DNA of 64,000 nucleotides from Chloroflexota bacterium (GTDB lineage: Bacteria; Chloroflexota; Anaerolineae; Anaerolineales; Villigracilaceae), in the NCBI GenBank assembly GCA_021414245.1, contig JAIOOU010000017.1:1-64000 (forward strand). Direction: 5' to 3'. Positions 1-64,000 of this stretch are shown one piece after another (position 1 is the stretch's first letter; each line of letters starts with the position of its first letter). The notes beneath the pieces were generated by a model. That model saw nothing but the letters and a program-made list of their open reading frames with translations. It was not told the origin of the DNA and did no database searches. The position numbers and the translations under genes were made by a program.

Positions 1-57
1 AACTAATCAATGAATATATTTACTTTTACAACTATGAGAGAATACAATTGAAAACAA

Positions 58-88
58 GACAGACACCTTACGAAACCAGGTGTCTGTC
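58..88. repeat. Intergenic inverted repeat, copy 1 (11-bp stem)
   Basis: Arms at 58-68 (GACAGACACCT) and 78-88 (AGGTGTCTGTC) pair perfectly around a 9-nt loop. It lies 85 bp past the end of the Fe-S carrier gene on the minus strand, where the transcript would continue into TTGTTTT, so it may act as its terminator. The core matches the hairpin at 45580-45620 except for one base pair, which is changed on both arms. Confidence 0.7.
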
Positions 89-172
89 CATCTAACTCGT
101 GAGCGCTTTCTTTTTGTGTCTGCCTTACAGGGGTCAATTCATTACCCGGTCTTTTTTTGTTAACTTTGGAAA

Positions 173-586
173 CTAGTTGCTGCATCCACACGAACCGCCG
201 CCGCATCCACACGAGGAAGCGCCGCCTTCACTGCTGCAGGCGCATCCGCCTTCACTGTGGGAATGCCCGCTTTTCGCATTCGGGCTGCTGACGGCAAATC
301 CCTGGCCGTGCTGGGGATCGTTCACGAAATCGACAGTCGCATCGCGAAGATAGTCAATTGAAACATTGTCCACCACCACCTGGACGCCGTTCGCGTCGAA
401 TGTGGTGTCGATATCGCGGAAGTTATTGTCGAGAGCCATGCCGAAATTCACGCCGCAACAACCGCCGCCGGATACGTACACGCGCAGGGCGTATCCCTCC
501 AGGTTGCGTTGTTCGAGGATGTCTTTTACAGCCTGGCTGGCTGCGGGAGTTAAGGTAAAGAGCTGGGTTTCAATTTCCTGGAGCAT
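173..586 (-). CDS. A-type iron-sulfur cluster carrier (HesB/IscA/ErpA family) with Cys/His-rich tail
   Basis: This 137-residue protein belongs to the HesB/IscA family, whose members bind and deliver Fe-S clusters in the cytoplasm. Residues 1-105 hold the family fold, including the SGGGCCGVNFG segment with Cys43 and Cys44 at the first conserved ligand position. The usual C-terminal CGC follows an NAK motif; here that position reads HSH (His108 and His110). A glycine/serine tail with three CxC motifs (Cys115/117, 126/128, 133/135) follows. Usual family length is about 105-120 residues, so the tail is an addition. An AAGGAG Shine-Dalgarno sits 8-9 nt before the ATG, and a TTGACA promoter is upstream. 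Cluster binding is inferred from the family; the changed ligands make the exact role uncertain, and metal sensing or storage is an alternative. Confidence 0.85.
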   Translation of the reverse strand: MLQEIETQLFTLTPAASQAVKDILEQRNLEGYALRVYVSGGGCCGVNFGMALDNNFRDIDTTFDANGVQVVVDNVSIDYLRDATVDFVNDPQHGQGFAVSSPNAKSGHSHSEGGCACSSEGGASSCGCGGGSCGCSN

Positions 587-632
587 TTTCGTTTTTCTCC
601 TTGTGGCTTTGGATTACATATAAACTTCCCAA

Positions 633-661
633 ATATTATCAGGTTTGAGGGTCATTGTCAA
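633..661 (-). promoter_or_regulatory. Sigma-70-type promoter of the Fe-S carrier gene
   Basis: Read on the minus strand, TTGACA (661-656) and TAATAT (638-633) are separated by exactly 17 nt. The start codon lies about 46 nt further downstream with a normal Shine-Dalgarno. It is divergent from the hppA promoter. Confidence 0.75.
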
Positions 662-699
662 CTTTTCTGTTTGAATTGGATTATCAGCGTCCGCTTTTC

Positions 700-728
700 T
701 TGACACATTCTACCTGCACCTGTAAAAT
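700..728 (+). promoter_or_regulatory. Sigma-70-type promoter of hppA
   Basis: TTGACA at 700-705 and TAAAAT at 723-728 are spaced by 17 nt. This predicts a leader of about 52 nt before the hppA ATG, which carries a GGAAGGA Shine-Dalgarno. Confidence 0.75.
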
Positions 729-787
729 CTCCCTGTTCAGAGGGCGAGAGCCTGACCATATTCTTTATTTTGGAAGGAAAAACCTAC

Positions 788-3196
788 ATGTTAGAAATGG
801 GACTTACTTCGCTAGAGACAACTGCGATCTGGGCCGTGTTCGGCATCGCAATTGTCGGTTTGTTGTATGCTGTGTTCCTTCGCTCGCAGATTTTGCGGGA
901 GGACAAGGGCACGGAAAAGATGCAGGAGGTTTGGAATGCGATTAAAGATGGAGCGAACGCTTACTTACAGAAGCAATTACGCTCCATTTTGCCTTTAATT
1001 GCCATATTGACTGTGGTTCTCTTCTTCTCAGTCTATATTGTTCCCCCTTCCCCGGAGGCTCTGGAGAGATTTAAGAATTCCTCTCCTGACCAGGTCCGAT
1101 TGATCATTGGCTTTGCCCGTGCGATCGCCTTTGTGATGGGTGCCGGCTTTTCACTGACCGTCGGCCGTATCGGTATGCGAATGGCGGTTGAAGGAAATGT
1201 GCGTGTAGCCTCAGCCTCCAAGCGCTCCTTCGGGGAAGCCCTGCGCATTGCTTACCGCGCGGGCACCATCACCGGCATGCTTACCGACGGGCTTGGCTTG
1301 TTGGGCGGCACCGTGATCTTCATGGTGTTGGGTATTGCAGCACCAGACGCTCTGCTCGGCTTCGGTTTTGGTGGCACCCTGCTCGCGTTGTTCATGCGCG
1401 TGGGCGGCGGTATCTTTACCAAAGCTGCTGATGTCGGCGCTGACCTGGTGGGGAAGGTGGAAGCAGGCATCCCTGAGGATGATCCGCGAAATCCAGCCGT
1501 GATTGCCGATCTCGTTGGTGATAACGTCGGCGACTGCGCCGGTATGGCTGCAGACATTTTTGAATCCTATGAAGTCACGATCGTTTCCGGACTTATTCTT
1601 GGTCTCGCGCTCTGGCACATTACCGGCCGTTTGGAGTGGATCATCTTCCCCCTGATGGTGCGTGGTATCGGCGTGTTTTCCTCGATCATCGGGACCTATT
1701 TCGTGAAAGCCGGCAAGACCGGCAAGAGCGAAGACGCGATGAAGGCAATCTTCAGCGGTTTCGTTACCTCGGCCTGGATCTCTGCGCTTATGTTCTTCGC
1801 GGCAGGTTTCTTTTATTTGAATACGCCTGCAATGCAGGAGTGGGGAGGCTGGTGGCGCCTGCCGATGGCCGTGGGTGTGGGCGTTTTGCTGGCGGTTGTG
1901 ATCGACCGCCTGACAGAGTACTTCACTGGCACGCATGCTGCTCCGGTTAACGATGTCAAGAAGGCGGCCGATACCGGTCCTGCGACACTTATCCTCAATG
2001 GCATTTCCCTCGGATTCGAATCATCCGTATGGTCAGTGCTCGTGATCGCGATCACCATCATTGCCTCCATTGCGATTTTTGGTTCGATCAACAACCCCAA
2101 TCTTGATGCAGTCGGCCGCTCCACGTTCATTCTATACGGCGTGGCCATGACAGGCATTGGCATGTTGACCCTGACCGGCAACAATGTCGCCATGGACTCC
2201 TTCGGACCTATCTCCGACAACGCCAACGGCATTGGCGAAATGGCCTGGTCTGGAAAAACCGACAAAGCCACCAAGGATGCCCAGCAGATCATGGCGGACC
2301 TGGATGCGGTCGGCAACACAACCAAGGCGATCACGAAAGGCGTGGCGATTGGTTCTGCAGTAATCGCGGCGGTTTCCCTCTTCGGTTCATTCCTGGTGGA
2401 TGTGTCCCGTGCACAAGCCGGCCTTGGTGTTCCATTGGCTGAGCAGATCCAGGCGATCGGCATCCGTGTCGATATCCCTCAAGTCTTTGTGGGTATGCTG
2501 ATCGGCGGCGCTTTGCCCTGGTTGTTCTCTTCCTTTGCCATTCAAGCGGTTGCTCGTGCCGCTTCTTTGATCGTTTTGGAAGTCCGCAGACAGTTTAAAC
2601 TTGGCGTGCTTTCCGGCAAGGTTAAACCAGACTATGCCCAGGCTGTGGAAATCTCCACCACTGCGGCGCAGAAGGAATTGGTTTCCCTGGCTTTGCTTGG
2701 TATTGTGACCCCCATAGTTGTCGGCATCTTCCTGCATGTGGAAGCCCTCGGTGGTTTTCTGGCGGGTATCATTGTTTCCGGTCAATTGCTGGCAGTGTTC
2801 CTGAATAACTCCGGCGGCGCCTGGGACAATGCCAAGAAACTTATCGAGGATGAACCCAAAGACCCGAAGAACAATCTTGGCAAGGGGTCCGAGCGCCACA
2901 AGGCGGGTGTGGTGGGTGACACAGTCGGTGATCCATTCAAGGACACTGCCGGCCCTGCACTCAACCCGATGATCAAGGTCGTAAATCTTGTCGCAGTGAT
3001 CATTGCTCCGATCGTAGTTCAATATCAACATGCCGAGGGGATGACCCGGCTGGTTGTCTGGGCCGTCGGCGTGGCTTTGCTGGGTCTCTTGGCCTGGGCT
3101 GTTAACCGCTCGAAGGCTCCTGCTCCATCCATGGTTTTGGAGATCGAATCCAAGCCGGAAAAGAAAAGCAGCAAGCCCAAAACCAAGAAGAAATAG
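788..3196 (+). CDS. hppA: Membrane-bound proton-pumping pyrophosphatase, K+-independent type
   Basis: This 802-residue integral membrane enzyme hydrolyses pyrophosphate and pumps H+ across the membrane. Family signatures are present: EDDPRNPAVIADLVGDN near residue 230 and DPFKDTAGPALNP near 715, which hold the Mg-PPi ligands. The motif GNTTKAITKG near residue 508 has Lys and Thr where K+-dependent pumps have Ala and Ala/Gly. That is the signature of K+-insensitive pumps, which are H+-specific as far as known. The C-terminus is a lysine-rich cytoplasmic tail (residues about 785-802). The ATG at 788 is chosen over an upstream in-frame TTG at 770 because GGAAGGA (772-778) is correctly spaced for 788. 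A consensus promoter precedes it and a strong terminator follows, so it is a single-gene transcript. Confidence 0.96.
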   Translation: MLEMGLTSLETTAIWAVFGIAIVGLLYAVFLRSQILREDKGTEKMQEVWNAIKDGANAYLQKQLRSILPLIAILTVVLFFSVYIVPPSPEALERFKNSSPDQVRLIIGFARAIAFVMGAGFSLTVGRIGMRMAVEGNVRVASASKRSFGEALRIAYRAGTITGMLTDGLGLLGGTVIFMVLGIAAPDALLGFGFGGTLLALFMRVGGGIFTKAADVGADLVGKVEAGIPEDDPRNPAVIADLVGDNVGDCAGMAADIFESYEVTIVSGLILGLALWHITGRLEWIIFPLMVRGIGVFSSIIGTYFVKAGKTGKSEDAMKAIFSGFVTSAWISALMFFAAGFFYLNTPAMQEWGGWWRLPMAVGVGVLLAVVIDRLTEYFTGTHAAPVNDVKKAADTGPATLILNGISLGFESSVWSVLVIAITIIASIAIFGSINNPNLDAVGRSTFILYGVAMTGIGMLTLTGNNVAMDSFGPISDNANGIGEMAWSGKTDKATKDAQQIMADLDAVGNTTKAITKGVAIGSAVIAAVSLFGSFLVDVSRAQAGLGVPLAEQIQAIGIRVDIPQVFVGMLIGGALPWLFSSFAIQAVARAASLIVLEVRRQFKLGVLSGKVKPDYAQAVEISTTAAQKELVSLALLGIVTPIVVGIFLHVEALGGFLAGIIVSGQLLAVFLNNSGGAWDNAKKLIEDEPKDPKNNLGKGSERHKAGVVGDTVGDPFKDTAGPALNPMIKVVNLVAVIIAPIVVQYQHAEGMTRLVVWAVGVALLGLLAWAVNRSKAPAPSMVLEIESKPEKKSSKPKTKKK

Positions 3197-3210
3197 GAAT
3201 TGATTGACCT

Positions 3211-3250
3211 GGAGGCTTGTCCGTTCTTACGGCAAGCCTCCTTTTTATTT
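3211..3250 (+). terminator. Rho-independent terminator of hppA
   Basis: GGAGGCTTG (3211-3219) pairs with CAAGCCTCC (3233-3241), with an inner CCG/CGG pairing, followed by TTTTTATTTT. It lies 15 nt after the hppA stop. Confidence 0.92.
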
Positions 3251-3267
3251 TCTCAATTCGTTTCGTT

Positions 3268-3273
3268 TATAAT
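3268..3273 (+). promoter_or_regulatory. TATAAT -10 box for a probable leaderless flippase mRNA
   Basis: TATAAT ends 10 nt before the flippase ATG at 3284 and there is no Shine-Dalgarno in between. The predicted start of transcription is within a few bases of the ATG. No clear -35 is visible. Confidence 0.55.
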
Positions 3274-3283
3274 AATTCTGCCT

Positions 3284-4801
3284 ATGACTACTTTTAAAAA
3301 AAATCTAAGTAAATTGGTGGTTGGTGTTGGTTGGTCGATCACTGGAAAGTTTCTGGGTCGTTTTCTGGCAGTCCTTGGCGATGTCTTCGCAGCCAGAATC
3401 CTCGGCCCAGCTCTGTTTGGGTTGTACTCGATTGGATGGACCTTATTGAGGATGCTTAGCCTGGTTGTTCATGTTGGGCTGCCCAATGGCGTCCAGCGCT
3501 TTATACCGGTTTATATACACGACGACCATAACCGTCTTCAAGAAGTTGTTAAACTTTCCATTATCATCAGCCTTTTTTCGGGGCTTGTCTGTGGAATGTT
3601 GTTATATGCTTTCTCGCCTGCGATTGCGCAAGGGATTTATCATAAACCCGGCTTGACCATTATTTTCAGATTATTTGCGATATCATTGCCTTTTATCTCG
3701 TTGTTGTCCACCGTTGCGGCAGCGACCCGCGCCACGAAAATCATGAGCTATTCAGTGCTAATTGAAGACGTTGGTCAACCGTTTTTCGCGATCCTTTTTT
3801 TGGTCATCTTTTACATCGCAGTGGGGGTGGATGTCAATTGGGTGATATTATCCGACCTGTCTTCATTCCTGGTTACTTCCATGCTGGCAATTTGGGCGGT
3901 CAGAAGACTTTTTCACGGATTTTGGAAGATAAGAATCCCTTCATTGTCCGTCGCACGGGAGCTACTTCGTTTCTCCGTCTCCACAGCGCTGGCCGGGACT
4001 TTTGCGGTGTTTGTTTTTTGGGTCGATCGCTTAATGGTGGGTTATTTTTTATCGGAGGTTCAGAACGGCCTATACCAGGCAGCATCGCAGATTTCGGTGA
4101 TCTTCGTAATCGTCCTGTCCGCATTTAATTCCATTCTTGCCCCGATGTTTGCCGGATTCCACGCATCGAACGACTACCAGCAATTGAATAATATATTTAA
4201 GGTGGGCACGAAGTGGGGCCTGTATCTTAGCCTGCCGGTATTTCTTGTATTTTGTTTTGTACCTCGTGAACTTCTCTCGGTAATCTACGGCCAGGCATAT
4301 TCAGATGCCTGGCCGGCCCTTGTTATCCTTTCCGTGGGACAGATAATCAATGTCGGCACCGGTTCGATAGGGTCCCTGCTTTCAATGACAGGGCATCACA
4401 GACTATGGCTCGCCTTGTCGATTGCAGGCATAACCATGAACATCTGCCTGTGTGTTTTGCTCATTCCGAGGTTTGGAATAGTAGGAGCGGCATTGGGGAC
4501 CGCTATTTCACTAAATCTCATGTATTTTGCAGGTTTATGGTGGGCGCGACGCCATCTTAAAATTTGGCCCTATGATGGCCGTTATATTAAAGGCGTCGTG
4601 GCGTTTGTCGGGAGCATCCTGATTTTCCTCGGAATGGTTAATGTTTTTCCAGGAAGTGATTTCGCCATTTTATTGCTCGGCCTGCTGATTTCATTTGTAT
4701 CCTTTTTTGGCATGTTGTTGTGGCTTGGAGTGGACGAGGAAGACAGGCATCTGGCTGAATTGTTGATTCCAAAACGCATCAGGAATGAAGCGAATTCCTG
4801 A
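3284..4801 (+). CDS. Polysaccharide flippase (Wzx/MOP-type exporter)
   Basis: This 505-residue protein has about 12-14 hydrophobic segments and looks like the oligosaccharide flippase branch of the MOP superfamily, which moves lipid-linked glycans across the membrane. The N-terminus (GWSITGKFLGRFLAVLGDVFAARILGP region, residues about 14-40) is typical of these proteins. It opens the glycan locus. The ATG at 3284 is preferred: an in-frame TTG at 3200 would place the start inside the upstream terminator. A TATAAT box ends 10 nt before the ATG, so the mRNA is probably leaderless. It ends 46 bp from a convergent methyltransferase gene. The exact glycan is unknown. Confidence 0.88.
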   Translation: MTTFKKNLSKLVVGVGWSITGKFLGRFLAVLGDVFAARILGPALFGLYSIGWTLLRMLSLVVHVGLPNGVQRFIPVYIHDDHNRLQEVVKLSIIISLFSGLVCGMLLYAFSPAIAQGIYHKPGLTIIFRLFAISLPFISLLSTVAAATRATKIMSYSVLIEDVGQPFFAILFLVIFYIAVGVDVNWVILSDLSSFLVTSMLAIWAVRRLFHGFWKIRIPSLSVARELLRFSVSTALAGTFAVFVFWVDRLMVGYFLSEVQNGLYQAASQISVIFVIVLSAFNSILAPMFAGFHASNDYQQLNNIFKVGTKWGLYLSLPVFLVFCFVPRELLSVIYGQAYSDAWPALVILSVGQIINVGTGSIGSLLSMTGHHRLWLALSIAGITMNICLCVLLIPRFGIVGAALGTAISLNLMYFAGLWWARRHLKIWPYDGRYIKGVVAFVGSILIFLGMVNVFPGSDFAILLLGLLISFVSFFGMLLWLGVDEEDRHLAELLIPKRIRNEANS

Positions 4802-4847
4802 TGAAAAGTCGATTTAATTTTGGTGATTAACGGTTCTCTGGAATGAT

Positions 4848-5807
4848 CTATGCTTTATATTTAACCACGCCAACCGGTAAATATTTGGGATCCCACTTGC
4901 CATATGGCATGCCGCTCCTGGGTGAAACAAAATACCGCCAGGAGAGATGATTTCTTAATTCATTGGAATTTTTGACCTGAACAAATATGGATTCGTATTG
5001 ATCATAATTGCTAGGCGTATTTCCAGATAGCTGGAAGATATATTTCAAGGTCGCCTCCGTGAAACACCAGGAGTATGCCGGTTCGTGAAACCAGTCTGAT
5101 TTATCCGAGGCTGGAAGCGTTATCAACATTTTACCTCCCGGCTTCAATATACGAAGTAATTCTTCAATAATTGCCTTCACATCCTCTATGTTCTTGTTGT
5201 GCTCCAGGGCTGAAATCGAAACGACCAGATCTACACTGCCGTCAGGAATCTCATTGAGAGTGGCAAGATCTTTTCTGAACAACTTGACACTGCCCTCAGC
5301 GCGGGCTCCTTCCTTATATCTAATTTTTCCAATAACACCCCGTACCAGGGCCTTGACTCTGGAGAAAATTCCTGCTCTATTATTAAATGGATTGATCAAT
5401 TCCGGCAGGCTTAATGGCCGGTCGCTGGGTGTGTAGCCCTGAACGTTGAATTGGTTTACCAGATGAAATGGGATGCTTGTCCGGTCCGATCTGTCAATAC
5501 TAATAATTTGCGCCCCTTGTTTTGCCAGATACCACTGCACGAAGCCAATTCCCGCACCTGCGTCCACGATGGTTTTGCCTTTGATGCTTTCGATTTGGGA
5601 TATTGCCCAGGTCCAATCGAGAATATAATGCCAGCCGCCAGACAGCCCAAGCCTGGAATTCATGGAGTGCAATTCCCTCGAGAGTGCATTATGTTTATTA
5701 AGTATGTCCGGCGAGATGAGCTCTATTTTGTCAGGTGTCATGGTTTCGTTCCGCCTTGGGTCTCTCGAATATTTGAATTTCCTTCGCGGCGTATCAATCT
5801 GGTCCAT
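4848..5807 (-). CDS. SAM-dependent methyltransferase (class I)
   Basis: The 319-residue protein has a class I methyltransferase fold: motif I is VDAGAGIGF (around residue 86), followed by an acidic residue in IISIDRSD, and the motif IV-like DLVVSISALEHN. The best start is uncertain. The first ATG (5807) has no Shine-Dalgarno, whereas an ATG at 5744 (giving 298 residues) has GGCGGA 8 nt upstream and removes a short Arg/Lys-rich leader. It sits inside the glycan locus but on the opposite strand, so it probably modifies a sugar or lipid carrier. The substrate cannot be read from the sequence. Confidence 0.85.
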   Translation of the reverse strand: MDQIDTPRRKFKYSRDPRRNETMTPDKIELISPDILNKHNALSRELHSMNSRLGLSGGWHYILDWTWAISQIESIKGKTIVDAGAGIGFVQWYLAKQGAQIISIDRSDRTSIPFHLVNQFNVQGYTPSDRPLSLPELINPFNNRAGIFSRVKALVRGVIGKIRYKEGARAEGSVKLFRKDLATLNEIPDGSVDLVVSISALEHNKNIEDVKAIIEELLRILKPGGKMLITLPASDKSDWFHEPAYSWCFTEATLKYIFQLSGNTPSNYDQYESIFVQVKNSNELRNHLSWRYFVSPRSGMPYGKWDPKYLPVGVVKYKA

Positions 5808-5856
5808 GATCGGAATTGGATTGAGCTGTCACCGACGGGTAATTGAAGATGTTCGT

Positions 5857-5864
5857 ATTATAAT
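5857..5864. promoter_or_regulatory. Palindromic ATTATAAT, possible bidirectional -10
   Basis: ATTATAAT reads the same on both strands and lies between two divergent methyltransferase genes. Each strand therefore carries a TATAAT box, but no convincing -35 is visible on either side. The role is a guess from position. Confidence 0.3.
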
Positions 5865-5948
5865 TGAAGGATGCAAAATCTGTTTTGTGTAGCCACGCTT
5901 AGGCCTGCAGGAAATTTTAGCGATGATTAACCTTGGGGGATGTGCTTT

Positions 5949-6680
5949 ATGAAGCACGCTTACGATCGGACCATTGGATATTCTCCTCTCAAAGACGTTA
6001 ATCGTGACAAGATGCGTCTTGTGATCCGGATCAATAAGGAAATCATACGCAAATACGCACCGCCTGGGGTTGCAAGCAGGATTTTGGTAGCCGGTGCCGG
6101 CCGAGGTGATGAGGCGGAGCTGATATTCGATGAGTTTGCCATGAACACAGTTGGGGTGGACTTAAATCTTGAGCGCCCGGAGGGTTTAAGATCGCCAGCA
6201 AATCTTTCATTTCTCAGGCAAAACCTGGAAAATCTTGCCTTCTCAACAAAATCATTTGGCTTGATCTATTGCTACCATGTCCTGGAACATGTTTCCGATC
6301 ACATGGCTGTTCTTCGGGAGTTCGAGCGAGTTTTGATGCCCGGCGGCGTGCTCTTTATCGGATTTCCAAACCGGCATAGACTGGTTTCTTACATAGGCAC
6401 CAGCCAGGAGGCTTCTATCCCGGAGAAAATTAAATGGAATCTCATTGATTACAGTTATCGATTAAAGGGGCGTTTTGAAAACAAATACGGGGCGCATGCA
6501 GGGTTTTCGGAGGATGAGTTTCTTGCAGTTTCGATGAAATTATTTCCAGAAGTCGTTTCGGTCAGGAATGAATATATGTCCCTTAAGTATCGCTCAATCA
6601 AGACGCTTCTGAATTGGGTGGCGCGCGCAGGATTGGGCGAGTTCTTGTTCCCATCCAATTACTATGTTTGCATTAAATAG
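5949..6680 (+). CDS. SAM-dependent methyltransferase (class I)
   Basis: A 243-residue cytoplasmic protein with motif I ILVAGAGRGDEAELI (near residue 45), an acidic loop at VGVDLN, and the post-motif LIYCYHVLEHVSD typical of Methyltransf_11-like enzymes. The later LMPGGVLFIGFPNRHR segment also fits. The ATG at 5949 is chosen because GGGGGA ends 8 nt before it; an ATG at 5940 would abut this Shine-Dalgarno. It starts a co-directional run of six glycan genes. It is not a close copy of the methyltransferase at 4848. The substrate is unknown. Confidence 0.87.
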   Translation: MKHAYDRTIGYSPLKDVNRDKMRLVIRINKEIIRKYAPPGVASRILVAGAGRGDEAELIFDEFAMNTVGVDLNLERPEGLRSPANLSFLRQNLENLAFSTKSFGLIYCYHVLEHVSDHMAVLREFERVLMPGGVLFIGFPNRHRLVSYIGTSQEASIPEKIKWNLIDYSYRLKGRFENKYGAHAGFSEDEFLAVSMKLFPEVVSVRNEYMSLKYRSIKTLLNWVARAGLGEFLFPSNYYVCIK

Positions 6681-6706
6681 GCCTGAATTTACCCCGGGAG
6701 ATGAAG

Positions 6707-7522
6707 ATGATCGGAAGATATAAGATGTCTGAGTTATCCCGGAAGAGATTGTTGTCCTCCCTAAAGATTCGATTGGGGGAACTGCCGCACTGGCTGGCGT
6801 GGAATCTTCATCCAAATGCGCGTCAAAACAGGGAGCATGTCCGGAGATTTGCCGGCATTCATAATGGGAAAAGATGTTTCATCGTTGCCAACGGTCCCAG
6901 TCTTCGGAGCACCAATTTGGATTTTCTCGCAAACGAAACGACATTTGGATTGAATAGAATATATTTGTATTTTTCGGAGACCGCCTTTCGGCCGACCTAT
7001 TATGTGACGATGAATGAATTAATTCTAGAGCAATTTTCTGCTGATATTAATAAATTGGCAGTGCCGAAGTTCCTAAATTGGAATCGCCGCGCGTTTTTTG
7101 AAAAAGAAGGCCGCGATATTGTTTACTTAAAATCGAAGATGGTTATCAATGATTTTTTTCAATCTGATCTCACAAAACCCCTGGTCGTGGGTGCGACGGT
7201 TACTTTTGCCGCCCTGCAGATCGCGTATTATATGGGATTTCAGGAGGTTGTATTGGTGGGGTTGGATCATGATTATGCAGAGAAAGGTGTTCCAAGCGGA
7301 CTCGAAACCCGGACCGCGGAACAGGATCTCAGTCATTTCCATCCACAATATTTCCCGAAAGGAGTAAGGTGGCAGCTTCCAGATCTTCTTCGGTCTGAGA
7401 TCGATTTCGCCCTCGCGCGAAAGGCCTTTGAGGCTGATGGACGAAGGATATACGACGCCACCATTAATGGAAAATGCCAGGTGTTCGAGAAGAGGGATTA
7501 TTCAACTTTTTTTAGCAAATAG
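6707..7522 (+). CDS. DUF115 / MptE-like glycan-locus protein
   Basis: About 271 residues. The segment GKRCFIVANGPSL near residue 47 and VVGATVTFAALQIAYYMGF with VLVGLDHDY near 160-185 match the DUF115 (MAF_flag10, MptE-like) domain. Members occur as glycan or flagellin-glycosylation enzymes that handle nucleotide-activated sugars, and in archaea as pterin pyrophosphokinases. The context here favours a glycan role. Start choice: GGGAG (6696-6700) directly abuts the ATG at 6701 and is better spaced for the ATG at 6707; an ATG at 6725 is also possible. It lies 26 bp after the methyltransferase and 27 bp before the epimerase, so they are probably one operon. Confidence 0.75.
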   Translation: MIGRYKMSELSRKRLLSSLKIRLGELPHWLAWNLHPNARQNREHVRRFAGIHNGKRCFIVANGPSLRSTNLDFLANETTFGLNRIYLYFSETAFRPTYYVTMNELILEQFSADINKLAVPKFLNWNRRAFFEKEGRDIVYLKSKMVINDFFQSDLTKPLVVGATVTFAALQIAYYMGFQEVVLVGLDHDYAEKGVPSGLETRTAEQDLSHFHPQYFPKGVRWQLPDLLRSEIDFALARKAFEADGRRIYDATINGKCQVFEKRDYSTFFSK

Positions 7523-7549
7523 AATCGGGAGAATTTCCGAGGAGTATTT

Positions 7550-8635
7550 ATGGCAAATTTGTTGATTTCGGGTATTATCAAAAGATTAAAGGCTGAAGAG
7601 TTGCCCCTCGATTGGTATTCAGGAAAAAGGATTCTGGTCACCGGCGGCGCTGGATTTATAGGTTCGTGGCTTGTCGAAAGTCTGGTGAGGCTGGGCGCGG
7701 ACGTTTTTGTGGTGGATAACCTGTGGCGGGGTTCGCTAGAGAATCTTAGGAAGAGTGAGTCGGATTACTGGATCCCGATTGCTGATCGATTTATACTTGG
7801 TGATTTGACGGAAAATCACGTTGCACTTTCTTCGCTCTTGGTGTCAAAACCTGATCTCGTCTTCCATCTGGCAGATATCGTTGCAGGTATTGATTTCGTG
7901 TTTAGCAATGAGCGGTTTATCTATCGGACGAATATGTTGATCAATACAAATGTATATCACGCCGTCCAGCAAGCGGGTGTGGGTAATCTTGTCTACCTGG
8001 GCACAGCCTGCAGCTACCCCCAAAAATTACAGGAAAAACCGGGTCGTGAACCGCTGGTTGAAAGCCAGGTATATCCGGCTGATCCCGAATCCGCATATGG
8101 TTGGTCGAAGTTGCTTGGCGAATATGAAGCAGAGCTTCTCGCGAGAACCACTGATGTCAACCTCGGGATTCTTCGGTTGCATAATGTGTATGGTCCCCGG
8201 GCGCTGCTTTCCAAAAAACGGTCGCAAGTGATTCCAAGTTTGATTCGCAAGGCTGTAAGACACCCTGACGAGGAATTTATTGTATGGGGTTCTGGAAACC
8301 AGGCGCGCGATTTTGTTTACGTCGGGGATGTCGTCGATGCGCTTCTTCGTGTCCCACTTCGAGGCATGGGCGTGGGCGTAATTCAAATTGGCACGGCAAA
8401 AGAAACAACTGTGGCGGAATTGGCATCCTTGGTGGTCAAGGCGTCAAAGAAGAATATTCCCATTCGATTTGATGAAACCAAGCCCGAAGGTGATGGCGGG
8501 CGGTCTGGGGATTATAGTAGGGCCAAAACAATACTTGGTTGGGATGTATTTACTTCCCTGGCGGATGGTCTGGAGCAGACCTATGCGTGGGCGCATGATC
8601 AGATAGTAAATCGAAAGATCGATCTTGATGGATAG
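7550..8635 (+). CDS. NAD-dependent sugar epimerase/dehydratase (extended SDR)
   Basis: A 361-residue extended short-chain dehydrogenase. The Rossmann motif VTGGAGFIGSW is near residue 27, and the catalytic YGWSK (Tyr about 183, Lys about 187) follows a GTACSYP segment. The run TACSYP, AYGWSK, LHNVYGP and GNQARDFVYVGD resembles GDP-mannose 3,5-epimerase and related GDP-sugar enzymes more than UDP-glucose epimerases. It likely makes an activated sugar for the locus. A GAGGAG Shine-Dalgarno precedes the ATG. The exact sugar substrate is not proven by motif. Confidence 0.9.
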   Translation: MANLLISGIIKRLKAEELPLDWYSGKRILVTGGAGFIGSWLVESLVRLGADVFVVDNLWRGSLENLRKSESDYWIPIADRFILGDLTENHVALSSLLVSKPDLVFHLADIVAGIDFVFSNERFIYRTNMLINTNVYHAVQQAGVGNLVYLGTACSYPQKLQEKPGREPLVESQVYPADPESAYGWSKLLGEYEAELLARTTDVNLGILRLHNVYGPRALLSKKRSQVIPSLIRKAVRHPDEEFIVWGSGNQARDFVYVGDVVDALLRVPLRGMGVGVIQIGTAKETTVAELASLVVKASKKNIPIRFDETKPEGDGGRSGDYSRAKTILGWDVFTSLADGLEQTYAWAHDQIVNRKIDLDG

Positions 8636-8677
8636 TCTACTTAATTTTATTTTTTAGCGCAAACTATTGGAGTATTT

Positions 8678-9493
8678 ATGACGGTAACCATGAACATGCT
8701 CGGAATAAACATTCATTGCCTTTCCTACAAGGAAATGTATCCGATATATGATTTGTGGCTGGCTGATAAAAACGGGGATTCGCATTCCTTGGCTGTGATC
8801 AACGTGCATATTTGTGTTTCCGCTCTTTTTGACAGAAAGCTTAGGGATATTTACAATACGGTTGACCTCGCTGGTATTGATAGTATGCCCTTTCTTATGT
8901 GGGCGCGTCTTTTTTATAAGAAGGAAACCGATCGGTTCTACGCGCCGGACCTGATGCTTGAAATAGCGAATGCCGCAAAGGACAAGGGATACACCTTTTT
9001 CTTGTTTGGAGGCTACCCGGATGCGCCTGATAAAATTGAAAAGTATCTAATGGAGCGGTTTGATGGAGTAAAGGTTGTAGGCAAGTACTCGCCCCCGTTT
9101 CGGATGATGACTCAGGAGGAAGATGATGCCCTGTGTAAAATGATAAACGACCTTCGGCCGGATTTCCTGTGGATCGGCCTTGGTTCTCCCAAACAAGATG
9201 TTTGGATTCGCGAGCATCGTCAAAAGATAAAGGGATGCATTCTGATGCCGTCGGGGGCCACATTTGATTTTTTTAGTCAGAAAATTAAGCAAGCGCCCAA
9301 GTGGATACGAAATATTGGCATGGAATGGCTCTTCCGGCTTACGCAGGATTTTAAGAGACTATGGATTCGTTACACAGTTTTCAATGTCGTATTTTTGGTT
9401 GTTTTTTTTCTTCAATTGATTAAAGTGATCTCGTTTGATTCCGCCGGTTCTTTGCGCATTCTGGGGTGGCGCAGCAGGATCGGAAATACCTAG
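8678..9493 (+). CDS. WecG/TagA/CpsF-family glycosyltransferase (GT26)
   Basis: A 271-residue protein with the GT26 pattern: VINVHICVSALF, the AGIDSMPFLMWA region, FFLFGGYPD, LRPDFLWIGLGSPKQDVWI (residues about 160-180) and MPSGATFDFFSQKIKQAP. These enzymes add the second sugar to a polyprenyl-linked primer. A basic segment and one hydrophobic helix at about residues 232-250 would anchor it to the membrane. An early Asn replaces the Asp seen in many members of the N-terminal motif. It lies 18 bp before the priming transferase, a natural functional pair. Confidence 0.9.
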   Translation: MTVTMNMLGINIHCLSYKEMYPIYDLWLADKNGDSHSLAVINVHICVSALFDRKLRDIYNTVDLAGIDSMPFLMWARLFYKKETDRFYAPDLMLEIANAAKDKGYTFFLFGGYPDAPDKIEKYLMERFDGVKVVGKYSPPFRMMTQEEDDALCKMINDLRPDFLWIGLGSPKQDVWIREHRQKIKGCILMPSGATFDFFSQKIKQAPKWIRNIGMEWLFRLTQDFKRLWIRYTVFNVVFLVVFFLQLIKVISFDSAGSLRILGWRSRIGNT

Positions 9494-9511
9494 CAGACCA
9501 AAAAGAGAAAG

Positions 9512-10924
9512 ATGCTTAGACGGTTTTCAGTAAACTTTGCACTTTTTTCCATGGCGTTGGATGGCGTACTTGTCATCTTCAGCCTTTGGCTTGCAGTAGT
9601 TATTCGCCCTGTTCTTAGCCGATTTCCATGGTTTGAGCCTATATCCCAAGCTATTTTGATCCCGGAATATCTCTATTTTTTTACCCCGGCAATTTGGGTG
9701 GTCATTTTCTCGGTGCTTTCAATATATGATGGCAGGAAATTCATACGTGCGGTGGATGAGTTTGTTATACTGACTTTGGGAACATCTATCGCGTCAATAT
9801 CGACGGCAGGATTGTTGTACATTTCCTATCGTGATCTATCCCGTGCCTTGTTTGTGGTGTTCGTGTCAATTGTTTATCTGTTGTTCTTGTCATGGCGGGC
9901 ACTCGCGCGGATGTATTTTAGGACACAAAGGATTTCTCCGGATCGATCGCGGTCCGTTGTTGTCGTGGGCGGCGGATCACTTGGTCAAAAGATCCGTGAT
10001 CAGCTTTTGGTATCCGATTTGTCCAATTTGAAATTTCTTGGATTTGTCGATGACCACCAGGAAATGTTACCCGATTCGTCTCAGCTTTTAGGCGGCGCCA
10101 ATGAAATTCGGGACGTAATCCAGTCCCACGAAATTACAGATGTGATTATTGCCCTTCCGCATTCAGAATACTACCAGATGGCCGATATTGTCAGGAAAAT
10201 GGAGGATTTGTCCGTACAGGTCTGGGTGGCGCTTGGCTTTTTTGACCTCGCCTTGTACAACACGTCGATTGAAGATTTCGCTGGAATTCCAATGCTTGAT
10301 CTTAGGGCATCGGCGATTGATGATTATCAAAGAATGATTAAACGTGCATTTGATGTGTTTTTTGGGTTTCTCGCCCTCATTTTTTTCCTGCCTTTTATGT
10401 TTGTAAGTGCACTTTTGATTTACCTTGAAGACGGCCCTCCGATATTGTTTCACCAGAAGCGCGTCGGCGAAAATGGGCAGCTATTTGAGATGTTAAAGTT
10501 TCGGACAATGATCAAGAATGCCGAGCAGATGCAGGATCAGGTGGAAAAGCTTGACAACAACGGTAACCTCATCTATAAAACGAAGGAGGATCCGCGCGTC
10601 ACGCGTGCTGGACGGCTGCTCCGGCGCTTTAGTCTCGACGAACTGCCTCAGTTTTTGAATGTGATTCGTGGCGATATGAGTTTGGTCGGGCCACGTCCTG
10701 AAATGCCTTATCTGGTTGAAAAGTATCAGCCATGGCAGAGAAAAAGGTTTGCCATTCCGCCGGGGCTCACAGGCTGGTGGCAGGTGAATGGCCGGAGTGA
10801 CAGGCCAATGCATTTGCATACCGAGGACGATCTATATTACATACAAAATTATTCAATTTTTTTGGATATTCAAATAATAATTAAAACGGTCTGGGTTGTC
10901 CTGGCTGGCAAAGGATCATACTAA
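9512..10924 (+). CDS. Polyprenyl-phosphate sugar-1-phosphate transferase (WbaP/WcaJ type)
   Basis: The 470-residue protein starts glycan assembly by moving a sugar-phosphate onto undecaprenyl phosphate. Four to five N-terminal membrane helices are followed by a Rossmann-like CoA-binding-type domain (VVVVGGGSLGQKI, about 149-161). Next comes a further membrane helix (about 275-300) and the catalytic domain with KFRTM (about 328), LDELPQFLNVIRGDMSLVGP (about 375) and PGLTGWWQVNGRSD (about 415). Length and order fit the PHPT family. An AGAGAAAG Shine-Dalgarno is present. It sits between GT26 and the polymerase in one co-directional run. Confidence 0.95.
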   Translation: MLRRFSVNFALFSMALDGVLVIFSLWLAVVIRPVLSRFPWFEPISQAILIPEYLYFFTPAIWVVIFSVLSIYDGRKFIRAVDEFVILTLGTSIASISTAGLLYISYRDLSRALFVVFVSIVYLLFLSWRALARMYFRTQRISPDRSRSVVVVGGGSLGQKIRDQLLVSDLSNLKFLGFVDDHQEMLPDSSQLLGGANEIRDVIQSHEITDVIIALPHSEYYQMADIVRKMEDLSVQVWVALGFFDLALYNTSIEDFAGIPMLDLRASAIDDYQRMIKRAFDVFFGFLALIFFLPFMFVSALLIYLEDGPPILFHQKRVGENGQLFEMLKFRTMIKNAEQMQDQVEKLDNNGNLIYKTKEDPRVTRAGRLLRRFSLDELPQFLNVIRGDMSLVGPRPEMPYLVEKYQPWQRKRFAIPPGLTGWWQVNGRSDRPMHLHTEDDLYYIQNYSIFLDIQIIIKTVWVVLAGKGSY

Positions 10925-10938
10925 ACAGGTGCCTGAAA

Positions 10939-12204
10939 ATGAAGATAAGAATTATTGTATTTGCCGAAGCCCTGTTCTTAACGCTGGTTTTCCTGCTGGC
11001 AAACATACGTTCGACTATATTTTGGTCACTTTATCCGCCTACAGATACCATCTTTCAATCTGCCTGGCGTGAAACTCTCCTCTGGCTGGTGGCCCTTGCT
11101 TTGATGGTCTTTCTGTTAAATCGACGGGACCTCTATAAAAATTATTGGCGCGCGGTAAGGCAGAATCCATTTTTAATTGTCTTTGTTGTCTATTCAGTTG
11201 CATCCGTCTTTTGGTCGAATTCGTGGTCAGTTACTTTTCATCGTAGTTTGACATTTCTATTCGCCACGATGGCAGCCGTATATCTTGGAACAAGATATAC
11301 ACTAAGCGAAATCATGGTTGTGTTGGCGAATTTGGGCGTCGTTGTTTTTTTAACCAGCTTTCTATTGATATTTTTGATGCCGGTTTTGGGGACGGATTTA
11401 AACCCTCCCTACAACGGCGCGTGGCGGGGGATTTTTTGGCACAAAAACCAATTGGGTAACATTGTTCCGATTTTTACCATTGTTTTTCTTTTCCGGTTAT
11501 TTGCACCATCGGCGACAATTTCAAGATGGGGGAAAAGCGCCGCTTTTGTATTGTACCTGCTCTCTTTGGTAATGATATTTTTTGCCAAGTCCGCCTCAGG
11601 ACATATCTTGGAAATAATAATCCACCTTGTTCTTGGCGTGGTTTTTTTGTGGAGAAAATTGCGGTATTACCTGACGCCGCGTCATTATTATCTGCTGGTT
11701 GTTCTTTTCATTGCCGGGGGCGTGGTCTTGTTGCTAAAGCTGGACTTTATCCTGGCACTGTTTGGCCGCACACCAACTTTCACGGGCAGAGTGCCCTTGT
11801 GGACAATTCTTTTGAGAAGTGTGGTTTTACAAAAACCATTAGGTGGGTACGGGTTTGGAACCATCTGGGCAGATGAGCAATTTCGCAATTTAATGCGCGA
11901 ACGCGTTGGGTGGCCCTACCAGGTAATGATTGGCGACAACGGATTTCTTGATATATTGTTAAATCTTGGCTTTACTGGATTGGTATTATTTTTGTTAAAT
12001 TATGGAAAAGCCTGGATTAACTCAGTTAAATTTTTCCTGCAAAGGGATGATCTGGAAGGTTTTTTCCCTTTTGTCTTCCTTGTCTATTCCCTTTTTGCCA
12101 ATGTTACTTTCAGTCTCTTCATGGAAACGGAAGTGTTTGTGTGGATGCTGATCGTATCCTTGATGGTGATCGCAACAAGAGGGAAACGGCAATCTCTGGC
12201 ATAG
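10939..12204 (+). CDS. O-antigen ligase / Wzy-like polymerase
   Basis: A 421-residue membrane protein with about 10-12 hydrophobic segments. The RGIFWHKNQLGNI motif (near residue 158) and the large external loop with TFTGRVPLW and PLGGYGFGTIW (about 275-310) are hallmarks of the Wzy/WaaL (O-antigen ligase) superfamily. These enzymes polymerise or ligate lipid-linked glycans on the outer face of the membrane. A CAGGTG Shine-Dalgarno precedes the ATG. It is the last gene of the co-directional run and converges on the GT39-like gene 40 bp away. Confidence 0.9.
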   Translation: MKIRIIVFAEALFLTLVFLLANIRSTIFWSLYPPTDTIFQSAWRETLLWLVALALMVFLLNRRDLYKNYWRAVRQNPFLIVFVVYSVASVFWSNSWSVTFHRSLTFLFATMAAVYLGTRYTLSEIMVVLANLGVVVFLTSFLLIFLMPVLGTDLNPPYNGAWRGIFWHKNQLGNIVPIFTIVFLFRLFAPSATISRWGKSAAFVLYLLSLVMIFFAKSASGHILEIIIHLVLGVVFLWRKLRYYLTPRHYYLLVVLFIAGGVVLLLKLDFILALFGRTPTFTGRVPLWTILLRSVVLQKPLGGYGFGTIWADEQFRNLMRERVGWPYQVMIGDNGFLDILLNLGFTGLVLFLLNYGKAWINSVKFFLQRDDLEGFFPFVFLVYSLFANVTFSLFMETEVFVWMLIVSLMVIATRGKRQSLA

Positions 12205-12243
12205 GTTTTGATCCTTCATGTGCAGGGAACTGTTTTGGTCCGC

Positions 12244-13779
12244 CTATTTTGACTTTAAGTGGAATATTTTTATGTTGTAAGACGTGTAAACCTGATTGAA
12301 TCTTGAATCGTTTTCCAGGGAGGTGATCAGGGGGAGTGAATGGCTGGAGGAAATTAGAATAAAACTATATTGATCAATATTGAAGCGGTCAAGGCAGTCT
12401 GCGTTCAGATTGATGCACTCGTGGATGCTTGTGATAATTGGAAGTTGTTTGTTATAGTGCGAATTGCCGGGGAGCCATTCGGTACCCTGTATGGTGGATA
12501 TGTTGCGTCGATCCGCAAGGGCTGGAAACCATTCCGACATTGCGGAAAGCAGGGGGTTTGGTTGTTCGTCGAAAATCAGAAAGTTGTCTGTGGCGATGGT
12601 GTTGGATTTGACCCAGCGGATGGAGTCGAGTTCTTCTTTTCCAAGGAACTGTTGGGAGAGGGCGCTTGATACCATGTAGGCATTATATAAAAATAGGATG
12701 ATGAAGAATCCATGGAATAATCGGCCAATATTTGTGTCCAGGGAATGTATCCAAAAATCAGGGTTTTGATCCTGGTTTTTTTCGTCACAAAGCAGAGGCG
12801 AAATGCAATCGGTAATTATGCTTGCGGCCAATATGCTAAAAGGGAAGATCGATGCCGGCAATCCGCCTCGCGGATCGATGAAAAGGCATAGAAGGGCCCA
12901 GCCAGGAATAAAATAGGATTTTTTTGCCAAATAAAGAAAAAAGCCTGTCATCGAAAAAACAGCTATTGCCGTAGTGTATTCACCTGTAAATGATAAGGCA
13001 AAAAGAATTGTCCAAAACAGCCACCTGGAATGTGTGACCTCGCTGGCGAGAAACAATGTGCTGACCCCATGATTTAATATAACCGTCATCCACCATGGAG
13101 ATGTTAATAACAATATTCCGCCACCAACAATCATGGAGTTTCGAATGCTTTTTGGGTCCCTTCCCCAAAAGAGAATTAGCAATAATGCAAAAGCCGCTGT
13201 TTGTAGCGACCAGGCGGGATGACTCAGTACGACCAGGGAGCCGCCAAGGATGGAGGCGATGATCCAGATAGATTTTTTTGTTCGATAGAGTTGATAGAGG
13301 AATATATTTGTGATAATAAAAAAGAGGGTTCCAGTCGACCGCGTGAGCCCCCCGCCAACGATGTTCCACCAGTATGAATTGGGTGTCAGGCAATATATTA
13401 GAGTCGCGAGGGACGCCCCCGGCTCAGAGCGCAGAAGTAGTTTTGTGAAATAAAAGAAAAATGGAATGGTCAAGATGCTTGCAATTACCGGAAGCCATTT
13501 AATAATTTCAAGGAGCGAAATCTTTGTTAATATATTTATACCCCCGGCTATGTAGAAAGCCAGGGGCGGATATGCAAATGGAATATCGGCATGATTATAT
13601 GTAGTGTAAACTGGGAGCAGGAAATTTGAGGCCTGCAAGTCCCGGGTCATTGTATAGAACATGCCGCCATCGGCCAAAGGAAAATCGGCCTTTAGGACCG
13701 GAAATATACGGACAAATATGCCAAAGATGGCTGCCATGATTAGGAAAAATCGAGTTGCCTCTTTTGGGTTCGTTTTCAT
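12244..13779 (-). CDS. GT39-like membrane glycosyltransferase, paralogue A
   Basis: A 511-residue membrane protein with about 11-13 hydrophobic segments. The first outer loop has ADGGMFYTMTRDLQA and YTTYNHADIPFAYPPLAFY. These resemble the acidic catalytic loop of GT39/ArnT-type transferases, which use polyprenyl-phosphate sugars. It shares this loop, a GGGLTRSTG segment and a soluble C-terminal region (about 390-511) with the gene at 14966-16534, so the two are paralogues. No Shine-Dalgarno is seen before the ATG. The acceptor is unknown, and protein or glycan decoration is possible. Confidence 0.78.
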   Translation of the reverse strand: MKTNPKEATRFFLIMAAIFGIFVRIFPVLKADFPLADGGMFYTMTRDLQASNFLLPVYTTYNHADIPFAYPPLAFYIAGGINILTKISLLEIIKWLPVIASILTIPFFFYFTKLLLRSEPGASLATLIYCLTPNSYWWNIVGGGLTRSTGTLFFIITNIFLYQLYRTKKSIWIIASILGGSLVVLSHPAWSLQTAAFALLLILFWGRDPKSIRNSMIVGGGILLLTSPWWMTVILNHGVSTLFLASEVTHSRWLFWTILFALSFTGEYTTAIAVFSMTGFFLYLAKKSYFIPGWALLCLFIDPRGGLPASIFPFSILAASIITDCISPLLCDEKNQDQNPDFWIHSLDTNIGRLFHGFFIILFLYNAYMVSSALSQQFLGKEELDSIRWVKSNTIATDNFLIFDEQPNPLLSAMSEWFPALADRRNISTIQGTEWLPGNSHYNKQLPIITSIHECINLNADCLDRFNIDQYSFILISSSHSLPLITSLENDSRFNQVYTSYNIKIFHLKSK

Positions 13780-13844
13780 GATATGACTTGGATTTATCGA
13801 GTATATCTTAATTCAAGGCCCGGTAAATAAGGTTTGGTGGAAAT

Positions 13845-14963
13845 ATGCAAAAATCTGAAGAACATCGAATGGCTTTTCAAAAACATGGCTCAATCTTTGT
13901 GCTGATTCTGGTGGCGATGCTGGTCAGTTATCTCTTCCAGGGTTTGGTCCTGCCGCGGATGGATTTTTATAATGAGCTGTGGGGGCCGGCCTACCAGCTC
14001 GTTCATGGAAGGAGTCCTTATGATACGGCGGTTCTGCATCCCAATCTGCCGGCTGCGTGGCTCCCCATGTCCATTGGTTTTTTCTTTCCGCTGGGTTGGT
14101 TGCCAGAGGAGTCAGCTTCCTTGTTGTGGTATTTAATGAATGTTGTGGAAATTTGCGCGATCATTTATCTGGTTATGGGAGCTGGCCGGAATTTACTTGA
14201 CACCGCAGTGGCAGCCATTTTTTGTTTCTTTTTCCCGCTAACACTTAATCATATTAACCTGGGTCAATTTTCCATCACTGTGACGTTGTGCTGGGTGCTT
14301 GTCTATTTCTTTTTGGAAAAAGGCCACCTTTGGGTATCGGCCCTTTTTGCTGCATTGGCTTTGTCGAAACCACATCTGGGAATTTTGATCATGATTGGTC
14401 TGAGTTATCGGGATTACGTGCAGGGAAGAGCAAGGCAGATGCTCCTTTCCTGGTTAAGAATAGTGGTAATGTGCCTGATTTTGTGTCTGCCACTTTTTGT
14501 GGCATATCCGGGATGGATACCTGATGCCATTGCCAGTATGGGAAAAAACCCGCCCTGGTCTTATCCATCGCTATATGTCCTTTTTGAAAGATTTTTTGGA
14601 AATTGGGGCCATCTCTTGTGGGGGGTGATGACTCTTGCACTCATTGTGCTGAACGGCTGGCTGTGGAACAGGCTTGACTTAAAGAAATCGATTTTTTGGA
14701 GCCTGGCGCTGGCCCCTTTGGTGACCCCCTATGTGGGCAGTTGGGATTTTGTGGTTTTATTTCCCTTGTTAATCTTAACCTACACTGATGTAGATTGGAA
14801 ACGCAAGCTCCTGTTTTGGATTGCCTACGGCGTTGCCTGGTTTGGAATGGCGCGCATTCAGCTGCTGGCGGTCAGTCACAATCATTATTTTTGGTGGGTG
14901 CCTCTTTGGTTTGCCGGGGTCTCCGGCTTGTTGACCAACTGGAGATCAAAGGAAAAAGCCTGA
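13845..14963 (+). CDS. GT87-like (DUF2029) polyprenol-linked mannosyltransferase
   Basis: The 372-residue membrane protein has about nine hydrophobic segments. The N-terminal loop with RMDFYNELWGPAYQLVHG and PYD, and the later ALSKPHLGILIMIGL motif, are typical of GT87 (PimE-like, DUF2029). These enzymes use polyprenol-phosphate mannose. A GGTGG Shine-Dalgarno lies just before the ATG. It is divergent from GT39-like paralogue A (66 bp) and convergent with paralogue B (2 bp gap). The sugar specificity is inferred from the family only. Confidence 0.8.
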   Translation: MQKSEEHRMAFQKHGSIFVLILVAMLVSYLFQGLVLPRMDFYNELWGPAYQLVHGRSPYDTAVLHPNLPAAWLPMSIGFFFPLGWLPEESASLLWYLMNVVEICAIIYLVMGAGRNLLDTAVAAIFCFFFPLTLNHINLGQFSITVTLCWVLVYFFLEKGHLWVSALFAALALSKPHLGILIMIGLSYRDYVQGRARQMLLSWLRIVVMCLILCLPLFVAYPGWIPDAIASMGKNPPWSYPSLYVLFERFFGNWGHLLWGVMTLALIVLNGWLWNRLDLKKSIFWSLALAPLVTPYVGSWDFVVLFPLLILTYTDVDWKRKLLFWIAYGVAWFGMARIQLLAVSHNHYFWWVPLWFAGVSGLLTNWRSKEKA

Positions 14964-14965
14964 TA

Positions 14966-16534
14966 TTACCTGACTGTATCTTTTGCCGAAAATATCGCAA
15001 CTGCATCCGAGCGAAATTCCAGGGAATATTCCTGTGCGTTTTCCAGATCTTTGACCAAAACCCGAGTTTCTCGTTCTGAGAACTCTGAAGGACCGCAGTT
15101 TTCAGTGGGCGGATTGATCGAAACATAGATGTGATCGAAGGTAACACCAAGCTGGCTGGCTTTAGTAGTCAGGCATTCCAGACCGTTATCCAGGCATGCT
15201 TGCAGTTGTTGGACGCCTTGAGACCGGTCTCCAAACTTTTCACCCGCCAGCCATTCGCTTCCTTGAATGGTGGTGACGCTCTTCCGCATGGCAATGGAGG
15301 GAAACCATTCGGTAATAGGATCGCAGAAAGCATTTTGATTTCCGCTGATCACCAAAAAACTGCTTTTCTGGCTGGTATTCCTCTCGACCCATTCCATTGC
15401 AAATCTGTCCTGTTGGGACAGGTGCCTGGTGGCCAGGGATAATTCATAGTAAATCGAATTTCCAAATAAATAAACGGCCAGTACTGCCAGAAAACCGCCA
15501 GCCCATTTTCCCCGGGACATGCCCATTTGGATGCTCGGCAGCAAGATCTCCACGATAAAATAACCTGCCGCCAATGCGAGCGGAAGGTTTGCCATGATAT
15601 GGGCGCTGCGGGGTTGAGTCAGGTAGATGACCGGCAACATAACGGGAATAAAAAAATTCTTATTTGCGACAAGCATGGCAATACCGAGAATGCCCAGACT
15701 GCCCAGCAATCCGAGAAAAGGCTCCTCGGTGAGGATTTGAATATTAATTAATTTGAAGATTGCACCGAGCGAATGATTCCCGCTTTGAGAAATGGATAGA
15801 AGAGGTCCAAATCCATGGATCGATATTGCCCTCCAATACCAGGGGGCAGCGAGAATGAAAATTCCGGCCGCGATGATTATCCCTTTGAAAAATCCTTTGC
15901 GCGAACGGGATTTTATTAACCAGATATACATTGCGATTGCGACTGCATAAACCGGGGCCTCAGTATGGCTCAGAACGGTCAACGCTCCAAAAATAACCAC
16001 CCCAAGCATGTCTCTATGATTGTCCCTGGTGAAAACCCTGTGTGTGTAACCCAATGTCAAAAGCATGAACAGCATTCCGAGGCTGCGGGTCAGGCCGCCG
16101 CCCATGGATAGCCAGGATGTTAAATGCGGAGTCGCGGCATATATCAGACTGGTAATCCCCGCTTGAAGTTTGTTGCCCGTTATTTCCCTTGCGAAGAAAT
16201 AGAATGCAGGGATGGTGCATGTGTTAAGAATGCCCGGAAGCCACTGCAAAACCATGACTGGTGAGATCTTAAGCAGGCTGCTGATCGCCCCTGCCAGATA
16301 AAAACCAAGTGGCGGGTAGACGAACGGGATGGAAACCTGGTTGTAGGTGGTATAGGCAGGGGCGATAAAATGGTTTGCCTGCAGGTCGACGATCATCGTG
16401 TAAAACATTCCGCCATCATTGATGGGAAATCCTGCCTGCCATGCCGGCAGGATTCTGAATGCACCTCCAAAAAGGATCGCGGCAAGCAGGACCAGCCCCG
16501 CCGTTTCATCCATGGATAATTGTTTTTTTTGCAT
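14966..16534 (-). CDS. GT39-like membrane glycosyltransferase, paralogue B
   Basis: A 522-residue multi-span membrane protein. It shares NDGGMFYTMIVDLQANHF, YTTYNQVSIPFVYPPLGFY and GGGLTRSLGMLF with paralogue A at 12244, and has the same soluble C-terminal layout including a RNISTIQG/KSVTTIQG-type segment followed by EWL. The start at 16534 is chosen over an upstream ATG at 16564 because it lies 5 nt after the mutS stop and its N-terminus aligns with paralogue A. This suggests coupling to mutS translation. As in A, the acidic first outer loop suggests a polyprenyl-phosphate-sugar transferase, with the acceptor unknown. Confidence 0.78.
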   Translation of the reverse strand: MQKKQLSMDETAGLVLLAAILFGGAFRILPAWQAGFPINDGGMFYTMIVDLQANHFIAPAYTTYNQVSIPFVYPPLGFYLAGAISSLLKISPVMVLQWLPGILNTCTIPAFYFFAREITGNKLQAGITSLIYAATPHLTSWLSMGGGLTRSLGMLFMLLTLGYTHRVFTRDNHRDMLGVVIFGALTVLSHTEAPVYAVAIAMYIWLIKSRSRKGFFKGIIIAAGIFILAAPWYWRAISIHGFGPLLSISQSGNHSLGAIFKLINIQILTEEPFLGLLGSLGILGIAMLVANKNFFIPVMLPVIYLTQPRSAHIMANLPLALAAGYFIVEILLPSIQMGMSRGKWAGGFLAVLAVYLFGNSIYYELSLATRHLSQQDRFAMEWVERNTSQKSSFLVISGNQNAFCDPITEWFPSIAMRKSVTTIQGSEWLAGEKFGDRSQGVQQLQACLDNGLECLTTKASQLGVTFDHIYVSINPPTENCGPSEFSERETRVLVKDLENAQEYSLEFRSDAVAIFSAKDTVR

Positions 16535-16539
16535 GACTG

Positions 16540-19086
16540 CTAATTGGTGAATTTCTTTTGCCATTCGAACAACCGATTAAGAGCCTCAATGGGCGAAAGG
16601 CTGTTGATATCCAGGGCTTTTAACTCATCGAGCAATGGGCTGGTCTCGGGGAAAAGGGCGGCCTGCTGGGCGGCATGAGGGTGAATCTTCACCGCCCGGC
16701 CGGAGGTTTTTTCGAGCTCGTTCATGATCTCGTCGGCCCGTTGAATGACAGGGGCGGGCAAGCCGGCCAGTTGTGCAACGTGGATGCCGTAGGAACGGTC
16801 TGCACCGCCAGGAATGATCTTGTGCAGGAATACTACTTTATTGTCCGCTTCACTGACTGCGACATTGTAATTGCGAATTCCGGGCAGGAGATCCGCAAGC
16901 TGCGTGAGTTCATGGTAATGGGTCGCAAAAAGGGTCTTTGCACGCAATTGGGGATGGTTGTGAATATACTCGATAATGCCCCAGGCAATCGACAATCCAT
17001 CATAAGTCGACGTGCCCCGGCCGATTTCATCCAGGATCAGGAGTGATCGCGGAGTTGCGTGGTGCAAAATATTTGCAGCTTCCACCATTTCCACCATAAA
17101 GGTTGACTGTCCGGCATGAATTTCATCCTGGGCGCCGATGCGCGTGAAGATGCGGTCAACCAGGCCTATCCTTGCCGATATGGCCGGAACGAAGGAGCCC
17201 ATTTGCGCCATCAACACGATCAATGCAGCCTGTCGTAAATATGTCGATTTTCCGGCCATGTTCGGGCCAGTAATGATCCGGACCACTTCGCCCTTTTCGA
17301 AAATGATGTCATTCGGCATATATCGGTCGCCTTTCAACAGCTGTTCCACAACCGGATGTCTGCCCTCATGAATTTCCAATTCGCTTCCCTCGTGGACCTC
17401 GGGCCTGCTGTAGCCTCCGAGGGCAGCTGCCTCAGCGAGCGCGGAAAGCACATCCACTTCGGCGATGGCCCGGGCGCTGGCTAGCAGTGTGTTTGCAGCT
17501 TTGGCCAGTTCGGCGCACACCTCTCGAAACAGCCTTGTTTCAATTTCTTTAATTCTTTCCTCGGCATTAAGCACAAGCGTCTCGTATTCCTTCATCTCTG
17601 GTGTGATGAAGCGTTCTGCGTTTACGAGGGTCTGTTTTCGAATATAATTTTCGGGCGCCTTGTCTGCAGCTCCACGGGAAATTTCAATATAATATCCAAA
17701 TACCTTGTTGTAGCCGACTTTCAAGGTTTTGATCCCTGTTTTTTCCCTTTCAATGCCTTCCAGGTTGGCAATCCAATCCCTGGCATGTTTCGAAGCTTCG
17801 ATTACGCCATCCAGTTCCGCCGAATATCCGGGGCGAATCACACCTGTATTTTGCAGAGTCGCGGGCGGATCGTCGTCAATGGCATTTTGCAGCAGTGAAT
17901 ATTGATCAGGGCATGGGTTTAAGGAGGCAGAAACTCCTTCCACTGGCGATTTTAGGCTCGCGATTACCTTTGGCATTTGTTCCAGCGTACTTCGCATTGC
18001 AACAAGATCGCGCGGTTGGGCAAGCCCCGCCATGACCCGGTTAACCAGCCGTTCCAGATCCGCAAATGGCTTCAAAGTCTCGCGCAGTTCGGCCCGAATC
18101 ATTCCATTGCTGACAAAGTACTGCACGCCGTCCTGACGCTTTACAATCTTGTTGGCTTGCAAAAGAGGCTGGCTGACCCATTGATGGATGAGGCGTCTTC
18201 CCATTGGTGTAATCGTAAAATCGAGGGTGCCCAGCAGGGATCCCCTCCTTTCGCCGCGCAAGGTTTCATCCAGTTCGAGGTTTCTGCGTGTGGAAGCATC
18301 CAGCGTCATAAACTCGTTCAGGCTGTAGAGGCGCAGGGAGGTTAGCAGGTTTAAAGCATCCGTCTGTGTTTCTTTAAGATATTGCACGATGGCGCCGGCG
18401 GACCTGACTGGCAGGCTGTGACTTTTTAATCCAAATCCATCCAGGCTTGAGGATTTGAATTGCGCCAGCAGACTTTCATTGCATTTTCCCGGCTCGAACT
18501 TCCAGGATGGTAATTTCGTCAAGTGGCCGGAAATACCGTCCGGCAGATTCTGATGGTCGGAATGTAAAATCTCCGCCGGATGCAAACGTGTCAGTTCGGC
18601 CCGCAGAGCCTCCAGCGGCAGCTCCGTTACGGCGAATTCTCCCGTGGTCACATCCACATAGGAAACAGAGGCAGTTCCCCCATCCATAATGATTGAGACA
18701 AGATAGTTGTTTGCGTCACCAGGCAAAAGCGCAGGCTCGGTCACAGTTCCGGGGGTGACCACGCGCACGACTTTGCGCGGAAATATGCCCTTGGCGGGCT
18801 GGTCGCCTACCTGTTCGCAAATGGCAACATGATAGCCTTTTTCAATTAGTCGGGCAAGGTAGTTTTCAACGGCGTGATATGGAATGCCAGCCAACGGCGT
18901 CCGCAGCCCCTTGCCAACGGGCCGGGAAGTCAGGACGATGTCAAGCTCACGGGCCGTAATCTCTGCATCTTCATCGAATGTTTCATAAAAATCCCCCAGG
19001 CGAAAAAAGACGATGGTATCAGGGTATTCCCGCTTGATATCAAGATATTGTTGACGAACGGGGGTGACATCTTCGGTGTTTGGCAT
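16540..19086 (-). CDS. mutS: DNA mismatch repair protein MutS
   Basis: An 848-residue MutS of normal length. The mismatch-binding N-terminus has FFRLGDFYETF (the Phe-x-Glu-type wedge near residue 34-40). The C-terminal ATPase has Walker A GPNMAGKST (about 605) and LLILDEIGRGTSTYDG (about 680), followed by ATHYHEL. It recognises mispairs and starts repair with MutL. The ATG at 19086 is preferred over an in-frame GTG at 19092. It has no Shine-Dalgarno, but a TAGAAT -10 ends 6 nt upstream with TTGTCC 17 nt before it, so the mRNA should be leaderless. GT39-like paralogue B follows directly. Confidence 0.97.
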   Translation of the reverse strand: MPNTEDVTPVRQQYLDIKREYPDTIVFFRLGDFYETFDEDAEITARELDIVLTSRPVGKGLRTPLAGIPYHAVENYLARLIEKGYHVAICEQVGDQPAKGIFPRKVVRVVTPGTVTEPALLPGDANNYLVSIIMDGGTASVSYVDVTTGEFAVTELPLEALRAELTRLHPAEILHSDHQNLPDGISGHLTKLPSWKFEPGKCNESLLAQFKSSSLDGFGLKSHSLPVRSAGAIVQYLKETQTDALNLLTSLRLYSLNEFMTLDASTRRNLELDETLRGERRGSLLGTLDFTITPMGRRLIHQWVSQPLLQANKIVKRQDGVQYFVSNGMIRAELRETLKPFADLERLVNRVMAGLAQPRDLVAMRSTLEQMPKVIASLKSPVEGVSASLNPCPDQYSLLQNAIDDDPPATLQNTGVIRPGYSAELDGVIEASKHARDWIANLEGIEREKTGIKTLKVGYNKVFGYYIEISRGAADKAPENYIRKQTLVNAERFITPEMKEYETLVLNAEERIKEIETRLFREVCAELAKAANTLLASARAIAEVDVLSALAEAAALGGYSRPEVHEGSELEIHEGRHPVVEQLLKGDRYMPNDIIFEKGEVVRIITGPNMAGKSTYLRQAALIVLMAQMGSFVPAISARIGLVDRIFTRIGAQDEIHAGQSTFMVEMVEAANILHHATPRSLLILDEIGRGTSTYDGLSIAWGIIEYIHNHPQLRAKTLFATHYHELTQLADLLPGIRNYNVAVSEADNKVVFLHKIIPGGADRSYGIHVAQLAGLPAPVIQRADEIMNELEKTSGRAVKIHPHAAQQAALFPETSPLLDELKALDINSLSPIEALNRLFEWQKKFTN

Positions 19087-19092
19087 GTTCAC

Positions 19093-19121
19093 ATTCTACG
19101 TGTAAGACCTGAAATGGACAA
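19093..19121 (-). promoter_or_regulatory. mutS promoter, leaderless type
   Basis: On the minus strand TTGTCC (19121-19116) and TAGAAT (19098-19093) are 17 nt apart. TAGAAT ends 6 nt before the ATG at 19086. The -35 box overlaps, on the opposite strand, the -35 of the divergent gene. Confidence 0.7.
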
Positions 19122-19143
19122 GGGATGCGATGTCAGATATAAT
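19115..19143 (+). promoter_or_regulatory. Promoter of the 19174 operon, sharing its -35 with mutS
   Basis: TGGACA (19115-19120) and TATAAT (19138-19143) are 17 nt apart. The heptamer TGGACAA serves as -35 on this strand and, as TTGTCC, on the other. A Shine-Dalgarno (AAAGGAG) precedes the first gene, so this transcript has a short leader. Confidence 0.7.
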
Positions 19144-19173
19144 CTTTATTTCAATATTAAAAGGAGTATATAA

Positions 19174-19335
19174 ATGTACATTGATCCGAATACTGGCGGA
19201 ATGTTGTTCCAAGTGCTTGCCGCGTTGTTTGTGGCAGGGTCCGGCGTTTTGCTCTTCTTTTCCCGTAACATTAGGGAGGGGATCGCAAAGCTGCGGCGCC
19301 GCATGCGAAAAGATGACGAAGACCAGGAAGAATAA
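19174..19335 (+). CDS. Small membrane protein with YIDPNTGG N-terminus
   Basis: A 53-residue reading frame with an AAAGGAG Shine-Dalgarno 8-9 nt before the ATG and a good promoter. It begins MYIDPNTGGMLFQ, then has one hydrophobic helix (about residues 11-30), a basic stretch (KLRRRMRK) and an acidic end (DDEDQEE). Small membrane proteins with a Y-I-D-P-x-T-G motif at the N-terminus occur in many bacteria, often next to alkaline-phosphatase-superfamily genes; this is from memory of the family. Here such a gene starts 9 bp downstream. I infer a helper or anchor role. Biochemical function is unknown. Confidence 0.8.
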   Translation: MYIDPNTGGMLFQVLAALFVAGSGVLLFFSRNIREGIAKLRRRMRKDDEDQEE

Positions 19336-19344
19336 TCCAGGATC

Positions 19345-21168
19345 ATGAAGACCATCATCCTTGGGTTTGATTCTTTTGATCCGGTCGTTTTTGAAGATAT
19401 GGCCGGGCAAAAGAAATTACCAAATCTTCAAAAATTGATGGAGACAGGCGGGTACTCCAGACTTGAAGTTTGTTCTCCTCCCCAAACTGAGGTTTCCTGG
19501 ACGAGCATCGCCACGGGCGCAGACCCGGGCGGGCACGGGATCTTTGATTTTGTGCATCGTGACCCCTCCACATACGCACCTTATGTATCTATCCTGCCGA
19601 CGAGGAAGTCTGCTATCGGCGAGCAATTTGTTCCGCCTTATATTGCCCGGACATTTTTTGAAGAAGCGGCGGCTATGGGGTTTCCCGCCACTGCCCTTTG
19701 GTGGCCGGCTATGTTTCCCGCCCGTCCTGAGCTCCCTGTTAATACTTTACCCGGATTGGGTACGCCGGATATACGCGGCCAGCTGGGCGTCGGCACATTA
19801 TTTACATCGGAAAATGAAAAGAAGGCTAAAACCTCAGTTGTTCAACTGGCTTCGCCGGGCAAGGGCGGATTTACGGGTGTGATCAATGGCCCTCAGACTC
19901 AGGGCAAGTCCGGCCCTCAATCGCTAACCCTCCCTGTCAATATTGATGTGCTTGACGCAAAATCTGCGAAACTCACCATTGGGGATAAACAAATTGAGTT
20001 GCGCCTGGGAATTTGGAGTGATGTTATTGAAATTAAATTCAAGGCTGGACTCTTATTCACTGTCCACGCAATTACCCGGGCAATTTTAACAAGCCTCGAC
20101 GGAGTCGTCAGGGTATACACACTGCCTCTGCAAATACACCCTTTGCATGCCCTGGTCCATTATGCGTCTTCGCAATCCTTTGCCAGAAATTTATGGCAAA
20201 AAGTCGGCCCATATCTGACCTTGGGATGGCCTCAGGATACCACGGGTTTGGAAGATGGCTGTATCTCGGATGAACAGTTTCTGGATTTGTGTAATTTGAT
20301 TTTCGAGCAACGAAAGCGGATATTTTTTTATTTGCTCGAGAATTTTAAAGAAGGCGTCCTTGCTGGAATATTCGATGATCTTGATCGGATCCAGCATATG
20401 TTCTATCATAACCGCCTTGATATTGTGCAGTCCTGGTATCAAAAACTTGATGCTTTTGTGGGGGAAGTCGGCGCAAAATTGGAGCGGCGCACCGGGAAAT
20501 ATAATTATCTGGTGATGTCAGACCATGGCTTTACCACCTACGAGCACAAAGTTCACCTGAATCGCTGGCTCACGGAAAACCATTATCTTGAATTATTGGA
20601 TGGCCGCTCCGATGGCGATTTGACCCAGGTCGATTGGGACCATACCAGGGCGTATGCGGTTGGGTTGAACAGTTTATATATAAATGTTCAGGGGCGTGAG
20701 GGTAGGGGAGTGGTGGCTGCTGGCGAGATAGAAGATCTTCTGTCTGAGATCAGCGGTAAGTTATCGGGTTGGATCGGCCCCGATGGACGGCGTGTGGTCA
20801 ATCATGTTCGATTTAAGCATGAAATTTACAACGGTGTCTACACACGGCTTGGCCCTGACTTGAATATTGGGTATTCTTCCGGATATCGCGCCTCCTCGGA
20901 GACCGGTCTTGGCAAAACCCCTCAGGCGTTGATCGAGAAAAATCTGGATCATTGGGGGGCGGATCATTGTGTGGATGCCGATGTGGTGCCTGGTGTTCTA
21001 TTTACGAATCGTGACCTCGGGAATTTTGGCGGGATATCCTTCCGGGATATTCCCTTCCTTGCAATTGGAAAGCACTTGGATCAGTCTCATATCAAACCGC
21101 CTTCACAATTGGGCGGATCTTCCCAGGGTGATTTGGAAGAAAGGTTGAAAGGACTTGGGTATCTTTAG
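19345..21168 (+). CDS. Alkaline-phosphatase-superfamily phosphodiesterase/nucleotide pyrophosphatase
   Basis: The 607-residue protein fits the type I phosphodiesterase group of the alkaline phosphatase superfamily. The N-terminus GFDSFDP carries the first metal Asp, and TEVSWTSIATG (about 47-57) holds the nucleophile region. DDLDRIQHMFYH (about 345-356), MSDHGFTTYEHKVHLN (about 391-406) and DHWGADHC near residue 535 supply the remaining Asp/His ligands. No signal peptide is seen, so it may act in the cytoplasm or at the membrane. It follows the small membrane protein by 9 bp and overlaps the next gene by 14 bp. It could transfer or hydrolyse phosphoesters on envelope glycans or lipids. Confidence 0.85.
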   Translation: MKTIILGFDSFDPVVFEDMAGQKKLPNLQKLMETGGYSRLEVCSPPQTEVSWTSIATGADPGGHGIFDFVHRDPSTYAPYVSILPTRKSAIGEQFVPPYIARTFFEEAAAMGFPATALWWPAMFPARPELPVNTLPGLGTPDIRGQLGVGTLFTSENEKKAKTSVVQLASPGKGGFTGVINGPQTQGKSGPQSLTLPVNIDVLDAKSAKLTIGDKQIELRLGIWSDVIEIKFKAGLLFTVHAITRAILTSLDGVVRVYTLPLQIHPLHALVHYASSQSFARNLWQKVGPYLTLGWPQDTTGLEDGCISDEQFLDLCNLIFEQRKRIFFYLLENFKEGVLAGIFDDLDRIQHMFYHNRLDIVQSWYQKLDAFVGEVGAKLERRTGKYNYLVMSDHGFTTYEHKVHLNRWLTENHYLELLDGRSDGDLTQVDWDHTRAYAVGLNSLYINVQGREGRGVVAAGEIEDLLSEISGKLSGWIGPDGRRVVNHVRFKHEIYNGVYTRLGPDLNIGYSSGYRASSETGLGKTPQALIEKNLDHWGADHCVDADVVPGVLFTNRDLGNFGGISFRDIPFLAIGKHLDQSHIKPPSQLGGSSQGDLEERLKGLGYL

Positions 21169-21691
21169 AAAAATCCCGCACTGGCCGGCTCTCGCTTCCG
21201 TTTATGCCGTTCTGGCGGTGTTTGTATATGGTTGGACGATCTACTGGTTCTTGTGGAAACTGCCAAGCTGGATCTACTATCTAACCATGCCGGAAATATT
21301 AACAATTGCCGCCTACTCGGCTGCCGTTAATTTCCTCGAAAGCCTGTTGTTACTCTCTCTGCCGCTTTTTCTGTCTGTTTTCCTTCCCAAAAGCTGGGTT
21401 TATGAGAACTTTATTTCAGTTGGCGGATTTTTAGGCATTATGGTTGGCGGATTTTTGCTTTATTTTTCGTCCATATCCGCTGCTGCTGATACTTTTTCTT
21501 ATTCCCTGATTTGGCCCGCCATCCTTTTCCTGGTGATTTCGATTTGCCTTGCCATTTTTCTGGGCCGGTTGCGCATGATTGCGCAGGTCGTGGAGACCAT
21601 CGCGGACAGACTTAAGGTGTTTCTGTATATTTTGATTCCTGTAAGCCTGCTTTCCATTTTGCTGGTCGCCATCCGTAATCTCATCAGGTAA
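21155..21691 (+). CDS. Four-helix membrane protein of unknown function
   Basis: I do not recognise this 178-residue protein. It starts at a TTG with AAAGGA just upstream and overlaps the end of the phosphodiesterase gene by 14 bp, so translation is probably coupled. Four hydrophobic segments lie at about residues 10-30, 45-75, 88-110 and 118-135, and a fifth near 150-170. The overlap links its job to the two neighbouring alkaline-phosphatase-superfamily enzymes, perhaps as a membrane partner. Confidence 0.75.
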   Translation: MGIFRKIPHWPALASVYAVLAVFVYGWTIYWFLWKLPSWIYYLTMPEILTIAAYSAAVNFLESLLLLSLPLFLSVFLPKSWVYENFISVGGFLGIMVGGFLLYFSSISAAADTFSYSLIWPAILFLVISICLAIFLGRLRMIAQVVETIADRLKVFLYILIPVSLLSILLVAIRNLIR

Positions 21692-21711
21692 AAGATCAGG
21701 ATTTTTTTTAA

Positions 21712-23229
21712 ATGAAAAAACTATCCCGCAGAGATTTTTTGAAGTCGGCTGCCATGACCTCACTTGCAGTTATGGCGCCCTCGTATGTTAAAACCCTGGC
21801 AGATGGCCTGGCTGGCAAAAGTGCATTGCCAAATATTATTGTGTTGATCTTTGACGCAATGAGCGCCCGGAACCTGTCTCTTTATGGGTATGCCCGAAGG
21901 ACTTCTCCAAATTTGGAAAGATTTGCAGAGCACGCCACTGTATTTCACAACCATGCGTCCGGCGGGAATTTTACGACGCCGGGAACTGCAACCATACTTA
22001 CCGGCACCTATCCATGGACCCATCGGGCCATCAATCAAGCCGGCCTCATCCTGCGCCGTCGGGCAGGTCGGAATCTCTTTTCCGCAATTGGAGACCGATA
22101 TACAAAGTTTGCCTTTACGCAGAACCTGTGGGCCGATTACCTCTTAAACCAATTTGAACACCAGATCGATCGACATTTGCTGCCAACGTCGTTTAGCGTT
22201 GCGGACAATTCCTGGGGTTCCGTGTTTGCAAATGATTTGAATTCCAGCAATCGCGCTTTGGATGATTTTTTGTTCCAGTCGGATGCCCGCCCGGCCTCTC
22301 TTGTCTTTGGCCCATTGGAAAAACAGTTGTTTTTGCATCAACTGGCAAGGTTAAGCGTGAAGGGGTATTCACGGGGCCTGCCTCACGATGTGACCAATCC
22401 AAAATATTTTCACCTCGAGGATGTTTTTAATGGGGTTAATTCACAATTAGGCACCCTGCCCACCCCGTTTTTTTCCTATATCCATTTATACGCACCGCAT
22501 GAACCTTATCGGCCTCGTGAAGAGTTTGAAAATATTTTCAAGGATGGCATGAAGCAAGTTGAAAAGCCGGAAAGCCCATTTGCCGATGGAAGCACTGTCC
22601 AGGCATTGTTAAATCGCAGGACCAATTATGATGAATATGTTGCCAATGTGGATTTCGAATTCGGGAAATTGATCGATTCGCTGGCCCAAAAAGGCATCCT
22701 GGATAATAGCGTTGTCGTGGTCACTTCCGACCATGGTCAGCTCTTTGAAAGAGGTGTGCATGGTCATACCACCCCCCTGTTGTTTGACCCGGTAATTCAT
22801 GTGCCGCTTCTTGTTTCCTTGCCCGGGCAAACTGCTCGCCGTGATGTGTTCACCCCAACTAGCAATGCCGATCTTCTCCCGACTCTGGCAAAAATCGCCG
22901 GGAATGAAATCCCGGACTGGACTGAAGGCAGGGTGCTCCCCACTCTTGGCGGAGAAGAGGACTTGGAACGGCCGATTTTTACCGTGGAAGCAAAATCCAA
23001 TCAGGCGTTTTCTCCATTGACCCATGCAACAGTTGCCATGCGAAAGGGAAACAATAAACTGATCTATTACTCGGGCTATACAAAAGAACCCTGGTTCGAA
23101 CTTTATGATGTCGGAGCGGATCCCGAGGAGTTGACCGACCTGATTCCGTCAGGACCTGTTTTTGCTCGGGTGATGAAGGAGGAATTGTTGACATCCCTGA
23201 ATGACGCAAACGTGTCTGTGGAGAATTAA
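21712..23229 (+). CDS. Tat-exported sulfatase-like (alkaline phosphatase superfamily) enzyme with Thr nucleophile
   Basis: A 505-residue protein with a twin-arginine signal (SRRDFLKS, residues 4-11, then a hydrophobic stretch), so it is exported folded. The sulfatase-type core has LIFDAMSARNLSLYGY, and VVTSDHGQLFERGVHGH (about 337-353) supplies Asp-His metal ligands. At the site where sulfatases carry Cys/Ser-x-Pro-x-Arg, it reads TTPGTAT. So there is no formylglycine precursor and no Arg; a Thr is the likely nucleophile, as in phosphoglycerol and phosphoethanolamine transferases. Function is therefore more likely phospho-transfer or phosphodiester cleavage than sulfate ester cleavage. It sits 20 bp after the membrane protein. 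Confidence 0.85.
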   Translation: MKKLSRRDFLKSAAMTSLAVMAPSYVKTLADGLAGKSALPNIIVLIFDAMSARNLSLYGYARRTSPNLERFAEHATVFHNHASGGNFTTPGTATILTGTYPWTHRAINQAGLILRRRAGRNLFSAIGDRYTKFAFTQNLWADYLLNQFEHQIDRHLLPTSFSVADNSWGSVFANDLNSSNRALDDFLFQSDARPASLVFGPLEKQLFLHQLARLSVKGYSRGLPHDVTNPKYFHLEDVFNGVNSQLGTLPTPFFSYIHLYAPHEPYRPREEFENIFKDGMKQVEKPESPFADGSTVQALLNRRTNYDEYVANVDFEFGKLIDSLAQKGILDNSVVVVTSDHGQLFERGVHGHTTPLLFDPVIHVPLLVSLPGQTARRDVFTPTSNADLLPTLAKIAGNEIPDWTEGRVLPTLGGEEDLERPIFTVEAKSNQAFSPLTHATVAMRKGNNKLIYYSGYTKEPWFELYDVGADPEELTDLIPSGPVFARVMKEELLTSLNDANVSVEN

Positions 23230-23233
23230 TAAA

Positions 23234-23845
23234 GTGGGAATATTCAAATCCGTCTTCACATCCAAAAATAAAAAACAAAGTAGTTCCATTGTTGTGGTTT
23301 CCGGGCTTCCGAGGTCCGGAACCTCCATGATGATGAAGATGTTGACAGAAGGTGGGTTGACTGCAGTTGTGGATTCTCAAAGGCAGGCGGACGAGGATAA
23401 TCCAAACGGCTATTTTGAAATTGAATCCAGCAAGGCGCTGAAAGACGGGGATATTCAATGGCTGTATGCCGCCCGGGGCAAGGCTGTCAAGGTCATTTCC
23501 TATCTTCTCGAATTTCTTCCGGACGACCTGAATTATGACATTATTTTCATGGAACGAGAGATCAGCGAGGTGCTTGCCTCGCAAAAAAAGATGCTCCAGC
23601 GCAGAAACGAAACCTCCTCCCTGACGGACGGGGAAATGGAAGTTCAATTTCGCGAGCATCTTCGTGCAGTAAAATATTGGACTGCCCGGAAGGCCAATAT
23701 GAGGATATTGTTTGTAAAATACAGTCGAATGGTCGAGGCCCCTGAAGAGCTTTGCAGGTCGATCGCCGAGTTTTTGAATGTTCCCCTTGATTTGAAAGCC
23801 ATGATGGCGGTGCCCAGCCAGTCCCTGTATCGAAATCGATCTTAA
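23234..23845 (+). CDS. Sulfotransferase-like protein
   Basis: About 203 residues. The N-terminal [14 protein letters not shown] (about 24-37) is the PAPS 5'-phosphosulfate-binding loop of sulfotransferases. The [17 protein letters not shown] segment matches the second PAPS-binding region around a Ser/Arg pair. The protein is shorter than many sulfotransferases. A GTG at 23234 is the likely start: it lies 4 nt after the preceding stop, with GGAG about 10 nt upstream. It would sulfate a small molecule, glycan or protein. Its link to the sulfatase-like neighbour suggests an envelope substrate, but that is inferred. Confidence 0.78.
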
Positions 23846-23858
23846 TCGGAGCAGCTTT

Positions 23859-24605
23859 ATGTATAAATTGGTTCTCGTCCGTCACGGACAAAGCACGTGG
23901 AATCTCGAAAATCGCTTTACCGGTTGGACGGATGTCGATCTGACCGAGCTTGGCCGGGAAGAAGCCAAAATGGCCGGCAGGTTGCTGCAGGAGGGCGGCT
24001 ATGATTTTGATATTGCCTACACATCCGTTCTCAAACGCGCGATCAAAACCCTCGGGATCGTTCAGGAGCAGATGGGGCTGGAATGGCTGCCGGTCATCCG
24101 GGCCTGGCAGTTGAATGAGCGACACTACGGGTCCCTGCAGGGATTAAACAAAACGGAAATGGCCGAAAAATTCGGGGAGGCCCAGGTAAAGATTTGGAGG
24201 CGTTCCTATGATGTCCCGCCTCCCGCCTTGGAGTTGACTGACGAGCGTCATCCGAAATATGATCGCCGATATGCAGCGTTGACTCCCGAACAGCTTCCGG
24301 CCACGGAGTCATTAAAGATCACCCTTGAGCGGGTCCTGCCGTACTGGCATTCCACACTCGCTCCGGATATTACATCAGGCAGACGGGTGCTGGTCGTTGC
24401 ACACGGGAATTCAATCCGCGCTTTGGTGAAATATATTGATAATATTTCTGAAGCCGACATCACTGAATTGAACATTCCCACCGGACTGCCTCTTGTGTAT
24501 GAACTGGATAAGGACTTGAAGCCGATCCGGAATTATTATTTGGGGGATGCCGAAGAAGCGGCCAGGAAGGCGGCGGCTGTGGCCAATCAGGGCAGGGCAA
24601 AGTAA
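23859..24605 (+). CDS. gpmA: 2,3-bisphosphoglycerate-dependent phosphoglycerate mutase
   Basis: A 248-residue cytoplasmic enzyme interconverting 3- and 2-phosphoglycerate in glycolysis and gluconeogenesis. It has the family signature [10 protein letters not shown] with the catalytic His near residue 9, then [26 protein letters not shown] and the second His in [14 protein letters not shown] near residue 182. Length matches the family. A GGAG Shine-Dalgarno lies 8 nt before the ATG, and a strong terminator ends the operon. It follows the sulfotransferase-like gene by 13 bp and is probably co-transcribed with it. Confidence 0.96.
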
Positions 24606-24620
24606 CAATTTTGTATGAAG

Positions 24621-24668
24621 AAGGCGCGGGACTCACAGGGATCGACCTTGTGCCTCCCGCGCCTTTTG
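24621..24668 (+). terminator. Rho-independent terminator after gpmA
   Basis: AAGGCGCGGGA (24621-24631) pairs with TCCCGCGCCTT (24655-24665), with a further inner pairing of CACAGGG and CCTTGTG. TTTT follows. Confidence 0.9.
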
Positions 24669-24682
24669 GATTGCGAACGGAG

Positions 24683-24688
24683 TAGAAT
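24683..24688 (+). promoter_or_regulatory. TAGAAT -10 box, 6 nt before the dehydrogenase ATG
   Basis: TAGAAT ends 6 nt before the ATG at 24695, predicting a leaderless mRNA. GGAG at 24679-24682 overlaps its start and lies 12 nt from the ATG, so a Shine-Dalgarno role cannot be excluded. Confidence 0.45.
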
Positions 24689-24694
24689 TCATTG

Positions 24695-27613
24695 ATGCTG
24701 CCTGATTTCATTAACGAATTAAAAAAACGGTTCAATGGCGACCTGCGGCTTGATCCTGCTTCGAAGGTCCTTTATTCCACCGATGCGTCCATATATCAGA
24801 TCGAACCTTTGGGGGTGGCAATCCCCAGGTCTCAGGATGATTTGCTGGCTGCGGTTGAGCTGGCTGTGCGATTCTCGATTCCAATTCTGCCGCGGGGCGC
24901 GGGATCTTCTTTGGGGGGACAGTCGATTGGCGAGGCTTTAATCCTGGATTGTTCACGCTATTTGGATGCCCTTGTGAAGATCGACCCGGAGTCTCAGACT
25001 GCGGTTGTTGAGCCGGGTGTCGTTCTTGCGGATCTGAATCGGGCGGCTGCAAAGCACGGCTTGATGTTCGGCCCCGACCCTGCTTCTGCAGAACGCGCGA
25101 CCATGGGTGGAGTCATTGGAAATAATGCAACGGGTGCCCACTCGATTTTGTATGGTATGAGCGCGGACCATCTCTTGGCCGCCGACGTGATCCTTGGCGA
25201 TGGCTCGCTTGAAACCTGGGATGACGGCGGCAAATCAAAACTTGCCCTCACAGCCCGGGAGATCCGGGAAAAATACGCGGACTCCATAAAACAAAATTTT
25301 CCGAGGTCGTGGAGGAATTCTGCCGGTTATCGGATTAATTATTTATTACCCTGGAGTCCTTCCGTTCCGCCCCAGTGGGACCGCGAAGATTATGGTCTGT
25401 CCGCTTCTGTTTACCGAAATTCGTCCAAGGTAAACCTTGCCGGTCTTTTGGCTGGCAGTGAAGGTACCCTGGCGGTGATGCGTCGCGCAACTGTAAATCT
25501 CGTTCGCAGGCCGAAATATACAATTCTGGGGATTCTTGCATATGAGAGCATAGTGAATGCCTGTCGTGATGTGCCCCGCCTGCTTGAATTCAAGCCCAGT
25601 GCGATTGAGTTGATCCCGCGCATGCTCATCCGATATGCGCGCAGCCTGCCCGGCTTCGGAAATCAGATGGGGTGGCTGGCAGGAGACCCTGCTGCAGTGC
25701 TGGTTGTGGAATTCAGCGGGGATCAGCCGTCGGCTTTGAAGGATGCGGTTCGCCGTCTTGGAAATGTTCTTGCGGTTGCAGAATCCCTTGAAGAGCAGGC
25801 CCGGGTCTGGAATGTCCGCAAGATGGGTCTGGGAATTTTGGATTCCCGGCGAGAGGCTGCGCGTCCAGTGGCATTTATTGAGGATTGTGCAGTTCCCGTG
25901 GAACACCTGGGCGAATTCGTTGAGGAAGTCGAACGGATCATGCACAGTCATCAAACGGATGGCGGGATTTACGCACATGCCTCCGGTGGGTGTCTGCATA
26001 TCCGCCCTATTTTGGATTTGCACAAGGCGGATGGTGTGCGCTCCATGAGGAGCATTGCAGAACAGGTCCTGAAGCTGGTATTGCAATTGGGCGGTTCGAT
26101 GTCATCCGAACATGGAGACGGAATCATCTCAGGCGAGTGGATCAGGAAAACATATGGCGCGGAGGTTGTGGAAGCCATGCGCATGATCAAAAAGGCTGCC
26201 GACCCTGGAAATTTATTAAACCCGGGGAAAATGCTGGATGCCCCGCCGATGGATACGCATCTTCGCTATGGCGGGAAATATCAGAACAGGGTTTGGAGGT
26301 CAACTTTACAATTCGAGCATGAACGCGGTTTGACCGGGGCGATCGAACATTGCAATGGCCAGGGAGTTTGCCGGAAATCAGGCGGCGTAATGTGCCCCTC
26401 TTTCCAAGCCACGAGAGAGGAGCAATTCAGCACCCGGGGCAGGGCAAATTTACTTCGGGCATTGACCTCATCCGGAGGGGTGAATTCTTTGCAAAGATAT
26501 TCAGAACTTGAACCTGAAGTATTCAAGGCCCTGGACTTGTGTCTGGCCTGCAAGGGCTGCACATCTGAATGCCCCAGCGGCGTGGACATGCCTAGGTTGA
26601 AATACGAATTCATGCATGAATATTTCAAAACTCATAATCGCCCGTTGCATGATTATCTGTTTGGTTATTTTCATGTGGTATCGCGCTGGCTGTCGCCTGT
26701 TGCGCCGCTCGCCAATTTATTAATGGGCACTGCCTGGTTGCGGGAATTGATGGGGAAACTCACCGGTATTACGGAAAAGCGGCCTCTTCCGGTGTTTGCG
26801 TTGAGCAAGTCGCATGTCAGACAGGTTATGCCGCCCGCGAATAAGGTGATCTTTCTTTCGGATGTCTTTTCCCGATATCTCGAGCCTCAGGTGGAACAGG
26901 CTGCGTTTGATATTCTGAGCGCAGCGGGTTATGAAGTATTGGTGCTGCCTGTGATTGGAGCGGGCGCCTCTTTTCTTTCCAAGGGGTTTTTGGAGGCGGC
27001 GCGCCGGCATGCCGAACAGGTTTTGAAAGCAATCAAAAAGTTGGACAATGGGGAGGGCTTAAGTGTTGTCGGGTGTGAGCCGCCGGAAATATACTGCCTT
27101 AAACATGAATATATCGGTTTGCTGCCGGAATTTCGATCTGAGATCGAATCCCTTGCCGGCCGGGTATGGCTGGTGGAGGAGTTTCTGCTTCGTTCAGCAA
27201 GATGGAGTGATTTGCGCGTAGCCACTAAGAGGGCGTTTGCGGAGCGGTCTGTAGATCAAGATGTCGTAACTTTTCATCCTCATTGCCATCAGCGGGCGGA
27301 GGGATTGGCTGAGGATGGCCTGCCAACAGGAACGGATGCAACTGCAACCTTGTTAAGGGACTTTGGCTTTCAAGTCAATGTGATGGAAGCTGGGTGTTGT
27401 GGAATGGCGGGTACGTTTGGATATGATATGGAGCATTATGAACTTTCCATGCAGATAGGGGAGTTGGGAGTTCTGCCAAGGGCGCGCGCAGCTAAGAAAG
27501 TCGTTTCGACCGGATCTGCTTGCAGGATGCAGATCAGACATGGCGCCGGCAGGGATGCGGAGCATCCTCTTTTGTTGGTCTCCAGACTCTTAACCTCAAG
27601 GGAAAATGAATGA
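24695..27613 (+). CDS. FAD-linked oxidase fused to Fe-S reductase (YdiJ / D-2-hydroxyacid dehydrogenase type)
   Basis: The 972-residue protein joins two halves. Residues about 20-530 form an FAD-binding PCMH-type oxidase (RGAGSSLGGQSIGEALILD, MGGVIGNNATGAHSILYG, SSEHGDGIISGEW). Residues about 545-960 form an Fe-S domain with CLACKGCTSECPSGVD (about 615-630) and a GlcF-like C-terminus with HPHCHQRA and AGCCGMAGTFGY (about 898-910). Length and order match the YdiJ family, which oxidises D-2-hydroxyacids such as D-2-hydroxyglutarate or D-lactate and passes electrons on. The ATG at 24695 is chosen over the adjacent TTG at 24692. Its end overlaps the next gene by 8 bp. Confidence 0.92.
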   Translation: MLPDFINELKKRFNGDLRLDPASKVLYSTDASIYQIEPLGVAIPRSQDDLLAAVELAVRFSIPILPRGAGSSLGGQSIGEALILDCSRYLDALVKIDPESQTAVVEPGVVLADLNRAAAKHGLMFGPDPASAERATMGGVIGNNATGAHSILYGMSADHLLAADVILGDGSLETWDDGGKSKLALTAREIREKYADSIKQNFPRSWRNSAGYRINYLLPWSPSVPPQWDREDYGLSASVYRNSSKVNLAGLLAGSEGTLAVMRRATVNLVRRPKYTILGILAYESIVNACRDVPRLLEFKPSAIELIPRMLIRYARSLPGFGNQMGWLAGDPAAVLVVEFSGDQPSALKDAVRRLGNVLAVAESLEEQARVWNVRKMGLGILDSRREAARPVAFIEDCAVPVEHLGEFVEEVERIMHSHQTDGGIYAHASGGCLHIRPILDLHKADGVRSMRSIAEQVLKLVLQLGGSMSSEHGDGIISGEWIRKTYGAEVVEAMRMIKKAADPGNLLNPGKMLDAPPMDTHLRYGGKYQNRVWRSTLQFEHERGLTGAIEHCNGQGVCRKSGGVMCPSFQATREEQFSTRGRANLLRALTSSGGVNSLQRYSELEPEVFKALDLCLACKGCTSECPSGVDMPRLKYEFMHEYFKTHNRPLHDYLFGYFHVVSRWLSPVAPLANLLMGTAWLRELMGKLTGITEKRPLPVFALSKSHVRQVMPPANKVIFLSDVFSRYLEPQVEQAAFDILSAAGYEVLVLPVIGAGASFLSKGFLEAARRHAEQVLKAIKKLDNGEGLSVVGCEPPEIYCLKHEYIGLLPEFRSEIESLAGRVWLVEEFLLRSARWSDLRVATKRAFAERSVDQDVVTFHPHCHQRAEGLAEDGLPTGTDATATLLRDFGFQVNVMEAGCCGMAGTFGYDMEHYELSMQIGELGVLPRARAAKKVVSTGSACRMQIRHGAGRDAEHPLLLVSRLLTSRENE

Positions 27614-28460
27614 GAAGGATTTTTTTTTATTTTCGGTAATTCTGGCAGCATGTTCTTCTGGAGGGATTCAGCCGCCAATGACTTTAATCCCTGCAGGAGG
27701 GGATCTTCCAGCCAACGCGAATCCGACATGGCCGGTTGAGAATCCTGCTCACGTGCCGGCGCTTCCGTCGGGACCTGTGACTCTGGTCGCGCTCGGCGAT
27801 AGCCTGACACAAGGCGACGGAGATGATACGGGCCGCGGTTACGTGGGCCGATTGGTGGATTTGGTTAACATGCTTCGACCGGGATCCTCGGCGGTCAACC
27901 TGGGTCAATCAGGATGGAATTCGGATGCATTGATCAATGGCGATCAAGGACTCCCCGGGCAGTTGGGCCGTGCAGTGAAAGAACTTCAATCTGCGAGGCA
28001 ACAGGAAAGAGCTTCCATTGCCCTGGTCTGGATCGGAAGCAATGACCTCTGGTATCTATATGAATACGGGGGTGACGGATCGGACGCAGGGGACGCAAAG
28101 GATGTGGAGCATTTTGCCGCCAACCTGGATGTCATCCTGTCTGCATTGCGGGCCACGGAAAGCCCGGTTGTCATTGCCCTGCTGGACGATCAATCCAAAC
28201 GACCGGTCGCCTTAAAAGGCAGGGCGTTTACTTCCATAAACTCTGCGGAATTAAAGCGGATGTCGGAGCAGGTTCTTAAGTACAACAATATTATTTCTGA
28301 AAAGGCTTTGCATTACGGTGTGTTGACCGTGGATTTGTATCATACCAATATATTTACCAGCGCGGCAACCCTGTATGATGATGGGAATCATCCCAACGCG
28401 GCGGGATACGACATCATTGCCGGCAAATGGTTCGATGTTTTGTCAGCTCTGTTCCACTAA
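27606..28460 (+). CDS. SGNH/GDSL-hydrolase lipoprotein
   Basis: A 284-residue secreted lipoprotein. The short signal ends in a lipobox (VILAAC, Cys at about 16), followed by a Pro-rich linker. The SGNH hydrolase core has block I ALGDSLTQG with the nucleophile Ser (about residue 63), block III WIGSNDLWYLY with Asn (about 141), and block V DGNHPNAAG with Asp and His (about 258-262). It would cleave ester bonds of an external lipid or carbohydrate. It overlaps the upstream dehydrogenase stop by 8 bp and the convergent methyltransferase gene by 18 bp. Confidence 0.93.
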   Translation: MNEKDFFLFSVILAACSSGGIQPPMTLIPAGGDLPANANPTWPVENPAHVPALPSGPVTLVALGDSLTQGDGDDTGRGYVGRLVDLVNMLRPGSSAVNLGQSGWNSDALINGDQGLPGQLGRAVKELQSARQQERASIALVWIGSNDLWYLYEYGGDGSDAGDAKDVEHFAANLDVILSALRATESPVVIALLDDQSKRPVALKGRAFTSINSAELKRMSEQVLKYNNIISEKALHYGVLTVDLYHTNIFTSAATLYDDGNHPNAAGYDIIAGKWFDVLSALFH

Positions 28461-29078
28461 GGCATAAGCAGCGATGGAAAAGGCATTTGCCACATTGAAG
28501 GATTGCTTTGCCCCATGCATGGGAATGTAATAAACGGCATCTGCGAGATCAAGCAGTTCGGGATCCACCCCGGTTACCTCGCTTCCAACGATGAGGGCGG
28601 TCTGGCCGGCAGGCCTGTGGACCATGCTGATCGGCTCCGCGCCCTCGGTCCCTTCCAAAGCCAGGATCATCCAGCCCTCTTTTTTTAATTCCCGCAGCAG
28701 TTTTGCCGCGTCCTTGTGGTGCGACCAGGTCACGAAATCCTCGGCCCCAAGGGAGGTTTTTGTGACCGCTCTGTTTTCAGGTGTTGGCGTGATTCCGCAC
28801 AGGTAGGCGTGCGAAAAGCCGAATCCGTCCGCAGTCCGCAGAATGGAGCCCACATTTCCTGCCGAACGAATGTTGTCCACCAGAACAGCGAGGACGCCTG
28901 TTGTTTCAGCTTTTTGGGAGTTCCCAATTCGGGCTTTGGCGTCAATCTCTTTTTTCAAATTCACCTCGGTTTCCCCAAGGCAGAGAGGACAGCGGGGGCC
29001 AAATGGGCTTCCCACAAGAATAGGGTAACGCAGTCCGCAATTTATACAGGTTCTGATTTCAAAGAAGGATTCTGGCAT
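28443..29078 (-). CDS. TrmH/SpoU-family RNA 2'-O-methyltransferase with zinc ribbon
   Basis: About 211 residues. An N-terminal CINCG...CPLCLG pair looks like a small zinc ribbon. The SPOUT domain follows with VLVDNIRSAGNVGSILRTA, LIVGSEVTGVDPELLDLAD and YYIPMHGAKQSFNVANAFS, the three SpoU motifs (Asn/Arg in the first, Ser/Asn in the last). It methylates tRNA or rRNA ribose using SAM; the exact site cannot be told. The ATG at 29078 is preferred over an upstream start at 29132 because TATAAT ends 7 nt before it. The upstream extension would run through the divergent promoter. Confidence 0.92.
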   Translation of the reverse strand: MPESFFEIRTCINCGLRYPILVGSPFGPRCPLCLGETEVNLKKEIDAKARIGNSQKAETTGVLAVLVDNIRSAGNVGSILRTADGFGFSHAYLCGITPTPENRAVTKTSLGAEDFVTWSHHKDAAKLLRELKKEGWMILALEGTEGAEPISMVHRPAGQTALIVGSEVTGVDPELLDLADAVYYIPMHGAKQSFNVANAFSIAAYALVEQS

Positions 29079-29085
29079 GGTTTTG

Positions 29086-29108
29086 ATTATATTCGCTTGT
29101 GCTAAAAT
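29086..29108. promoter_or_regulatory. Divergent leaderless promoter pair
   Basis: On the minus strand TATAAT (29091-29086) ends 7 nt before the methyltransferase ATG at 29078. On the plus strand TAAAAT (29103-29108) ends 9 nt before the cyclase ATG at 29118. The two start codons are only 40 bp apart and neither gene has a Shine-Dalgarno. The promoters must overlap physically. Confidence 0.6.
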
Positions 29109-29117
29109 CAAGAAATA

Positions 29118-32100
29118 ATGCAATCCACCCACCAGCTGGTCCCCGACTTTATCATTGAGAATTTTCGCGCCAATAGAAATAACGGCGTGATGGAGGCCGC
29201 AGCAATGTTTGTGGACCTCTCAGGGTTTTCAACAATGGCTGATGCCCTCTCACAACATGGAACCCATGGCGCGGAAATCCTGGCTGAGATGATGAGGGCG
29301 GTCTTTGAGCCGCTTGTAAATTCAGTATATTCGCAGGATGGATTTGTTATTGGCTATGCCGGGGATGCCTTTAGCGCTGTTTTTCCGGCGGGGCAGGATG
29401 GAAGTCAGGCGGTGATGCGCTGCCTGGAAGCTGCCATGTCCATGCAGATCCACACCAGATCCCATCCAACCCAACTCACTCCGTACGGAGTGTTCCCGAT
29501 CCAGATCAAAATCGGCCTTGGCTACGGCGAAACAAAATGGCAGATTTTTAAATCCGTGGATGAGGCACGGGCAACCTTTTGGTTCCGGGGGGAGAGTTTA
29601 AGCGGCGCGGTGATGGGCGAGAATTTGGCAAATCCCGGAGAGATCGTTTTATCTCCTTTTGCCTATGGGATGATAGCTGAAAAGGTCACCGGATCAGCAA
29701 TTGAAGAGTGTTACAAGCTTGAGCGTGTGCACGCGAAACTCCCCGAGCCACAGGCTCCTGCTGCCCCTGTCAGGTTGGTGGATGATCTTGCTTATGTGTT
29801 TTTCCCCGGGTTGATCACAGACATGTCGGCGACGGGGGAGTTTCGGCAGGTTGTTAACCTGTTTATTGACATTCCCGTCAATATTTCAGATGAGGCCTTG
29901 CTCGTGCCGTTTATGGAAACAGTGTACATCCTGCAGGAACAGTATGGTGGTTATTTTTTACGGCCGGACCTGGGTGATAAGGGATTTAATTTGCTCGTGG
30001 TTTGGGGCGCGCCATCCACGCATGAAAATGATGTTGAGCGTGCGATTAATTTTGTAATGGAACTATCGTCCCGCACCCGCCTTCAACTAAGAGCCGGGCT
30101 TTCCTATCGTATGGCCTATGCGGGATTTATCGGCTCAAGTCTTCGGGAGGATTACACGGCATATGGATGGGGGGTGAATTTGGCTTCGCGTTTAATGGAG
30201 TCGTCTGGCGCAGGGCAATACTGGATGGATGAAAAGACCGCACTTCGGGCTGAAAAAGCCTTTAAAATCGAATTCATTAATAAATTCGATTTTAAAGGCT
30301 TTAAAGAAAGGCAAAAAACCTATCGTCTGGTTGGAAGAAGGCAAACTGCTGAAATTGTTTATTCCGGGCCATTGATCGGGCGAAAAAGGGAACTCGATTC
30401 TCTCGCCTCCTTTGTGGAGCCTCTGAGAGAGGGACGGTTTGCTGGTGTGATGGTTTTAAAAGGGGAGGCTGGAATAGGGAAAAGCCGCCTTGTACACACT
30501 TTTCAATTCTCCGAATATTTTTTCAGGCAATCGATGCGTTGGATGGTGTGCCAGGCCGATGAGATACTGCAATTCCCATTTAATCCTTTCAAGGGCTGGC
30601 TGAAAAGGCGGTTTGAATACGTCGAGGGGCAGCCGGACCAGGTGAATTGGATTGCGTTTTCACGAAATTTACAGGAAATGCTTTCCAGTCTTCCGGATGC
30701 ACAACTTGCCTCGGAATTAACCCGCACCAGTTCCCTGCTGGCCGGTTTGATCGACATTAATATGCCTGATTTGCTGATCAATAACCTGGATGCCAAAGGG
30801 AGATATGAAAACACATTAATTGCGTTGAGCACCTGGATCAAGGCGGAGGCACTTCGGAGTCCGGTTGTCCTTTTTCTGGAGGATGCACATTGGCTGGATG
30901 AGGCCTCTGCGAATTTTATGAATTATTTTGTCAGGAGTCTGATGGCGGAAGCAGAAAGACAATTTCCGATCGCTGTCATTATTACGCAGCGCCCGGAGGG
31001 ATCGTCATTGGGGATGATCGAAGAAATCTCGATGGCGGGCATTCGTCTGGGGAAGCTGTCCACCGGAAGCATGAATTTGCTGGCCGAACAGATCCTGGGG
31101 CATCCAATTTCAGAGTCGCTGACGAGACTTCTGGAAAACCGTACGGATGGGAATCCATTTTTTGCAGAGCAAATTTTACGTTACCTGCAGGACCAAAAGG
31201 AATTGGACGAGGATGAACATGGCAAATATGTCATGCGTGACAATTCTCAGGTTTCGTTGCCTGCAAATGTTGGGGCGGTGCTGATTGCCCGCCTCGATCG
31301 CTTAACCCCGGGAGTCCGGGAGATAGTACAGACCGCCTCTGTCCTTGGCCGGGAATTTGAAGTGAGGATTTTGGCGGAGATGCTGCAGGGGCGGGAGGAT
31401 TTTGATCAGGCTCTGCATGAAGCTGAAAAATCCGGTATTTGGATGCCATTTACCGATACGGCATACATATTTAAGCATGCCTTATTGCGGGATGCGGCTT
31501 ACTCAATGCAGCTGGTTGCAAGGCAGAAGCGGTTGCATACCCTGGCAGTCTCTTCGATGGAAAGTGTCCACATCGAAGACTTGGACGCGCATATCGGCGA
31601 ACTGGCCTACCATGCTGAAAAGGCGGAGTTGAAACAGAAGGCCTTGATGTATTTGATGCGAGCGGCTGATCTGGCCATGCTCAACTTCCAAAATCATCAG
31701 GCCATCGATTATTTAACCAGGGCTTTGAACTTGATTTCAACTGATAATGTCGGGGAGGATTTCAAAGTACGACTAAAACGTGTGGAGTGTAATTTCAATT
31801 TAAGGAATATTGAACAGCAGGAAGCGGATCTCGAAATTCTGAATCAGATTGCCTTGGGACTTAATAACCGGCATATGCTTGCCCAGGTATATAACCGGCG
31901 CGCTTATCTGGCTGCCACCCTGTCCGATCACAAGAGAGTCGTTGACTTCGGCCTTCAGGCCAAGAGAGAGGCGAACGTTGCCGGGGATGACGATATTTTA
32001 CTGGATGTTAATCTTGTGGTTGCAAATGCGCTTGTGCATCTCGGGAATATTGAGGAAGCCATGATGTTTGCCCAGGAAGGCCTTGACCTTGCCCGTAATA

Positions 32101-33053
32101 TGGGAGACGGAAATGCACAAGCCAGGTCACTTACAGCGATGGGGCTGGTTGCCTTGGAGGCGCGGGGCCCTGCTGCCGCCTATCAATATCAAAGCGAGGC
32201 GCTGGCCCTGGTTGACAGGAAAAGCGGGGGAATTCTGGTAGCCAAAATCCTGGTTAATCTTGCAGGTGCGGTTGGGCTGGCGGAAGGGGATTATCAGGCT
32301 GCAAATGACTATTTTGAACAGGCCATGAAGATTTACAGTGAGTACGGTGATCTTTCCAACAAGGGGCACGTGATGGCGAATTTGGGCTGGGTTGCGGGGA
32401 TTTTGGGGGATTTCCCCAAAGCCATGGATTATTACGAGCAGGCTCTTGTCATTTCCAGGCAGCTTAGCAGCCAGATCGACACAATGTTCACTTATGTAAA
32501 CCTGAGTTCAACCGCAAGTGCCCGGGGACTTTCCAGTAATGCAATTGAGTGGGCGCAAGCCGCACTAGAAATATCGCTGAAGCTTGAGGATGCAATTGGC
32601 GAGGCGTGGGCGCATTACGCCATGGGTGTGGCCGAATTATCCCAATCAAATTTTCGCGAGGGGATTCCGGCGTTCATGAAGAGTCTCGAAATCAGACTCA
32701 GGCTGAATGCGGGGGCGCTGATCCATGAAACCAGGGCGGGATTGGTCAATGCCTACCTGGAGGCCGGGGATGTGGATGCCGCCAAAGAGCAGGCCGAATT
32801 GATCCTGCAATATATGGAAATCAACCCTGCTTTTGAAGGCGCGGAGGAGCCCCTGCGCGTCCATCTTGCCTTGTTCAATTATCTGAACGAACGAAAAGAC
32901 TCCCGCATCCAGCAAGTTCTTCGCAATGCAAAAACCTTGCTGGACACTCAGGTCTCGAATCTTCGCTCGGAGCAGGCGCGGTCCCGGTTTGTTGAAAATG
33001 TCCCGTGGCGCCGGGGAATTTCTGAAGCTATACAACAAAACGATTTCGAGTGA
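29118..33053 (+). CDS. Adenylate/guanylate cyclase-like, AAA-type ATPase and TPR regulator
   Basis: A 1311-residue multidomain protein. Residues about 25-190 form a class III cyclase-like domain (FVDLSGFSTM, GYAGDAFSAVFP). A second, more diverged cyclase-like domain covers about 235-415. An NTPase follows with Walker A GEAGIGKSRL (about 449-458) and Walker B LFLEDAHWLDEAS (about 583-595), the layout of signalling ATPases that sense a ligand. From about 830 to the end there are tetratricopeptide repeats. There is no DNA-binding domain at the C-terminus, so output is probably second messenger or protein contact. The first domain keeps the VDLSGF and GDAFSAVF metal-site regions only in part, so activity is uncertain. 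No Shine-Dalgarno; see the promoter at 29086. Confidence 0.9.
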   Translation: MQSTHQLVPDFIIENFRANRNNGVMEAAAMFVDLSGFSTMADALSQHGTHGAEILAEMMRAVFEPLVNSVYSQDGFVIGYAGDAFSAVFPAGQDGSQAVMRCLEAAMSMQIHTRSHPTQLTPYGVFPIQIKIGLGYGETKWQIFKSVDEARATFWFRGESLSGAVMGENLANPGEIVLSPFAYGMIAEKVTGSAIEECYKLERVHAKLPEPQAPAAPVRLVDDLAYVFFPGLITDMSATGEFRQVVNLFIDIPVNISDEALLVPFMETVYILQEQYGGYFLRPDLGDKGFNLLVVWGAPSTHENDVERAINFVMELSSRTRLQLRAGLSYRMAYAGFIGSSLREDYTAYGWGVNLASRLMESSGAGQYWMDEKTALRAEKAFKIEFINKFDFKGFKERQKTYRLVGRRQTAEIVYSGPLIGRKRELDSLASFVEPLREGRFAGVMVLKGEAGIGKSRLVHTFQFSEYFFRQSMRWMVCQADEILQFPFNPFKGWLKRRFEYVEGQPDQVNWIAFSRNLQEMLSSLPDAQLASELTRTSSLLAGLIDINMPDLLINNLDAKGRYENTLIALSTWIKAEALRSPVVLFLEDAHWLDEASANFMNYFVRSLMAEAERQFPIAVIITQRPEGSSLGMIEEISMAGIRLGKLSTGSMNLLAEQILGHPISESLTRLLENRTDGNPFFAEQILRYLQDQKELDEDEHGKYVMRDNSQVSLPANVGAVLIARLDRLTPGVREIVQTASVLGREFEVRILAEMLQGREDFDQALHEAEKSGIWMPFTDTAYIFKHALLRDAAYSMQLVARQKRLHTLAVSSMESVHIEDLDAHIGELAYHAEKAELKQKALMYLMRAADLAMLNFQNHQAIDYLTRALNLISTDNVGEDFKVRLKRVECNFNLRNIEQQEADLEILNQIALGLNNRHMLAQVYNRRAYLAATLSDHKRVVDFGLQAKREANVAGDDDILLDVNLVVANALVHLGNIEEAMMFAQEGLDLARNMGDGNAQARSLTAMGLVALEARGPAAAYQYQSEALALVDRKSGGILVAKILVNLAGAVGLAEGDYQAANDYFEQAMKIYSEYGDLSNKGHVMANLGWVAGILGDFPKAMDYYEQALVISRQLSSQIDTMFTYVNLSSTASARGLSSNAIEWAQAALEISLKLEDAIGEAWAHYAMGVAELSQSNFREGIPAFMKSLEIRLRLNAGALIHETRAGLVNAYLEAGDVDAAKEQAELILQYMEINPAFEGAEEPLRVHLALFNYLNERKDSRIQQVLRNAKTLLDTQVSNLRSEQARSRFVENVPWRRGISEAIQQNDFE
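30255..30302. repeat. Perfect 20-bp inverted repeat inside the cyclase gene
   Basis: Arms 30255-30274 and 30283-30302 are exact reverse complements around an 8-nt loop (CATTAATA). The repeat is AT-rich and falls in the region after the second cyclase-like domain, giving a near-palindromic peptide (AFKIEFINKFDFKGF). Confidence 0.9.
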
Positions 33054-33055
33054 GG

Positions 33056-33436
33056 CTATGGCCATTTTCCTATGGCGGGATCGCCGTCTGTGAGCTCTAT
33101 TGTGTTGTTCTCGATGGTGCCCGTATAATAGTATGGATTGCCGTTTCCATCGAAGATAATTACTTTTGAGTCGCCGATTGAGGGCAGGGTAACGAAAAAC
33201 CTCTGGTTGATATACTGGCCATTCTTTTTAATGGCGAAGTTGTTGAACCAGGCAATCGGATTTCCATCGACCATGGTGGCAGGCAGGCCGTCGATGCTTA
33301 GTTTCTCCACCTGATAATCCCCATCCTCTACAATCTCGACGGTCAGATCGTTTTCCGACCCCTTGTCCTTTTTGATCTTGAATTTCCTTTTATTGATCTT
33401 TTCCACCTTTCCCGGCACAACGACTTTGTTTTGCAT
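33056..33436 (-). CDS. Uncharacterised 126-residue protein
   Basis: I do not recognise the family. The protein has no signal peptide or membrane helix. The N-terminal third is rich in lysine (KINKRKFKIKKDKG) and the rest looks beta-rich with many Asp, Asn and Gly (DGNPIAWFNN, FDGNGNPYYY). A GAGGAG Shine-Dalgarno sits 8 nt before the ATG, which supports translation. It converges on the cyclase gene with a 2-bp gap and follows the PhoD-like gene by 39 bp on the same strand, so it may be co-transcribed with it. Confidence 0.75.
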   Translation of the reverse strand: MQNKVVVPGKVEKINKRKFKIKKDKGSENDLTVEIVEDGDYQVEKLSIDGLPATMVDGNPIAWFNNFAIKKNGQYINQRFFVTLPSIGDSKVIIFDGNGNPYYYTGTIENNTIELTDGDPAIGKWP

Positions 33437-33475
33437 AATTCTCTCCTCTTGTCATAAATTGGTTTTCGCCAAATG

Positions 33476-34969
33476 TCACTTTATTTTGATCAGGGCGGGA
33501 TTGCCGTGTTTCACCTGCCAGACAGAGGCAAGGAATTCATGGTCCGTACGTTTCAGGACGGTCTCGAAATGCCAGTATTCCACCCGGACCCGTTCCGGGT
33601 CAATATCCACAATGTTGTAGCCGTGGCTGTCCAATTCGCAATATTTTATGTGTGGAAAGGCCTCCTGAATGCCGTGTTCGTATTTTAAAGATTCTGTTCG
33701 ATATCCCCATTTCATTTTATCGTCCAGGTTTTGTGAAGTCAGGCTGGTATTGATGAACTCCACGGAAACAGGTTCTTCGGCAATGTCAAAGGGATGTTCG
33801 TGCATTTCAATGGCCATGCTGACGTGGATGTCACCACTAAGTACGACGATATTTCCCTTGAGCTTGCGAAATAAATCAAAGACCTGTTTTCGCTCGGCGG
33901 GGTATCCGTCCCACTGATCGTAATCGGGGCCAAGCCCGTCCGCAGCAATAAGTTTGGTTTTGAGCAGCGCGAGTTTTACCTCATCTGAAACATCAGCGCG
34001 CCAGGTTGTGGACATAACGGAAGGGTTCCCAAGGACACGCCAGCGGGAATTTGATTTCTCAAATTCCGTGAAGAGCCAGTCCTTTTGCTTTTGTCCCAAC
34101 GCGGTCCGGGACTTGTCGTACATTTCAGGAGGCAGGACGGGCCGGTCACGATAAGTTCGCGTGTTGATCATGAAAATATCCGCGAGTCCGCCCACTTCCA
34201 CCTTTCGATAGACTCTTTGGGGATCCTGCGGATCCGGCAGGCGGATGGGCAGCCACTCGTTTCGGGCCTGGAAACATCGAGCCAGCCGATCTGACCACGC
34301 CCCATCACGGTTCTCGTCGTGGACATCTCCTCCTCCTCTCCAGGCTCCATCCGCAAACTCATGATCATCCACTGTGGAAATGATCGGCAATGCAGCGTGC
34401 ATGGCCTGGATATCCGGGTCGGCGTGATATTGTGCGTAACGCGTCCGGTAATCTTCGAGGGTCTTGCACTCGTGGATGGGATCGAACGGTCTTCCAATGT
34501 CGGCGCCGGGTGTCTGACCTGCAGGCGGGGTATTGGCTGCCTCGTAAATGTAATCTCCCAGGTGAAGAATGAAATCGAGGTCGGGTTGTTCCGAAATGCG
34601 CTTATATGCGTTGAAGAAACCGGCGTTGTATTTTGCGCAGGAAACCTGTGCAAAACGTATGTGCTTCGAACCGCTTTTCGGGAGGGTTTTGGTACGACCT
34701 GTCGCCGAGGTCTCGCCCTCAGCACGGAACCGATAATAGTAAACCGTACCCGCTTCAAGTCCGGAAGGATCCGCGTGGACGGTATGGTCATGCTCGCGGG
34801 AAGCTGTCACCGACCCGGAGCCTGCAATCTTTGAAAAATCCCTGTCCTTTGCAACTTCCCATTTCACCTCAACATCATTTTCTCCGGAAACGGACACCCT
34901 GGTCCACAAAATGACGCGGTCCATGAGTGGATCGCCGCTTGCGATGCCGTGGCTAAAGATGGTGTTCAT
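33476..34969 (-). CDS. PhoD-like alkaline phosphatase/phosphodiesterase without export signal
   Basis: 497 residues. The N-terminal Fn3-like PhoD_N domain (HGIASGDPLMDRVILWTRV) is followed by the metallophosphatase core: FAQVSCAKYNAGFFNAY, LDFILHLGDYIYEA, STVDDHEFADGAW and VLSGDIHVSM. The Asp, His and Cys residues that hold the Ca/Fe centre in the PhoD family appear present (Cys in VSCAKY, the two Asp sites, the SGDIH His). Family members are normally exported by a Tat signal; here the protein begins MNTIFSHGIASGDP with no signal. The ATG at 34969 has GGAGG 7-8 nt upstream, while an in-frame upstream ATG at 35008 adds 13 residues without creating a signal. It is probably cytoplasmic. Confidence 0.93.
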   Translation of the reverse strand: MNTIFSHGIASGDPLMDRVILWTRVSVSGENDVEVKWEVAKDRDFSKIAGSGSVTASREHDHTVHADPSGLEAGTVYYYRFRAEGETSATGRTKTLPKSGSKHIRFAQVSCAKYNAGFFNAYKRISEQPDLDFILHLGDYIYEAANTPPAGQTPGADIGRPFDPIHECKTLEDYRTRYAQYHADPDIQAMHAALPIISTVDDHEFADGAWRGGGDVHDENRDGAWSDRLARCFQARNEWLPIRLPDPQDPQRVYRKVEVGGLADIFMINTRTYRDRPVLPPEMYDKSRTALGQKQKDWLFTEFEKSNSRWRVLGNPSVMSTTWRADVSDEVKLALLKTKLIAADGLGPDYDQWDGYPAERKQVFDLFRKLKGNIVVLSGDIHVSMAIEMHEHPFDIAEEPVSVEFINTSLTSQNLDDKMKWGYRTESLKYEHGIQEAFPHIKYCELDSHGYNIVDIDPERVRVEYWHFETVLKRTDHEFLASVWQVKHGNPALIKIK

Positions 34970-35019
34970 TGGATGCCTCCATAAAAAGCGACTTGTGAAC
35001 TGGGTCAAGCGCGACGGTT

Positions 35020-35235
35020 TTACTTCATTTCCAGGAACAAGGTCTCCACCTTTTTTCGCGCCCAGGGAGTCTTTCGTAGAAATTTCAGGCTGGACTTAAT
35101 GCTGGGATTTTCTGTAAAGCAATTGATTCGGACGCGCTTCCCCAATTCCTCCCAGCCAAAATGGGCAACCAGCTGAGTGAGGATGGCTTCCAGGGTGAGG
35201 CCGTGCAGGGGGTTGTTCGGTTGTTCAAGAGGCAT
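35020..35235 (-). CDS. VF530-family (DUF2132) small DNA-binding-type protein
   Basis: 71 residues beginning [16 protein letters not shown]. The pattern [45 protein letters not shown] matches DUF2132/VF530 very well and spans the whole family length. Family proteins are small, basic and proposed to bind DNA; the biological role is not established. Starting at an in-frame TTG at 35286 would add 17 residues outside the family domain, so the ATG at 35235 is preferred, although no clear Shine-Dalgarno is seen. It lies 50 bp upstream of the PhoD-like gene on the same strand. Confidence 0.88.
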
Positions 35236-35294
35236 GGAGCAGGTTGCGAAATCGGGAGGTGCTGTTGAGTTGGCGGAGTATGTCAACGAAACAT

Positions 35295-36467
35295 TTACAA
35301 CGCAGTGTGCCAGGCGTTGGAGATCCTCCGGTCAACTTCGCTTTCGGGATATGCCGGAGTGGTTTCGTAAAGGAAATTTTTGGGATTATGATGCGCCATC
35401 TGGAAATACAGGCTTTCTCCGAGATGGCTTCGCAGGGCGATCGAAACCTCTTTTTCATTGAGTTTTTCCTGCTCCACCATGTAATAGTCCGAGCCGAACA
35501 AAACATGCCTGCATACATTTGGGTCTGACATCATGACCTTCAGATAATCGGCATAGGAGAAGGGTCGATAGGTTGGGGCCTCGCAGAATAATGTATACGA
35601 GACATCAGTGTACAGGTTTGGATATTCCCCGGACCGCAACATTTCCAGGATGATGGTCAGCCAGGAGGCTCCCTCCCCGGATCTTGGGGATTGGCCTGAT
35701 AAACTACGCTCCCATTCCTCGACGCCGCCAAAATGAGCCAGGCAAAAATTAAGCCGGGGAAATTCCTTTAAAATCGGTTTGTAATTGGAGGGATGTGCGA
35801 AAGCTTTGGCGGCCTCCTTGGTAAGGCCTCTCTGGCTGATCCCTCCCGGGGAGCAGTGAGCAAGAACGGGGATGTTCTTTTTCTGGCAAACGGCGTACAG
35901 TTCCATTAGCGCCGGGTCATCCGGAAAGTAGCCCAGATTTGGATAGATTTTTACTCCGCGAAAGCCACGGTGTTCAATAAATTCCGTAAACATTTCAAAT
36001 AAACCTGGGCGCCTTGGGTCGGCCGCAAAAAAGGGGATGATGGCATCGGGATTTGCCTTTCGCAAAACCGCGAGTTCCTCCAGCTGTTCCCGGTAACTGG
36101 TGAAGGGCCGGCCGGCGCCCATGAATTCCATGTCCATTGGCAGAACGATAAACCGGGTTGTTTCTGGATATTGCGAACTGATGTTCTTAAAAATTTCAGC
36201 CTGGGATTTTTGCATTCCGGTTACAAAGAATCGTTCATATCTTTTCAAGGTCTCGATGGTTAACAGGCTGCCTGAAAGACCCTGGGCGGGAAGGATGAAT
36301 TCAAAGAGTTTGAGCAGCAACCCGAATCGGGTGGCAAGATAGATCAGGATTCCGCGTGCAAATTTAATCCGCATCAGATGCTTCAGCCACATGGGCGGAA
36401 AGCGGATCGGAAGATGAGAGGATGTAAATGTGTGAATATGGCAGTTGTAAATTACGGGTAATTCCAT
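35295..36467 (-). CDS. Amidohydrolase-family (Amidohydro_2) metal-dependent hydrolase
   Basis: A 390-residue TIM-barrel protein. The first metal site is the HxH in YNCHIHTF (His10 and His12). Further sites are VLAHCSPGG (about residue 197), [10 protein letters not shown] (about 242) and the Asp in LYTDVSY (about 285). These match the Amidohydro_2 group, which includes decarboxylases and lactone hydrolases. Many residues around the barrel differ from characterised members, so the reaction is not predicted. A GAGGAG Shine-Dalgarno sits 6-7 nt before the ATG. No signal peptide is seen, so it is cytoplasmic. Confidence 0.87.
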
Positions 36468-36569
36468 GCTTGTCTCCTCTTTCGAGCAGCCGGCGGCCGT
36501 CGGGTTTACCGGGCTTTAGAATGGTACCGGATTTTTCAAGTATTTACAACGGCCAAAATCCAGCTTAAG

Positions 36570-36627
36570 GGTATTCAATAAAACGGAGCCGTGCTCAAAC
36601 AGCCACAGCTCCGGTTTATTGAATACC
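36570..36627 (-). terminator. Long hairpin after the MetV-MetF gene
   Basis: Arms 36570-36589 and 36608-36627 pair over 20 bp with a single mismatch, and an inner GTGCTC/GCCAC-type pairing adds to the stem. It begins 11 bp past the metF-type stop on the minus strand. The A/T-rich arms would leave a U-rich side on either strand. Confidence 0.75.
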
Positions 36628-36638
36628 GTTCGTGAAAT

Positions 36639-38081
36639 TTACCTGGTGAGACCGGATTCTGTAACGATCCTGGGCACGATCTCCTCCCAGTTGACCGCCA
36701 TGAGGTGTATCCCATGCACCCCATGTTTCGATTTGATCTTCTCAATCAGTTCCAGACAGATTTGAAGCCCTTCCTCCTGCTCGCCGCCTTTTTCTTTTGC
36801 GGTTTCCATGCGTGTCAGGATCTTTTCAGGCACAAACACGCCCGGGATTCTATTGTTCATATACGCAGCTGTTCTGTAGCTTTTCAGGGGGGTAATGCCG
36901 ACCACAATATATACCTTGTCCAAAATATCGCGTTTTGCAATTTCGTTCAGCCATTCATCGAGGGCGTCCGCATCGAAGACCACATTGGTCTGAAAGAACT
37001 GTGCTCCGGCATGGACCTTTTTTTGTTCGCGCAGGGCTTGAAATTTCATGTTGGAGGCGAAGGGCGAGGCGGCTGCTCCAAGGAAATATTGCGGCGGTAC
37101 CTTGATTTCCCGGCCGTCCAGATACTTGCCTTCATCCCGCATGCGTCTGAGGATCCACAGCATTTGAATGCCGTCCAGGTCGACAATATCCATGCGGCCG
37201 CGCGGTCCCGGTCCCAGGATCATGCTGTCGCCCGTCAGGCACAAAAGATTCCGTATGCCCAGCGCGGCCGCGCCCATCACCTCGGATTGCAGGCCAACCC
37301 GGGTCCGGTCGCGGGCCGCGATCTGCATGACCGGATCCGCGCCCGACTCGAGCGCAAGTTTGCTGCAGGCCCAGGAAGACATGCGGGGAATGGCAGATGG
37401 ACTGTCCATGAAATTGATGGCGGTCACATAAGGCTTAATCAATTCAATGGTTTGTTTGAGCTTTTCCGTGTTGACAGACAGGGGAGGGGCGATCTCCGTG
37501 GTGACCGCAAACCGGCCTTTTTTCAAGCTGTCTTCAAGCTCGGAAACAGGCTGGGTGTATTTCGGGGCATGATAAAGGGAATCCCCCTGCCACCAATCGG
37601 GTTGTCGAACCGGCCGGAAGATGGAGTCAAGTGTTTTGGAAGCAGACCCGGCTTCCCGTCCGGCAAGCCCCGTGACAATCGCGGCCGCACCGATCTTTTT
37701 TGCCTGGGAAAAGACATCGCTCCAGGCATCCGTCCCGGCTTTATCCCAATCCATGGGGGGCAGCACTTCAAGGAGGATGGCCTCACGGCCAAGTTTGAAG
37801 GATCTTTCATAAATCTTGTACCAGATACACGGACGGGACTCATCCACGTAACATTTTTCAGGCGTGGACCCGCCGCACGGGCCGTTTCTAAGCCCTTTCG
37901 GGCATTCCATCGGACATATGAGGGCGGTTTCCTGCAGCAGGCAGTTTCCGCACATCCGGCATCCAAACAACGGCCCTTTAACGGCCAGTTCGATTTTGGC
38001 AAAAACCCGCTTTTTGAAGGGCAATCGTTTAAACGGCATGAAGGGTGGCTGCCATCGGCGGCCGGGAGTGAATCCGGGCAT
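36639..38081 (-). CDS. MetV-MetF fusion, methylenetetrahydrofolate reductase
   Basis: 480 residues. The N-terminal 90 residues contain eight to ten cysteines in a MetV-like (MTHFR_C) pattern: GCRMCGNCLL, ICPMECPKGLRNGPCGG, KCYVDESRPC. The rest (about 175-480) is a TIM-barrel methylenetetrahydrofolate reductase with FAVTTEIAPPL, QIAARDRTRVGLQSEVMGAAALGI, LCLTGDS and QFFQTNVVFD. It reduces methylene-THF to methyl-THF, or the reverse, in one-carbon metabolism. In acetogens MetV and MetF are separate subunits; here they are one chain. A GAGGAGG Shine-Dalgarno is present. A methyltransferase of the MttB family is at 54297, but it is not adjacent. Confidence 0.88.
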   Translation of the reverse strand: MPGFTPGRRWQPPFMPFKRLPFKKRVFAKIELAVKGPLFGCRMCGNCLLQETALICPMECPKGLRNGPCGGSTPEKCYVDESRPCIWYKIYERSFKLGREAILLEVLPPMDWDKAGTDAWSDVFSQAKKIGAAAIVTGLAGREAGSASKTLDSIFRPVRQPDWWQGDSLYHAPKYTQPVSELEDSLKKGRFAVTTEIAPPLSVNTEKLKQTIELIKPYVTAINFMDSPSAIPRMSSWACSKLALESGADPVMQIAARDRTRVGLQSEVMGAAALGIRNLLCLTGDSMILGPGPRGRMDIVDLDGIQMLWILRRMRDEGKYLDGREIKVPPQYFLGAAASPFASNMKFQALREQKKVHAGAQFFQTNVVFDADALDEWLNEIAKRDILDKVYIVVGITPLKSYRTAAYMNNRIPGVFVPEKILTRMETAKEKGGEQEEGLQICLELIEKIKSKHGVHGIHLMAVNWEEIVPRIVTESGLTR

Positions 38082-38147
38082 GAACTACCTCCTCGGAAAT
38101 TATATATTATATATAATTTTACCTCCGACTCGTCCTTCCTGGGAAGG

Positions 38148-38153
38148 TATAAT
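38148..38153 (+). promoter_or_regulatory. TATAAT -10 box, leaderless type
   Basis: TATAAT ends 10 nt before the ATG at 38164, with TTTTTCTTGAT in between and no Shine-Dalgarno. A -35 box is not obvious. Confidence 0.55.
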
Positions 38154-38163
38154 TTTTCTTGAT

Positions 38164-39147
38164 ATGAAACCTTTTCGAACAATTATGACGATCCTCGCGC
38201 TTCTTTTTCTGACCTTTGGTCTGGTTCCGGTCAATCGGGTTGAAGCCTCCCGTTGGGATTCTGCCCGCAATCAAACGGCAGGGGATCTGCTGGATGGAGT
38301 AAATTCCCTGCGTGCAGAACAAGGCCTGCCCCTTTACAGGTTCCATCCCATTCTGACAGCCATTGCCCAATCCCATGCGGATTATCTTGCCAGTACCGGA
38401 GTCGTGACCCATTTCAGTGCCAATGGGGCCCGGCCCTTTCAACGCGCGATTTCAGCCGGATATTCTGTTGCGGGCGACCTTAATTCAGGTGGGCTGTTTG
38501 CGGAGATCGTTCGGTCCGGTCCCAATTTGCCCGCGCAGGATTTGATTGCTCTCTGGCAGCAGGATCCAAACGACTTGAAAACCCTGACTTCCCCTGTCAT
38601 GATCGACGCTGGCGCGGGAATTGCCAGTGCCAACGGAGTGACTTATTTTGTGTTGGATGTCGGTGTCTCCAATGGAGAGGCTGCGGGTACGACCACTGCG
38701 CAGGCAACATCCACATTGGCTGCACCTGTGTCAACACAATCCGATTCAATTCAAATTTCAACTCCGCTGGAAAACGGCGAGGTCTATCATGTGGTCCAAG
38801 TCAGGGAGGTATTGTCCGGCATCGCGGCAGCCTACAATACGACTGTGGAACAGATAAAATCACTCAACAACCTTGCCACGGATGAGATATTTGTGGGTCA
38901 AAAACTTCTGATCATGAAACCGGATCTTCCCACTGAAACGGCCAGGCCTGTGACAACGGCAACCTTTGGAATCCCCACTTCCACGGCCACAGTTCCTGTG
39001 AGTCCAACCATTACATCCACCCACACTCCGGTTCCCACTCCGCCGGTCTCACCACGATATAGCGGGCGGGTGGTGGGAGGAATTATTCTGCTTGCCCTGC
39101 TGGCGGCAGGACTGGGTTCATGGCTGGGCAGACAGCGGCAAGGTTGA
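38164..39147 (+). CDS. CAP-domain and LysM envelope protein
   Basis: 327 residues. A signal peptide (hydrophobic 6-22, cleavage near VEA) leads into a CAP/SCP domain (about 35-165: SLRAEQGLPLYRFHPILTAIAQSHADYLA, THFSANG). A short Thr/Ser linker is followed by a LysM repeat (YHVVQVREVLSGIAAAYN, VGQKLLI) that binds peptidoglycan. A Pro/Thr-rich stalk and a C-terminal membrane helix (about 303-320) followed by RRQ-type basic residues complete it. It is an envelope protein anchored at its C-terminus; the CAP activity is unknown. The first in-frame codons further upstream are in the promoter, so 38164 is preferred. Confidence 0.9.
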   Translation: MKPFRTIMTILALLFLTFGLVPVNRVEASRWDSARNQTAGDLLDGVNSLRAEQGLPLYRFHPILTAIAQSHADYLASTGVVTHFSANGARPFQRAISAGYSVAGDLNSGGLFAEIVRSGPNLPAQDLIALWQQDPNDLKTLTSPVMIDAGAGIASANGVTYFVLDVGVSNGEAAGTTTAQATSTLAAPVSTQSDSIQISTPLENGEVYHVVQVREVLSGIAAAYNTTVEQIKSLNNLATDEIFVGQKLLIMKPDLPTETARPVTTATFGIPTSTATVPVSPTITSTHTPVPTPPVSPRYSGRVVGGIILLALLAAGLGSWLGRQRQG

Positions 39148-39266
39148 TTCATACCGCCGATTTTTATCACCCTCTTTTTGGTTACAATGCTACTGTTGGT
39201 TTCGGCGATGATTTGTTATGCTTGGGATGCAAAACATCACGAACAAGTTATTGCAAGGAGTAGCTT

Positions 39267-40154
39267 ATGGGTGAGATCAGGATCGACGCGCTTTTGCCGG
39301 CGGAGATGGCGACCCGTGCAGAGTATCTGGGAGTGCGCAAGGCGGAAATGCCCGTCTTCACCATGTTCATGTTGTCTCTGCTGGCTGGGGCCTTTATCTC
39401 CCTGGGTTCGATCTTTGCAACCACGGTTGCGGCGGGTGGAATGTCCGTCGCAGGCATGGACGGGGCGGTGGCATTCACCACCGGTCTGCCCTACGGGGTG
39501 ACGCGTTTGTTGATGGGCCTCGTTTTTTGCCTGGGTCTTATCCTTGTTGTTGTGGGCGGTGCGGAGTTGTTCACAGGGAATAATCTGATCGTCATGGCCT
39601 GGGCCAGCGGCAAGGTCACGGGACGGGCTGTGCTGCGAAATTGGGCGATTGTATATGCCGGAAACTTCGCCGCCTCCGTGATTACCGCCGGACTGATGTT
39701 CTATACAAAACAATATACCTTTGGTTCAAATGTCGTCGGCATTGCGGCTTTGAGGATTGCAGTGGCCAAATGTGACCTGGGTTTTGTGCAGGCCGTGGCG
39801 TTGGGTATTTTATGTAATGCACTGGTCTGTTTGGCGGTCTGGCTGACGTATAGCGCCCGCACGACCGTGGATAAGATCGTTTCGATCATCTTTCCGATCA
39901 CCGCTTTTGTTGCAGCCGGGTTTGAACACAGCGTGGCGAATATGTACTTTATTCCCTTTGCCCTGTTTGTAAAGAATTTCGACCCGGCCTTTATTGCGGC
40001 AGTTGGCGACAAGGTCCCAGGTCTTGAACTTCTCACCTGGAAGGCTTTTTTCGTCAACAACCTGATCCCTGTTACGATCGGCAACATCATCGGGGGAGCC
40101 ATTCTGGTGGCGGCCGTTTATTGGGTTGTTTTCCTTCGTGACCGGAAGGAATAG
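39267..40154 (+). CDS. Formate/nitrite channel (FNT family)
   Basis: A 295-residue pentameric-channel family protein with six membrane helices. The duplicated FNT pattern is seen: AELFTGNNLIVMAW with Thr and the N-containing loop (about 113-118), and AKCDLGFVQAVALGILCNALVCLAVW (about 167-192). GFEHSVANMYFIP (about 220) holds the conserved His. It passes formate, nitrite or related small anions. An AAGGAG Shine-Dalgarno lies 6-7 nt before the ATG. A small ligand-binding protein follows by 17 bp, an unusual partner. Confidence 0.95.
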   Translation: MGEIRIDALLPAEMATRAEYLGVRKAEMPVFTMFMLSLLAGAFISLGSIFATTVAAGGMSVAGMDGAVAFTTGLPYGVTRLLMGLVFCLGLILVVVGGAELFTGNNLIVMAWASGKVTGRAVLRNWAIVYAGNFAASVITAGLMFYTKQYTFGSNVVGIAALRIAVAKCDLGFVQAVALGILCNALVCLAVWLTYSARTTVDKIVSIIFPITAFVAAGFEHSVANMYFIPFALFVKNFDPAFIAAVGDKVPGLELLTWKAFFVNNLIPVTIGNIIGGAILVAAVYWVVFLRDRKE

Positions 40155-40171
40155 TGTAAAGGAGAAATCTC

Positions 40172-40402
40172 ATGAAAGCATATATTCTGATCAAGGTTCG
40201 AGCGGGTGATTTGAAGGATGTTGTCGGTCAGCTGCGCAAGATCAAGGGCGTTTCGGAAGCCCACATGACCTTTGGTCCTTACGATGCGATCGCAGTCGTC
40301 GAGACCACTGATCTGGCCAAACTGGGTTCCATTACCGCCCTGGAGATTCAGCCTATTCCGGGTGTCGAACAAACCCTGACCTGCCTGGCAGTTGAAGTTT
40401 AG
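40172..40402 (+). CDS. Stand-alone Lrp/AsnC ligand-binding domain protein
   Basis: 76 residues: an AYILIKVRAGD start, LRKIKGVSEAHMTFGPYDAIAVV, and ALEIQPIPGVEQTLTCLAVEV. This is the effector-binding (RAM) domain of Lrp/AsnC regulators without the helix-turn-helix. An AAAGGAG Shine-Dalgarno is 8 nt before the ATG. Stand-alone versions are known from several bacteria; they can oligomerise with or without amino acids. It is 17 bp after the formate/nitrite channel and before a strong terminator, so the two form one operon. It may sense a metabolite, but not by DNA binding on its own. Confidence 0.9.
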   Translation: MKAYILIKVRAGDLKDVVGQLRKIKGVSEAHMTFGPYDAIAVVETTDLAKLGSITALEIQPIPGVEQTLTCLAVEV

Positions 40403-40421
40403 AATCTGTCGAACTTCCCCG

Positions 40422-40455
40422 GTCGGGCCGGGTTTTGCCGGCCCGACTTTTTCGT
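40422..40455 (+). terminator. Rho-independent terminator of the FNT operon
   Basis: GTCGGGCCGG (40422-40431) pairs with CCGGCCCGAC (40438-40447) around GTTTTG, followed by TTTTTCGTTT. Confidence 0.95.
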
Positions 40456-40473
40456 TTAATGAAAAGATGGGTG

Positions 40474-40503
40474 TTGACCCTGTTTTTGCACTTGTGGTAT
40501 CCT
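40474..40503 (+). promoter_or_regulatory. Promoter of the ABC exporter operon
   Basis: TTGACC (40474-40479) and TATCCT (40498-40503) are 18 nt apart. The first ABC gene starts at 40516, 12 nt after the -10, and has no Shine-Dalgarno. The start is therefore close to the 5' end of the mRNA. Confidence 0.55.
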
Positions 40504-40515
40504 AAAAAACCGTCC

Positions 40516-42345
40516 ATGAAAAATCTTCTTCGAATTTCAATATTCCTTAAACCGTACAGCGGATATGTGCTGGCTTCGCTGGTCCTGCTCCTGACGCTGA
40601 CCGGCCTTAATCTTTTGGTGCCGCGCATTATTCAGTCCGTGATCGATGATGGTCTGGTGGGCGGCCAGACGAACAACCTGGTTCGCTCGGCGTTCCTGTT
40701 GTTCGCCCTAGGCCTGGGGTCGGCCGTATTGAATTTGCTCAACCGCTACCTGACTGCCTGGATCGCATCCGGGGTGGGATATGACCTGCGGAACCGGATG
40801 TACAACCATATCCAATATCTCCCGTTCACATATCACGACCATACCCAATCCGGCCAGCTGATCAGCAGATGCATCGAAGATGTGCGTTCCATCGAGAGTT
40901 TTGCCGGCTCGTCCATTGCCGAATTGGTGCGGTTCGTATTTCTTTCCTTCGGGGTCCTGTTCGTCATGTTTTCCGTGCATCCCGCCCTGGCGATCATCTC
41001 CCTGCTGCCGATCATTCCCCTGATCATCATGACTTCGAGTTTCGGGACGAAGATCACCGCGCTCTTCTTTGCTGTGGACAATGCGATCGGGGATGTGTCG
41101 AACCGGCTGCAGGAAAATGTGACCGGCGTGCAGGTGGTGCGCGCATTTGCCCGCGAAAATTATGAGATCGAACGATTTGACCAGGCGAATAAGAAAGTGT
41201 TCCATACCTGGATCAAGGTCATTGACGAGTGGGCAAAGATCATGCCCACCACCAACTGGCTGACCTTGATCAGCACGATGCTGATCCTGTGGTTCGGCGG
41301 GCAAATGGTCATCAATGGTGTTCTGACGATTGGAACCATTGTTGCCTTTAATGCCTATATCCTGATGATGGCGGAGCCCGCACAGGCCCTGACCGGACTG
41401 GTCAATGCCGGCGGGGAAGCTGCTGCAGGGGCGCAACGGGTGCTTGAAGTGCTGGACGTCACGCCGGAGATCCGGTCAGTGGCGGACGCCCTCAGCCTGG
41501 AGACCCTGCGGGGCGAAGTCGAATTTCGAAACGCCGGACTGAATTATCATAACGAGAAGACCGCCTCCCTCGAGGGAATCAACTTGAAAGTCGAGCCGAA
41601 CCGTTTGATCGCATTGATCGGACCGACAGGTTCGGGCAAGACTTCCCTGGTGAACCTGATCCCAAGATTCTATGATGTCACGGAAGGCGCGGTATTAGTC
41701 GATGGACAGGATGTCCGCGCAGTGGACCTGACCAGCCTGCGCAGGCAGATTGGCATTGTGCTGCAGACCTCGTTATTGTTCTCAGATTCGATCAGAAATA
41801 ACATCGCCTACGGCAGGCCGGATGTGACAACGGAAGAGGTGATCGCTGCCGCCAGGGCCGCGCAGGCGCATGAATTCATTGAAGGCTTTCCAAATGGATA
41901 TGAAACGGTTGTGGGGGAAAGGGGAGTGACCCTTTCCGGGGGCCAGCGCCAGCGTGTGGCAATCGCGCGCGCGCTGTTGATGAATCCACGTATTTTGATT
42001 CTCGATGATTCGCTCTCCAGTGTCGATACACAGACCGAAAGACTGATCCAGGCGGCCCTGGATACCCTGATGGAGGGCCGAACCACTTTTGTGATCGCCC
42101 ACCGCCTTTCCACGGTGCGCCGGGCGGACTTGATCATCGTGATGGATAAAGGCCGGATCGTTCAGCGCGGTACGCATGATGAGCTGTTGCGGGAGGGTGG
42201 ATTGTACAAGGAGATCCATGACCTGCAACTGGTTGGACATGCCACTTTTGCAGAGGAGCTCGAATCTCTGGAATCTGTGACCCTGCCCGCCCCGGACCGC
42301 GAGGGTCACGAGAATACTTTAATGCAAAGAAAGTCGAACACCTAG
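40516..42345 (+). CDS. ABC exporter subunit 1 (degenerate Walker B)
   Basis: 609 residues: a six-helix type IV membrane domain (1-330) fused to an ATPase. Walker A GPTGSGKTSL is about residue 370 and the signature LSGGQRQRVAIARALL about 472. The Walker B region reads ILILDDSLSSVD, with Asp at the position of the catalytic Glu. In heterodimeric exporters the site with this Asp is the degenerate one. The first ATG is at 40516; an upstream in-frame TTG would start inside the terminator region. The partner gene starts 8 bp later. It would export lipids, peptides or drugs; the substrate is not known. Confidence 0.93.
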   Translation: MKNLLRISIFLKPYSGYVLASLVLLLTLTGLNLLVPRIIQSVIDDGLVGGQTNNLVRSAFLLFALGLGSAVLNLLNRYLTAWIASGVGYDLRNRMYNHIQYLPFTYHDHTQSGQLISRCIEDVRSIESFAGSSIAELVRFVFLSFGVLFVMFSVHPALAIISLLPIIPLIIMTSSFGTKITALFFAVDNAIGDVSNRLQENVTGVQVVRAFARENYEIERFDQANKKVFHTWIKVIDEWAKIMPTTNWLTLISTMLILWFGGQMVINGVLTIGTIVAFNAYILMMAEPAQALTGLVNAGGEAAAGAQRVLEVLDVTPEIRSVADALSLETLRGEVEFRNAGLNYHNEKTASLEGINLKVEPNRLIALIGPTGSGKTSLVNLIPRFYDVTEGAVLVDGQDVRAVDLTSLRRQIGIVLQTSLLFSDSIRNNIAYGRPDVTTEEVIAAARAAQAHEFIEGFPNGYETVVGERGVTLSGGQRQRVAIARALLMNPRILILDDSLSSVDTQTERLIQAALDTLMEGRTTFVIAHRLSTVRRADLIIVMDKGRIVQRGTHDELLREGGLYKEIHDLQLVGHATFAEELESLESVTLPAPDREGHENTLMQRKSNT

Positions 42346-42353
42346 TTGATCCC

Positions 42354-44150
42354 ATGACAACAAAAATCATTCCTCCGGCATTTATTACCCAATCCGAAGA
42401 AGCCCTTGATAAAGGCTACGACCCCAAGGTCGCGCGTGGATTGCTGCAATTCGTAAAGCCGTATACCGGCCAAATGTTGATCGCCCTGCTCTTCATGATC
42501 TTTGTCGCGGCCGCTTCGGTTTTGGGACCGTATTTTGTAAAGCTCGCCATCGATGACGGGATCCGGGCCAACGACCCGGCCGCTTTGAAAAAGATCGTGC
42601 TGATCTTCTTTGTTGTGTCCGTGGTGCAGCTGGGTGTGAACTATCAGCGCGTGCGGATCATGTCACGGGTCGGGCAGCATGTGTTGTATGATGTGCGCAC
42701 GGCGATGTTTAACCATTTGCAGAAACTTTCACTGGGGTTTTACAACCGCTACAGCGTGGGGCGCGTGATCACGCGCGTGATCAATGACGTGGGCACGCTG
42801 CGTGAGTTCATTACGTGGGCGGTGCTCGCGATCGTGCGGAACGCCCTCGGCATTATCGGAACCATTATTGCCATGTTGAGCTTGAACCTCAAATTGTCGC
42901 TCCTGACCTTTGCAGTCATGCCCATCATGATTTGGGCAACGATCGCCTTCCGCCAGGCCGCACGCAGGAATTACCGCAGGGTGCGCGCCGCGGTTTCGTG
43001 GGCGAATTCGGTGCTGGCTGAAAATGTCAACGGCGTGCGGGTGGTGCAGGCTTTTTCACGGCAGGAAAGAAATTACACAACCTTCAAGGATTATGTCAAC
43101 CGCTATTTCCTGGAGACCAGCCTCGACGCCGCCAAGGTGGCGTCCGTTTACACGCCGGTGGTGGATGTGCTGGGCGCGGTCGCAACCGCACTGGTGGTTT
43201 ACGTGGGCGGAACGGCGGTTCTCGGTCAATCCATCACGCCGGGGGTGCTGGTGGCCTTTGTGTTGTATGTGGACCGTTTCTTTGAGCCGATCCGCGACCT
43301 CAGCCGCCGCTTCGATACGTTGCAATCGACCATGGCGGGCGGCGAACGCATTCTCGATCTACTGAATACCCCGGTCGAGGTTCGGGATGCCGAGGATGCC
43401 GTGGAACTTGGACCGGTTGCCGGCCGGGTCCGATTCGAAAATGTCTCCTTTCATTATTCCGATGACCCGACCCTGGTGCTCGATCAGATCAGTCTGGATG
43501 TGGATGCCGGCCAGACGGTCGCATTCGTGGGCGAGACGGGAGCCGGCAAAACGACCATTGTCAAGCTCTTGACACGTTTCCACGACCCAACCGAAGGCTG
43601 CGTGCGCGTGGACGGAGTGGACCTGCGTGTGGTGACCCAGCAATCGCTGCGCAAACAAATGGGCATGGTGCTGCAGGACCCCTTCCTGTTCAATGGGACC
43701 GTGCGTGAGAATATTTTGTTCGGGCGCCTGGATGCGACCGACGAACAGGTGGTCGCGGCCGCACAGGCCGTAGGCGCGCATGAATTCATTACCGGACTGA
43801 GGAATGGCTACGAAACTTCCGTGGAGGAAGGCGGGGTTCTGTTGAGTGTGGGACAAAGACAGTTGATCTCGTTCGCGCGCGCCCTGTTGTCGGACCCGCG
43901 CATCCTGATTCTGGATGAGGCCACATCCTCGGTGGATATCCAGACCGAGCAGATCATTCAGGCCGCGCTGTTGAAGTTGTTAAAGGGACGCACTTCCTTT
44001 GTGATCGCGCACCGTTTGTCCACCATCACCAGTGCGGACCGGATCGTGGTCATTCACGATGGAAAGATTATCGAACAGGGCCGGCACAGTGAATTGCTTG
44101 TAAACAAAGGCATGTATTTCGAGTTGTACAAGACGGGCTTTCAGGAATAG
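42354..44150 (+). CDS. ABC exporter subunit 2 (altered signature, intact catalytic Glu)
   Basis: 598 residues. The membrane domain (1-330) includes VGRVITRVINDVGTL. The ATPase has Walker A GETGAGKTTI (about 393), signature LSVGQRQLISFARALL (about 496; LSGGQ changed to LSVGQ) and Walker B LILDEATSSVD with Glu present (about 520). This complements subunit 1: its intact Glu pairs with the intact signature of subunit 1, giving one active and one degenerate ATP site, as in TM287/288-type exporters. The start lies 8 bp after the upstream stop with no Shine-Dalgarno, so translation may be coupled. A kinase-like gene follows by 17 bp. Confidence 0.93.
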   Translation: MTTKIIPPAFITQSEEALDKGYDPKVARGLLQFVKPYTGQMLIALLFMIFVAAASVLGPYFVKLAIDDGIRANDPAALKKIVLIFFVVSVVQLGVNYQRVRIMSRVGQHVLYDVRTAMFNHLQKLSLGFYNRYSVGRVITRVINDVGTLREFITWAVLAIVRNALGIIGTIIAMLSLNLKLSLLTFAVMPIMIWATIAFRQAARRNYRRVRAAVSWANSVLAENVNGVRVVQAFSRQERNYTTFKDYVNRYFLETSLDAAKVASVYTPVVDVLGAVATALVVYVGGTAVLGQSITPGVLVAFVLYVDRFFEPIRDLSRRFDTLQSTMAGGERILDLLNTPVEVRDAEDAVELGPVAGRVRFENVSFHYSDDPTLVLDQISLDVDAGQTVAFVGETGAGKTTIVKLLTRFHDPTEGCVRVDGVDLRVVTQQSLRKQMGMVLQDPFLFNGTVRENILFGRLDATDEQVVAAAQAVGAHEFITGLRNGYETSVEEGGVLLSVGQRQLISFARALLSDPRILILDEATSSVDIQTEQIIQAALLKLLKGRTSFVIAHRLSTITSADRIVVIHDGKIIEQGRHSELLVNKGMYFELYKTGFQE

Positions 44151-44167
44151 ATTTTCAGGAGCAGAAC

Positions 44168-44866
44168 ATGACCGCCGAAGAGAAGCAAAACGAATTTCTG
44201 TATAAGATGTCCAATGGCCTGCGCGCAGGCCTGGCCGAGGTGCAGGCGAAGGTCAAGGACCTGTACCGCATTGAGGAGCTCGAGGATTATATTGACATCC
44301 CGGATTCGCCGATCGAGCACATCAATGCGGCCCTGCTGCCTTTGGTCGTGCAGGTCAATGACTTTCAGGATTACGCCGAATCGGTCACCGGCCGCATGGA
44401 ATTAAACCTTGAAGACGAAGTGGATATCCCCGCCCTGCTGGACGGTGTGTTGACGATCGCGGACCAGCTGCTCGAGCAGAAACCCGGCGTGACGCTGGTT
44501 GAAGAGATCGCGGAAAACCTGCCGCCCATCGAAGCGGACCCGACCCGGCTGACGCAGGCCTTGTTGAATTACATTCATAATGCCGTCAAGTTCACCGACA
44601 AGGGAACCATCACCCTTCGGATCGAGCGCGAACCGAACAATATCCTGTTTGAAGCCCGCGATACGGGCATTGGCATTGCTGCGGACGATCAGGAATTGGT
44701 CTTTCAGGCCTTCGAGACCGTGCTGGAGGACAAGCAGGATCCGCGCCTGGGTTTTGGGCTGGGACTGAAGATCGTCGAGCATATTATCGAATTGCACGAT
44801 GGCGAGACCTGGTTTGAAAGCGAAGCAGGCATCGGAAGTTCGTTCTTTTTTACCATTCCGATCTAG
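44168..44866 (+). CDS. Kinase-like HATPase protein lacking the phospho-acceptor His
   Basis: 232 residues, no membrane helix. Residues about 10-75 look like a HisKA dimerisation hairpin, but the place of the SHELRTPL box reads SNGLRAGL, so the His is Asn. The GHKL ATPase has N-box LLNYIHNAVKFT (about 135), G1 DTGIGI (about 164) and G2 GFGLGLKI (about 197), all intact. So it may bind ATP but cannot use the usual His, or it uses another residue. A CAGGAG Shine-Dalgarno precedes the ATG. It is 17 bp behind the heterodimeric ABC exporter, suggesting a regulatory or accessory role in that operon. Confidence 0.85.
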   Translation: MTAEEKQNEFLYKMSNGLRAGLAEVQAKVKDLYRIEELEDYIDIPDSPIEHINAALLPLVVQVNDFQDYAESVTGRMELNLEDEVDIPALLDGVLTIADQLLEQKPGVTLVEEIAENLPPIEADPTRLTQALLNYIHNAVKFTDKGTITLRIEREPNNILFEARDTGIGIAADDQELVFQAFETVLEDKQDPRLGFGLGLKIVEHIIELHDGETWFESEAGIGSSFFFTIPI

Positions 44867-44930
44867 GGCAGGCTTGGACTTCATGGGGTAAAATCCCTGC
44901 CGCAATTCAGAAAATTTACGGAGAGAACAC

Positions 44931-45548
44931 TTGAAGAAACTTTATTATTTGATGACCGGCCTGGCGTTGACCCTGGCCGCCTGCGGACCGCAGGCTACCC
45001 CCCCCACGGCTGACCCTGCGCAAGTGCAGGCTTCGGCTGCCGCGCTGGCCGGCACTATGATTGCTGAAACCCAGGCTGCCATTCCGCCGACCGAGACCCC
45101 CACCGAAACCCCGCTTCCCAGCCCAACCCCGGCTCCGACCGAGACCGAAACGCCGGCCCCGACCGTGGTTGTGGAAGTGCCGCCGACGAAGAACGCGGAC
45201 CCATGCAACGGACCGTTCTTCGCCAACCCGGTGGCTGCCGCGGACGCCGGCAAGGTCAATAACGGCGCGAACATCATCATTATCAATACCACCAAGGCTT
45301 CGGTGACTGCCTCCCTGTATTTAGCGAAGAACGAATTCGGACAGTGCGGTTATGTCTCCTATGTGATTCCCCCCAAGCAATCTGTGACGGTGATGAACGT
45401 GCTGCCTTACGGATGTTATTACGCCTCAGCCTTCGTGAACGATCCCAAAAAACCGAGCAACCCCTCGAACGGCCCGGCCTGCATCACCGGCCCCGACCGC
45501 ACGACCTTTACCATTTCCGCGGACCGAATCCAGATCACAGGGCCATAG
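44931..45548 (+). CDS. Lipoprotein of unknown function with Pro/Thr/Glu-rich linker
   Basis: 205 residues starting at a TTG with GGAGAG 8-9 nt upstream. The signal MKKLYYLMTGLALTLAAC has a lipobox (LAAC), with Cys at about 18. A linker rich in Pro, Thr and Glu (about 45-90) follows, then a compact C-terminal domain with four Cys (NADPCNGPFF, GQCGYVSY, PYGCYYA, GPACITG), probably two disulfides. It is likely a membrane-anchored extracellular protein. The C-terminal domain is not one I recognise. It lies 64 bp after the kinase-like gene. Confidence 0.85.
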   Translation: MKKLYYLMTGLALTLAACGPQATPPTADPAQVQASAAALAGTMIAETQAAIPPTETPTETPLPSPTPAPTETETPAPTVVVEVPPTKNADPCNGPFFANPVAAADAGKVNNGANIIIINTTKASVTASLYLAKNEFGQCGYVSYVIPPKQSVTVMNVLPYGCYYASAFVNDPKKPSNPSNGPACITGPDRTTFTISADRIQITGP

Positions 45549-45579
45549 TTCACAGTTTGGACAAACTTATAGGGAAATG

Positions 45580-45620
45580 CAACTGACAGTCACCTTCGCT
45601 TAGCGGGTGACTGTCAGTTG
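45580..45620. repeat. Intergenic inverted repeat, copy 2 (15-bp stem)
   Basis: CAACTGACAGTCACC (45580-45594) and GGTGACTGTCAGTTG (45606-45620) pair perfectly around an 11-nt loop. The core GACAG-W-CACC matches the repeat at 58-88, with the W base and its partner both changed. It lies between convergent genes and has no T-run, so it is a weak terminator or another element. Confidence 0.75.
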
Positions 45621-45673
45621 GCTTAAACCGGGATTCGAATTCCCGTGAGGACACACTATGTAAGGCAGAGGAG

Positions 45674-47584
45674 TTAATCTTCCCAAACCGAATGATATGC
45701 CCTGATCGACTCGAAGTATTCCAGCATGCGCTGGTAAAAGGCGTGGCTGGTGACTGTGGCGCTGTCACCGATGACGATCAGCTTGCGTTTGGCGCGGGTT
45801 AGGGCCACATTCATGCGGCGTGTATCGGCCAGGAAGCCCACTTCGCCTTCACGGTTGGAGCGCACCAGGCTGACAATGACAGCCTCCTTCTCACGGCCTT
45901 GAAAGCCATCCACGCTATCGATCTCGACTTCGGATTCACCCAGCAGTTCACGCAATAACCGCACCTGGGCCGAATACGGGCTAATCACCGCGATCATATC
46001 CGGGCTTAATCCGTGCTCGAGCAGAGCGCGCACTTTTTTGACGGCCAATTCCGCTTCCTGGAGATTGAAACGGCTGTCGCCGTTGGGTTCAAGCTCTTCG
46101 TCGTAACTGGCTCCCGCCGTGTCGATGAAGTCCACGGGGGAATGGGTGAGGGGAGAATCGGTCACAGCCGGAAGATCAGCGAGCAGGGCGGTGCGAACCG
46201 TCTCGTCGGCCAGCAGACTCTTCCCGTAAAAGACATCCGATGAAAAATTCATGATATCGGTGTGCATGCGGTATTGGATGTTCAGGCGGCGCGAGATCTG
46301 CGGGCCGATCTCCGTCAGCAGGCGTTCCATCAAACTGATGTCGAAACCGGCCTGGGTGGCTTCGGTGGAGATGACGGTCGGCGGCAGTTGAAAGTGATCG
46401 CCCGCCAGCACGAGTCGATTCGCATATTGCAGGGGAATCCACGCGCCGGGTTCGGTGCTCTGACTGGCCTCGTCCATGATGCACCAATCGAACATGCGGC
46501 CATTCAAGATTTCATCATCCAGCCCCGTGGCAGTGGCGCACACGATGCGCGCACCGTTCAAGACGCGCTCGATCACGCCTGCCTCGATCTCGCGCGCTTC
46601 ACGCAGCATGTCCCGGGCCTCCTGCCGGATGGCCTGTTTGGCGCCCGGCTCGGGTTTGGCGCGCGTGTATTTGAAGGATGAATCTTTGAGCGCATGCGCG
46701 TCGCGGGTCAACTTGCGCGCGATCTTGAAATCGGGATGCTTCTCGACCAGAAGATCGAGTGTGTGTTCGCGCAGTTCGGGCGATACGCGCGCGGGATGCC
46801 CCAGACGGATGGCGGGTTCGCCGGCCTCGATCAGGCGCTCGAGCATGTTATCCACGGCCAGGTTGCTGGCCGCCACAGCAAGTATGCTCTGTCCACTACG
46901 GGTGATCTGACGCATCAATTCGACCAGCGTGGTGGTTTTCCCGGTCCCAGGGGGACCGTGGATGATCGCAATGTCGTTCGCGCTCAGCGCAAATGCAACC
47001 GCCTGATTCTGCGACTCATTCAGGTTTTGATCCAGCGCCGCATGTATTTCGATTTTTTCGAACGAAGGCGACTGCCTGCCCAGCAGCACATCCCGTAACA
47101 GGGCCAGCCGTGACGATTTCGCGCCGCCGGCCTTGTCCATTGCCTGATGTGCGCGCTGACGGCTGATTTCATCTGTCGAGCGGTCCAGCCTGAACGTTGT
47201 GCCGGATTCTTCCGCCTCCGGCCATTGGTTGAACGCCACCTGAATATTGTCCCGCCCTGAACGGCTGACAATTCCGCGCCAGCCCTCCGAACCCGAATTG
47301 CCTTCCACTGAAAGGATGACCGGGCTTCCGGTCCGCATCCGATTCCACGGAAGGGATAGATTCTGGTTGCGCTTACCGAAGGTCAATAGAATGCGCCCGC
47401 CCAGCCCGGAATCCTCCTCCCGAATCACGAGATGGATCAGGCTGTTGCCCTGCGCTTCCGCCTCTGCCGGCGTGTGACGTTCCAGCTCGCGCAAGGTCTC
47501 CAGTTTTTCGGCCCCGGCTTCCAGGTCCAATAAACGCGAGAGCCGCTGAAAATGATCTTCCTGTGGCTTGATGATGGCATTCAT
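45674..47584 (-). CDS. SF1B helicase (IGHMBP2/Upf1-like)
   Basis: 636 residues. Walker A IHGPPGTGKTTTLVELM (about 208-225), motif II WCIMDEASQSTEPG (about 368), motif III LAGDHFQLPPTV, motif V-like VDSVDGFQGREKEAVIVSLV (about 545) and VALTRAKRKLIVIGD (about 597). These are Superfamily 1B (IGHMBP2/Upf1-like) motifs; the enzyme unwinds DNA or RNA. The N-terminal 190 residues form a beta-rich domain seen in this family. A TAAAAT box ends 9 nt before the ATG and no Shine-Dalgarno is present, so the mRNA may be leaderless. No partner gene is obvious. Confidence 0.92.
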   Translation of the reverse strand: MNAIIKPQEDHFQRLSRLLDLEAGAEKLETLRELERHTPAEAEAQGNSLIHLVIREEDSGLGGRILLTFGKRNQNLSLPWNRMRTGSPVILSVEGNSGSEGWRGIVSRSGRDNIQVAFNQWPEAEESGTTFRLDRSTDEISRQRAHQAMDKAGGAKSSRLALLRDVLLGRQSPSFEKIEIHAALDQNLNESQNQAVAFALSANDIAIIHGPPGTGKTTTLVELMRQITRSGQSILAVAASNLAVDNMLERLIEAGEPAIRLGHPARVSPELREHTLDLLVEKHPDFKIARKLTRDAHALKDSSFKYTRAKPEPGAKQAIRQEARDMLREAREIEAGVIERVLNGARIVCATATGLDDEILNGRMFDWCIMDEASQSTEPGAWIPLQYANRLVLAGDHFQLPPTVISTEATQAGFDISLMERLLTEIGPQISRRLNIQYRMHTDIMNFSSDVFYGKSLLADETVRTALLADLPAVTDSPLTHSPVDFIDTAGASYDEELEPNGDSRFNLQEAELAVKKVRALLEHGLSPDMIAVISPYSAQVRLLRELLGESEVEIDSVDGFQGREKEAVIVSLVRSNREGEVGFLADTRRMNVALTRAKRKLIVIGDSATVTSHAFYQRMLEYFESIRAYHSVWED

Positions 47585-47593
47585 GTGGGAGTC

Positions 47594-47599
47594 ATTTTA
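47594..47599 (-). promoter_or_regulatory. TAAAAT -10 box, leaderless type
   Basis: Read on the minus strand, TAAAAT ends 9 nt before the helicase ATG at 47584. No Shine-Dalgarno and no clear -35. Confidence 0.5.
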
Positions 47600-47693
47600 A
47601 CATTCTTTCCGATCTGCGCTGCGAAGGCCGATGGGCGAGCCAAAAAAGCAGCGGTCTTTTGTTGGATAATTCAGTTCCTTACTTTCTGCAATG

Positions 47694-47699
47694 TATAAT
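47694..47699 (+). promoter_or_regulatory. TATAAT -10 box, leaderless type
   Basis: TATAAT ends 6 nt before the ATG at 47706. An ATG at 47691 would overlap this box, so transcription would start after it. Confidence 0.5.
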
Positions 47700-47705
47700 G
47701 AACTG

Positions 47706-47981
47706 ATGACCAAAATCCTCTACCGCGCCCACGCCGTACAGCGCATGTTTGAACGGGAGATCCCTGCAGCGAAGGTCCGCAAGGCGCTGGAGTCCGCCGA
47801 CGTGATCGAAGATTATTCGTCTGAAATGCCTGAGCCCAGCCGGCTGATGCTGGGGCTTCAAGGCAGGCGCCCGTTTCACATTGTCACCTCGGAAAATCCG
47901 CAGGCAGATGAGATCACCGTGGTCACGGTCTACCTGCCCGATGCCGACAAGTGGAAAAAGGATTTTCGGAGCCGAAAATAA
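47706..47981 (+). CDS. DUF4258 toxin-like protein
   Basis: 91 residues. RAHAVQRMFEREIPAAKVRKAL and RPFHIVTSENPQADEITVVTVY match DUF4258, a RelE-like small fold often found as the toxin of type II toxin-antitoxin pairs. The ATG at 47706 is preferred over the in-frame ATG at 47691, because TATAAT ends 6 nt before it. The YgiT-type zinc-finger gene follows by 57 bp and would be the antitoxin, so the toxin comes first, as in mqsRA. Activity is inferred from the pair; no test was possible. Confidence 0.8.
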   Translation: MTKILYRAHAVQRMFEREIPAAKVRKALESADVIEDYSSEMPEPSRLMLGLQGRRPFHIVTSENPQADEITVVTVYLPDADKWKKDFRSRK

Positions 47982-48038
47982 AAACATTCGCCACGGGGGC
48001 ACAAGGAATTTGCCCGGCGCTAAAAAGGTGCCCTTGCC

Positions 48039-48260
48039 ATGATTTGCCTGATCTGCAGACAAGCTGAGATCGTCCCAGGTTCCACGTCCATTCCCTTTGA
48101 GCGTGGCGAGTTTCGCCTGCTTGTTAACCATGTGCCTGCCCGGATTTGTCCGGTCTGCGGCGAGGCCATCCTCGAAGAAATGACGGCGATCCGGCTCTTG
48201 AGTCTGGTTGAAGGAACCCTTCAGGATGGACTGATGGATGAAGTCCGCGATTTTGAATAA
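48039..48260 (+). CDS. YgiT-type zinc-finger protein, likely antitoxin
   Basis: 73 residues with two CxxC pairs (CLIC at residues 3-6 and CPVCGEA at 37-40), the YgiT/MqsA-type zinc finger. The Cys spacing and length fit antitoxins that bind MqsR- or DUF4258-type partners. There is no helix-turn-helix, which MqsA carries in its C-terminus, so it may neutralise the partner without acting as a full repressor. AAAAGGTG is a plausible Shine-Dalgarno about 9 nt upstream of the ATG. Confidence 0.85.
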   Translation: MICLICRQAEIVPGSTSIPFERGEFRLLVNHVPARICPVCGEAILEEMTAIRLLSLVEGTLQDGLMDEVRDFE

Positions 48261-48273
48261 CCGTGCTGTTTGA

Positions 48274-48279
48274 TACAAT
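48274..48279 (+). promoter_or_regulatory. TACAAT -10 box, leaderless type
   Basis: TACAAT ends 6 nt before the esterase ATG at 48286. TTTTGA at 48251-48256 is 17 nt upstream, a weak -35. There is no Shine-Dalgarno. Confidence 0.5.
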
Positions 48280-48285
48280 CCCTTT

Positions 48286-49389
48286 ATGAAGCGGCATGTT
48301 TCCCTGTTCCTTTGTATCCTTTTAACGGCTTGTTCTCCCGCGGCGGCTGCCCCTGTGGTTCCCCTGCCTTCCCCCCATGTGACCCTGATTCCTGCCACAT
48401 CCACATCCGCGCCTGTCCCGACCGCACTTCCGACCCCCACGAAGACAACCGGGCAGGCCATCCAGCCTTACACCATCATGGGATTACGCGCACGGGAGTA
48501 TCCACAAAATAAGATCGCACGCCTGGAGACCCTGCTTGAAGATGAGCACTTCACGCGCTATTTGATCTCGTATCCCAGCGACGGATTGACCATAACCGGC
48601 ATTTTGCAAATCCCAACCACGGGAGAACCTCCGTATCCGGTGATCGTGATGAACCATGGTTTTTTCACGCGCGGCGCATACTCCTCCGGAGATGGAACCG
48701 ACCGTGCCGCGGCCTTCCTCAATCGGCGTGGGTATCTGACCCTGTCATCGGATTATCGCAGTTGGGGGGATTCCGATATCGGTCCAAGCCTGTTTTATTC
48801 CGGTCTTGCGATCGATGTGATCAATTTATTAAATGCCATTTCCACCGTTCCCGAAGCGGACCCCGAGCGCATCGGCATGTGGGGGCACAGCATGGGCGGC
48901 GGTGTGACTCTCAAGGTTCTGACTCTCGATTCGCGCATCAAAGCTGCGGTCTTGTATTCCCCGGTCAGCGCCGATTTTGCGGACATTATTGAACGCTGGG
49001 GCCCGGGCTGCCTGGGTGACATTCCAACCGGCGAGCTTCAGTATGGCTGTAACTCTTCGGATGTCCTGCCGGTGGATCTCCCGGGCGATCTGATCGCCGC
49101 TTACTTCAATTCGACAACTGATCCTGACATGCTGAAGGCGGTCTCGCCGTTTTATCATCTCGATCTGGTGACGGCCCCGGTCCAGATCAATTATGGAACG
49201 AATGATGGTCTGACTTCAGCTGGCACCCCGCCGGAATGGTCAAGGAAAATGTATCAGGGGTTTATCGACGTGGGCAGGCAGGCCAGCATCTTCGCTTACC
49301 AAGGGGAAGGTCACTCTTTTATCGGGGATCCCTGGTTCGTGTTCATGGCGCGTTCGGCGCAGTTCTTTGATAAATACGTCAGGCCATAA
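48286..49389 (+). CDS. Alpha/beta-hydrolase lipoprotein (esterase/peptidase S9-like)
   Basis: 367 residues. The signal has a lipobox (LLTAC, Cys about 16) and a Pro/Thr-rich linker, so it is anchored outside the membrane. The hydrolase has VIVMNHGFF (oxyanion region, about 119), the nucleophile elbow GHSMGGG (Ser about 203), an Asp in YGTNDGL (about 306) and His in GEGHSFIG (about 345). An insert with CLGDIPTGELQYGCN may carry a disulfide. It would hydrolyse esters or peptides of unknown nature. The upstream TACAAT box suggests a leaderless mRNA. Confidence 0.9.
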   Translation: MKRHVSLFLCILLTACSPAAAAPVVPLPSPHVTLIPATSTSAPVPTALPTPTKTTGQAIQPYTIMGLRAREYPQNKIARLETLLEDEHFTRYLISYPSDGLTITGILQIPTTGEPPYPVIVMNHGFFTRGAYSSGDGTDRAAAFLNRRGYLTLSSDYRSWGDSDIGPSLFYSGLAIDVINLLNAISTVPEADPERIGMWGHSMGGGVTLKVLTLDSRIKAAVLYSPVSADFADIIERWGPGCLGDIPTGELQYGCNSSDVLPVDLPGDLIAAYFNSTTDPDMLKAVSPFYHLDLVTAPVQINYGTNDGLTSAGTPPEWSRKMYQGFIDVGRQASIFAYQGEGHSFIGDPWFVFMARSAQFFDKYVRP

Positions 49390-49407
49390 TGGTTTTTGGA
49401 GACAATC

Positions 49408-50472
49408 ATGGGTAACGAGAAACAACACCTGGGGCGCAGGGACTTCTTTAAATTAACTGGCGGGGTCGCGGGCATTGCGGCTCTTTCCTATTTTCTGGGT
49501 TTGCGCGACCGGCCTTCCCCCGCCTCCCGCGATCACGTTCCGGAAGTTTACGTAGACAACGATCAGGGGTTCCCGGTCTTTCGAGGTCCGTATCTGCAAA
49601 AAAATGTGAAGCTTGCCGCCTTCTTGTTTCGGGCCGATGTAACGGCCTTAACCGGCTTGTGTGACCGGACCTTGAATACCGTGGATGCCTGTCCGTATGT
49701 TTATGTACCGATGACTTCCACTGTGCTGCTGGTCTATGCGGATATGCTGGTCTCTTCGCTGGATGAACGCGATGCAAGGATCGGGTCCATTCCGGAAACG
49801 GAGATCGGATTCTGGGTGCTGACCGTGGCGATGAAGAAAACGCAAAATGGACACACTCCGCATCATCTGGCCTGGTTTCTTCCCCACCTTCTGGTCGATG
49901 AGAGTAACTCCATGGTTACAGGCCGCGAAGTGTATGGCTTCAACAAACAGGCCGGTCAATTTCAAAAGCCGGGGGACCTGAAATCACCCCGGTTTGCTGC
50001 CGATGTGCTGGGCTTCAGGAAATTCGATCCCGCTTCCGTTGCCCAGCCCGAACGCCTGCTTGAATTGGGAGCGGCCGCTGCCGAATCAACGCGCAGTCAG
50101 TGGATGGACTGGGGCGCCGCCAGAACGCAGCTCCTCGCTGAAATGATCGCGAATGTCCGCGCTGATTTTTCAGGGGGAATGCTGGAGTTTGCCGCCCGGG
50201 CCATCACGAACCATATTCCGCTGGTATTCCTCAAGCAATTTCGGGATAGTGCCAACAGTAAAAATGCGTGTTATAAAGCCGTCATCGAGGCCCCCCTAAA
50301 GATCAGCAAGTATTCCGATGGCGGGCCGTTCTCCCAATCTTATCAATTAAAATTAAATTCCCTGGAGAGCCACCCCTATCTGGAAAACCTGGGGTTGAAA
50401 GGCGAGCAGACTTCCAAGCTGGCTGCCTGGTTGAATGTGGACTTTATTTTAGATCATGGAGTGGAAATGTGA
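49408..50472 (+). CDS. Tat-exported acetoacetate-decarboxylase-like protein
   Basis: 354 residues. The N-terminus has a twin-arginine motif (GRRDFFKLTGG, about residues 9-19) followed by a hydrophobic run, so it is exported through Tat. The rest resembles the acetoacetate decarboxylase fold (PVFRGPYLQKNVKLAAFLF, EIGFWVLTVAM, TGREVYGFNKQAG). In characterised enzymes a Lys forms a Schiff base; a Lys in GFNKQAG is at a related position, but the match is not certain. An exported member is unusual. GGAG lies 6-7 nt before the ATG at 49408. It overlaps the next gene, which starts at a GTG within its stop. Confidence 0.72.
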   Translation: MGNEKQHLGRRDFFKLTGGVAGIAALSYFLGLRDRPSPASRDHVPEVYVDNDQGFPVFRGPYLQKNVKLAAFLFRADVTALTGLCDRTLNTVDACPYVYVPMTSTVLLVYADMLVSSLDERDARIGSIPETEIGFWVLTVAMKKTQNGHTPHHLAWFLPHLLVDESNSMVTGREVYGFNKQAGQFQKPGDLKSPRFAADVLGFRKFDPASVAQPERLLELGAAAAESTRSQWMDWGAARTQLLAEMIANVRADFSGGMLEFAARAITNHIPLVFLKQFRDSANSKNACYKAVIEAPLKISKYSDGGPFSQSYQLKLNSLESHPYLENLGLKGEQTSKLAAWLNVDFILDHGVEM

Positions 50473-52934
50473 TCCGCAAAATTTTATTGTTGACTTTACT
50501 GTCTTTTGTGCTGATCTCGTGCGGCCCTACCAGCGCCGCGGAAACTGAAAACCCAGTAGTGCTTCCGGGCTCGCCATTGGATGGGGAATGGAAGGGCGCA
50601 GGCTCAACCAGTGATGGCAGGCAGTTCACGGTGACGCTCACTGTACGGCAGGGCACCCTGGCCGGTATTCTGTATAAATTTCCCGGGTCCGATGGAATAT
50701 TCTGCACTGCTATTGAATATGGGCAGATCCCCGAGAAACTGCGGCCCGTCATTGTGAACAACACTTTGGACGCGGCCCTTGGAAAGGATCTGTCCCTATC
50801 GGCGAAATTTACCGATCCCGGAACCGTCTCCGGACATTTATCCGCGTCCTGGCATGAAAGACAGCCCCGCTGTAACGGGGATTATGAAGTGGATTGGAAG
50901 GCCGCCAAACAAACGCAGCCATTTGAATCGGCCCAGGCTTCCACGCCCGTGAAGTCAAATGGCCCGTCTCCGGTCGAGACCCTGGTGCAAATACTGATCT
51001 TTGGCCTTTCCAACGGCGCAGTTCTGGCTTTAAATGCCATGGGCGTCACCATCATCTATGGAACAGTCCGGACTTTGAATCTTGCACACGGGGATGTCTT
51101 TGCGCTTACAACCGTGATGGTCACTTCGATCATCAATATGATCGGCATTCGTGAAAATTGGCCGCCGGCCCTGCTTGCGGGGTCGCTGCTGATCGTATTC
51201 TTTTTGGCAATGGGACTGGGTGCGCTTTTGAGCATGGGTGTTGAGTTCTTTGGTTTCGCCCCCTTTCGCGGCGCCTCACGCCTTGGACCATTGATTGCAA
51301 CCCTGGGATTGTCCTTTATTCTCTTTCAGGGGGCGCTGGTTTGGCGCACCTTTCAGGGTTCCTGGATACCCGGCGAGCATCGCAGTGTGCCGGGCCTGCC
51401 CGAGGTCCCCACCGACGGGATTCCTTCCTTTTTGCCGGAGATCAATCTGGTAAAGTATTTTGGCCTGCCCCTGCATCTCGTCATTCGCTTCAGCGATGTG
51501 TTCGTCATTGTTTCCGCGTTGATTCTGGTTGGACTGGTGAACTGGTTCATTCAAAAGACGCGCACCGGCCTGGCGATCCGGGCGGTCTCTCAAAACCAGC
51601 AGATGGCACAAATGGTTGGGATTAATATTAATCAAACCATCCGGCGGGCTTTTGCGATTGGAGGGGCATTTGCCGGCGCGGCAGGATTTATCTTTGCCTT
51701 GTATTATTCCCGGCCTTTTGGGTCGCATGGCGCGCAGAGCGGGTTATTTGCTTTTATGGCGGCGCTGTTGGGAGGAATTGGAAATCCGATCGGAGCTTTA
51801 CTTAGCGGCCTGACCATAGGCGCCGTCTCTTCGCTCAGTGACTACTATCTCACGGCTCAATGGACACCGGCGCTTTTGTTGGGGATTCTGATCCTGCTCT
51901 TTGTTTGGAAGCCTGCGGGATTTGTCTCCGATGGCGGGGAAGGGGAAATGGCGATCCTGCGGGATTCTGTCATTTTAACCACGCCCGTTCAAGGGTCCGG
52001 AACGAAGCGCTGGCTGATCGTGCTGCTCCTTGCCCTGCTGGTGTTTCCTCTTGTGTTTCACGGCGGGCAGGTGATTCTTCGCCTCGCTGGAATTTTCATC
52101 ATCCTCAGCCTGGGGTTAAACCTGGCACTGGGGATCGCCGGGATGCTGGACCTGGGAATCGCGGCGAGTTTTGGTTTTTCGGCTTATCTGACCGCGTTGT
52201 TTATCGGAAAATACGACATCAGCCTGGCGTTGATTGCCGGTGCCGCAGCAGGCGCTTTTCTGGGATGGATCAAAAGCGGACTCGCCCGCAGGCTGCGAAG
52301 TGATTTTTTTGCGGTCGCCACCCTTGCTTTGGGCTTGTTGATCCGTCAGGTGATCATCAACTTTGATTTTACGGGCGGAATGGGCGGGATCGGAGCGATT
52401 CCTGCGCCGGCTTTGCTGGGGATGAAATTTTCCGGCCAGATGGGAAAATACTATCTTGTGTTTTTCGTGATCGTTTTTGCGGCATGGCTGAGTCATCGCT
52501 TGATCGGTTCGCGCACCGGTCGCGAATGGATCGCCTTGAGCGAGGATGAGCTGGCCTCGGTTTCCCTCGGTATGAATGTGAATCGAATGCGATCCAGGGC
52601 ATTAATGCTGAGTTCGGCGCTGGCCGGCATGGCCGGCGTGTTGTATGCCGGCACTTTATCTTTTGTGGATCCGGACCTGATGGCTTTTCATGTTTCGAGC
52701 ATGATCCTGACCATGGTCATCCTTGGGGGTGCTGGCAGCGTTTCCGGGGCAATGATCGGGGCGCTGACGATCATCCTGTACGACAAAGTCTTTGTTCCCC
52801 AACTGGCCAACTGGCTGGCCTTGATCTGGCCATTTGCGATCGGCTCTGTTCCGGATATCCGTGGGGCGAGTTTTTTCAATTTCGGCCTTGCGCTTTACCT
52901 GACGGTCCTGTTCCGCGCGCGAAAGCGTTCTTGA
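50469..52934 (+). CDS. Lipoprotein domain fused to LivH and LivM permeases
   Basis: 821 residues. A signal with lipobox VLISC (Cys about 19) leads a 150-residue domain with a PGSPLDGEWKGAGSTSDGRQ core. Residues about 167-487 are a LivH-type branched-chain amino-acid ABC permease (GLSNGAVLALNAMGVTIIYG, AFAIGGAFAGAAGFIFAL). Residues about 505-815 are a LivM-type permease (IILSLGLNLALGIAGMLDLG, SALAGMAGVLYAG, LGGAGSVSGAM). Thus both permeases sit in one chain. The predicted start is a GTG that overlaps the preceding stop. No ATPase or binding protein for this system lies within the window. Confidence 0.88.
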   Translation: MIRKILLLTLLSFVLISCGPTSAAETENPVVLPGSPLDGEWKGAGSTSDGRQFTVTLTVRQGTLAGILYKFPGSDGIFCTAIEYGQIPEKLRPVIVNNTLDAALGKDLSLSAKFTDPGTVSGHLSASWHERQPRCNGDYEVDWKAAKQTQPFESAQASTPVKSNGPSPVETLVQILIFGLSNGAVLALNAMGVTIIYGTVRTLNLAHGDVFALTTVMVTSIINMIGIRENWPPALLAGSLLIVFFLAMGLGALLSMGVEFFGFAPFRGASRLGPLIATLGLSFILFQGALVWRTFQGSWIPGEHRSVPGLPEVPTDGIPSFLPEINLVKYFGLPLHLVIRFSDVFVIVSALILVGLVNWFIQKTRTGLAIRAVSQNQQMAQMVGININQTIRRAFAIGGAFAGAAGFIFALYYSRPFGSHGAQSGLFAFMAALLGGIGNPIGALLSGLTIGAVSSLSDYYLTAQWTPALLLGILILLFVWKPAGFVSDGGEGEMAILRDSVILTTPVQGSGTKRWLIVLLLALLVFPLVFHGGQVILRLAGIFIILSLGLNLALGIAGMLDLGIAASFGFSAYLTALFIGKYDISLALIAGAAAGAFLGWIKSGLARRLRSDFFAVATLALGLLIRQVIINFDFTGGMGGIGAIPAPALLGMKFSGQMGKYYLVFFVIVFAAWLSHRLIGSRTGREWIALSEDELASVSLGMNVNRMRSRALMLSSALAGMAGVLYAGTLSFVDPDLMAFHVSSMILTMVILGGAGSVSGAMIGALTIILYDKVFVPQLANWLALIWPFAIGSVPDIRGASFFNFGLALYLTVLFRARKRS

Positions 52935-52959
52935 CACCGGCAGGCACATCAGCTAAAAT
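52931..52959 (+). promoter_or_regulatory. Sigma-70-type promoter for the small transcript
   Basis: TTGACA (52931-52936) overlaps the LivHM stop codon. TAAAAT (52954-52959) follows after 17 nt. It is one of the two best matches to the consensus in the window (the other is hppA). Confidence 0.8.
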
Positions 52960-52998
52960 CCCGACATCACATCTCATTTTGAAAGGAGGCCTGAAAAC

Positions 52999-53061
52999 AT
53001 GGAAGTCACTTTATCATCCACTGAAATTGTTTTTGACGCGCCTCCCTTCGGTGACATGTAG
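52999..53061 (+). CDS. 20-residue peptide or leader reading frame
   Basis: The reading frame MEVTLSSTEIVFDAPPFGDM ends in TAG at 53059. It has a near-perfect Shine-Dalgarno AAAGGAGG (52982-52989), about 9 nt before the ATG, and a consensus promoter 40 nt upstream of it. A hairpin (53062-53085, GGAAG/CTTCC) starts right after the stop, and two terminator-like hairpins follow. The gap between LivHM and the RIO kinase is about 320 bp and holds nothing else. I do not recognise the peptide. It could be a real small protein, a leader peptide or the 5' part of a regulatory RNA. Confidence 0.5.
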   Translation: MEVTLSSTEIVFDAPPFGDM

Positions 53062-53100
53062 GGAAGTCCCCTTCAGGGTCTTCCAGTTGCTGCATATATC

Positions 53101-53131
53101 AGCCGCAGGCGCGTGACGCCCTGCGGTTTTT
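53101..53131 (+). terminator. Hairpin terminator 1 after the small reading frame
   Basis: CCGCAGG (53103-53109) pairs with CCTGCGG (53120-53126) with an inner GCG/CGC, followed by TTTTTGA. One base (53110) is bulged. Confidence 0.8.
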
Positions 53132-53137
53132 GATTCC

Positions 53138-53173
53138 ACACCGCAGGCCCCGGCCCTGTGGTGTTACTTTTAA
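53138..53173 (+). terminator. Hairpin terminator 2, tandem
   Basis: ACACCGCAGG (53138-53147) pairs with CCTGTGGTGT (53155-53164), including one G-U pair, then TACTTTTAAT. Its core repeats the CCGCAGG of the first hairpin. Confidence 0.6.
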
Positions 53174-53257
53174 TGGGACGGGGGAGCAGTCGCTTTTGGA
53201 TTGCATGAAAAAAGATTGACCCATGCAATATGTATTTACCAAAAGGTTATTAATAAA

Positions 53258-54217
53258 ATGAATCAACTTTCCGAGTTTTTTGAAGAGCTGGACGACTCTT
53301 CCGATGAGACTTCAAGGCACGACCGCAAGCGCGTCACCCAAAGGCGCGAATCACAGAAGCGCGAAATGGAATCGAAGCTGTTCACCCGCGCGCAGGAAAT
53401 TTCGCGCGATTTCCATTTCACCTACAAAGCCGCCCGTTTCGAGGAAGCCTGGTTGCTCGACTCCCTGGTGGAATTTGCCGAAAATGAGTGGATTTCAGAT
53501 GTGCTGCGCAAGGTCAAAGGCGGCAAGGAGGCCTCGGTTTATCTGTGCAAATCAGGCCCGGAGATCCCGTCCGCGGAATGGGTCGCGGTCAAGGTCTATC
53601 GTCCTCAAATGTTGCGGAATCTGCGCAACGATGCCATGTATCGGGCCGGCCGGGCCGATCTGAATGGAGCGGGCGGTGTAGTGACCGATAAACGGCAATT
53701 ACGTGCCATGCGAAGCAAGACTGAATACGGCCGCGAATTGCTGCATCAATCCTGGATCGCCTATGAATTCACTACCCTGGAAATGCTGCACAAGGCCGGG
53801 GCGGACGTCCCCGAACCGTATAGGATGTCGAACAATGCCATCCTGATGGAGTTTGTCGGGGATCTGGGCATGTCCGCGCCGACGTTGAATGAGATCAGCC
53901 TTGAAAGACTGGAGGCGGTTTCGCTATTTGAACGTGTGATGCGCAATTTGGATATATTGCTTTCCCACGACCGGATTCACGGCGACCTTTCCGCCTACAA
54001 TATTTTGTACTGGAACAGAGAGATCACCTTGATAGACTTTCCGCAGGTGGTTTCGCCCAGAATCAACCGGAACGCATTCAGGATATTTTCCCGTGACGTT
54101 TTTAGAGTCTGTGACTACTTTATTAAACAGGGGATGAAAATTAATTCTGAAAAGGTCGCGGATGACCTGTGGAATTCCAGGGGATTTCCATCGTTTGAGA
54201 TTGAGGGACCTGATTAA
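53258..54217 (+). CDS. RIO1-family serine kinase
   Basis: 319 residues. After a charged N-terminus (DDSSDETSRHDRKR) the RIO kinase domain has a glycine-rich loop KGGKEASVYLCK (about 87-98), a Lys in AVKVYRP, the catalytic HGDLSAYNIL (about 240) and the metal Asp in LIDFPQ (about 259). RIO kinases lack the large substrate lobe; in archaea and eukaryotes they act in ribosome assembly. The bacterial role is unclear. The ATG at 53258 is preferred over the upstream in-frame TTG at 53201. AAAAGG is a possible Shine-Dalgarno with an 11-nt spacer. Confidence 0.92.
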   Translation: MNQLSEFFEELDDSSDETSRHDRKRVTQRRESQKREMESKLFTRAQEISRDFHFTYKAARFEEAWLLDSLVEFAENEWISDVLRKVKGGKEASVYLCKSGPEIPSAEWVAVKVYRPQMLRNLRNDAMYRAGRADLNGAGGVVTDKRQLRAMRSKTEYGRELLHQSWIAYEFTTLEMLHKAGADVPEPYRMSNNAILMEFVGDLGMSAPTLNEISLERLEAVSLFERVMRNLDILLSHDRIHGDLSAYNILYWNREITLIDFPQVVSPRINRNAFRIFSRDVFRVCDYFIKQGMKINSEKVADDLWNSRGFPSFEIEGPD

Positions 54218-54260
54218 ACAAAGAGACCGCCGTCCAAAAGATGGCGGTCTCTTTGTTTAA
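54214..54260. terminator. Bidirectional terminator after the RIO kinase gene
   Basis: A perfect 18-bp stem (arms 54214-54231 and 54243-54260) with AT-rich base and CCGCC/GGCGG core, extended by three more inner pairs. The kinase stop codon TAA lies inside its left arm. Confidence 0.93.
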
Positions 54261-54296
54261 TAGCAATGATAAAATTGTTTTGGAGAATTTTACGCC

Positions 54297-55712
54297 ATGA
54301 ACAATGTCCGACCGCGATTGACAATGATGGATGAAGCGCAGATCATGGAGGCGCATCAGAACGTGCTCAAGGTGCTGGCTACAACGGGCGTGCGGGTGGA
54401 TTCACCGGAGATTTTGAAACTCCTAGAACAAAAACTGGGATTAAAGGCGCAGGAGCGCATTTTAAAATTTCCGGCGGAGGTCGTCGAGGAGGCGATCCAG
54501 TCCGCACCGAAGGAAATCAAGGTTTACGATCGGAGGGGTGAATTAAAACTGAACCTTGGCGCGGAACGGCTGCGTTTCGGCGTGGGGGTGACCGCGCTGT
54601 TCTATCAAAATCCGGTGGATGAGACTCTGGATATTTTCCGGCGCAGGAATTTTCAAGACTTGGTCCGCCTCGGTTCCGCTTTGGAGCATTATGATGTGGT
54701 TTCCACAGTAGGGATCATTCGCGATGTTCCCGAGGAAATGACCGATCTGTACGGTTCGCTTGAGCATATTGCCAACACCACAAAACCCCTGGTTTTGCTG
54801 GTGTCGGATGAAAACCGGTATGCAGACGTCCTGAATATGTTCGAGGATCTGCATGGCGGGCTTGGTGATATGCCATTCATCATCCCTTACTTTAATCCCG
54901 TCAGCCCGCTGGTGATGAATGCGGGCACCGTGGATAAAATGAAGATATCCATTGAACGGGGGCTGCCGGTCATTTTTTCAAATTACAGCATGGCAGGCGC
55001 CTCGACCCCGCTCACCCCGGCCGGGACCCTGACCCTGCTCATGGCGGAGTTGCTTGCCGGCCTGGTCATCAGTCAGACCATCAAGAAAGGCGCGCCGATC
55101 CTGCTGGGGATGCTCCCGGTTTATTTTGACATGCGCACCATGCTGAATTTTTATGATCCCCAAAGTGTCCTGATCAGCGTGGCTTGTTCGGAAATGATGA
55201 AGTATTACGGGATTCCACACTGTTCAACCTCCGGAAGTGGTTCCGGGTGGGGGATGGACCTGATTGCCGCGGACACCTATTGGATGAACACCTTCTCGCT
55301 TCTTCTCTCAAACGGACATCTGGCCCCGTTCGTCGGGGATTCGCATGGTTCGAAATCGATCTCGCCAACCACCTTTGTGCATGTCCATGAGATCATAGAC
55401 CAGGCTTTGCGATTTCAGAACGGTTTTCAACTGGATGACCCCAATTCCGCCCTGGATGAGATCGCAAGGGTGGGGCCGGGGCGGAACTTTCTCAATCAAC
55501 CCTCCACCATGCGCAACTACAAGAAGGGATATTATGTGAGCAGGGTCTATCCCCACTACAGCATGGAAAAATGGCAGGACGCAGGTGCCCCGGCGGCGCG
55601 CAAGGTGCTGCGCGAAAAGACCCAGGACCTTATGGCATCCGCTCCGGTACCGGACGATCATGATGAATTGATCTCCCGAGGCGAAGAATATATAAAGAGA
55701 TTTATTGGCTGA
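54297..55712 (+). CDS. Trimethylamine-methyltransferase (MttB) family protein, no in-frame amber
   Basis: 471 residues, typical length for the MttB family. Motifs include MDEAQIMEAHQNVLKVLATTGVRV-type N-terminus, LAGLVISQTIKKGAPILLG and GSGSGWGMDLIAADTYWM. The reading frame has no in-frame TAG, so it makes no pyrrolysine. Non-pyrrolysine members use quaternary amines such as glycine betaine and transfer a methyl group to a corrinoid protein. No corrinoid protein or activator lies next to it, so the acceptor is unknown. A TAAAAT box (54270-54275) and GGAG precede the ATG. Confidence 0.85.
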   Translation: MNNVRPRLTMMDEAQIMEAHQNVLKVLATTGVRVDSPEILKLLEQKLGLKAQERILKFPAEVVEEAIQSAPKEIKVYDRRGELKLNLGAERLRFGVGVTALFYQNPVDETLDIFRRRNFQDLVRLGSALEHYDVVSTVGIIRDVPEEMTDLYGSLEHIANTTKPLVLLVSDENRYADVLNMFEDLHGGLGDMPFIIPYFNPVSPLVMNAGTVDKMKISIERGLPVIFSNYSMAGASTPLTPAGTLTLLMAELLAGLVISQTIKKGAPILLGMLPVYFDMRTMLNFYDPQSVLISVACSEMMKYYGIPHCSTSGSGSGWGMDLIAADTYWMNTFSLLLSNGHLAPFVGDSHGSKSISPTTFVHVHEIIDQALRFQNGFQLDDPNSALDEIARVGPGRNFLNQPSTMRNYKKGYYVSRVYPHYSMEKWQDAGAPAARKVLREKTQDLMASAPVPDDHDELISRGEEYIKRFIG

Positions 55713-55740
55713 TGCCGCCGTGGGAAAGGATGTGATTGAA

Positions 55741-56523
55741 ATGAGAAGATCAAATCGTGCAATTTGGGCCGGCGCCCTTCTCTCGACCGCGGTCATGGCT
55801 TGCGTGTTGCCTGTCGCAGCCACGCCTCTCAATACGCCCGCTCTGCTGCCTCTGAATTCGGACCAGCTGGGGACAACCATTGCCCAGACCTCGGTGGCGG
55901 CGCTCACGTCAACGGCGGCTCACGCGCCCACATGGACGACTACTCCAACGATTCCAACGGCAAGCGTCACGCCAACCTCCGCGATTACATTCACGGCGTC
56001 GGCTACACCTTTGTTTCTCACTTTTCCCGCGACCTATACGGTAAGTGTTCCAACCTTGACTCAGGTTGTTTTCACGCCGGTGCCTGTATCGGTTTCAAAG
56101 CCGGTATCCATATCCACTGCCAGAAATGGCTCTGTTCCTGCAGCCACGCTCAGCGACAAGGATCGACGGGCAACGCTATACCCAAAGATCCCGCTCGAAT
56201 GGAATTGCACGGTTGTGGAGAAATATCCCTCAAAGGGGATGACGGTCAAGGCAAATTCGGATCTCTATCTTTCCTGGAAGATTCTAAATACAGGGACCAA
56301 AACATGGACCAATAATGCAATCGATTTCGTAAATACGGGCGGCTTTGGCCAGGAAGGGAAACATATTCAAGACTTGCAGACCACGGTGGCTCCCGGGCAG
56401 ATCGCAACCCTGAAAATCCTTGTTCATACTCCCAAGGCAGCGGGTTCTTATAATGTTTATTGGTCCTTAAGGGTTGGGCACACCTTGTTTTGTCATATGA
56501 AGGGGACTTTTGAAGTCAAATGA
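55741..56523 (+). CDS. Lipoprotein with NBR1-like (Ig/FW) domain
   Basis: 260 residues. A signal sequence has a lipobox AVMAC (Cys about 21). A long Thr/Pro/Ser-rich linker (about 50-140) leads to a C-terminal domain about 165-260 with YLSWKILNTGTKTWTNNA, TTVAPGQIATLKI and YNVYWSLRVGHTLFC. This matches the NBR1 FW (Ig-like, next to BRCA1) domain, which in bacteria is found in surface lipoproteins. The ATG at 55741 is preferred to a TTG at 55705 that would precede the signal. Its 3' end overlaps the convergent creatininase gene by 8 bp. Confidence 0.85.
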   Translation: MRRSNRAIWAGALLSTAVMACVLPVAATPLNTPALLPLNSDQLGTTIAQTSVAALTSTAAHAPTWTTTPTIPTASVTPTSAITFTASATPLFLTFPATYTVSVPTLTQVVFTPVPVSVSKPVSISTARNGSVPAATLSDKDRRATLYPKIPLEWNCTVVEKYPSKGMTVKANSDLYLSWKILNTGTKTWTNNAIDFVNTGGFGQEGKHIQDLQTTVAPGQIATLKILVHTPKAAGSYNVYWSLRVGHTLFCHMKGTFEVK

Positions 56524-57697
56524 ACTTTCCCCACAGCCCATATCCTTCTTTCCTTCGTTTTTCCCTGCGGATGTGTTGTTCGTGAATTTGTTCCACATGA
56601 TCGGCTTTTTCCTCAATCGCAGCTTCCAGCCATAATCGCCCTTTTTCCGCCGTCGCCATGCTGCCGGCTCCATAGGCGCCAGTCTTTGTGTCGTCGTCCC
56701 AGGGTGGATTTGCGACCAGTGACCCGCCTTCGATCCAATCCATATAATAATCCGGGGTGGCAACGAAATCGGTTTCATCCACAACCCTGTCCATGCGGCA
56801 GAGGTCAGGGCGCAAATGTAATAGATAGGAAGTTTCAAGCTCGCAGGCATGCCCCATGCCGCCGAGCCTGGATGCGCGATGTTTTTCCAGGGCGGCTGCG
56901 CCGACCCTGCCGGAAGTATGCAGGAATGCGGTTGCGCAAAAGATCCTGCGATGTCGTTCGCCGGCATATTTCACCACGTTGACAAGGAACGAGCTGTTTC
57001 CTCCATGGCCGCTCATCAAATAAAAACGATCAAAACCTCTGGCTGCAAGGGCATCGATCACTGATACCCAGAAATCTTCGAATGCACGGCCTCCGGCGTT
57101 CATGGTTGCGGCAAAGGATGAGCGATGCGTCGAGACTCCGTAAGGCATAACGGGCAGCGAGCAACTGCGTGTAGGCATTGCGCTCACTGTTCCCCTGGCA
57201 ATCGAATCAATAATAATGGTGTCCACCGAGAGGGGGAGGTGATAGCCATGCTGCTCGGTATGCCCGATGGGCATCAAGATCACTTTTTCGCATTCTTCAT
57301 CCGCAGGTAAAAACAATTTTGATTGATAAAGAGATTTGTGCGGTAATCGAAGGACGGCTGAAGAGTTGCCGCACAAAAAACCGGATTGGGGATCGAGGCC
57401 TTGAGGCGCAAGACAAAATACTTTTGAAAACCCATCGTCTCTCAGACTGTCCAGTAAATTAAATATATATTGACCGAAAATGACATCCGGAACTTCAAGC
57501 CCGCTGCCGCGCCAGCCAAAGGGAAAGGCTGGCAGAAGACCGATTCGGGGTGGATTACTTAATTGGTCCGCGAGCAGATCAAGGTTAAAGTCTGAGCCGA
57601 GAGGCAGTACCAGAGGAGTATCCCGGGGTAATTCAGCAACTGCATCCCAAGTCATCTCGTCGTATTTGAAGAAGCTAGAATTGCGCGTAGTCATCAT
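56516..57697 (-). CDS. Creatininase-family amidohydrolase with degenerate duplicate N-terminal half
   Basis: 393 residues versus about 240-260 for the family. The C-terminal part (about 137-370) is a creatininase: PIGHTEQHGYHLPLSVDT (about 142), YGVSTHRSS, LMSGHGGNSSF (about 240) and GHACELETS with the Glu near 297. The first 130 residues begin YDEMTWDAVAELPRDTPLVLPLGS, the usual creatininase start, but then lack the HxxxD metal motif and stop short. So the N-terminus looks like a degenerate extra copy. The active half should hydrolyse a cyclic or linear amide; the substrate is unknown. AAAGGATG lies 6-7 nt before the ATG. Confidence 0.88.
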   Translation of the reverse strand: MMTTRNSSFFKYDEMTWDAVAELPRDTPLVLPLGSDFNLDLLADQLSNPPRIGLLPAFPFGWRGSGLEVPDVIFGQYIFNLLDSLRDDGFSKVFCLAPQGLDPQSGFLCGNSSAVLRLPHKSLYQSKLFLPADEECEKVILMPIGHTEQHGYHLPLSVDTIIIDSIARGTVSAMPTRSCSLPVMPYGVSTHRSSFAATMNAGGRAFEDFWVSVIDALAARGFDRFYLMSGHGGNSSFLVNVVKYAGERHRRIFCATAFLHTSGRVGAAALEKHRASRLGGMGHACELETSYLLHLRPDLCRMDRVVDETDFVATPDYYMDWIEGGSLVANPPWDDDTKTGAYGAGSMATAEKGRLWLEAAIEEKADHVEQIHEQHIRREKRRKEGYGLWGKFI

Positions 57698-57728
57698 AGA
57701 CCCATCCTTTTACAAACACATAATATAA

Positions 57729-59582
57729 CTACAAAGGGATAAGATACCAATCCAAGAATCTCTCCATCCGTTCATAAACATCAATAAGATTCTCCCTGCG
57801 CAAAAACCCGTGCGGCTCGTCATCATAGGTTTTATATTCGAAAGTTTTCCCCTCACGCCGCAAAGCCTCCACCCATTCTTCACTTGCCTCCGGAGGAACA
57901 ATCGTATCCAATAAACCGTGCAGAATTAAAACAGGTTTTTGGATATTCCCGGCATCCTGGATGGGGGAGCCCTTTAAATAAATTCCCATATTTGCCGATG
58001 GATGGCCGAGGAAGATCTCGGTATATAAACGTAATCGCTTTTCACACTGAGCCCACGAACTGACAAGATTTGAATCCCCATATTTTGCGATCCCGCAGGC
58101 AAAAAGGTATTCAGGATCGCGCGACAGGGCATTGACAGTCATGTAACCACCGTAACTGCCGCCCGTGATGGCAATGCGATCCGGCTTTACATCCTTCAAT
58201 GTCCGCAGATATTTCGCACCATACAGACAATCCTGGGTATCGCCAACTCCCCAGTCATTGTAATTGGCCCGTTCAAATTCCTGGCCATAGCCGGTCGAAC
58301 CGCGATAATTTGGCGCAAGATAGGTGTACCCTTTGGCTACAAAATACTGGGCAAGTTCGTCCCAGGCGAGGCCATACTGGTCCTTGGGTCCACCGTGCGG
58401 ATACAGGATCGCCGCACCGTTTGACTTTACAGGCCGGTATAAAAAGGCGGGGATTTCAAGGCCATCGAAACTTTTATAGGAAACTCTTTCGGGAATGACC
58501 ATCCTGTTCTTTTGGAGAGCAGGTGGGTTTGAAAAGGTTAACTGGGTTGTTTTTGCGGTTGTGAGATCCAACCTGAAAAGATCGGGCGGTGAGGCAGGAC
58601 CTTCATATTCAAACGTGATGAAGGAACCATCTGCCCCCCAATTTGGGTTTAAGTGTATGCCCGGCTCGGTTCGCAAATTGGACATTGTGCCTGATTCCGT
58701 TTCGAGGAGAGTCATTTCAAATGAGCCATCTCTGTTCACCACAACAATCATCTGACTCCCCGAAGGCGACCATTCATGCTGAAAAATATCCTGACCGCCT
58801 TTCGTAAGCTGGTGGAAGCCTTGGCCGTCCGGTTTGATCAGATACAACTCTTCGTGGCCGCTTTCCTGGGAGATAAAGGAAATCCACTTGCCATCCGGCG
58901 ACCATTTGGGTGAGATGGCCCGTGTGGACGGTTTGCCATATAAGGTAACCTGATTGCCGGTTGCTAGATCCAGCAGGATGATGTCAAGCCGGTTTAGATC
59001 GTCGAATCGGCGCAGATTAAATACAATCTTTTTCCCATCCGGGGAAGGACGCGGATCCCAATGATCGCCAGTCGTGTCGGTGGTCAACGCGCGGGGCCAT
59101 GACCCGTTCCTGTCTGTGAGCAGCAGTTGGTCGGCGTCGTTCCTTTCGACAGTCAGGATTAAGCCGTTCGAATCGGGCATCCAGCGCGGGCTGCTGGCGG
59201 CAAGTGCAAAATCGGATATCTTTTTGGGCAGACCGCCATCCGAAGGGACAAGGTGCACATGGCCTTTGATGCCAAAGGCGAGCCATTTGCCATCCGGAGA
59301 CCATGCGGGAATCTCGTCGTCCCAATAGGCAGCCAAAGGACGGTCCGTTGTGATGCGCGCGGGCCAGCCTCCATTTGCGGACATGGTGAAAACATCCGAA
59401 AGGGTTTCACCATCTTTTATATAGGCAATCATGCCTTGAGAGGACAGGGAATGCGAGCGAATCCGCTCCAGGGAGGTCAAAAGGGAAAGATTCCAACCAT
59501 CCGGAGATTTTAAGTCCGGCCGTTTAAGCGAAGGCCAGCCATTCCGTTCGTATTTTTCAATCAGTTTAATGGGGTTTTCCAT
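57729..59582 (-). CDS. Prolyl oligopeptidase-type (S9) serine peptidase
   Basis: 617 residues, from the ATG at 59582, which is properly spaced from AAGGAAGG; an ATG at 59588 abuts it. The N-terminal part (about 40-330) has TolB-like beta-propeller blades (AWSPDGKWLAFG, PRPSPDGKKIVFN, PKWSPDGKWISF). The C-terminal hydrolase has GGSYGGYMT (Ser about 476), Asp in LHGLLDTIVPPEAS (about 558) and His in DEPHGFLRRENL (about 590). It cleaves short peptides or N-acylated ends, and has no signal, so it is cytoplasmic. It is upstream of, and co-directional with, the creatininase gene, 31 bp away. Confidence 0.94.
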   Translation of the reverse strand: MENPIKLIEKYERNGWPSLKRPDLKSPDGWNLSLLTSLERIRSHSLSSQGMIAYIKDGETLSDVFTMSANGGWPARITTDRPLAAYWDDEIPAWSPDGKWLAFGIKGHVHLVPSDGGLPKKISDFALAASSPRWMPDSNGLILTVERNDADQLLLTDRNGSWPRALTTDTTGDHWDPRPSPDGKKIVFNLRRFDDLNRLDIILLDLATGNQVTLYGKPSTRAISPKWSPDGKWISFISQESGHEELYLIKPDGQGFHQLTKGGQDIFQHEWSPSGSQMIVVVNRDGSFEMTLLETESGTMSNLRTEPGIHLNPNWGADGSFITFEYEGPASPPDLFRLDLTTAKTTQLTFSNPPALQKNRMVIPERVSYKSFDGLEIPAFLYRPVKSNGAAILYPHGGPKDQYGLAWDELAQYFVAKGYTYLAPNYRGSTGYGQEFERANYNDWGVGDTQDCLYGAKYLRTLKDVKPDRIAITGGSYGGYMTVNALSRDPEYLFACGIAKYGDSNLVSSWAQCEKRLRLYTEIFLGHPSANMGIYLKGSPIQDAGNIQKPVLILHGLLDTIVPPEASEEWVEALRREGKTFEYKTYDDEPHGFLRRENLIDVYERMERFLDWYLIPL

Positions 59583-59724
59583 GGTCATTCCTTCCTTATA
59601 GACATGGATTTTACCAATATCTATACTTTCCTGAAATCTGGAATTACAGTAAAATTCTCATCCAGTGGATATTCCCTCTATGCGCTTAAAACGCCGTTTC
59701 GTTGAGTACTAACGAAAAACACTG

Positions 59725-59752
59725 CGCCATGGCAGATAAGTCTGTCATGGCG
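59725..59752. repeat. Perfect hairpin upstream of the peptide-binding lipoprotein
   Basis: CGCCATG-G-CAGA (59725-59736) pairs with TCTG-T-CATGGCG (59741-59752), one G-U pair, loop TAAG. It lies in the 206-bp divergent region between the S9 peptidase and the binding protein. It may be a terminator or leader element; no T-run follows. Confidence 0.7.
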
Positions 59753-59794
59753 CACGTTGTTTGTGGGAATAATATAAACAGACGAGGAGAATGT

Positions 59795-61447
59795 ATGAAA
59801 CAAAAAGCCCTTTATATTCTTGTGCTAGCTGCCTTGATCCTTTCTGCCTGTGGTGGCCTGGCAGGCGGAGGAGGACAACCATCCGTCGTTCGCATTGGAT
59901 GGGCAAGCGGTCCGGATTCCCTGAACATTGGTGTAGCCTGGCTTGCCTCCGCCTACACCATATCGGAACTCACCTACAGCTCCATGTATGAGTTTAAATT
60001 GGACGGGACTCTCGGGCTGGATTTGGGAACCAAGGAAACCGCATCAGCAGATGGTCTCGTATACACCTATAAGATCAGGGACGGGGTCAAGTTTCACGAT
60101 GGCCAGCCATTAACGGCCAAGGATGTTGCCTTCACCTACAACCTTGTCATGGCTCATGAAGATTTTCCAACCCTGCACTCGTATGTGGAGCATTTCGTTT
60201 CCGTGGAGGCGCCTGACGCTTCCACCGTGGTGATTACACTTGACCAGCCCATTCCAAACATTGCGAGCAAGTTGGTTTTTCTATACATCCTGCCCGAGCA
60301 TATTTGGAAGGATCATTCCGAAGACGATGCCGCTGCGGCCTATGAAAACCTCGAAATGATCGGAAGCGGTCCCTTCAAGATGCTTGAATATAAGCCGAAT
60401 GAATTTATCCGTCTCGGGGTGAACAAGGATTATTATGGGGCCGTCCCGAAAGTGGACGAAGTCATCTTTCAGGTTTTCTCCAGCTCGGATGTACTGATCC
60501 AGGCCCTGAAAACAGGGCAGGTCGACATGATCACCAGCGTGCCCAATACGAGCGTGGAGACATTGAAATCCGCCGAAAACGTTAAAGTTGTGACAGGCGC
60601 TCCTCTCTCGCCGGATCTTGAGGATATCATCTTCAACATGGTCGACCCGGCCAATTGTCCCACTGCGGATGGGGGTTTGTGCACAGGCCACCCTGCCTTG
60701 CGCGATAAGCAGGTGCGCCTGGCAATGGCCTACGCCACCGATAAAAACAAGATCATTGAAATCGTAAAACTTGGTCTGGCCACCCCCGGAATCGCATTGA
60801 TTCCGAGCGGCATGGGTGAATGGTTCAACATCGAAGTCAAGGATTTCGAATATGACCCGGCCAAAGGCAATCAGCTACTTGACGAAGCAGGTTACAAGGA
60901 TGCCAATGGCGATGGGATCCGTGACATGCCCGACGGGTCACGCCCCCTCACATTCCGCATGAACTGGCCAAGCAGCGATAATGAAGCCCCCAGAATTGCC
61001 GAGTTGCTTTCAGAAATGTGGCGGGAGCTTGGAATTACTCTTGAGATGCAGGCTGTGGAAAGCGACGCCCTGACCTCAAAGTGCTGTCCTGCGCTGGACT
61101 ATGATCTGATGATCTGGGGTTGGGTGGCCGATCCCGATCCAAACTCATTGTTGATTGTGCCCACCACCGACCAAATCCCGACCGGCTACAACGAAACCGG
61201 CTATTCAAACCCCCGCTATGACGAGCTTTTTGCCGCTCAGGGTGCCGAACTTGACAAGGACAAGCGCATCAAGATGGCGTGGGAAATGCAGCAGCTGGTC
61301 CACGATGATGTCGCCTATATCATTCCGTATTATCCATATGCCGTTCAGGCCTATCGCACTGATCGTTTCACCGGATGGCTGGATACTGAAACGAAGCTGG
61401 CGCTTGAAGATCCAAGTTCACTGACCATCATTGAACCTGTAAAATAA
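59795..61447 (+). CDS. Peptide ABC transporter substrate-binding lipoprotein (family 5)
   Basis: 550 residues. The lipobox is ILSAC (Cys at 18). The mature protein matches the DppA/OppA family: RIGWASGPDSLNIGVAW, YTYKIRDGVKFHDGQPLTAKDV (about 115-136) and MIGSGPFKMLEYKPNEFIRL (about 186-205). It captures peptides or other solutes outside the membrane and passes them to the permease that follows. The ATG at 59795 with GAGGAGA just upstream is preferred over a TTG at 59702 that would sit in the hairpin region. A strong hairpin (61465-61498) sets its dosage relative to the permeases. Confidence 0.95.
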   Translation: MKQKALYILVLAALILSACGGLAGGGGQPSVVRIGWASGPDSLNIGVAWLASAYTISELTYSSMYEFKLDGTLGLDLGTKETASADGLVYTYKIRDGVKFHDGQPLTAKDVAFTYNLVMAHEDFPTLHSYVEHFVSVEAPDASTVVITLDQPIPNIASKLVFLYILPEHIWKDHSEDDAAAAYENLEMIGSGPFKMLEYKPNEFIRLGVNKDYYGAVPKVDEVIFQVFSSSDVLIQALKTGQVDMITSVPNTSVETLKSAENVKVVTGAPLSPDLEDIIFNMVDPANCPTADGGLCTGHPALRDKQVRLAMAYATDKNKIIEIVKLGLATPGIALIPSGMGEWFNIEVKDFEYDPAKGNQLLDEAGYKDANGDGIRDMPDGSRPLTFRMNWPSSDNEAPRIAELLSEMWRELGITLEMQAVESDALTSKCCPALDYDLMIWGWVADPDPNSLLIVPTTDQIPTGYNETGYSNPRYDELFAAQGAELDKDKRIKMAWEMQQLVHDDVAYIIPYYPYAVQAYRTDRFTGWLDTETKLALEDPSSLTIIEPVK

Positions 61448-61464
61448 GCTTGAAGTTTCTCAAA

Positions 61465-61498
61465 GGAAGGAGGAACGGGATTCTCCGTTCCTCCTTCC
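61465..61498 (+). terminator. 14-bp perfect hairpin between binding protein and permease
   Basis: GGAAGGAGGAACGG (61465-61478) pairs with CCGTTCCTCCTTCC (61485-61498) around GATTCT. There is no T-run, so it is probably a 3' stabiliser or partial terminator that favours the binding protein over the downstream permeases. Confidence 0.8.
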
Positions 61499-61510
61499 AC
61501 GGAGTGGAAA

Positions 61511-62539
61511 TTGAACCGCTGGACATACATTCGCAACAAGGCAATCTGGTCCTTATTTACGATCATTTTTGTAGTTGTACTGAATTTTTTTCTGTTTCGA
61601 GTTCTGCCGGGCGACCCGGCACGACAAGGGATTCGGGACCCACGGTTAACCCCGGAGGCGATTGAGGCAATTCGAATCCGGTTTGGCCTGGACAAGCCCG
61701 TGATTAACTGCATTCAAACCATCAATCCGTTTCGTGCCGGGAGTTGTGAAATCAATCCGCTCGATACGCAATTCTTTATTTATGTAAAGAACCTCCTGCG
61801 GGGCGAGCTGGGGATCTCCTTCTACTACAACCGGCCGGTCTCTGAAATATTGGGGGAACGATTGTGGAATACGATCCTGCTGATCGGCGGGGGGCAAATT
61901 CTTTCCATTATTGTAGGCGTAGTATTTGGAATTCTTTCCGCATGGAAGGCCCGCACACCATTGGATTACGGGGTGCTTGTCACCGGCTTGGTCGCATGGA
62001 GTTTGCCAACCTTCTGGTTGGGGATCATTCTTTTATTTTGGGGCAGCACCCACGGATTCCCGATTGGCGGGAAGGCCACACCCGGAATGAGCTCATATCC
62101 GTTCTTTGCACAATTAACGGACATGCTCTGGCATTTATTGCTTCCCACCCTGACGTACACGATTGTGTTCATGGGGGAATATATGCTGATCATGCGCTCC
62201 AGCCTGCTGGATGTGCTTTCTGAGGATTATATTTTGACCGCCAAAGCAAAGGGATTAAGTACCTTCCAAATTCTGAAAGACCACGCCCTCAAAAACGGCA
62301 TGCTTCCCCTGGTAACCATTATCGCGATCAACCTTGGCTTTACTGTTGGCGGAGTAATTCAAATCGAATCAGTATTTTCATGGCCGGGGCTGGGCGGCGC
62401 CTTGTTTGAAGCCGTGAGTCGCAGGGATTTCCCAATGTTGCAGGGTGGTTTTCTTTTAATTGCGATCAGTGTAATTCTGGCCAATTTTCTGGCCGACCTG
62501 ATGTATTCCTATCTCGATCCCCGTGTGCAGACTGAATAA
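61511..62539 (+). CDS. DppB/OppB-type ABC permease
   Basis: 342 residues from a TTG start, with GGAG (61501-61504) 6 nt upstream. Six membrane helices and the conserved EAA region (SEDYILTAKAKGLSTFQILKDHALKNG, about 238-264) match the peptide permease family, as does the FRVLPGDPA start. It forms the channel with the next gene's permease part. It is 3 bp from the following gene, so it is one operon with the binding protein upstream. Confidence 0.95.
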   Translation: MNRWTYIRNKAIWSLFTIIFVVVLNFFLFRVLPGDPARQGIRDPRLTPEAIEAIRIRFGLDKPVINCIQTINPFRAGSCEINPLDTQFFIYVKNLLRGELGISFYYNRPVSEILGERLWNTILLIGGGQILSIIVGVVFGILSAWKARTPLDYGVLVTGLVAWSLPTFWLGIILLFWGSTHGFPIGGKATPGMSSYPFFAQLTDMLWHLLLPTLTYTIVFMGEYMLIMRSSLLDVLSEDYILTAKAKGLSTFQILKDHALKNGMLPLVTIIAINLGFTVGGVIQIESVFSWPGLGGALFEAVSRRDFPMLQGGFLLIAISVILANFLADLMYSYLDPRVQTE

Positions 62540-62542
62540 TCC

Positions 62543-64000
62543 ATGAGCATCCAAACCGTAGAAATCAAACCAATTATTCCATCCGCCTCCAAGAATTTCT
62601 GGCAGACCTATCGTCAAAGCAGATTGGGGATTGCCGGCCTCATACTCCTATTGGCGATCTTGTTGACCGCAATTTTTGCCCCGCTCCTGGCGCCTTATGA
62701 TCCAAAATCCTCCGAAGGCGTTGGAGCAGGGCAGGTATACAACGCCCCCAGTGCCGCCCATTGGTTCGGCACGGACGATGCCGGCCGCGACGTGTTTTCC
62801 AATTTCATTTATGGCGCCCGCGTTTCACTGATCGTTGGATTTTTTGCCTCATTTATTTCGGTTTTCATCGGCGGGACAATCGGCATTGTGGCCGGTTATT
62901 ATGGGGGCAGGACTGAAAACATCCTAATGCGGTTTACCGATACCATGCTGGTCATTCCAGACCTGCCTTTGATTGTGGTGATCGTGGCATTGACCCGTCC
63001 CAGCCTGCTCAATATCATTTTCGTCATCGGAATATTCGGCTGGACCACAACTGCCCGCATGGTGCGTTCACAGACCCTTGCAGTCAAATCCCGCAAGTTC
63101 GTCCTTCGGGCACGCGCGATTGGAGCAGGCAGGGCGCATATTATCCGGCATCATATTCTGCCGCTGGTCATGCCGATCCTGGTTGTGCAGGCTGTCCTTG
63201 TGGTATCCGTTGCCGTATTGAACGAGAGCACACTATCCTTCCTGGGCCTTGGAGACCCCACAGCCCTTTCGTGGGGACAAATGCTCAATTATGCATTTGC
63301 ACGTGGAGCCATGTCCACAGGGGCATGGTGGGCGTTGGTGGCTCCGGGTATCGGGATTATTTGGGTTGTGCTCGGCCTGATCCTTGTCGGGCAGGGATTG
63401 GAGCAGGTGCTCAATCCCAGGTTAAATACTCATCATTTGATGCCGAGCAGGCCAACGATTAAGAGCGAAGCGGCCGCGCGGTCCGGTGAGCAGGTTCTGC
63501 TTGAAGTCAGGAATTTGTCCATTAATTATATAAACGAAGGCCAGGCGCCTGCGTGTGCCGTTGAAGATGTCAGTTTTACATTGAAGGAAGGTGAGCTGAT
63601 TGGCCTGGTGGGGGAGAGTGGTTGCGGAAAGACGACCCTCATGCTTGGCCTCTTAAAATTGCTTCCCAATGCCGGGCAGATCGTAAATGGGCAGGTTTAT
63701 TTCAAAAACAAAGAGATCACGACCCTGAGCGATGATGAAGTAAACAAAGTCCGCTGGCGCGGGATTTCGATCGTGTTTCAGGGTGCCATGAACGCCCTCA
63801 ACCCGGTTCGGACCGTGGGTGATCAAATCGCTGAAACCATCATCAAACATTTGCCGGATTTCGATAGCGCGAAAATCCCGGCCCGCGTAACCGAACTTCT
63901 TGACCTGGTGGGCATTGCTGCGGAACACAAGGAACAATATCCGCATCAATATTCAGGCGGAATGCGCCAAAGAGCAATGATCGCCATGGCGCTGGCCTGT
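62543..64000 (+). CDS. Fused DppC-type permease and DppD-type ATPase (partial at window end)
   Basis: A single open frame from the ATG at 62543 to the window end, 486 codons. Residues about 1-300 are an OppC-like permease (LAPYDP, WFGTDDAGRDVFS about 75, and the EAA region VLRARAIGAGRAHIIRHHILP about 188-208). Then a linker leads to an ATPase domain with Walker A GESGCGKTTL (about 355) and signature YSGGMRQRAMIAMALAC (about 470-486). Walker B lies beyond the end. DppC and DppD are normally separate genes, so this is a natural fusion. Its start is 3 nt after the DppB stop. Confidence 0.93.
   Translation, partial: MSIQTVEIKPIIPSASKNFWQTYRQSRLGIAGLILLLAILLTAIFAPLLAPYDPKSSEGVGAGQVYNAPSAAHWFGTDDAGRDVFSNFIYGARVSLIVGFFASFISVFIGGTIGIVAGYYGGRTENILMRFTDTMLVIPDLPLIVVIVALTRPSLLNIIFVIGIFGWTTTARMVRSQTLAVKSRKFVLRARAIGAGRAHIIRHHILPLVMPILVVQAVLVVSVAVLNESTLSFLGLGDPTALSWGQMLNYAFARGAMSTGAWWALVAPGIGIIWVVLGLILVGQGLEQVLNPRLNTHHLMPSRPTIKSEAAARSGEQVLLEVRNLSINYINEGQAPACAVEDVSFTLKEGELIGLVGESGCGKTTLMLGLLKLLPNAGQIVNGQVYFKNKEITTLSDDEVNKVRWRGISIVFQGAMNALNPVRTVGDQIAETIIKHLPDFDSAKIPARVTELLDLVGIAAEHKEQYPHQYSGGMRQRAMIAMALAC

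Follow-up and report, generated by a model that had tools for sequence, protein, structure and literature searches.

The window analysed here, a 64,000-nucleotide stretch of a contig from a Chloroflexota bacterium, contains five genes (A to E) at positions 19174-23845, all on the forward strand; a 9 bp gap, a 14-bp overlap and gaps of 20 and 4 bp separate them, and the open reading frames and the sequence confirm the tight packing described in the original prediction. Gene A (19174..19335) encodes a putative single-pass membrane protein of 53 amino acids that starts MYIDPNTGG, and gene B (19345..21168) a 607-aa AlkP-superfamily enzyme of the NPP type. The end of B overlaps the start of C (21155..21168); C (21155..21691, TTG start) encodes a 178-aa membrane protein with five long helices. 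Gene D (21712..23229) encodes a 505-aa enzyme of the AlkP/sulfatase fold with a Thr nucleophile and predicted Tat export, the codon for Thr88 (21973..21975) standing at the position of the sulfatase formylglycine Cys. Gene E (23234..23845, GTG start) encodes a putative cytosolic PAPS-type sulfotransferase of 203 aa; an alternative, longer frame starts with ATG at 23201. The flanking genes are mutS and gpmA, and gpmA, absent from the earlier account, begins 13 bp past E.

Upstream of A on the same strand, a consensus scan (pattern match only) found the promoter-like site TGGACA-17-TATAAT (19115..19143), which scores 11/12, and an AAAGGAG element (19160..19166), 7 bases upstream of the ATG of A, is probably a ribosome-binding site. 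Two promoter-like sites were found in a 201-bp scan (0.3 expected) and 11 across positions 19100-24720 (7.1 expected), so the single promoter originally proposed for the five genes is plausible rather than established.

To assess conservation of the gene set, loci were selected solely by gene B. From 210 relatives of B the top 80 were taken and two outliers, L149 and L150, set aside, which left 78 loci, 77 of them labelled Chloroflexota. Many loci are truncated by contig ends, and counts therefore use loci with enough flank. A lies near B in 77/77 such loci, and where 5 kb is available on both sides C and D are found near B in 30 of 36 loci (missing in six) and E in 25 of 36 (missing in 11). 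B and C overlap by exactly 14 bp at 34 of 50 junctions, which together with the proximity of C-D to B argues for joint expression. D lies directly 3′ of C for 60 of the 63 C genes in the B-selected loci and is paired with 15 of 16 further C copies outside that set, so that C, predicted simply as a membrane protein, is better described as the partner of D. Distances among C proteins correlate with those among D proteins (0.87 over 70 pairs, with 0/999 permutations as high), a comparison confined to C and D in which linkage alone would also raise the value; a paralog subset comprises 14 pairs, leaving out L178, which is kept in the 70. The linkage of A to B and of C-D to B rules out chance neighbours, and genes A to E are a real conserved module. 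The original prediction had named a lack of shared conservation as evidence against itself; the neighbours are in fact conserved together. E is the loosest member, in opposite orientation in 9 of the 25 loci that have it near B.

The module is patchily distributed: a match to B turned up in 23 of the 61 relatives that were searched, and one to C in six of 251 phylum genomes. These counts, and the loci in which C and D or E are missing near B, weigh against the interpretation favoured below. D relatives were found in 213 plasmid records; 11 of these matches cover at least 80%, and none of the 213 reaches at least 60% identity. A search of the open-licence literature found no paper on the gene set, which does not prove its absence from print.

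Residues Y2, D4, P5, G8 and G9 of A are conserved in all 78 sequences, window included; a signal-peptide-like stretch precedes the motif in 10 of 77 relatives, and the tail carries a net charge of +3 to +8 in all 77. We read A as probably crossing the membrane once, with the YIDPNTGG motif outside and the basic tail inside (membrane segments and signal peptides were predicted with simple hydropathy scripts). No Pfam family scored over its cut-off for A, and outside the phylum no convincing member of this YIDP family was found in the two genomes behind L149 and L150 (best E 0.68).

B matches Phosphodiest (PF01663, 114.7 bits; Pfam), and its fold resembles those of the Xanthomonas NPP (Xac NPP, 2gsn_A; Z 25.8, rmsd 4.2, 338 aligned) and phosphonoacetate hydrolase (Z 25.7). 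Seven residues, which we take from NPP motifs to be the metal and nucleophile positions, are conserved: D9, T/S48, D347, H351, D393 and H394 in 79/79 rows and H541 in 77, with two gaps. Unlike an exported or ecto-enzyme of the NPP/ENPP type, B has no signal peptide: it begins MKTIILGFD, where the first strand of the fold starts at once, with no hydrophobic leader. We read B as a phosphodiesterase of the NPP fold that stays in the cytosol and is linked to A. Its family is presumably COG3379, for which the open-licence literature yielded nothing related.

D matches Sulfatase (PF00884, 133.9 bits, cut-off 25; Pfam). Of the two differing AlkP enzymes predicted, one lacking a signal and one exported by the Tat system, the first description holds for B; the Tat-signal match of D is just under threshold (21.8, cut-off 22.7), with RR at residues 6-7 in 67 of 68 rows and TatC encoded in the same genome. 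Since B lacks a signal and A is predicted to span the membrane, B and D would lie on opposite sides of it. The predicted replacement of the sulfatase Cys by Thr in D is borne out: alignment with a solved choline sulfatase and a phosphonate monoester hydrolase (PMH) places T88 on the Cys of CxPxR and T92 on the Arg. T88 is present in 67 of 68 sequences, window included, as is H341, and D48 in all 68; the only sequence with Cys comes from locus L147, where it is a distinct sulfatase encoded on the reverse strand. Because Thr88 stands for this Cys and T92 for the Arg, D is not a formylglycine sulfatase. D also has the residues SDHG, at a place where the same genome encodes SDNG in a sulfatase of the Cys type. 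T88 also aligns with Thr302, the nucleophile of YejM (hhalign E 3.6e-10). The best 60 of 104 PDB relatives of D are sulfatases and phosphonate monoester hydrolases; EptA, LtaS and YejM are not named among these 60, which counts against the favoured interpretation, and NCBIfam scores for the EptA, MCR and LtaS models are far under their cut-offs.

The structural model of C has a pLDDT of 95.7. VIA ranked 7t6d_D, the membrane domain of YejM, first (Z 8.3, rmsd 6.1, 159 aligned), followed by a receptor (Z 7.0), with the MCR-1 membrane part also listed (Z 4.4, rmsd 7.1, 107 aligned); the comparison with such domains had been set before the model was built. Helical background can reach a Z of 13, so a Z of 8.3 is weak for a helical bundle and could arise by chance. 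A Foldseek search with the model returned nothing significant (best E 1.2). Sequence homology to known membrane domains finds no support: no Pfam family scored over cut-off, a PDB profile search gave a best E of 0.16, and hhalign related C neither to the corresponding domain of YejM (prob 0.3) nor to that of fused Thr-AlkP proteins in loci L202, L208 and L209 (prob 0.1). These results for C count against the favoured interpretation. In L202 and L208 a fused protein with a five- or six-segment membrane part and a Thr-AlkP domain adjoins a YxDPGSGS protein; no fused C-D was found among the matches in the 251 phylum genomes (open frames 180-292 aa). In the solved AlkP enzymes EptA, LtaS, MCR-1 and YejM, the Thr nucleophile carries a phospho-group, and the phosphatase activity of YejM is described as requiring both the five-TM domain and the Thr site (PMC7576196). 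We read C and D as a possible two-piece, Tat-exported counterpart of EptA/LtaS/YejM-type enzymes, in which the two proteins would form a complex.

E matches Sulfotransfer_3 (PF13469, 47.5 bits, cut-off 27), and its best PDB relatives are SULT1B1 and others. The LPRSGTS loop, R108 and S116, which we take to be the PAPS motifs (a 5′ loop, and R and S eight apart), are invariant in 16 aligned sequences; fold and motifs together suggest that E is a PAPS sulfotransferase. A SAT/APS kinase fusion encoded in the same genome would supply PAPS, and a missing donor is no objection to this role. A SAT/APS kinase match, in some cases weak and partial, was found in 56 of 61 relatives, so PAPS supply is not specific to the module.

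Some copies of the module adjoin genes for PAPS synthesis, NeuB or CMP-sugar genes, sulfotransferases or polysaccharide ABC exporters. A second C-D pair in the same genome lies with a SAT/APS kinase, two sulfotransferase-like genes and a CMP-sugar synthetase-like gene; C-D copies in L061 and L172 stand beside SAT/APS kinase and sulfotransferase-like genes; in L109, A-B-C-D is followed by SAT/APS kinase, CTP_transf_3 and NeuB; B paralogs in L149 adjoin an APS kinase; and polysaccharide exporter genes lie downstream of the operon in L104, L122, L124, L128 and L130. Such neighbours are few, exporter genes being present at five of the 78 loci and SAT/APS kinase at four, and the module in the window itself has mutS and gpmA as neighbours; both points weigh against the favoured interpretation. 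Because of these polysaccharide, nonulosonate and sulfate-activation clusters, modification of a surface glycan is the likely role of the module; the envelope-modification function originally predicted is thus partly supported, with the roles of the genes refined.

Our preferred interpretation, held tentatively, is that A to E form an envelope-glycan modification module in which C and D act as the two-piece counterpart of EptA, LtaS and YejM. In the cytosol, E would sulfate a glycan precursor with PAPS, and B, of the phosphodiesterase/pyrophosphatase type, may act on the same pathway; A would tether B to the membrane, its basic tail toward B and YIDPNTGG outward. C and D, presumably as a complex, would work jointly outside the cytoplasmic membrane, with C holding a lipid-linked donor or acceptor and Thr88 of D, with bound metal, carrying a phospho-group, most likely for transfer to the exported surface glycan and less likely for its removal. 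A more ambitious proposal, which we consider doubtful, is a new envelope machine in which cytosolic B and exported D are joined via A and C, the glycan being processed inside before a phospho- or sulfo-group is added outside by a transferase split into membrane and Tat-exported catalytic pieces.

The main rival, which we judge unlikely, holds that C and D are an extracytoplasmic AlkP-fold transferase or editor of sulfo-groups that acts with E on the same glycan. The sulfate-activation neighbours in L061, L172 and L109 would suit it, as would the sulfatases and PMHs among the best-matching solved relatives of D; PAPS, however, is cytosolic, whereas D is predicted to be exported. Two sulfatase-like AlkP-superfamily proteins of Halobacterium salinarum, VNG1056C/Agl30 and VNG1057C/Agl31, are described as sulfating N-glycan sugars on the basis of deletion and heterologous expression (PMC11980604), while the Thr nucleophiles of the solved enzymes are described as carrying phospho-groups (PMC7576196).

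That D is instead a plain extracytoplasmic phosphatase or phosphodiesterase, trimming phospho-groups or scavenging phosphate with C as its anchor, has a similarly low probability. Most enzymes of the AlkP fold are hydrolases, the relatives of D carry hydrolase annotations and YejM itself is reported to have phosphatase activity (PMC7576196); a scavenger would not usually be paired so tightly with a five-helix membrane protein and A-B, or have copies in glycan clusters. It is still more improbable that A-B is the functional core, serving turnover of PAP, nucleotide sugars or lipid phosphates in a sulfation pathway, with C, D and E as separate passengers often gained alongside. In its favour, no pair is more constant than A-B, an APS kinase lies next to B paralogs in L149, C-D pairs also occur apart from A-B, and E is missing near B in 11 of 36 loci; the argument for joint expression of B with C-D opposes this reading.

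Anaerolineae abound in sludge, sediment and groundwater, and if the preferred interpretation is correct, the module gives an entry point to a surface glycan of this class that carries sulfate or phosphate. It would also mean that an architecture of the EptA/LtaS/YejM kind can be divided between two genes, with the catalytic part folded and Tat-exported, and that the label "sulfatase" on D-type genes of these genomes is mechanistically wrong. Two orphan families would gain a hint of their function: small YIDP membrane proteins, which occur alongside B-C-D as well as beside a fused membrane-AlkP enzyme, and cytosolic phosphodiesterases of the B type.

Among known systems, the NPPs (Xanthomonas NPP and ENPPs) and phosphonoacetate hydrolase share the fold and catalytic residues of B; B differs from NPP/ENPPs in having no signal, in its larger size and inserted strands, and in its link to A. 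The S1 formylglycine sulfatases and phosphonate monoester hydrolases have the same fold as D and are its best sequence matches, but D has Thr for both the modified Cys and the motif Arg. Compared by description, Agl30 and Agl31 likewise have the AlkP fold, are encoded in a glycan cluster and add a group rather than remove one; they belong to archaeal N-glycosylation, and the passages that describe them name no C, A or B partner (PMC11980604). YejM (PbgA/LapC) of E. coli and Salmonella combines a five-helix membrane part with an exported AlkP domain in which Thr302 corresponds to Thr88 of D, but in a single polypeptide, whereas C and D are separate genes, D with a Tat start and C with no sequence similarity. 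The EptA/MCR phosphoethanolamine transferases and LtaS resemble C and D together in the Thr nucleophile and in the architecture of five helices with an exported AlkP domain, and differ from them in that C and D are two genes and D is nearer by sequence to choline sulfatase and PMH.

The five genes studied encode a small membrane protein with a YIDP motif (A, 53 aa), an NPP-type AlkP-superfamily enzyme (B, 607 aa), a membrane protein (C, 178 aa), a Tat-exported AlkP/sulfatase-fold enzyme (D, 505 aa), and a PAPS-type sulfotransferase (E, 203 aa). All lie on the same strand at 19174-23845, and the window sequence bears out the tight packing described in the original prediction, with spacings of 9, -14, 20, and 4 bp. 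The single promoter also proposed is plausible; a strong sigma-70-like pattern precedes A, but the pattern scan returned similar patterns within the region. The genome (17 contigs, 3.87 Mb) has its relatives in the Chloroflexota, class Anaerolineae. A divergent mutS lies upstream of A, and gpmA starts 13 bp past E; it and two further genes, which by eye resemble an FAD-linked oxidase/Fe-S protein and an SGNH hydrolase, occupy 23859-28460. Unlike some copies elsewhere, the window copy stands alone amid housekeeping genes.

Genome contigs were scanned with a profile built from 19 B sequences, yielding 232 stretches and 210 relatives; the best 80 relatives, minus the distant L149 and L150, formed a sample of 78 loci, in which every frame was searched with HMMs of the other four genes and the matches counted. 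Chloroflexota lineages account for 77/78 loci; in the remaining one (L101), A-B-C-D and the beginning of a SAT-like gene stand on a Desulfobacterales-labelled contig, reflecting transfer or mis-binning. The module is conserved, in keeping with the proposal that its genes form one system: where 5 kb is available on each side of B, C and D are both present in 30/36 loci, E in 25/36, and all in 20/36. A was found in 77/78 loci, the single absence (L071) having just 117 bp ahead of B; in L119 and L126 it lies between B and C. E has the orientation of B in 16 cases and the opposite in 9, and the exact 14-bp B-C overlap recurs in 34 of 50 downstream junctions. Distribution across relatives is patchy; B is matched at 1e-10 in 23/61 relatives (some matches just partial or paralogous), and the 17 copies of C detected by profile search are spread over 6 of 251 phylum genomes. 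One remnant operon (L056:92-1698, genome G020) has the final 130 aa of B beside a 264-residue piece of D, as if a deletion took out the intervening stretch. No description of the five-gene set was found in the literature searched.

The two AlkP-fold enzymes sit on opposite sides of the membrane. The model of B matches NPP (Z 25.8) and phosphonoacetate hydrolase (Z 25.7), and its catalytic set is complete across 79 alignment rows; B is predicted to be cytosolic because its first residue opens the first strand, without a leader. A contains an invariant Y-x-D-P-x-x-G-G. A signal-peptide-like stretch terminates right ahead of this motif in 10/77 relatives and the stretch past the helix has a net positive charge in 77/77, which places the motif on the outer side of the membrane and the tail on the inner side. 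E has a sulfotransferase domain with SULT relatives in the PDB, and carries both PAPS motifs. In a distant genome (Acidobacteria-like or otherwise non-Anaerolineae) a B-type gene adjoins an APS kinase, with tandem B-type genes close by (L149:13213-17040).

D has a sulfatase fold (Pfam domain search). Aligned with solved choline sulfatase and phosphonate monoester hydrolase (PMH), D carries Thr at both the Cys (T88) and the Arg (T92) of the CxPxR motif, which confirms the predicted Thr in place of the sulfatase Cys. Across 68 aligned D sequences, the window's included, D48 is invariant and T88, D340, and H341 are each retained in 67; the lone Cys row is an unrelated sulfatase on the reverse strand of L147. 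T88 at the Cys position rules out D as a formylglycine sulfatase, and a true Cys-type sulfatase of this genome (L060) has CCPSR and SDNG. The best 60 of 104 PDB relatives of D are sulfatases and PMHs, so it seems to be of sulfatase origin. Profile comparison also matches D to the periplasmic domain of Escherichia coli YejM (E 3.6e-10), T88 aligning with T302, which passages of one study report as the nucleophile of an enzyme whose activity needs its five-helix domain (PMC7576196).

Membrane domains of EptA/LtaS type had been named as the comparison before C was modelled. The model (58 sequences, mean pLDDT 95.7) has five long helices. By sequence, a PDB profile search and profile comparisons with the membrane parts of YejM and fused proteins found nothing for C, and Foldseek with the model gave no significant match. 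In VIA-align the top of 253 chains was the YejM membrane part (7t6d_D, Z 8.3, rmsd 6.1), aligned over the whole length (159/178 residues); a receptor ranked second (Z 7.0), and MCR-1 was also matched (9nww_B, Z 4.4, rmsd 7.1, 107 aligned). Since helical bundles can give such Z scores by chance, the resemblance of modelled C to YejM is a pointer, not proof.

C and D are one unit. D lies directly downstream of 60/63 C genes in the 78-locus sample, two of the other three (L075 and L095) being at contig ends and the third (L091) not. The same holds for 15 of the 16 further C copies in the phylum genomes, the exception (L168) having C then E. Over 70 pairs, the distances between C sequences track those between D sequences (correlation 0.87). 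D duplicates are frequent next to C (L099, L100, L106, L110, L171, and L174); single C genes amid three D copies occur at L099:6482-11144, L174:2378-7697, and L171:2891-9921.

Some copies have a glycan and sulfate-activation context. A second C-D pair of this genome (contig C14, L061:2780-11826) accompanies a SAT/APS kinase fusion, the sole full APS kinase match in the genome, together with a CMP-sugar synthetase-like gene and genes for membrane proteins and sulfotransferase-like proteins; L172 is arranged alike, with CTP_transf_3 and a sulfotransferase-like gene. L109 reads A-B-C-D, SAT/APS kinase, SDR, CTP_transf_3, NeuB. Downstream genes include ABC-2 permease-like (L104, L124, L128, and L130) and Wzt-like ATPase genes (L122, L124, L128, and L130), one of each being checked with Pfam. 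With flanks of varying length, SAT/APS kinase is near the module in 4/78 loci and exporter genes in 5/78. In a same-genus genome without a close B ortholog, B and E homologs lie within a polysaccharide-type cluster (L064:2232-15813) with, by eye, flippase-like, FemAB-like, and aminotransferase-like genes.

Weak A-profile matches, made in genome G043 and in four further families within the phylum sample, lead to a small YxDPGSGS protein adjoining a protein with an FRDPSG stretch at its start (L202:7492-10965, L208:4623-8471, and L203:6670-9355). The large FRDPSG protein has a kinase-like stretch and a methyltransferase-like end, reminiscent of WbdD. At L202 and L208 the pair adjoins a fused membrane and AlkP protein whose nucleophile position is a Thr, at L208 beside a Wzt-type exporter. 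Membrane AlkP enzymes of the Thr type are thereby linked to the A family a second time.

We propose that E would sulfate a glycan precursor inside the cell, that B would work on a phosphodiester or pyrophosphate in the same pathway, and that A may tether B to the membrane. Outside, C and D would act on the exported glycan, Thr88 transferring (or removing) a phospho-group. The main rival is that C and D might instead perform sulfo-transfer, as AlkP-fold sulfotransferases (Agl30 and Agl31) are described in passages of PMC11980604. As phospho-group enzymes, C and D would work like EptA, LtaS, and YejM; D stands outside the formylglycine sulfatases. The pair differs from the EptA/LtaS/YejM kind in one defining feature: those enzymes are single polypeptides, whereas C and D are two proteins.
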